From Zancudomyces culisetae (lineage: Eukaryota > Kickxellomycota > Harpellomycetes > Harpellales > Legeriomycetaceae): a DNA stretch of 28,006 nt. Position numbers and translations under genes: made by a program. This document shows positions 1 through 28,006 of the stretch, piece by piece. Positions within the stretch are counted from its first letter, which is position 1. Each line of letters starts with the position of its first letter. The stretch spans positions 1-28,006 of the forward strand of contig LSSK01001070.1 in the NCBI GenBank assembly GCA_001969505.1, written 5' to 3'. The notes beneath the pieces were generated by a model. It was not told where the DNA came from. It saw nothing but the letters and a program-made list of their open reading frames with translations, and searched no databases.

Positions 1-43
1 TCAGTCTCAGTCTCAGTCTCAGTCTCAGTCTCAGTCTCAGTCT
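1..43. repeat. Hexanucleotide tandem repeat (TCAGTC)n
   Basis: About seven perfect copies of TCAGTC occupy the extreme left edge and continue off the window. On the minus strand they read GAGACT and encode the Glu-Thr repeat of the partial gene. A 6-bp unit changes copy number without breaking the frame. Confidence 0.9.
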
Positions 44-686
44 CTCGTATAGTTTCTGTCACTGTTTTGATGGTTTCATACTTGCTTGTTTCGAATTGTT
101 GTTGGACAATTTCGTGATTTTCATCATTATTCACATCTATACTGCCTGATGATGGTATAATCACCAGTGTTTTATCTACGACTCCTTCCAATACTGTTAA
201 CTTTTTTGAATCTTCTGGTATTACTTGAGTTTGTTTTTCTCTCTCATCTATAGGAAATATTCTGTCCAGAATCATTTTGTTTACGTCTTCAATTGGCATC
301 GAAGCACCTCCATTGTTGTTATTGTTATTGGGCGGGTAATAGTTGTTTATTATTATTACCATTCTATCATTACGTCCCGTGCTGCTGTTTGAATTTTCCG
401 CTCTTTTTTTCCTCAGCACACTCTTATCAATATACTGGTTGTTAGTATATTCATCGTATGGGATGCCTTTGCATACATGTTGGCAGTAACATATGGAACC
501 ATTCCCACATTCAAGGTATAGCGATAGCGAAGATGGGTTTAAACCATCGATACGTTGCTTGTCTATATTATTACCTGCCTGTGTTATCGCAAGCACAGTG
601 CTGGGTAGTATTGCCGCTGAAACCAGTAGAATCAACGCTATTACCTGTTTCTTATTTGCTCGAGTTGTTATTTTTGGTTGTATCAT
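1..686 (-). CDS. Partial unknown protein with N-terminal signal/anchor and Glu-Thr repeat
   Basis: An uninterrupted minus-strand frame starts with ATG at 686-684 and is still open at base 1 (228 codons), so the C-terminus lies outside the window. Residues about 15-33 form a hydrophobic stretch after a basic N-terminus (KITTRANKKQ), which fits a signal peptide or signal anchor. A short cysteine cluster follows (C-GNGSI-CYCQHVC, about residues 60-71), then an Asn-rich tract, a charged acidic region, and an (ET)n repeat encoded by a hexamer repeat at the window edge. The order suggests a secreted or single-pass membrane protein. I do not recognise a family. No intron is needed to keep the frame open. 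The start is the first ATG before the hydrophobic segment. Confidence 0.6.
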   Translation of the reverse strand, partial: MIQPKITTRANKKQVIALILLVSAAILPSTVLAITQAGNNIDKQRIDGLNPSSLSLYLECGNGSICYCQHVCKGIPYDEYTNNQYIDKSVLRKKRAENSNSSTGRNDRMVIIINNYYPPNNNNNNGGASMPIEDVNKMILDRIFPIDEREKQTQVIPEDSKKLTVLEGVVDKTLVIIPSSGSIDVNNDENHEIVQQQFETSKYETIKTVTETIRETETETETETETET

Positions 687-1627
687 AGCTTGCTGCGTAT
701 GAATATGTTTATATACAAAGTACTGTGTTTTGTGGACCTACAAATTAAACTATGTTACAGTTGTAGTATATACAACAACAGAGAATGATTCTTTGCTTTT
801 AGTTTTTGTTTTTCTTTGCAAATATCATTTAATGTCACAGCATTTTTTTAGCTGTATTGAAAAATACTGTTGTAAAGAAAAAAAAATACAAGTTTATTTT
901 AATATAATATATATAGAGGAAAAGGTTAGAATCACAGTATTAGCAACGATTACAGGTTGAAATGGGATTTGAACTGGTTCTGGTTTCCTAAAGTAGACCA
1001 AATAAGCAACAAACCTGGTTTTTTTTTCTTACTAGAAGTTTATAAGGAGCTGAATACAGACTTTCGCAAAAAAAAAAGTATTGAAAAGTAAAAAAGAACA
1101 CAGGCATAAGCATAAGCATAAGCATAATCATGAGCATGTGCAGTAAGAGGTTATAGATGGAAATCCGCAATGTTTATGATTTTGTTTTTTGTTTTGTTAG
1201 AATTTTTAACCCATACTTTACTGGAAATAGATGCAGATATAGTATTAAGAATAGTAGGATAATGGCTTTTAGCAAATGCGATATTTTTGGCAATTCTCAC
1301 AATACACACTTTATATACCATCTCATTGTCGGGTAACTCGACAAAAAAAAAAGAAAAGATAGCTAGAAGCGTGCATTGATAGATTGACAATACAAGGTTT
1401 GCTCTACCATAATTGCTCATGACATCAAGTGCATTTACCTTATGCCCTTTAATGATTATTTCGAATAACATGGCATTTAGCAACTTTTATTTTTTCTTTC
1501 TTTAAAGACTATGAAGAGGAAAGAGGAAGAGGAGAACATGGATATGTAGTCAAACACCAATTTCTTCACAAAATATTTATAGTGTGTTATTTACATAAAC
1601 GAAGGTTTAGATTAAAAGTAGTTCAAG
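687..1627. other. Intergenic region with one doubtful minus-strand ORF
   Basis: AT-rich spacer between the partial minus-strand gene and the plus-strand histone gene. These two are divergent, so both promoters should be here. TATTTATAG at about 1570-1578 could serve the histone gene. A degenerate GCATAA repeat lies at about 1104-1130. A minus-strand ORF (1471-1151, from its first real ATG) contains stretches that look protein-like (for example NYGRANLVLSIYQ and RIAKNIAFAKSHYP) but has no recognisable domain. It may be an exon of an unrecognised gene or chance. Confidence 0.4.
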
Positions 1628-2080
1628 ATGCCAGTACGTAAACAAGATAAGAAAAAGGTTCGACAAATATCACCGCCACCGCCACCACCACCAAAACAGA
1701 AAGAACAACAAAAACAACAGGTAGTAGTACAAATACAGCCATCGAAAAAGAAATGCTATCGACACGCTTGCCTAACATTCCCCATCGCGCGCGTTAAAGA
1801 TTATCTTCATACCAAAACTAAACAAAAATTTAGCGTTCAAAGGACTACTGCAGTCTACCTATGTGCAGTCCTTGAATACTTAACCGCAGAACTTCTGGAA
1901 ATTGCTGGACACTCAGCGCAGCAAAACAAGCTGAAGCGTATCCGTCCCCGAGACATCCAAATAGCAGTTAAAAACGACGAAGAGTTTTCAAAACTACTGA
2001 ATAATACAATTGTACCAGATGGCGGAGTGCTGCCGTGGATACACGATTCTTTGTTGCCCGAAAACTCAAAACAGTGCTAG
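1628..2080 (+). CDS. Divergent histone H2A (variant), intronless
   Basis: A 150-residue histone-fold protein. Residues about 47-145 follow H2A throughout: LTFPIARV, then AVLEYLTAELLEIAG, RIRPRDIQIAVKNDEE and GGVLPWIH. The acidic-patch residues are all present: the three Glu of LEYLTAELLE and the D-E-E of NDEEF. The protein should therefore pair with H2B in the nucleosome. It is far from a canonical H2A. The tail carries a run of seven prolines (about residues 16-22) and a Gln-rich stretch instead of a Gly/Lys/Arg tail, and it lacks a C-terminal SQ motif. The L1 segment between the alpha-1 helix and the VYL motif is one residue longer than in canonical H2A, the length seen in H2A.Z, while the docking region (NNTIVPDGGVLP) is H2A-like. 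A second, canonical H2A is presumably elsewhere in the genome. AATAAA occurs about 130 bases past the stop. Confidence 0.9.
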   Translation: MPVRKQDKKKVRQISPPPPPPPKQKEQQKQQVVVQIQPSKKKCYRHACLTFPIARVKDYLHTKTKQKFSVQRTTAVYLCAVLEYLTAELLEIAGHSAQQNKLKRIRPRDIQIAVKNDEEFSKLLNNTIVPDGGVLPWIHDSLLPENSKQC

Positions 2081-2780
2081 GTTGATAAGCCGAAATATGT
2101 TTTCGGGTATTTTGTCGTTTTTTTTTTTCTTTTTAAATGGTCAGGAATGTGAGCAGGGTTTTCCATGGGTGTAATGGTGATTATTTCGAGTTTTATCATG
2201 TATTTATGAAATAAAAACTTGTATATTCCATTGTTTTTTTTTGCACGGTTAACTAAAAAGGGGTTTGTGGCTAAACAGAATCATGTCAAAATCCTATTTA
2301 TCTTGTCTACTGAGTATCGTAAGCTAGGATGCGCATTAATACAACTTTAAAGATGTGCTGTAGATAGTAGAAGAAAATCATACTAAAGTTTATGATGTGA
2401 GCATAGCTATCAAATAATATGTGGGTTTTATTCCTATTTCTTTTGAGCTGTGTGTATTGGGATTAATGAGTGGAAATCAAAATTAACGTAAAAGGTAAAT
2501 CCACATGATTACTTTTTTGTTGTTTTTTTATTTGGTAGGTTTACGATTTTGTTTAGAAGAGTTGGGAAGGAAAATTTGACAGAAAAATAAATAAATACAG
2601 CAAAAGCAAATGGATTCTAAGGCGAGTTTCTGAAGAACAACAAATAAAAGACAGAGAGAGGAAAAAAAAAATTACGGATTAGCATTAATCCAAGATTTAA
2701 TCCAAAGGAACCCGCACCGCATTCATGGCATAGCAACACACGATTGTATAGATAAAACAGAGATAATAAACGACGGAGAA
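2081..2780. other. Intergenic region, no gene seen
   Basis: AT-rich spacer between two plus-strand genes. It holds the likely 3' end of the H2A gene (AAATAAAAACT at about 2209) and the promoter of the SANTA-domain gene. No convincing coding frame or RNA gene was found. Confidence 0.5.
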
Positions 2781-4301
2781 ATGAAACGAAGAAATTATGG
2801 ATATTATGGTGTGCAGGATATAACGGCAACAAAGTTTTACGAATCGATCTTGAGGAGCGAAAATTTATACCCAGAAAACATAGGTAGAGGTGGAAATAGC
2901 AATATAGGTATGAGTATGGGGGTGGGGGTGAATATACGTGGAGGGGAGCGCGTGTGGTATGATGAAGGGTCAGCTGAACAAGAGAGCGACCAAAGCATGG
3001 AGGAGAGTCATGAAGAATACGTTTCTAGCGATGGATCGCTAATCAAAAGCTATTATAAGACAAAGGTAAGTATTTTTATCGAGAAACTATGAATAGTACT
3101 AAATATCCGAAAATATAATATAGCAACGAGAACAGGAAAAAATGCAGGAATATTTACGAACCAAAAGAAAATATACAGGGTACGAAGGATCTGAAAAGGA
3201 GCGAGATAACATAAAGAGGGGCGGATCAAGTAGTGGGGGTACGGATAGTAGTGGAAAAGCTGTTTATAGTGGTGAAGAGAGGAAGGGAGGTAGCAATGGG
3301 AGCCAGAGCGATCAAGAGAGGACACCTACAAAGAATCCAAAAAACACCATAATCAACAGTAATGGGCTCATGGACCGATTGTTAAAAGAGAAAGAAGCAA
3401 CAGTAGAACCGGATGATGCGATAAAAAGAGTCAAAAAGTGGTATCTGCAGCCAAGAGGGAATCCCAAAACCGTAAGGCATTTTTTATTATTGATAATGTG
3501 AAAGATGTACTTAACAGTATATTTAACAAATAGAAGGAGATTGGACTGCCTAGAATATGGATTATAGTACTTGGAACTGTTGAGAATAAAAAGGGAAAGC
3601 AATACAGTTGGCATTCATCATATATAAAGGATCGGAAAAGCCCAACCGAAATATTTAGTCATTCAGGAAGTGGGTATGTACTGGAAGGAGAAATGGATGT
3701 GATAGCAAATCTTAAGCAGGGGTTTAGTCTGCAATTCTGCGAGCATTTCAGAAATGGGTTTCCTGAAAATTGGAACACACTAATTCAAGCCGAAATTGAC
3801 AGGATTTTTGAACATTTACAATCTATAAAAGCGAGTAGAGCACAAAATATACTTGGTAAAAAAGCTGAAACTGAATTAAACCCAATGGAAAACGAATCTC
3901 CACAAAATATTGTTCCTCACACTGTAAAAAAACAAAAGCAACAACAGCAACAGCATCAATACCAACAGCACCAACAGCACCAACAGCACCAACAGCAACA
4001 GCATACTCCAAACTTGCGTACAAAGCGAAAAGCCAGAAAGAAAATAACCTATCCGCGAAAATACACCTCTTCGTCAAAGACCCCAATGTCTGTCAAATCT
4101 GTCAGAGCCCTAGAAAGTGTGACCAAACGACTGGGCAAATCTACTCTCGCCTCTTCCTCATCTCCTTCTCCCTCTATTCAAACTGTTACCCGCTACGGCC
4201 GCACTGTAAAATCACCTGGCGATTGGTGGAAATCCGCCTCAACCACCACATCATCACCCAGCCCTGCCAGAATTCTCCCTCGAGGGACGTCTCTTCCATA
4301 A
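2781..4301 (+). CDS. SANTA-domain protein with C-terminal CENP-C-like motif (KNL2/M18BP1-like)
   Basis: Exons 2781-3065, 3124-3471 and 3534-4301 give 466 residues. Both introns are GT-AG at codon boundaries, and TACTAAAT precedes the first acceptor. Exon 3 begins with a SANTA domain (about residues 216-292): W-I-I-V-L-G, then YSWHSSYIKDR, SGSGYVLEGEMD, QGFS and FRNGFPENW. Near the C-terminus (about 431-444) RYGRTVKSPGDWWK fits the CENPC-k / CENP-C motif pattern (R-x-x-R ... P-x-x-W). SANTA plus a CENP-C-like motif is the layout of KNL2/M18BP1 proteins, which bind centromeric nucleosomes and help load CENP-A. The SANTA call is strong from the motifs; the loading role is inferred. Between the two lie a Gln/His repeat and a basic Ser/Thr-rich linker. 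The N-terminal 210 residues are low-complexity and contain no Myb/SANT repeat that I can see. Confidence 0.8.
3944..4003 (+). repeat. CAA/CAG/CAC repeat encoding Gln/His tract
   Basis: Imperfect CAACAGCAC-type triplet repeat inside exon 3 of the SANTA-domain gene. It encodes a Gln-His-rich tract of about 25 residues between the SANTA domain and the CENP-C-like motif. Its length probably varies between strains. Confidence 0.8.
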
Positions 4302-4900
4302 CTTTTCTCCTTTTTTCGACATTATTAATTGTCTTGTATTATATCATTGTTGATACTGTGTTTTTCTTTAAATGTATAATAACTCAATTTCTTTGTCTAT
4401 TTTTTTCGAGACAAAATAGACATGTTTGAGTGTTTAACTTATCCCCAGTCCACTGCATTGGGTTTGCCATCAATGTGGTTTTTTTCCATACAAGTCAATC
4501 AAGGTTTGGAGGTAGGGGGAGAAAGAGTTTTTTTTTCTCCTCTGATTATGCTGTTATTTCATTTGATGATTGTAAATCGCCTCTTACAATTTTCTTTTTT
4601 TCGACAGCTGATTAAATAAGCCCTAAACAAAAAAATAAATCGTGACATGGGTTATAGTAGAGAAAAACAATAATAAAACGAAAAGCGCGGTTAGTAAATT
4701 AGATTCACTTTTAATTGTCCCCACTTTCGGTTGTTATTTCGTATCTTTTTGACTTTACGGTTAGCAGAGCTACAAAAGCAACGTTAGTTTCCATTTGCAT
4801 CGTGAGATGGTTAATGGTGTTTCGTTTATTTACGCGTCACACATACACACACGTTTATATATATAATTTTTTTTTTGGGCTAAAAGAAATATAATCTATA
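4302..4900. other. Intergenic region, promoter of MYST gene
   Basis: AT-rich spacer between two plus-strand genes. TTTATATATATAA at about 4855-4867, some 40 bases before the MYST start codon, is a possible TATA element. Short ORFs at 4422-4619 show no protein-like composition and were not called. Confidence 0.45.
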
Positions 4901-6209
4901 ATGAATGAACGGAAAAAAAGTAAACCCGAATTTAATGTACAGCGCATATATTTGGGCAAGTATTGGGTTTCGGTGTGGTACGAATCGGCATATCCGGATG
5001 AATACAGGTCAGCAAAGCAATTGTATATTTGTGAAAAGTGCTTAGTATACATGAAAAGCAAATCCCTATTTTTACAGCACATTGTAAGTCCCTCGCTATC
5101 TCTCTCTTTCTTTTGGTTTTTGTTGTTTTGTTTTTTGTAGGTGGATTATACTAAAATTGAAACTGAAGCTGAAACTCATATCGAAAATAGAGACAATGTG
5201 ACTGCAATTATCCAAGAGGAGAATTGGTATACCAAGATTCAACTTGTCAGGTTTACCAAGTCGACGGAAAAACAGAAAAGGTAACTTCATACTCAACATT
5301 TTTTTTTACTTCATTTCTTTTTTTTAAAAAAAAAAAAGTAAATAAGGATACACATATGTATAAGCTCTACTTTTTATATTTCAAGTGATGGTATCATGTG
5401 TAATTAAATGTGAACAAATAGCTGTACTGTCAAAACCTATGTCTGCTCTCTAAACTGTTTTTGAATCAAAAGACGCTGTTTTATGATATTTCCAACTTTT
5501 TGTTTTATACTCTGTTTCAGAAAACAGACAAGAACCAACACAGTCATAGTCACCACCAAACAAACAACACATTTGGCGTTTCAGACACCTCCCATAGTGG
5601 GTATGCTCACCACCAGTATGGTAAAATGATTGAAGAATGCTTTGAATATACGTTTTTAGGATATTTTTCAAAGGTAAGCATTTTATTCCAACGCCATATT
5701 TAAAAGAATAATAGCAATCTATATTGAATTCGATTATTGTTGAATAGGAAAAAGTTTCAATAGACGGAAATAATTTAGCATGTGTACTGGTATTCCCACA
5801 GTTTCGTGGGCAACATTATGGAACACTGTTGATAGAATTGAGTTATGAAATCAGTAAAATAGAAGGGAAAGTAGGAGGACCTGAAAAACCTTTGTCAGTG
5901 CAAGGATTTTATGCATACAAAATGTACTGGCGATCAGCTATTTTGTCTTATTTGCTAGAAAAACTAGACAGCGGGACAACCAGTGTTTTTGGAATTCAGG
6001 AAATGTCTGTAGATCTGGGAATTTCGATCCAAGATATATTATTTACATTGCAAGATATTGGATTGGTAAAGTATTGGTACCTGGGCAAGAACGTCATGTG
6101 CGTGACAAGACAGGAAATAGTGGACATAATTCAAAAGCTGAAGTTCAAGTTTAAAAAAAGATTGGAGAATAGTGGAGTGGTTTATTGTAACATTAATAAA
6201 GTTAACTGA
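4901..6209 (+). CDS. MYST-family histone acetyltransferase, compact and divergent
   Basis: Exons 4901-5083, 5191-5280, 5422-5673 and 5748-6209 give 328 residues. All junctions are GT-AG in phase 0. The acceptor at 5190 was chosen because only that frame gives the MYST sequence [11 protein letters not shown]...VDGKTEK leading into [14 protein letters not shown]. The C2HC zinc finger has C44, C47, H60 and C64. K108 (in NQKTLFYD) matches the auto-acetylated lysine, C187 (LACVLVFP) the active-site cysteine, and E221 (GGPEKPLS) the general base. MYST enzymes acetylate histone tails from acetyl-CoA in complexes such as NuA4. Oddities: there is no chromodomain or other N-terminal module; a His-rich insertion of about 30 residues precedes GYFSK; and the acetyl-CoA loop reads FRGQHYGT where the family has Q-R-x-G-x-G, so its first Gly is replaced by His. 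It may be a fast-evolving paralogue of Esa1/Sas-type enzymes. Confidence 0.9.
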
Positions 6210-6637
6210 TTTAATTACATTTAAATGCACACAAAAGTTGGTACAAACTGGAATAGTTCTGGAGGAGGGAGGTAGGTCAGTAAATATTGGGAATTACGTG
6301 GTGTTTTGACCCGTTGTATGCTCATTTTACTCTGGAAGGATACTCTCAAAAGTCTAGCAAAACCTGGACTGGATAGTAATACATTAAATGGTCTACAAAA
6401 ACTATAAGGTGTGTTCTATCTTTAATATATTGTTGCTCCTTAAAAATAATAGTAATAATAACAATAATAAAATATTATACAGTAAAAATGCGAATGCGCA
6501 AAAACGAGAATATCATCTATCATCTATCGTCCAAAACAAACTCCAAATAATTTCTCTTCCTTCCCTCCACCTGCCCCTCACCACAATAAAGTCCAGTATA
6601 TAAAAACATAAAAACGTAAAAACATAAAAAACAACAT
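6210..6637. other. Convergent 3' spacer, no gene seen
   Basis: Spacer between the ends of the plus-strand MYST gene and the minus-strand TAF11 gene. It holds an AATAAC-type low-complexity stretch at about 6445-6475 and a degenerate AAAACATAA/AAAACGTAA repeat at about 6602-6630. Both genes must terminate here. I see no coding potential. Confidence 0.5.
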
Positions 6638-7941
6638 TTAGAGGCTCGGGAATCGCGAACGATACTTCATATACGCATCCCTCAAATGCTCAGGCCGAAT
6701 AGGCCCCTCCTCTCCACGCTCCTTCTGGATGGATAATGCTATAATAAATTTGCACAATTTTTTTTTCTTAGTACCAAATACTTCATAACCTTAAAATATA
6801 TAAAATATTCTTATTACCCAACTCGATTATCTCTCCAGCAAACACCTTGCCAAGACCAGCAATTACAAATACAAGGGTCGAAGAAGCCTGTTGATTCAGT
6901 ATCGTTGAGACAAGCCTTTTTATCGCCCCTTTGTTCAGCCCTGATCTTCTATATGCCTCGTAGCGCTGCTTCTGCTCTTCAGAAAACCCGTCAATTATTT
7001 GTCTATTCAATGTGTTTAAAAAATTACTCACTGTACCTCTAGATACTATTTGAATACCCATAAAAATAAACGAAAATCATAACTCAATATTACCTGACTT
7101 CGTCTTTACTTTGTTTGTTGATGTTATATAAATCTTCAACTGGGAACAGCGACTTTGATTCGAACCCATCATTGTCAAAATCGCCCATCCCTTCATCGTC
7201 CATAGATTCTTGATCTTCAGCCTGCTGATCCTCCTTTATATTTTCCTGTCCCCTTTCCCCATCAACCCTAGCCAGTTCTGCAATGTTTAAATCTGCTATC
7301 CCAAATTGCCCTAATCCCTCTTCAGTTTGTTCTCTGTCAAAGTTAACCCTTTTTCTCCCCCTCTTTTTACCCGGCTTTCTTGAGATCGCAGCTGATTCCA
7401 AATTTCCATGCTTTGGCTTCCTTCCTCGCTTCCCAGTTCCGGGTTTTTTGACTATACTGGTTGAGATTTCGGGCACAGCGTTGTCGGTATATTTAATCCG
7501 TTTGTGTACAATATTCGGTGTTATTCCTGTCAAAGTGATGGTCTTTGTGTTTTTAATGAATATCGATTTTGCTCCCCTCCCCCTCCCCCTTCCTCGTCCC
7601 CTGCCTCTACCCCTGCCTCCTCCTCTACTAATTCCTGCACCTCCGCTCATATCCCCCTCCCCACTTCCACCTATACCCCCGCTTCCAATCATTACACCGC
7701 CCCTTCCTCTCCCTCTCCCTCTTCCCCGCCCTCTACCCCTCCCTCTACCCCGTCCCCTCCCTGATTGTTCTCCCATCGTTTCTACCCTTACAGCATTCGT
7801 AGTACTCGTAAAACTCTCCACACCAGGATGGCCCTGAACAGAGAATTGCGTCTTTCCGCTATTTTCTGCCCAAGACGCAGTCGATACCGGATTCCGTGCG
7901 CCCGTCGGGTTCATCTCTCCTGCTCCAGGATTGTTTGACAT
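6638..7941 (-). CDS. TAF11: TAF11, TFIID subunit with RG-rich/AT-hook N-terminal extension
   Basis: Exons 7941-7094, 7038-6818 and 6738-6638 (minus) give 389 residues; both introns are GT-AG and the phases agree. The C-terminal 90 residues are the TAF11 histone fold: FSEEQKQRYEAYRRSGLNKG, AIKRLVSTILNQQ, VIAGLGKVFAGEIIELALSI and then RPEHLRDAYMKYRS. TAF11 pairs with TAF13 in TFIID and helps place TBP at promoters. The first 280 residues are unusual for the family. They carry two long (GR)n tracts separated by a Gly-rich linker, then AT-hook-like cores GKRGRKPKHG and GKKRGRKR, then an acidic segment (DDEGMGDFDNDGFES). A GTG codon lies 21 bases upstream in frame, but the ATG at 7941 is the natural start. 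The GC-rich polypyrimidine run at 7570-7760 is the coding sequence of the GR tracts, not a separate element. Confidence 0.9.
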
Positions 7942-8367
7942 TTGAAATCCCACTATTTGCACTTATATTTATATATTTGCTTTTCTAAATTGCGTTTATT
8001 ATTTTATTCTTTACCAAACCCTTTTTCAAAAAAAAATTATATTTCTATTTCGTGAAGCGAGATTTGGGCAAGTCAAAATAAAAGACAGATTTCCAGGAAT
8101 CCCCAAGCCTAAGATTACTGCTTTGAGAATTTTACCAGATCATTCTCTCTCCTATCACAAAAACAAAAAATTAAAATTGAAAATAGAAAAACAATACAAA
8201 GCTGAATCGATGGTCAAGGGGTAAAGGTTGGGATATTTTCAATTATTTATAAAGAACAAGCTAAATAGATTCTAAACATAATGGTAGGGGGGGTGAGGAA
8301 AAAAAAACGTTAAAGAAACACGTACAAACAGGTCCATAAACCTCTAACAGGGTCAATAATCACGCTC
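7942..8367. other. Intergenic region, no gene seen
   Basis: Spacer between TAF11 and prefoldin subunit 1, both on the minus strand. It should contain the TAF11 promoter and the prefoldin 3' end. A 7-G run is at 8287-8293. No coding frame was recognised. Confidence 0.45.
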
Positions 8368-8848
8368 TTATTGAGGTTTGGCGTGATGTAGAAAATCTCG
8401 AAGGTTGTCCTGAGCATCCTTTAGTGTCTTTTCCAGATACTTTTTCTTCTTTTGTAGTGCCTCCAACATATCTTTGGAACTTTTAGAATCCGCTTCGAAA
8501 TCGGAAATTATTTTTGATTTTGGTTCCTTATAAAACATTTTACCCAGAGAAACAAATGTATTTACATTTTCGGGCAGACTCTGTAGTTCAATCTTGGTTA
8601 TTTCATCTTTTCTAGCACCGATTGCTAGCGATGTGATCTGAGAATTTATAAATGAAAGCTGTTGTTGGGTTTTTACTATTCGTTCTTGGATTTGTTCGTA
8701 AACCTAAATGAACACAGCTCAAGTTGAAATTACTGCCAGCTTCAGTATAAATGGTACATTGCAAGTGCTAAAGAAAAAGATGCCGCAAAATTAGTGCAGA
8801 CTATGTATAAAAGGTCGTACTTACATGCTGTATATCAGTGGAGCTCAT
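8368..8848 (-). CDS. PFD1: Prefoldin subunit 1 (beta-type)
   Basis: Exons 8848-8825 and 8703-8368 (minus) give 119 residues, the usual size for the family. The first exon is tiny (8 codons, MSSTDIQH) and ends at GTAAGT; the 121-nt intron ends TTTAG. This is a beta-type prefoldin: an N-terminal helix (VYEQIQERIVKTQQQLSFIN), a central beta segment with SLGKMFYKEPKS, and a C-terminal coiled-coil helix with LQKKKKYLEKTLKDAQDNLR. The last motif is the PFDN1 signature. The prefoldin hexamer takes unfolded actin and tubulin to the cytosolic chaperonin CCT. The first exon is too short to find by ORF length; it was placed by the splice site, the phase and the match to family N-termini. Confidence 0.93.
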
Positions 8849-9131
8849 TGTAATTTTCTGTTCTTTTGTAGATCTTCAAAGATTGTATTTTTTTTTCAAC
8901 AAGAATAGTTTGGTTAGTTACAATTTTATTTATTGATATTTTCATTTTGTTATTCGTTTGTTTGGCTTTTAAAACTCCAAGAATTAAGCAAATATAAAAA
9001 TTACTGAAAAAAAAACCTAATAATGGCTAACCTGCATCCTAAATATATATATTCTTTTTATTCAAACCAAATCCTATATAGGAATGGTGGCAATAGATTC
9101 CACTCTCTAGGTTTTGGCGTAGCATTACCCT

Positions 9132-9731
9132 TTATTCAACATAAAGATCAAAGCAAGTAGAATACTCCTCGCCAACTGGATTTGAATCAAACCTCCACAA
9201 CCAAACAAAGGAATATACTCTTTTTCGCTTGAAATGTGCAGGAACAGTCCAATTTCCATAACAAACAGAGTTTGGATTTTTGGGATCAAAACAGTTTGAG
9301 TCTGTTGCAAACACCATTTCGCCTGCAATTCTTGCCTGTGCAACTTGGTTATAATTCGTTAACCCCCTGGATTCCTGATCAGAATACAGGATACGGATTG
9401 TAGTGGGATGTGTATTGTTGAGGTGTCCGTTTTGCTCCCATGTTTGATATATTGTTTCCCCTGGCTTAACACATCCCATTGGATATGTTGTAGAATACTG
9501 TAACGGATTGGTTCCCTGGCGATTTTTTTCGCATATTGGGTATGAACTTGGTCGAGCCTGTATAAGATGTGTGTAGACTGTGTTAATGTCCCTATTCTCT
9601 CTACCTGGATAGCCTCTTGAATATCCATCACACGTTTTTAAATCCATATTGAACTTTGCACAATCAATCCAGCTATGAGAGGCGACAAGTAGAGTGTTTA
9701 GTAATATCGTTACCAAGCTAGCGAAAACCAT
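9132..9731 (-). CDS. Secreted LPMO-like copper protein
   Basis: An intronless 199-residue ORF. The start at 9731 was chosen over an upstream in-frame ATG (9785) because it begins directly with a signal peptide (MVFASLVTILLNTLLVAS). Predicted cleavage leaves His19 as the mature N-terminus (HSWIDC). A free N-terminal His is half of the copper histidine brace of lytic polysaccharide monooxygenases. H103 (QNGHLNN) is a likely second brace His, and the C-terminal strand (YSFVWLWRF ... YSTCFDLYV) ends as LPMO folds usually do, with an aromatic available for the axial position. At least seven Cys could form disulfides. I cannot assign an AA family: it is not a recognisable AA9 or AA10, and it may belong to a poorly described LPMO-like group of early-diverging fungi. 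It could act on chitin, glucan or another polymer, or bind copper without oxygenase activity. Confidence 0.72.
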   Translation of the reverse strand: MVFASLVTILLNTLLVASHSWIDCAKFNMDLKTCDGYSRGYPGRENRDINTVYTHLIQARPSSYPICEKNRQGTNPLQYSTTYPMGCVKPGETIYQTWEQNGHLNNTHPTTIRILYSDQESRGLTNYNQVAQARIAGEMVFATDSNCFDPKNPNSVCYGNWTVPAHFKRKRVYSFVWLWRFDSNPVGEEYSTCFDLYVE

Positions 9732-11340
9732 GTTTTTGGGTGATTGAGCAGGTGTATGAATTGATAGGAGTTGATATAACCTCAATATGACCGAATATCG
9801 CAGCTAATAGAGAATTTTTACCTTATTCTTTGTATTACTTTCAGCTATATGTTTGAATTCTTGGAAGTTTAAAGCTGTATTCTACTGTGAAGTCTCGAAA
9901 GAACCTAGCTCTTGTTGGAATACTGCGTTCTTTATATTTCTTTTTGGAAAATGCAAACATCTCGTTTAAAATATCATTTTAGAGTAGAGCAATTACCTTT
10001 GAAAAGTGGTAAATCCAGTCAGTGTGTTTTTTTTCATCAGGTTTATCTGTGGTTCTATAAATAATGGACAATGAGAAATAGGACCTTTTCATGTAAATAA
10101 GCTCGCTGGCAAGATAGATTATTTAGAGCAGTTACAACCTCTGCGTAGTTTTGTAAATAAATATGAAAAATCATCTCGTCATCATTATTTTATCCTCTCA
10201 CCCCCAGATCTCAAAAGTACACAAAGGTAGAAATTGAATGAAAAAATATTCATGATGAGCTGTATGGCAATGCAACAGGACTTTTTTTTTGTAGCTTTTG
10301 TTGATTCTGAATATTGGTCATAAGAGTAATACCCATACCCCACTTTTCTAATAGCAGAAAATAAGATGGACTACTACAATAACCTTTTTTAGAAAAAATA
10401 CATTCGTAATTTAAGCACTATGCCGTGTAAAAAAAAAGACCCTTCTACACCCTTGATGCTAAGTAGATCAATTCACCTTTGATGTGGTACTACTCTCTAT
10501 CTCTTTTTTAATGGTAAAAATCTCAAAATTTTTGAAAAGACAAGTTAAAAGAGCTTTTTCTTCCACCACTCAAAGAATGTAATATTTGATATTAGCGCTG
10601 AATCAAAAGGTATGGCTGTGAGTGGAAGTATCAAACCTGGTTTTCTATGCACACACCTATTACTTATAGGGTGGAAAGTTTTGTATCAAAGACTTTGTAT
10701 TCAACTAATAAAAATTAAGTGCCATATTTACTTAGCTATATCATCAACTAGTTTTTATTCACAAAAATAAGAATACTGGGTCGGTCTTAATGATAATAGA
10801 ACCTATGTGTGAATGTGAAGGGGGCAGGAGGCTGTGTGGAAAAAAGTGAGAAGGTGAGAAGGTGAGAAGGTGAGAAGGTGAGAAGGTGAGAAGGTGAGAA
10901 AATGGTTATGCTAGATTGCCAAATAAAAATCAGAGTGTCTCTTGCTCGCAAGGAACAAGCGAGGCTACTTTTACCACCATTACCGTGATTTGCAGCAACC
11001 AAGGCTGACTATATGATAGGTCCGATTCTCAACAGTTGAATTGAATTTCAGGTTAATTAACCATGAGAGTGGAGTTGAAAGGTCATTGTCGTGAAAGGCG
11101 GTTTTATGTTTGCAGAGGATGCTGAATAGTTGGAATGGCAGCAATTAACAAACAGAAAGTTAACAAAGATAGTGATATACAATATAAACAAGGCCTTGAA
11201 AGTTACTAAAGGTTACAATTTCAAAAAATAAGAAAAAAGTGTAAACAACTAAGAACCCACCTGGCAAAAAACTATATAGACACCCGCGTATTTGAAAAAA
11301 GCCAAAGATGGATTTTGTGAGTTGGCCCGGGAGCACAAAA
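9732..11340. other. 1.6 kb intergenic region with a minisatellite
   Basis: AT-rich region between the LPMO-like gene (its promoter side) and the 3' end of PET127. Apart from the 8-bp tandem repeat near 10846 I find no coding frame longer than noise, no tRNA and no clear element. A small hairpin (CTCGC/GCGAG) is at about 10944-10964. Confidence 0.45.
10846..10901. repeat. 8-bp tandem repeat (GTGAGAAG)n
   Basis: Six perfect tandem copies of GTGAGAAG and a seventh that differs in its last base, in an otherwise unremarkable intergenic region. The strand asymmetry (purine-rich on plus) is strong. Confidence 0.92.
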
Positions 11341-13498
11341 CTAACAACGCTTGTAGTAGCGATCTGCATACTCCTGGTCTATAGCATTAGAATGGGCACT
11401 TGCCTTGCTGAGATTGCGCAGAAATGATGCAAAGGAGTTTTCATTCCGAGCGCCATCATCAACAGAGTCTTTTTTGAAGTATGTCCGCTGAAAGTTCCTG
11501 AACTTGTTGTATTTATCAACCAAAATTTTTTGAGACAATTCCGTATGAGGGGTAAAGCTGGCAAGTACCATCCAACATTTGTTGGTAGATGGCTCAGATG
11601 GGTCTAGAAGAACCGCAGAATCAACAGTCTCTCCATTCACATTATTTTCCAAGCTAATGCTATAATATTCTATTTTTGATGTCGATGGTGCCTTGAACTC
11701 CTCATCAGATGAAAGAAGTTTAAAGCCATCCACTGTTGGTTGATCATCGAAATAATTCAATACCTCAACCCACACATCCATTGAAAGACCATCTTTTCTT
11801 GTCTCAACGGATACTTTAAACGATTTTTCAGGGTATGTATCAGTAATATAATCAAAAAGTGTCCCCAAAAGGGCTAGATTGTGCCGAAAATATGCTTCGC
11901 CTGTAATGGTATTCCCGTATAGAATCCTATCCAGCTCTTGAACAGGTATATATTGAAATCCAAACATCCGCGCGGTGTTGTGATATGCTACAAATATTCC
12001 GTCCATGTTTCCTATTCTCGTTTGAAAACTGTATTTGAGAAATCCTGATCGCACCAAATCGTAAAATTCACGTTCAAAAGAGAAGTACAGTCCTTTTTCT
12101 TGAAGGATATGGTATCCAGATGCCTCCTATTTTAGATTAACTTAATTTGTCAATGATCCTACAATACTGCAGCTTAAGAGAGGAAAGTAATTACGGATGT
12201 ATCCTACCTTATAATTATCTACATCCATTCGCACAGAAACTACTGCTCTCGTTTTCAGATCAAAAGTCATATTTGGAAGGCGAGGATCCTGACAGTCAAG
12301 CTGTGATCGTAACAGGAATTTTCCGGCCTATATTTTTAATATATTTACATTTAAACCCATATTCACGTTTATGAGCTAATAAAAACCCGGATTGCACCAT
12401 CATTTTTTTTCTGGTGACCCACTTACCGAACTATACAAATAACTCTCCAACGTGTCTGGACTTTTAGTTGTTAGGAAGCTTTTTATAAGGCTTTCATATT
12501 CATCTCCATCTAGTACAAGCTGCTTTTCCATAGATTTCCCCTATTTTATATGCAAATTCATTATGGATATTCTACCTTGCTAGGATTTTTCTAATTTAAG
12601 ATCGTTTTCATAAATATCTACTTTTATCGTACCAATTTGGCCAGAATATTGGAGTTCTTCTCCAAAAACTTATCGCTTTCAACCACATATACACCGTCAT
12701 TGTTTATCAGTTTTATTGTACATGGAACTCTCGCACCTCGGGTATACTTTGTTGGCTAGTAATACGTCACAATGCAATAAACATCAAAATTAATAATAGT
12801 CACAAAAATTATGCCTCAGGCCACGCAACCCAGCTATTTATATATCCAGGAAACTGGCAGAGTATACTATCGCTTACCATATTTTTAAAGGCGCTAGACA
12901 AATCTGAAATATCGGGACTTTTGAATCTTGAAAGCAAAAAATGTATGTGCGACATTATTCCAGACATGGAGCTAGTAGACGAGACGTACTTTTTCCTTAA
13001 CTCAACTGCGTGCTCGTGCATGGTCTATTTTTACATCAAAATTTTACACTGTTTAATTTCTACAATCATTATTTGAATTAAAAAAGAGAAGAAAAAAAGG
13101 TTTAAGCTATTTAATACCATAGTTACCTTATCTTGTGATGGTGGTATAAATTTTGGTATTCGGTCATATGCAAAGTCTTCGGGTTGAGTAATTTCATGCA
13201 GGAACGGTGAAAATTTGTATTCTTTCGTTACAGGGTGCTGCAAATAATGATATCCAGGATCGAATAAAACTTTCTCCAAATCGTGTCTTAGGGATGGGAC
13301 TTTGTCAAAGTCAGTGTCAAATACCGGGACTAACTTGTATTTGCTCGATGGTAGGGGTATAGCTTTACCAATTTTAAAGCTTATTCGTTTAATTTCCTTA
13401 GCTTTACTTATTCCATTTCTGTTTAATATCAATACGTTTTTGAAGCTTCGTATTCTAGCAGTGCCATCTATGGCACCAGTTACTTTGCTGACTGACAT
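11341..13498 (-). CDS. PET127: Pet127-family mitochondrial RNA-processing nuclease
   Basis: Six exons (minus): 13498-13127, 13024-12815, 12755-12633, 12540-12427, 12327-12208 and 12126-11341; 574 residues, every junction in phase 0. Family motifs occur in order: SPFLHEITQPEDFAYDRIPKF, KKYVSSTSSMSGIMSHIHFL, YTRGARVP, RSQLDCQDPRLP, FDLKTRAV, FEREFYDLVRSGFLKYSFQ and RIGNMDGIFVAYHNTARMFG. Pet127 belongs to the PD-(D/E)XK nuclease superfamily. D284 (SQLDC) and D296-x-K298 (FDLKT) fit its catalytic pattern. In yeasts the protein is mitochondrial and works in 5' processing and decay of mitochondrial RNA. The N-terminus is shorter than in yeast but basic and Ser-rich, so a targeting role is plausible. 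The exon 2 donor is uncertain: I used GAG|GCATAA (a GC-AG intron); the alternative is TGG|GTTGCG, six residues earlier. Confidence 0.92.
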
Positions 13499-14005
13499 TA
13501 TGCTGAATTTCTAGGGCCTACTGTACAATTTATATTAGCTCAGCTATGCTAATATAGCATTACTTTTATCAAATAATTTATGCAAGATAACATTTGCTGT
13601 TAAAGCAATACATCTTGGCCATAAAAAATTTTCAGCATTCATTGGTAATAGAGCTTGAAACCCACCAATTATATGGATCAGGCAAAACTCGATTAGGTTT
13701 AGGATGGCTTTGGGTTGGTGAAATTTTGATCCAAAGAAAAGAGGGGGGATATGTGTGCTGGGTTGAGGGAGGCCGAGTTTGTGCGAAATTTGGTTGTTTT
13801 TCAATGGCAAGGTATATCTCGCTTAAGAGCACTAGGAAGATCAACATCATTGAAATTATTCATTATTTTTATTCAGAATGATGATTTAGATGTAATAAAT
13901 GCTTTGATGCTAAACTTATGCTAATAAATTGCTAGATATATAAATTAATAAACAGATAAACGTGTGCTTCGCCCAATTTACATAGGTGAGTTCCTACTAA
14001 CATTA
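13499..14005. other. Intergenic region, no gene seen
   Basis: Spacer between the PET127 start and the 3' end of the KNH-like gene, both on the minus strand. Overlapping ORFs on both strands (13544-13881) give proteins without recognisable features and were not called. Confidence 0.4.
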
Positions 14006-14757
14006 TTAAAAGCTCATAGCAGCAAAAAGCACCATAGTTACCAACATAAACATTCCCAAGGACTGGGTGCTTCTTGTTATAGACCCTAAGCTTGTGTTGT
14101 TTTTGGGTGAGTTTCCTACAGAGCCAGGAGCAGCGTCTTGGCTATCGTCTTTGGCATTTGACCCGCTTTCTGATCCCTGGTCTCTGTTTCCACTTCCGGA
14201 GTCGTTATTTCCCTGGGCTGGTTGATTTGCAGCGCCACCTTGGCTGCCTCCGCTTTGACTACCTCCACTCTGGTTGCCTGAGCTCTGTTGAACAGCTTGT
14301 CCACCGTGGTTCCCGTTAGTTGGAGAGCCTCCCTGGAACTGTGGGCTGTAGGATGCATTTCCATCTTCGTCTGTTATTCTTATTGAGTATACTCGTGAAT
14401 AGGGGAAATCGCTTGGAACAGCATATTTAAACTTTTTTTGTGCTGCCGAACATTGTTCACATAGTGTTGTTATATAGTTGAGGTTGTTTGAGTCTGCTCC
14501 TTCCATAAGATCAATTACAAGGTTTCCTGATAACGGGGCTCCCTGTAATGAGTTTCTAAAAATATATATATTTAGAAAGTTAATACAAACAGGATGGTGT
14601 AGAAAATACAGTACAAGAGGATTACTTACGACCAAACAATGTTGTATTCTCCTCCTGGGTTCCATTTGGTGGATTGGAGAGGCGAGTTAATTACCAATGC
14701 GGCAAAGGATGTTGTAAGGCTTGCCAAGATAGCTACAGCTGATATTATACTTTTCAT
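14006..14757 (-). CDS. Kre9/KNH-like GPI-anchored cell-wall protein
   Basis: Exons 14757-14630 and 14555-14006 (minus) give 225 residues; the intron is GTAAGT...TTTTTAG with phases agreeing. The signal peptide is MKSIISAVAILASLTTSFA. Residues about 20-110 match the Kre9/Knh1-like N-terminal domain: LVINSPLQSTKWNPGGEYNI with the family's W-x-P-G pattern, then GNLVIDLMEG and the last strand YSIRITDEDGNASYSPQF. Then comes a Ser/Gly/Asn/Gln-rich stalk (SQSGGSQGG-type repeats) and a C-terminal hydrophobic tail (SLGMFMLVTMVLFAAMSF) with small residues before it, as in GPI-anchor signals. Proteins of this kind sit on the fungal plasma membrane or wall, and some act in beta-1,6-glucan assembly; that role is not shown here. 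A second possible acceptor (TTACAG) would remove four residues. Confidence 0.88.
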
Positions 14758-16301
14758 CTTTACTATAACCCTTTGAATGTTCTTTGTTTTAAATGTAGTT
14801 TATGGAAGTTGGCTATTCACAGAATACACCTTGCTATTAAAATGCTTTTATAATCTTTTCTTTATTTTTTATAAAACTTTTTTTTTAGGTAAGAGAGGAC
14901 TAAAGACAGTTTAATATATTAGCCCGACAATGCTTGATGTTTTTAATCTTATGTCCTGGTGGAGGATGAAAAGGTGCAAAATACATGACTATTGGTCCAA
15001 CTTTTGCGTTGTAGTCGAAGGATGGCTTTTGATAAGATTTTCCATAGACCCTGTTACACCATTGCTTCATTTTCTGCTCGCTCCTTTGGCTGAGCTATGC
15101 TGTTCACAATAAATGCAGTATTAGTTAAATTTAATAAGTAAAAAAAATATAAACCGGGATGTTCAATAAAAATAGAAACTTAAGTTGTAGGTTGCCATTT
15201 GCCTATAGTTTAAAACCGCAATAAACTGTGGAGAATAGTGCTTTATTAAACGAGGTTCATAAACGAACCAAATTCAGGTCATCCTTAAATAACTTTATTT
15301 TATACGTTCTTTCGCGATATTGGAATCGGGGTAACTATGATTCTTTGTCCAATACAATATCCATCTAAAATTGGTTTTATTATAATATACTCGAAAGGTC
15401 AATATCATGCTGTTGTATATATTTATTTTTCATTTTTCATCTTTCATCTTTCATTAATTACCCAGGAAAGAGGAGAAACACCATTAAGAAAAATACGCGA
15501 GTAGTTCATAATAGACTCGCACGCCCCTTTGGATGATGCGTCCATTTATCATACAATACCTGAAATTTTTTTGTTATATACACATTTATTTGTCAATTTA
15601 AAGTTGAAAAATTGTTACGCCAACATACTCTACTTGTTGTGTGGCATCTATCTATCGCCACGCTAAGAGCGTATTTATTTGAAAAAATGAACGATATTTC
15701 AATCATTTTTCAGGGTTTGTGAGACATTTCGTTTTCACTACTCATTTAAGTGTTAAGCGATTTTCGAATTTGGTCAAATGTCTGGTTTTTTAATCTCGCA
15801 AGCTCAAGCGTTCCTTTTGTATTAAACCAGTTTTAGACTTGGAGAACGTGTATTAGGCTTATATTTAATCCCCAAACAAATAGCACTTTATCCTCCCCCC
15901 CCCCATTTTTTTCATATTCAAATATACACCCTTTCTAGTGGACGAGTAAACGTGAAATGATGTTCACTCCAAAAGTATGTATATTGGATATATACGAAAA
16001 CGGGTTGATTTTTTCGGGTAACGTCAGCCGCCCCCTACAAGGAAGAATAAAGTATAATTCTAATTTTTTAAGCTGGGATTTGAATATAGTAGCTCGTTCG
16101 AATCCGTTCACCTTAAGTTACTTCATCCTCCTTCCAAAAAAATAGATTGTATTATTTATTTAAAATTAATACCAAAAGTTAGGATAAAAATATGTAATGA
16201 ATATTTAGCTATAGCGTTAATATTGACTTCCAAGTGGAAAGCCTGAAAAGCTAAATATTCAACTGAGGAGGGGGGGCGAGAGGCAGAATATTTTTGTTTA
16301 C
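14758..16301. other. 1.5 kb intergenic region, no confident gene
   Basis: AT-rich region between the KNH-like gene (promoter side) and the FTR1 3' end. It contains a TTTCAT/CTTTCAT repeat at about 15427-15455, a 10-C run at 15895-15904 and a 7-G run at 16270-16276. A 62-codon plus-strand ORF at 15957-16145 has fairly balanced composition but no family resemblance and is probably not a gene. A second short ORF (14930-15112) is also unconvincing. Confidence 0.4.
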
Positions 16302-17440
16302 TCAAGACATTAGGTGTGTAGTGGATGTCTCTGTCTCCTCTACTCTATTAACGGCTGTGTAGCTTTTGCAGTTTTTAAGACACAAATAAAGATATAAGAG
16401 CGAAATGAACATCCAATACGCAGTATACCCCAGTACCGTTGCCATAGTAGCATTATTTGTCCATCCCAGGAACGATCTGAATACACTCCACCCCAGCTGA
16501 TTTGGGCTTTCGGGGCTACAGCAGTTGAGCATCCTAAAATCAATTTACGTGTGAGTGTGGTTCATTGATGTGTAATTCCTAAATAGCAAATCTTACCAGA
16601 TACTTTTTGGAATATCAAAAATATAGGCTGCATGTACATCCAAGTTTATTTTCTGACTCCATACATAATTCTCCAGAAATTTAATTGAGTTGGTAAACAT
16701 TGCAGCCCCCAGAAACGAAATTAAAATCGTTGAAAATGCCAAAAAGTATAGCATGTTAAGTGACCTCCCAAAGTAGCAAATCGTCAACCCAAGAGACACT
16801 CCTAAAACCACACCTGTAATTATAGACAATGGTATCTCTATAGGCTTTGCCGAAATAACTATTCCTGCACATAGCAATACTGCCTCAACTCCCTCTCGTA
16901 TTATTGCTAAAAAAGACATTACAAAAAACGTGGATCTTATAAAAAACCATCTCTCCTCGTTTTTTGGCGCAGTAGTTTCCCCATTGTTTATCTTTACTGC
17001 AAGTTTTTCTGAGATTTTATACAAACTGAAAAAGGAATATCCAATTAAGATCAAAACCAATGAGGTGATCAGGGAAAGTATCCCCTCCCAAAGGTCTTCA
17101 TGTGCACCCCACATATCGTTAGAAAACTTGAAATATAAAACCATCAGTACTGATTATATATGTAGTACACATGTATATACATGATTATCATCGCTATTAC
17201 GCTTTTATTTATTTATTTTTTAGTAAAAAAAACAAATAAAATACACTTACCAGTTCCCAGAAGAATTGTGGTAAATACACCGCTGGCTGCCCCGGCAAGG
17301 ACCTGCTTTTTCAGTCTTTTCTTAATATTTACATTCTGTTCGTTTAGCTTGTTTATAAATGCAAACATCATTGCAATTAGTAAAGCGGCTTCAGTAGCCT
17401 CTCTTGTAATTACAAAAAACACTTGAAGATTGAATATCAT
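16302..17440 (-). CDS. FTR1: High-affinity iron permease Ftr1
   Basis: Exons 17440-17251, 17149-16597 and 16533-16302 (minus) give 324 residues; GT-AG introns with agreeing phases. Ftr1 is the plasma-membrane Fe(III) permease that works with the Fet3 ferroxidase. It carries two RExxE iron-binding motifs in hydrophobic helices: R13-E-A-T-E17 near the N-terminus and the canonical R148-E-G-V-E152. Other hallmarks are EDLWEGILSLI, the segment ITGVVLGVSLGLTICYFG, and the C-terminal NCC ... GWSVFRSFLGWTNNAT. About seven membrane segments are visible. The first motif reads REATE where most homologues have REGLE; the Arg and both Glu remain. At 324 residues it is shorter than yeast Ftr1, mostly in the C-terminal tail. 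It lies head-to-head with FET3, which supports joint regulation by iron. Confidence 0.95.
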
Positions 17441-18984
17441 TATTTCTATAGCTATGAGGCCTCAATTAGGCGATTAGAAAATACGTCTGTATATATTTAT
17501 ACCTCGAAAAGTACCTTTTTATAATAGCCCATTTTCTTTGTTAGACAAAAAAATATGGTCTTGTGGTAAACTTGAAAACCTCGCAGTGTATATTACCACT
17601 TCCAACTGTCATATTAGATCTACAACATATATCCCTGCTTTTCTTGCATGTTGCAGGCACGGGATTTATCAAGAAAAATAAACTTAAACAAGCTCGATAC
17701 AGGTTTGCAGTAAATACGCTTGACATTTTTACCTGTAGATGAATCTTTACTACCCAGTCATGAATATTCAGAAAATATGGAGCTGAAAATTACCCCCCCC
17801 CCTCCAAAGAAAAGCTTTGTGCTCATCATTTTACAGATTGCTAGTATATGATTTACATCTTGGTCATCCTTATTATAACAGTCAACTTTTGAAGAGGGTT
17901 GGATTCCTGAATTACAATGTACATTGGAGTTTTAGTTTCACTAAGATGCCTCGTTTTTCTCACTATATTGGTTTATATTAGTAATTATCAATTTATACTT
18001 TATGGAGAAGTAGATAATACAAAAATATTATCATTCAATACTCACATCAAGGTTTGGATGTATTCTTAGTGTAGTATTATAACTTTCTGATGCTCCAAGC
18101 TAAATTTCAAGGGTATTTCTGGTGAAATTTTAAAAACATTAGGTTTGTGTACTAAGCGACCAAATCACGTGTACATGCTAAAAGCTTCACTGTAAAAGCA
18201 CTATAATTCAACGCAAAACGGGTTGGGATTAAACAGCAAAATTATACAGCTGGATGGTGAACTCTATATAATGGTAAAGTAAGTGTGGTGATATACTTGT
18301 TTTATTTTCACTGTCTTTTTGGGGTAAAGAGCAAAGCTAATAATAATGCTAAACTTGTTTTTCTGGATTTGTATGAAGAGCCAATTTCGGGTGTTAATCA
18401 AATAAAAACTATTCTGTCACCACATGCTATTTTTTTTTAGCAGAGTCCAAGTTTCTTGTTTACAGGGTTTAATAACTTTTGAAACAGGTTGACTCACATC
18501 CAAAGAGGAGGGGAGAAAGCTTCTTTTTCTTGTATCACTCTCCTCCCTCCTCTCGAGTTGAGAATATTACACATCTTCCTGTTGTACCTACTTCAAAAAG
18601 GGCTATGAAACTTCGGCAGGTAGAGCTTGTTACTATTTAAAAGAAAAATAATGTAAGAACAGAATGTGTTATTTTTATCCAGGTATAGTCGTAAACCTAA
18701 ATCTTAACTTGTACCTATGTATTCATGCTTTTTTGATTTTTTAAAAAGAAAAAAGAGAAGGCATCAGCTCCAAAATGACAAGTCTTTAAAGTTGTCCAGA
18801 CGTGAATTACTATAAATCTGTTCTTTCCCTTCTAATGCCTATTATACATTCTCAATGAAAATTTTATTTCAATAAATACACGCTGGTGCGGTGAGATATG
18901 CAACGATAAAAAACATAAAAGTCACCAGCAGCTTTAAATTGCGCACATAGTGCTAAATACCAAAGATTTTTCATAACGACCAGA
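17441..18984. promoter_or_regulatory. Shared FTR1-FET3 divergent intergenic region with GATA-type sites
   Basis: The two iron-uptake genes diverge from this 1.5 kb region, so both promoters must lie here. Candidate TATA elements for FTR1 are TATAAAAAGG (17525-17516, minus) and GTATAAATATATAC (17503-17490, minus); TATAAA at 18821 may serve FET3. WGATAW-type sites, the class bound by iron-responsive fungal GATA repressors, occur at 17666-17671 (inverse), 18012-18017, 18028-18033 (inverse), 18289-18294 and 18894-18899. Such sites are also frequent by chance in AT-rich DNA, so binding is only a suggestion. A 10-C run is at 17793-17802. Confidence 0.5.
17541..17726 (-). CDS. Possible small cysteine-containing secreted peptide, doubtful
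   Basis: A 61-codon ORF on the FTR1 strand, ending about 100 bases before the FTR1 start. Its first 25 residues look like a signal peptide (RACLSLFFLINPVPA), followed by a short basic region with CK, ICC and a lone C (four Cys after the predicted cleavage site). There is no family resemblance. It sits where the FTR1 promoter or 5' leader must be, so it could also be chance or an upstream leader ORF. Kept only because the signal-plus-Cys layout is unusual for noise. Confidence 0.2.
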   Translation of the reverse strand: MSSVFTANLYRACLSLFFLINPVPATCKKSRDICCRSNMTVGSGNIHCEVFKFTTRPYFFV

Positions 18985-20961
18985 ATGCTGAGTGGAATTC
19001 TAATAATCTTTTGTTTTTATCTGAAGGTTTACATTGCAAAAAACATTCACCATGACTGGGTGGTTGAATATATTATAGCTAATCCTGACGGATTGTGCGA
19101 AAGGGTGGTGATTGGGGTCAATGGGAAATGGCCGATAGAAACACTGGAAGGTAATGTTGGAGACGTTATTACAGTTAATGCCATGAATAGACTCAATGTT
19201 CCTATTTCACTTCACGCGCATGGGATACGGTTTGACAGCTATCAGTATAGCGACGGTGCATTTTCTGTAAACAATTGGTGAGGGTTCAATTTCTAGAGTG
19301 TTTACAAGTTAGTTCTATAAAAATTTATGTATATCCTGAATGACCTGTAGTGGTGTCCCGCCAGGAATGAACTATACCTATACTATCCCGTTGTCAGAGT
19401 CGGGAACTTATTGGTTTCATTCGCATATTGATGTAATGCACTTTTATTTATTTATCGCAAAATAAATATATCGACCCAAGTAGAACTGGAAAATAACTAC
19501 ACATCTGATATCTGTAAAAAATAGGGACAGTACTCTGATGGGTTACGAACTCCACTTATTGTCCGGGCAGAAAATAATGAAAATTATGTGTATAGTGATG
19601 AGTTTGTACTTACTCTAGCAGGTAAACTAAATATAAAGAGGTCGTTTGTACTCTAACAACAGCAAACAACTAACAACCACTATTCTTGCATAAAAAAAAT
19701 AGAGTGGTTTCATAAGCCTGTGTTTGACATTATTCCATCTCTAGTTAGTTCAAATAATCCTAGTGGATCCGAGCCTATTCCCGATTCTGGAATAATTAAT
19801 GGTGGTGGAATAACCGAGTTCATAGTGAAGCCCAGTACTGTGTACCGAATTAGGTTAATAAATGCCTCCTCGGCTGCTGTTTTTCATGTAAAAGTGGATT
19901 ATCACAAAATGAAAATGATTGAAGTTGATGGTACTGAGATACAAATGGTTACTGCCGAAAGCATTGAAATATCCCCAGGTCAACGAGTTTCCTTCTTGAT
20001 TACAACAAAAAATGATACCAACCATAATTATTTGATTCATGCGGATATGGACCCGGATTATTTTGATTCCGTCCCAGATTATTTACACTTAAATCTGACG
20101 GCAACACTAAAATATTCTGAACTGAGCAACTCCAAAGATCCAGAACCGCACAAATGGAATTCCATACCTGATACAGATTTAAAGCCACTAGATAAAAAGC
20201 AATATAAGGCACCAGACAAAATTATAACGATTGTGAGCGATATCCAGGAAGCTGATGATGGAACTACACGAGGACTGATAAACGGAGTGACTTTTGTACC
20301 CCCAAAGGTCCCAACGCTACTATCAATGCTTTCAATGGGAGAGTTGGCGACAAATCCTGAAGTTTATGGTCCTAAAACAAATGCGTTTGTCGTAGAATAC
20401 AACAAAGAGATTCAAGTAATTATACAAAACGCACATATGGATCCTCACCCATTCCATCTTCATGGACATAAGTTTGAAATTTTGGATGTAGGAGAAGGTG
20501 AGTACAAAACCAAGAATAAGATCTCAACCAATACAACATATGATAATCTGATACGCAGAGATACAGTTAACGTGCCAGGCCAAGGATATGCGGTTATTCA
20601 GTTTACGTCAGATAATCCTGGAGCATGGCTTTTTCATTGCCACAACGTTTGGCATATGCTTTTTGGAATGAGAGCTGTTATAGTCGAGGCACCACTTGAG
20701 GCACAGAGAACCATCAGAAATATCACAGAAAGCGAAAATTCTTTGTGCTTAGCAGCAGGGTTTAAAACTACTGGTAATGGTGGTGGAGGAATAGGATTGG
20801 ATTTATCCGGCGCACCAAATTCACCAAATCTGATAAACTTTGGTATTCATTCAAAGGGAGTGGTAGCACTTGTGTTTTGCGTTCTATCTGCGCTATCAGG
20901 CACATATAGTGTCATAAGTTACATCAGGGCTTTGGTGAAATTGCAGCCGGAGGGCGCTTAA
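18985..20961 (+). CDS. FET3: Fet3-type multicopper ferroxidase
   Basis: Exons 18985-19277, 19351-19432, 19525-19621 and 19703-20961 give 576 residues; phases agree at all three introns. It is a cell-surface multicopper oxidase that oxidises Fe(II) for Ftr1. All four copper motifs are present: H77-A-H79, H121-S-H123, H406-PFHLHGH and H469-C470-H471-NVW-H475. A signal peptide starts the protein and a C-terminal membrane segment (about 542-564) anchors it, as in Fet3. Glu in LAEWFHK matches the ferroxidase Glu185 of yeast Fet3; the position of yeast Asp409 is not an Asp when aligned, though an Asp lies two residues away (HMDPHPF). The axial type-1 position is Met480 (HMLFGM), where yeast Fet3 has Leu; Met usually means a lower copper redox potential. 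It pairs head-to-head with FTR1. Confidence 0.94.
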
Positions 20962-22800
20962 CGAACTGGGGTATTTTTTGGTATTTATTTCTTACCTTTA
21001 TTTTATAGTTCTATAGCAATTTTTTTTTCAGGTTTCTCAATTCAAAAAGAGTATACTTGAAATTCAAGCTACCAAGATGAAGTGATCAGTAAGGAAAAAA
21101 TGCGTGACTTTTTGGAAGTACCAACGCAAAAATATTTTAGGGAAAATTGGGAGTGGAGGAGGAGGTAGATGGCACTATATGCGCTGGTGGCGTGTATTTT
21201 CCCTTTTGTTATTTTCGGTTATAGTGTACTCAAGCTTACTATTTGACACAATTGGAAACTCGGGTTTGTGAAAAATAGCGATATTAAACTAAACAAATAA
21301 ATTGCAGTTCAAGAAATTAATGGTTACAAGTATGGGGTGTACTACAAGAAGTGCAATATCTCAATGAAATAGTTGTAATGGAAAAGGTAGTATTGAATGT
21401 ATTGATATGGGCTGATTAAATGAGATCACATGGTGAGATTCGCAAATGCAATTAATGAACACAATTTGCAGAAGGCAGTTGTGTAACAATATTCCTGGGT
21501 AGGTGCGTCAGTTTTTTGATGAGTACAAGCTGAGGAGAACCAGGGCTAAATGGTGAATTAGTGGATCATCAGTTCATATTTTCAAATAAAGAAAAATTGA
21601 AAAATTGAAAAAAAGGGAAGAGGGGAAAAAGGAAAAAAGAAAAAAAATCCTCTAAATTATAAGCCCTAACAAGCAAAGTATATATTTTGCGTTGGGTTCA
21701 AATTCTGCATCTATTTTCCCCATACCTTTTCATGAAAGCAATTTTTCAGAGCAAAGAAAAGATAAATTAAAAACTGAGGGAGTGGAAACTAAATTGGGCG
21801 AAATTCAACAAATGTTCGCCAATTTTGGAAAATTAAGATGCCTTCTCAAAGTGGTTGCAGGATAAAAAGCAGCCAATAGATTTGTAGTAGAAGGCCAGAT
21901 GTTCACTCTTTTTAGGCGCAAGCAATCATTAGAATGAACCAGAACTATATGTTACACAATCATTAAAGCTGCGCAATTTTGATTGGTGTGAAAATGACGC
22001 CAATTCAGGAAATGAATGGGACATTTGTACTACAAAGCCTATTGGCCAAATTGGCTGTTAATAATAGTTTAAGCAAAAAAGGCTACTGTTTTTTGAAACA
22101 TGGGTAGTTACTTTCTGCTCATTGGCTGAAAACAGCTGGCTTTCTTATTATGTTGAAAAAAACACATGAAAACGTTGTGGTTGGCCGTTCAGTGCTTTTC
22201 GTCCATTCGCTAACCTCCCCAGTCAGGTGTGAATCTGGAGCTTGAGTCACATTACTAGCAAGAGATATAAAGTCCTCGGCACCAGAAAAATGAATTTAGA
22301 AACAGGAAACACAAGAAAAAAGTAGCATGATTCTATTTATATACCCAGTTGGGTAGGAAACAAGTTTCGCGCGTTTTAACCTAGCAAATTTGAATTCAAG
22401 ATATATGTACTTTTTAAAGTATAAACTACAAGATAACGCTTTAAGACCAAGGGTTACCTAGTAGCTTTATAATTCGAGTGTATAAATATCGTATTTTAGT
22501 ACACTTTACCATACGCACGAATATCAACTGTATGTATTTTATCTAACACCAACTAAACAGACCCTAAAAGAGTTATTATTTTGGAATATCCAACAAAAGC
22601 AAATACACAAGGAGGAAAAAACCGGGTACAACGGATATAAGGGAGCGACAATTACACACTGTATTTAAGAAACAAACTGAACTGGATATTATATGGCAGA
22701 AAATCAAGCTCCACCATATATAGCAATAACACCGAAACCACTGGAGACGCATAATACAACTAATAGATAACCAGATATCGATAAATAGAGATTAACAAGA
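20962..22800. other. 1.8 kb intergenic region with CCAAT cluster
   Basis: The longest gene-free stretch, between the FET3 3' end and the MAF1 start. I find no coding frame, tRNA or snRNA in it. A purine-rich low-complexity patch lies at 21590-21645. Seven CCAAT/ATTGG pentamers lie between 21793 and 22125 (listed separately). Confidence 0.45.
21793..22125. promoter_or_regulatory. Cluster of CCAAT/ATTGG boxes
   Basis: Pentamers at 21793 (ATTGG), 21819 (CCAAT), 21873 (CCAAT), 21982, 22041, 22050 and 22121 (all ATTGG): seven in about 330 bp, where less than one is expected by chance. CCAAT boxes bind the HAP/NF-Y complex. The nearest downstream gene is MAF1, about 680 bases away, so this could be a distal promoter or the promoter of an unrecognised transcript. 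Confidence 0.4.
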
Positions 22801-24437
22801 ATGAAATTTTTACAAATATCATCACTCGATGCAATAAATGCATTGCTGTCGTTTGAGACAAATACAGGGCATTATGTCAACGGAAGAGTAGAAGTATATT
22901 CATGTACGGAAATATTTTATAATTTAAAACATTACGGGGGTGGAAGAAATATGTATTTTATGATTTGAAGCCCAGATATACAAGCTGATACTTATTTTCA
23001 GGTGTTATGAATACTAATCAAAGGGGTGGGACTATTGTTTGTGTATATATACGTGTTTTTTCGGCTTGATTTTTTTTCTTGTGGGTGTTATTTAAAGAAT
23101 ATTGAAAGTGATCTGTTATATCGACCAAATCTGCATTAAAAAACAGTCTGGGCGAGAACATTTCAACCCGGGATACTGTAATGCTAGAACTTAGAATAAC
23201 ATTTTTCCTTCCCAAGGATACCAGTCGTGATGATGTATGTGGAAAACACCAGACACCAAATTAAATGAAAGAGAATAACTGTGTACATTTAGGCAAGGCT
23301 GCGGGCGTTGATAAAAAACTATATAGATATTTAGAAAGTAAATATCTGGATGATGTATTCGAGTCAAAGAGTTTATCGCCCGAACAGAGTTCGCTCACGA
23401 ACATTGTCTCTCCATTTGGGCCAATGACTGAGAGTGCACCGCGAAAAACACTCTACTATCTCATTGCAACATTGAACGCATCATTCCCAGATTATGATTT
23501 TAGGTAAAAAAAAAGACAAAGCATAAGATACATACCCTATAATATTTCAATTTGGTTACTTAACCAACAGCAATTATCTATAGAACATTACTTGCCGACC
23601 AATTTTCCAGAAAGAACGATATACAGGCACTATTAAACACAATAAATACCACGTTCTTCAATGTGGGATGTCCAGATTCTCTAAGTGATGGGCATTTATG
23701 GAACGAAATTGACAAAGCTATCGAACTGAATGATTGTGTGGTATATTCATATACACCAGAAGCCGAATCTGACCCATACGGAGAAGTGTGTCCGGTGTAA
23801 GTTTACATATGATTACATTGTTTCTTTGGTGTTGTAATGTATAAGGTACTTTAAAAATATGTACACTCTCTATAGGTGGTCATTTAACTACTTCTTCTAC
23901 AACAAAAAATTGAAAAGAATATTATTCTTCACATGTTACTGTTCAAGGTAAACTTTACATACTCTTATTTTTATGTTTCCATTCAAATTTTTCGTTTTCA
24001 AGAATTTTAAAGGCACATATGAATTGAGATCCAGGGCTGGTAAAGTGGAAAAAATAACTCTGGTGCTATTCCTAATGGGGGCAACTTGATCTACTACCTT
24101 CCAAACTTAAAAATGAAATAAAATGAAAAATAGTGAGCCGCTACCGTTTGATGAGGTATCCTCCACGGCAAACGAGGAAGTCTATTCTGACATTATCGAC
24201 TTCCAAGAGCCGGAAAAGCTGGGAGAGGCGAGTCGTGATAGTTGGTCAAGAAGGTACATACGCGCTTTACTTATTTATGCCAAATTATTTACTACTTTCA
24301 GACTTGGTAACGTTGCAAGAAGGAGTCAAAATTATTAAATTTTTAGTACTATTTCACATTTATCCAGCTTATTGGCGGCTACTAACTACGCTTATGACCA
24401 TTATAGTGAAATATTTGTTGAAGAGATGGAGATATAG
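22801..24437 (+). CDS. MAF1: MAF1, repressor of RNA polymerase III
   Basis: Exons 22801-22903, 23293-23503, 23584-23796, 23876-23947, 24134-24253 and 24347-24437 give 269 residues; all introns are GT-AG and phases agree. Maf1 represses RNA polymerase III (tRNA, 5S) when growth signals fall. Conserved parts: the N-terminal box MKFLQISSLDAINALLSFET ending GRVEVYSCKAAG, the B box KTLYYLIATLNASFPDYDF (about 86-104), and the C box VWSFNYFFYNKKLKRILFF (about 176-194). Exons 5-6 encode an acidic Ser-rich tail ending VEEMEI, joined in frame from the exon 4 split codon. Within exon 5 an ORF with its own ATG (24123) looks like a separate small gene but is best read as this tail. A shorter alternative end (acceptor at 24002, stop at 24027) is also possible. 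Intron 1 is long for this window (389 nt). Confidence 0.93.
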
Positions 24438-24670
24438 AAGCGAGCTTTATTTGGTTCTGACTCATCTATTTCAGCCTACCTCCTAATACATTACTACCCC
24501 TTTTTTAACAAAAAAAAGAATAAAAAACTCACACTATCTTCGCTCGTGTATATGCCCATACAATGGGAATATCATTAGCTCGCTTATGGGTTTGAGGTAG
24601 TGGTAGACTGATGGTGAGGGGAGATACAGCTTCAGAAACAAAGAAATATTTCATAACAAACTCGCATTAT

Positions 24671-24769
24671 GACTTCTGATTTTTCCATCACTGGAGGGAA
24701 TCAAACTCTGTATGAAATGTTTATATACTTCAACTCAGGGATTTGTCAGTTCGATCCTGGCAGAAGTCT
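24671..24769 (+). ncRNA. tRNA-like structure, non-canonical
   Basis: The 3' half is a good tRNA: T-stem GTCAG / T-loop TTCGATC (spanning 24750-24756) / CTGGC, which includes a box B sequence (GTTCGATCC), then AGAAGTC. That heptamer pairs perfectly with GACTTCT at 24671-24677, as an acceptor stem would. CTCTG (24706-24710) and CAGGG (24736-24740) can pair as an anticodon stem around a 25-nt loop that could include an intron. The D-arm region is too long, lacks U8 and has a poor box A, and no anticodon with a U at position 33 fits well. A T-rich stretch follows. It may be a tRNA pseudogene, a tRNA-derived element or coincidence. Confidence 0.25.
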
Positions 24770-24928
24770 TTATTATTCTTATTCTTTTTATTATTAATAC
24801 CACTAAAACCACACACTTTTTCTATTTTAATATTATCTGATGTTTTAGCCAAAATTTAACTGCTTTTTAATTTTCTAATAAATTGTTACCAAAATTCACA
24901 CCAAAACCACAATACCCCACAAGGCTGT

Positions 24929-24943
24929 GGGGGGGGGGGGGGG
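24929..24943. repeat. 15-nt poly(G) run
   Basis: Uninterrupted run of 15 G in AT-rich intergenic DNA. The longest of several G/C homopolymers in the window; its exact length is liable to sequencing error. Confidence 0.85.
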
Positions 24944-25169
24944 CATGTTATCTAAAAACCAAAGTTATAATTTATCCCTATATTCCAGCCCAATCTCATT
25001 TATAAAATTCTTGCCATGGCTTTGCTGGTTAAACCCGATTCCGCAACTTTTAGTTAAAAAGGGAACTGTATTAACGTAATTATTAACCAACATCAACCCT
25101 CAATTCAAAATGAGTAAAACACTATGCTGTACTAGCTAATACGAGCATTAGTTGTGTTTAACCATATTA

Positions 25170-27276
25170 TCAACTCAGGAATGCTAGAGAGAAAGAGTTT
25201 CCAACTGATAGGTTTTCTGGCAAGAATCGGAGATGTGTATTTGCAGAACCAGGTGCTTCGATTAAAATAGGATTGTAATGGTGGTCTGTAGATCCATTTC
25301 CTAGTATACCACAAAAGTTATTCAGTCCCCATATGAACAATCTTCCAGCTTCTACAAATATTATAGAGATATATTCGTAATTATTAACGTAACTTAGTCA
25401 AAGTGTGGTTTCTTGACAAGAGTTAACAAAATTAGGTCTCATTTATATTAGTAACAGAAAAATCACTCACCATCAATAGCACAGCTATAATCTGTTGAGG
25501 CTTTAACAGCAACGATATTCCGAAGTCCTGGTATCCGTAAAGGAGTAGTGATGTGTGTTGTTTCTTCACCCAAACCCAGTGCACCACAACCACATACGTA
25601 TACATGCCCGTCATCTAGTTTTTCAGAAAACATATTAAGAAGTGTGAGTTAGGTAATTGTCAGTGATTGGGTTCAAAAGGGGATGTGAGGATAGATTGTT
25701 TTGAAATGCTGTATATTATATATGTACACTACAACAAATGCTTACCATTTACAACCAACGAGTGGGCTCCTCCTGCAGCCGCAGATATAATCTTGCCAAA
25801 CTTAAACTTGATTTTCTCTGCAGTTAATATCTATATTTGGTATTCGAATGTATACACAGAATCTTTTTTAGATATCCAGTACTTTGGAAATAAAGGGGGA
25901 TTTAAGGAAGCAGCATATACCTTATCGCGCTCACTGCCTAGCATATTGTTTCCATATTCACCATTCCCCCAACAAAAAAGCTCACCCGAATTTGTCAATG
26001 CAAAGGTAAAATCTGTAGAGGTGGAAATAGCAGAAATGAAATGGTCTTCAAAGCCAAGAACCTTGTTCGGTGTTGTAACGTTTTTTGTACATCCCGATCC
26101 TGGCTGCCCATCAGCTCCCCATCCCATACTGAAAACCTTCCCTTGATCTAACAATCATCCTTTAATTAGTATGGTTTTGTCATTAAAGTAATAAATATGT
26201 CAGAATTATATGGATGTTAACCTGTCAATAACACCGAGTGATCCATTCCTGCCTGGATTTGGATTATTTTTCCGTGCGATTCATTAACCTCCAGGGGTAT
26301 ATTCGTGCTTTCTCTTATATTCGAGTCCCTCGAGTTGACCTCTCCTTCACCCAATTGCCCATACACGTTGCTTCCGGCAACGTAGACTTTATTTCTTTCT
26401 TCTACTATCAGTAAAGCCACAATGTTAGTGGATAGCTTATAGATGTGATTCAATAATAATAATCACATATTTAAAGGTATAGGGCTAAATTTATATAAAC
26501 AAGGTGTGTTTACTCGCTTCTTGAACAAGCAATAGCGTGTGTTCTCTGCCACATTCTATCTGAAGCACCTTGCCTGGAATTTCCAAATTAACAACTGAGG
26601 GGTTGTTGTTCGTTTCTAGTGACATACAACAATCGTTAAAAACATTTTTCTTTATAAATATACAAGTGTTCGAAATAAAGCTACAAGCGAGCTGTTCAAC
26701 TATCGCATCGCTTTTTCTGTGTTTTAAGTAGCTGCTTTGTGGCAAATGACAAATGACAAATGACATAATGAAAAAAGTAATAATAAAAACTTACTAGTCC
26801 CGAGCTGAGAATATCCATTTAGACCGAATCCCGATAATATCGATTTGTTCGCAATCTCATCATATATACTAACAAAACCATGGCCCACACCAACTCCCAA
26901 GCTAGTCAATGCCCCTCTTTCCAATTCCTATTGATAAAAACAATTATTTTCAAGTGTGTTGTTGCGCCAAATACAATGAACCCTGGTTTCACGATTTTAG
27001 TAAATCACAAGCTGTGGTCCGAGTTAAAAGAATGATCAGGCAAACCTTTTTGTAGCATTCTTTAAACATAGCGCTAAGCTCCAATGCGACTGGTTTTTTA
27101 CAGCTACTTTCTTCTCTACAGCCTATAAACGTATCGGCAAATTTTCCGCCTTTCCCCTTTTGAAATGCTTTGATATATCCGCCCCAACCCACCAATTCTG
27201 AGATTTTTCTGATTGAATGCGAATTCATAGAAATCTTTGGTCTGATTTTGCGCAGACTCTCTTGCATAGCCAGCAT
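25170..27276 (-). CDS. RCC1-repeat beta-propeller protein (RCC1L/WBSCR16-like)
   Basis: Eight exons (minus): 27276-27046, 26927-26795, 26699-26514, 26404-26222, 26147-25921, 25830-25746, 25614-25471 and 25351-25170; 456 residues, all phases consistent, with CACTAAC before the exon 4 acceptor. RCC1 blades recur: SGFGLNGYSQLGT, VYVAGSNVYGQLGEG, VFSMGWGADGQPG, LFCWGNGEYGNNM, VYVCGCGALGLGEE and LFIWGLNNFCGILGNG. Each is followed by segments of the type IIQIQAGMDHSVLL. Together they make a seven-bladed propeller. The first blade (GVGVGHGFVSIYDE ... GLNGYSQLG) and the length resemble the mitochondrial RCC1L group (WBSCR16), which in animals supports mitoribosome assembly, rather than the Ran exchange factor. 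This is a tentative assignment. The N-terminus is basic (SLRKIRPKISMNSHSIRKIS), compatible with mitochondrial targeting. The exon 1 donor is a weak GTTTGC. Confidence 0.85.
26742..26765. repeat. Short tandem repeat (AAATGAC)n in an intron
   Basis: Three perfect tandem copies of a 7-mer (AAATGAC) in intron 2 of the RCC1-repeat gene. No function suggested. Confidence 0.75.
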
Positions 27277-27714
27277 TATATTTTGTTGATTAGTATTGTT
27301 TTTTAGCCAAGTTACAAAATATTATAAGTGTGTTAAATTAAGTTGTAAAATAGAAAATGATATCTGTGTTTATGTTGATTCACTGAGTTCCTGGATTTGC
27401 ATTAATGAGATTAATAACCAAAGCTATTTGATCTGCTGATTTTAATTTATATTTTTTACTTGTGTTTATTTAGTGCCAAAAACAAATCAAAGCAAATATT
27501 AAGAAATGATCGTGAAGTGTAGCTGAAAGAAAGCTCAATTCATAAGGTTTATATCCTGGGAAAAGCTGAGATTCTCTGATAAGATAGAGAATCCGTTTAT
27601 TGAATTTGTGGTTATTAATTTTTGTATTTGGGGAGGTTGTTATTGGAAAACTGTTGTGAAAATTGAAGATAGTTAGGAGATTTATAAAATGTTGGAGTGT
27701 CATTTTTTTTTTGG
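27277..27714. other. Intergenic region, no gene seen
   Basis: AT-rich spacer between the RCC1-repeat gene start and the 3' end of the LINE-like ORF. It should contain the promoter of the RCC1-repeat gene. An ORF at 27470-27718 (minus) overlaps the retroelement 3' end and has no protein-like features. Confidence 0.45.
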
Positions 27715-28006
27715 TCAATCAGGTTCAAATTCAAAGTTTTTATCCTCATCATTGTTTTTGTTGTATACTTTGTAGTACATCCGCATGTATTCTTTCCATC
27801 TCAAGAATAGTTGAAATGCGTTATAGTTTTTTTCTGATAGTGCAGCCTCAGTTCTCGCTCTGAAAATATTCCAGATGGCTGATGCTAAAATAATTTTTAT
27901 GTCTTTAATACGGTGCCTAATTTTGTTGCATCCAGACATAATTTCTTCCCAATTGAAGTCGATTTTTTCAATTTTCCTAATTTTTTTCAAGGTGTGATTG
28001 TCCAAT
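27715..28006 (-). mobile_element. LINE-like retrotransposon ORF, 3' end (partial)
   Basis: A minus-strand frame is open from the right edge and stops at 27717-27715, giving about 96 C-terminal residues. The sequence (ILASAIWNIFRARTEAALSE, then FLRWKEYMRMYYKVY) resembles the region after the reverse-transcriptase domain of non-LTR elements, where an A-I-W-x-I-F/W-R/K motif recurs. Two bases after the stop codon comes an A10 tract on the coding strand (plus 27703-27712, as T). An A-tail directly after the stop is what a LINE 3' end looks like. The RT domain lies outside the window, so this rests on a short motif and the tail. No target-site duplication can be judged. Confidence 0.5.

What the first reader, a model, noticed from the sequence alone, without database searches (positions are those of the whole stretch)
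2781..4301. SANTA domain plus CENP-C-like motif in one fungal protein: candidate KNL2-type CENP-A loader
The spliced product combines clear SANTA motifs (WHSSYIKDR, SGSGYVLEGEMD, FRNGFPENW) with RYGRTVKSPGDWWK near the C-terminus, which fits the CENPC-k / CENP-C consensus. Plant KNL2 and some vertebrate M18BP1 proteins have this layout; well-studied yeasts load CENP-A without such a gene, and some Mucoromycota lack CENP-A altogether. A copy here would indicate an ancestral centromere pathway kept in this lineage.
Basis: partly seen in the sequence, partly recalled or inferred. Interest (0 to 1): 0.75.

Follow-up and report, generated by a model that had tools for sequence, protein, structure and literature searches.

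The report
Fungal KNL2-type centromere histone loader
An insect-associated fungus carries a protein with the two hallmark parts of the animal and plant factor KNL2/M18BP1, which helps put the centromere-marking histone in place; the protein type is known, but having it in this branch of fungi gives a way to study a pathway that fission yeast lacks.

Summary
The host is Zancudomyces culisetae (Kickxellomycota), not a Mucoromycota. Three exons (2781-3065, 3124-3471, 3534-4301) splice into 466 residues. The public record uses the same splices, starts at Met44 and already carries a SANTA label. SANTA is unambiguous (PF09133, 59.1 bits, cut-off 21). The C-terminal RYGRTVKSPGDWWK matches the published KNL2-type CENPC motif; that full pattern arose in 5 of 400,000 shuffles, although the shorter core alone also occurs once by apparent chance elsewhere in the window. 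The same genome encodes CENP-A (14-residue loop-1 insertion), CENP-C (own canonical motif plus cupin) and Ndc80. Mis18, Scm3, CENP-I and CENP-N gave no match, and the CENP-T profile hit only histones; these exon-by-exon searches had no eukaryotic positive control and do not show absence. Best reading: a KNL2/M18BP1 orthologue that docks on CENP-A nucleosomes through its C-terminal motif, with SANTA as dimerisation or partner domain. Function is inferred. SANTA plus CENPC-k in fungi is already in print for chytrids, so this is a new member of a known kind. The adjacent divergent H2A variant gene is the more surprising neighbour.

The parts
2781..3065 (+). exon 1 of the SANTA/CENPC-k gene (start codon could instead be Met44, at 2910)
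   Evidence: splice; the record starts at Met44
3066..3123 (+). intron 1, GTAAGT...TAG, 58 nt
   Evidence: junction present in P0001
3124..3471 (+). exon 2
3472..3533 (+). intron 2, GTAAGG...TAG, 62 nt
   Evidence: junction present in P0001
3534..4301 (+). exon 3, carries the SANTA core, Gln/His tract, basic stretch, CENPC-k-like motif and stop
3561..3779 (+). SANTA domain as matched (profile positions 18-91 of 92); the unmatched start of the domain would lie around the exon 2/3 junction (by eye)
   Evidence: 61.2 bits; 59.1 bits, 6e-16
4191..4232 (+). CENPC-k-like motif RYGRTVKSPGDWWK, residues 431-444
   Evidence: sequence; shuffles; consensus
1628..2080 (+). neighbouring intronless gene for a divergent histone H2A variant (150 aa; keeps the residues I recall as the acidic patch); part only of the novel reading

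Best explanation
The gene encodes the Zancudomyces KNL2/M18BP1 orthologue. Shown: a SANTA domain; a C-terminal motif with the arginine anchor, proline and Trp-Trp of the KNL2-type CENPC motif; a strongly basic stretch before it; CENP-A and CENP-C in the same genome. Inferred: R434 inserts into the H2A/H2B acidic patch and W442-W443 read the hydrophobic C-terminal tail (TMI) and loop 1 of CENP-A, which puts the protein on existing CENP-A nucleosomes. The basic stretch adds DNA contacts, and SANTA mediates self-association and/or CENP-C contact. Docked this way it would license deposition of new CENP-A through a chaperone not identified here.
For: SANTA 59.1 bits against a 21-bit cut-off; best PDB match is 9r6h Mis18-binding protein 1, 4.5e-5; a nematode SANTA protein, P0002, aligns over the same blocks. 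R431-Y-G-R434-T-V-K-S-P-G-D-W-W lines up with plant KRSRSGRV/LLVSPLEFW, whose seventh residue (Arg) and Trp are needed for targeting (PMC9210943, passages); with the RxxxxPxxWW core, whose Arg and Trp are needed for nucleosome binding by the CENP-C central region (PMC4830207); and with Xenopus M18BP1 VSRSGRL, read by me from printed primers (PMC13021935, passages; translated). Full pattern in 5 of 400,000 shuffles. CENP-A: one gene on C796, histone fold 9.3e-35, 14-residue loop-1 insertion, tail RRIRGTMI where the genome's H3 has RRLRGERS. CENP-C: cupin 79.4 bits, motif RKSKRRRIAPIEYWRNEKVDY. Residues 367-440 hold 18 K/R against 1 D/E; DNA-binding regions are needed besides CENPC-k for targeting of plant alphaKNL2 (PMC11879092, title and passages; restated in PMC13294675).
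Against: No close homologue was found: 3 protein searches returned the protein's own record twice and one nematode protein once, so conservation of the DWW motif among fungi is untested. The motif peptide alone finds no kinetochore protein in PDB, and its strict core also occurs once in an unrelated frame of the window. The motif lacks the Leu after the proline seen in plant CENPC-k (Gly here). The regulatory serine of Xenopus (S760) is a tyrosine here. AlphaFold models were too poor to test the fold (mean pLDDT 39.6 and 44.8). No SANT/Myb family was listed. Mis18 and Scm3 were not detected.
Confidence: 0.86

Rival explanations
1. It is a SANTA-only KNL2 relative (like plant betaKNL2), and the DWW motif is coincidental or decayed; centromere targeting would run through SANTA and partners.
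For: The motif is short, scores nothing on its own, lies near low-complexity sequence, its strict core also turns up once in an unrelated frame, and no fungal relative was available to show conservation. betaKNL2 reaches centromeres without CENPC-k.
Against: It matches the KNL2-type pattern including the R-x-G-R lead-in, at the expected C-terminal place; 5 of 400,000 shuffles.
Confidence: 0.1
2. It is a SANTA protein with a general chromatin role, unconnected with centromeres.
For: The neighbouring genes are chromatin genes of general kind (H2A variant, MYST acetyltransferase); no localisation data exist.
Against: The SANTA proteins discussed in the passages I saw are KNL2/M18BP1 centromere proteins, and the genome has CENP-A and CENP-C.
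Confidence: 0.03
3. The gene model is wrong: exon 3 is a separate transcript, and the motif is not joined to exons 1-2.
For: No RNA-seq was available.
Against: The deposited prediction uses the same two splices; both introns have consensus ends; SANTA core and motif lie together in exon 3 in any case, so their pairing does not depend on the splices. Against C659 the exons carry 1 substitution, silent, of 72 over 28,006 bases; against C346 none of 39 over 13,707 bases.
Confidence: 0.03

Closest known systems
Plant alphaKNL2 (Arabidopsis)
   Same: SANTA upstream and CENPC-k near the C-terminus, no SANT domain (PMC13294675, passages)
   Different: SANTA here sits mid-protein after about 200 mostly low-complexity residues; the motif reads RYGRTVKSPGDWW in place of RSGRVLVSPLEFW
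M18BP1/KNL2 of non-mammalian vertebrates (chicken, Xenopus)
   Same: SANTA plus a CENP-C-like motif that binds the CENP-A tail, loop 1 and the acidic patch (PMC13021935, passages)
   Different: The vertebrate protein also has a SANT domain and acts with Mis18alpha/beta; neither was detected here, and the conserved Ser two residues before the anchor Arg is Tyr here
KNL2 with CENPC-k in chytrid fungi (stated in PMC9210943, which cites Kral 2016 and Sandmann 2017)
   Same: Fungal KNL2 with the CENPC-k motif
   Different: Another early-diverging fungal lineage; the chytrid sequences themselves were not seen here
CENP-C (same genome, C242)
   Same: R-x4-P-x2-[aromatic]-W core motif
   Different: CENP-C has the longer motif (RKSKRRRIAPIEYWRNEKVDY) and a cupin; the window protein has neither the cupin nor the end of that motif, and has SANTA instead

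Membership tests
KNL2/M18BP1 | SANTA domain (PF09133) | tested here: met
   59.1 bits, cut-off 21, residues 221-293; 9r6h Mis18BP1 in PDB
KNL2/M18BP1 | CENPC-k / CENP-C-like motif near the C-terminus (present in many; missing in eutherians and in plant betaKNL2; shortened in deltaKNL2) | tested here: met
   R431YGRTVKSPGDWWK444; 5 of 400,000 shuffles; by pattern only, and the peptide alone is not found in PDB
KNL2/M18BP1 | CENP-A present in the organism | tested here: met
   divergent H3 with a loop-1 insertion and its own tail, C796
KNL2/M18BP1 | CENP-C present in the organism | tested here: met
   PF11699 79.4 bits, cut-off 29, C242; 4 of 14 control genomes matched weakly, none over the cut-off; motif read
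KNL2/M18BP1 | SANT/Myb domain (vertebrates, C. elegans; absent in Arabidopsis KNL2, so not defining) | tested here: not met
   hmmscan of the 466 aa at E up to 10 lists 4 families, none Myb/SANT; the three besides SANTA are below their cut-offs
KNL2/M18BP1 in a Mis18 complex | Mis18alpha/beta partner in the genome | tested here: inconclusive
   no match with PF03226, human MIS18A or the S. pombe Mis18 domain; exon-by-exon search, no positive control for this family
KNL2/M18BP1 | Shared fold of SANTA | tested here: inconclusive
   AlphaFold2 mean pLDDT 39.6 and 44.8; no fold search was run on such models
KNL2/M18BP1 | Centromere localisation and need for CENP-A loading | not testable with these tools
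   needs microscopy or genetics
CENP-C | C-terminal cupin | tested here: not met
   no cupin family listed for the window protein; the genome's one PF11699 match is on C242

The most novel reading that the evidence does not exclude
This fungus loads CENP-A by a plant-like minimal route (KNL2 plus CENP-C, without Mis18, Scm3/HJURP or most of the CCAN), and the divergent H2A variant encoded 700 bp upstream of KNL2 is a specialised partner of its loop-1-extended CENP-A nucleosome, kept beside the loader as a small centromere-chromatin gene neighbourhood. The absences are unproven, and the H2A link rests on position and divergence alone.
Probability: 0.08. Interest if true: 0.78.

Novelty: new member of a known kind. 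Interest (0 to 1): 0.45.

Why it matters
Fission yeast is stated to lack an M18BP1 orthologue (PMC7618776, passages), and I recall the same of budding yeast, so fungal CENP-A loading is usually told without it. A KNL2 with its nucleosome-reading motif in a kickxellomycete, together with CENP-A and CENP-C, fits the view that the animal/plant-type loader was present in early fungi and later lost in the lineages that became model yeasts. It also names a fungal lineage in which to ask what replaces Mis18 and HJURP, if these are really missing.

Tried and rejected
Three protein-database searches gave only the protein's own record (7,974 and 10 candidates) and one nematode SANTA protein (596 candidates). 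The word-based method and the Gln/His tract limit these, so absence of fungal relatives is not shown, and no tree was built.

AlphaFold2 with a 2-row alignment failed twice (mean pLDDT 39.6 and 44.8). I ran no fold search on these models.

The 8 PF15511 (CENP-T) matches were rejected as histones: the three above cut-off, on C232, C449 and C655 a few kb from H3 genes, all read as histone H4, and the five below cut-off lie inside the H3 genes' own coordinates. CENP-I and CENP-N profiles matched nothing; Ndc80 did, which shows only that a strong match within one exon can be found in this genome.

I considered a repeat or mobile element because SANTA is found three times in the assembly. Rejected: C346, C354 (window) and C659 are 99.6-99.7% identical over their whole overlaps, so they are haplotigs or strain copies of one locus.

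Membership in CENP-C was considered and rejected (no cupin; the genome has its own CENP-C).

Full report
What is there. The gene at 2781-4301 (+) has three exons (2781-3065, 3124-3471, 3534-4301) and two short GT-AG introns, and yields 466 residues. A deposited record, 'hypothetical protein AX774_g5672 [Zancudomyces culisetae]', equals residues 44-466 of this model. UniRef already calls it a SANTA domain-containing protein. The host is thus a harpellalean fungus, Kickxellomycota, not a member of Mucoromycota.

SANTA. hmmscan gives PF09133 at 6e-16, 59.1 bits against a cut-off of 21, residues 221-293; the three other families listed are below their cut-offs. The profile rings three times in the genome, but C346, C354 (the window) and C659 are copies at 99.6-99.7% identity over their whole overlaps. 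Between window and C659 there are 72 substitutions in 28,006 bases, of which one, silent, falls in the coding exons; between window and C346 there are 39 in 13,707 bases, none in the exons. So this is one locus present as several haplotypes or strains. By sequence the protein finds human Mis18-binding protein 1 in PDB (9r6h, 4.5e-5), and it aligns with a nematode SANTA protein found through a synthetic consensus.

The C-terminal motif. Residues 431-444 read RYGRTVKSPGDWWK. Published facts used, with what I saw of each paper: PMC4830207 (whole text) gives RxxxxPxxWW as the core whose Arg and Trp are needed for nucleosome binding by the CENP-C central region. PMC9210943 (passages) gives KRSRSGRV/LLVSPLEFW for plant CENPC-k and says that the seventh residue, Arg, and the Trp are needed for targeting. 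PMC13021935 (passages) says the vertebrate M18BP1 motif contacts the CENP-A tail, loop 1 and the acidic patch, and prints mutagenesis primers from which I read VSR[S760]GRL around the anchor Arg (translated). The window protein keeps R-x-G-R-x4-P-x2-W-W, which is the KNL2 type; the CENP-C of the same genome reads RKSKRRRIAPIEYWRNEKVDYEY. Whole-protein shuffles gave the strict core in 60 of 200,000 and the looser core in 338 of 200,000, and the longer R.GR form in 5 of 400,000, or 0 of 400,000 for the C-terminal 166 residues. In 125,852 six-frame residues from 62,946 bases of the genome the looser core R....P..[YFW]W occurs 3 times: here, in CENP-C, and once, with a full WW, in a 75-residue minus-strand frame of the window, which I take to be chance. 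Against the motif also: the peptide searched alone in PDB finds no kinetochore protein, only matches at E 0.36 or worse such as SH3 domains, and no fungal relative was available to show conservation.

Partners. CENP-A: a single gene on C796, 350 residues from its Met with a tail of 239 before RRYKPG, a histone fold (9.3e-35), a 14-residue insertion in loop 1 and the tail RRIRGTMI; the five canonical H3 matches, over 135-136 of the 136 query residues, are separate. CENP-C: one gene on C242 with cupin (79.4 bits) and canonical motif. Ndc80: one match. Not detected: Mis18 or Yippee by three queries, Scm3, CENP-I, CENP-N. The CENP-T profile's 8 matches are histone H4 and H3 genes. The search reads exons singly, and the family searches for Mis18, Scm3, CENP-I and CENP-N rang in no control genome, so these blanks are leads only.

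Mechanism, shown and inferred. Shown by sequence: SANTA, the motif, the basic stretch (18 K/R against 1 D/E in residues 367-440), and the presence of CENP-A and CENP-C. Inferred from the vertebrate and plant proteins: acidic-patch anchoring by R434, tail and loop-1 reading by W442-W443, SANTA in dimerisation or CENP-C contact (PMC13294675, passages), and licensing of new CENP-A. The Xenopus S760 position is Tyr432 here, so that serine switch is not kept. AlphaFold2 gave no usable model.

Novelty. [quoted passage not shown] Sandmann 2017 was not held, and the Kral text I read reports no fungal M18BP1. So fungal KNL2 with CENPC-k is in print, and the present case adds the Kickxellomycota. My searches for KNL2 with Zoopagomycota, Mis18BP1 with Mucoromycota, and Zancudomyces with kinetochore found no paper; M18BP1 with chytrid, SANTA domain with chytrid, and chytrid with KNL2 and CENP-A each found only PMC9210943; KNL2 with SANTA domain and fungi found three, of which I opened two. 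Wider searches returned 157, 24 and 1,691 papers, of which 20 each were listed. The library holds open-licence papers only.

Neighbourhood. Upstream at 1628-2080 (+) is an intronless histone H2A variant of 150 residues. Its core matches the genome's canonical H2A genes at 46-47% identity and, at 42%, an exon that I label H2A.Z-like from the alignment. It keeps the residues I recall as the acidic patch (LEYL..AE..LEI...NDEE) and has a Pro/Gln-rich N-tail. It carries 4 substitutions between window and C659, two of them changing a residue. Downstream lies a MYST-type acetyltransferase (PF01853 at 5748-6206; its start near 4901 is read by eye). I report this as the more unusual feature, with no evidence yet that it is more than adjacency.

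Noticed in passing
window 1628-2080 (+): Divergent intronless histone H2A variant (150 aa; 46-47% identical to the genome's own canonical H2A, Pro/Gln-rich tail) directly upstream of the KNL2 gene; present on all three haplotigs, with 2 residue changes in C659 while the KNL2 exons have none.
   Followed up: partly
window about 4901-6209 (+): MYST-family histone acetyltransferase (MOZ_SAS, 108 bits for 5748-6206) directly downstream; a human MYST enzyme (KAT7) is reported to regulate CENP-A assembly (PMC4906249, title and abstract start in a search listing only), so H2A variant, KNL2 and HAT form a run of three chromatin genes.
   Followed up: partly
L010 562-1683 (C796): CENP-A candidate with an N-terminal tail of about 240 residues and a 14-residue Gly-rich loop-1 insertion.
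   Followed up: partly
contigs C346, C354, C659: The window locus is assembled three times at 99.6-99.7% identity, while CENP-A, CENP-C and Ndc80 each ring at one place: uneven redundancy in the assembly (mixed ploidy, heterokaryon or strain mixture).
   Followed up: partly
window 16593-17153 (-) and 19657-20961 (+): Ftr1-type iron permease and a multicopper oxidase, probably a Fet3/Ftr1 high-affinity iron uptake pair.
   Followed up: no
P0002 (Anisakis simplex): Nematode SANTA protein with two SANTA-like stretches; it ends in LRRSGRFIK, which looks like the start of a CENPC-k motif, possibly cut off by the end of a 5.4 kb contig.
   Followed up: no
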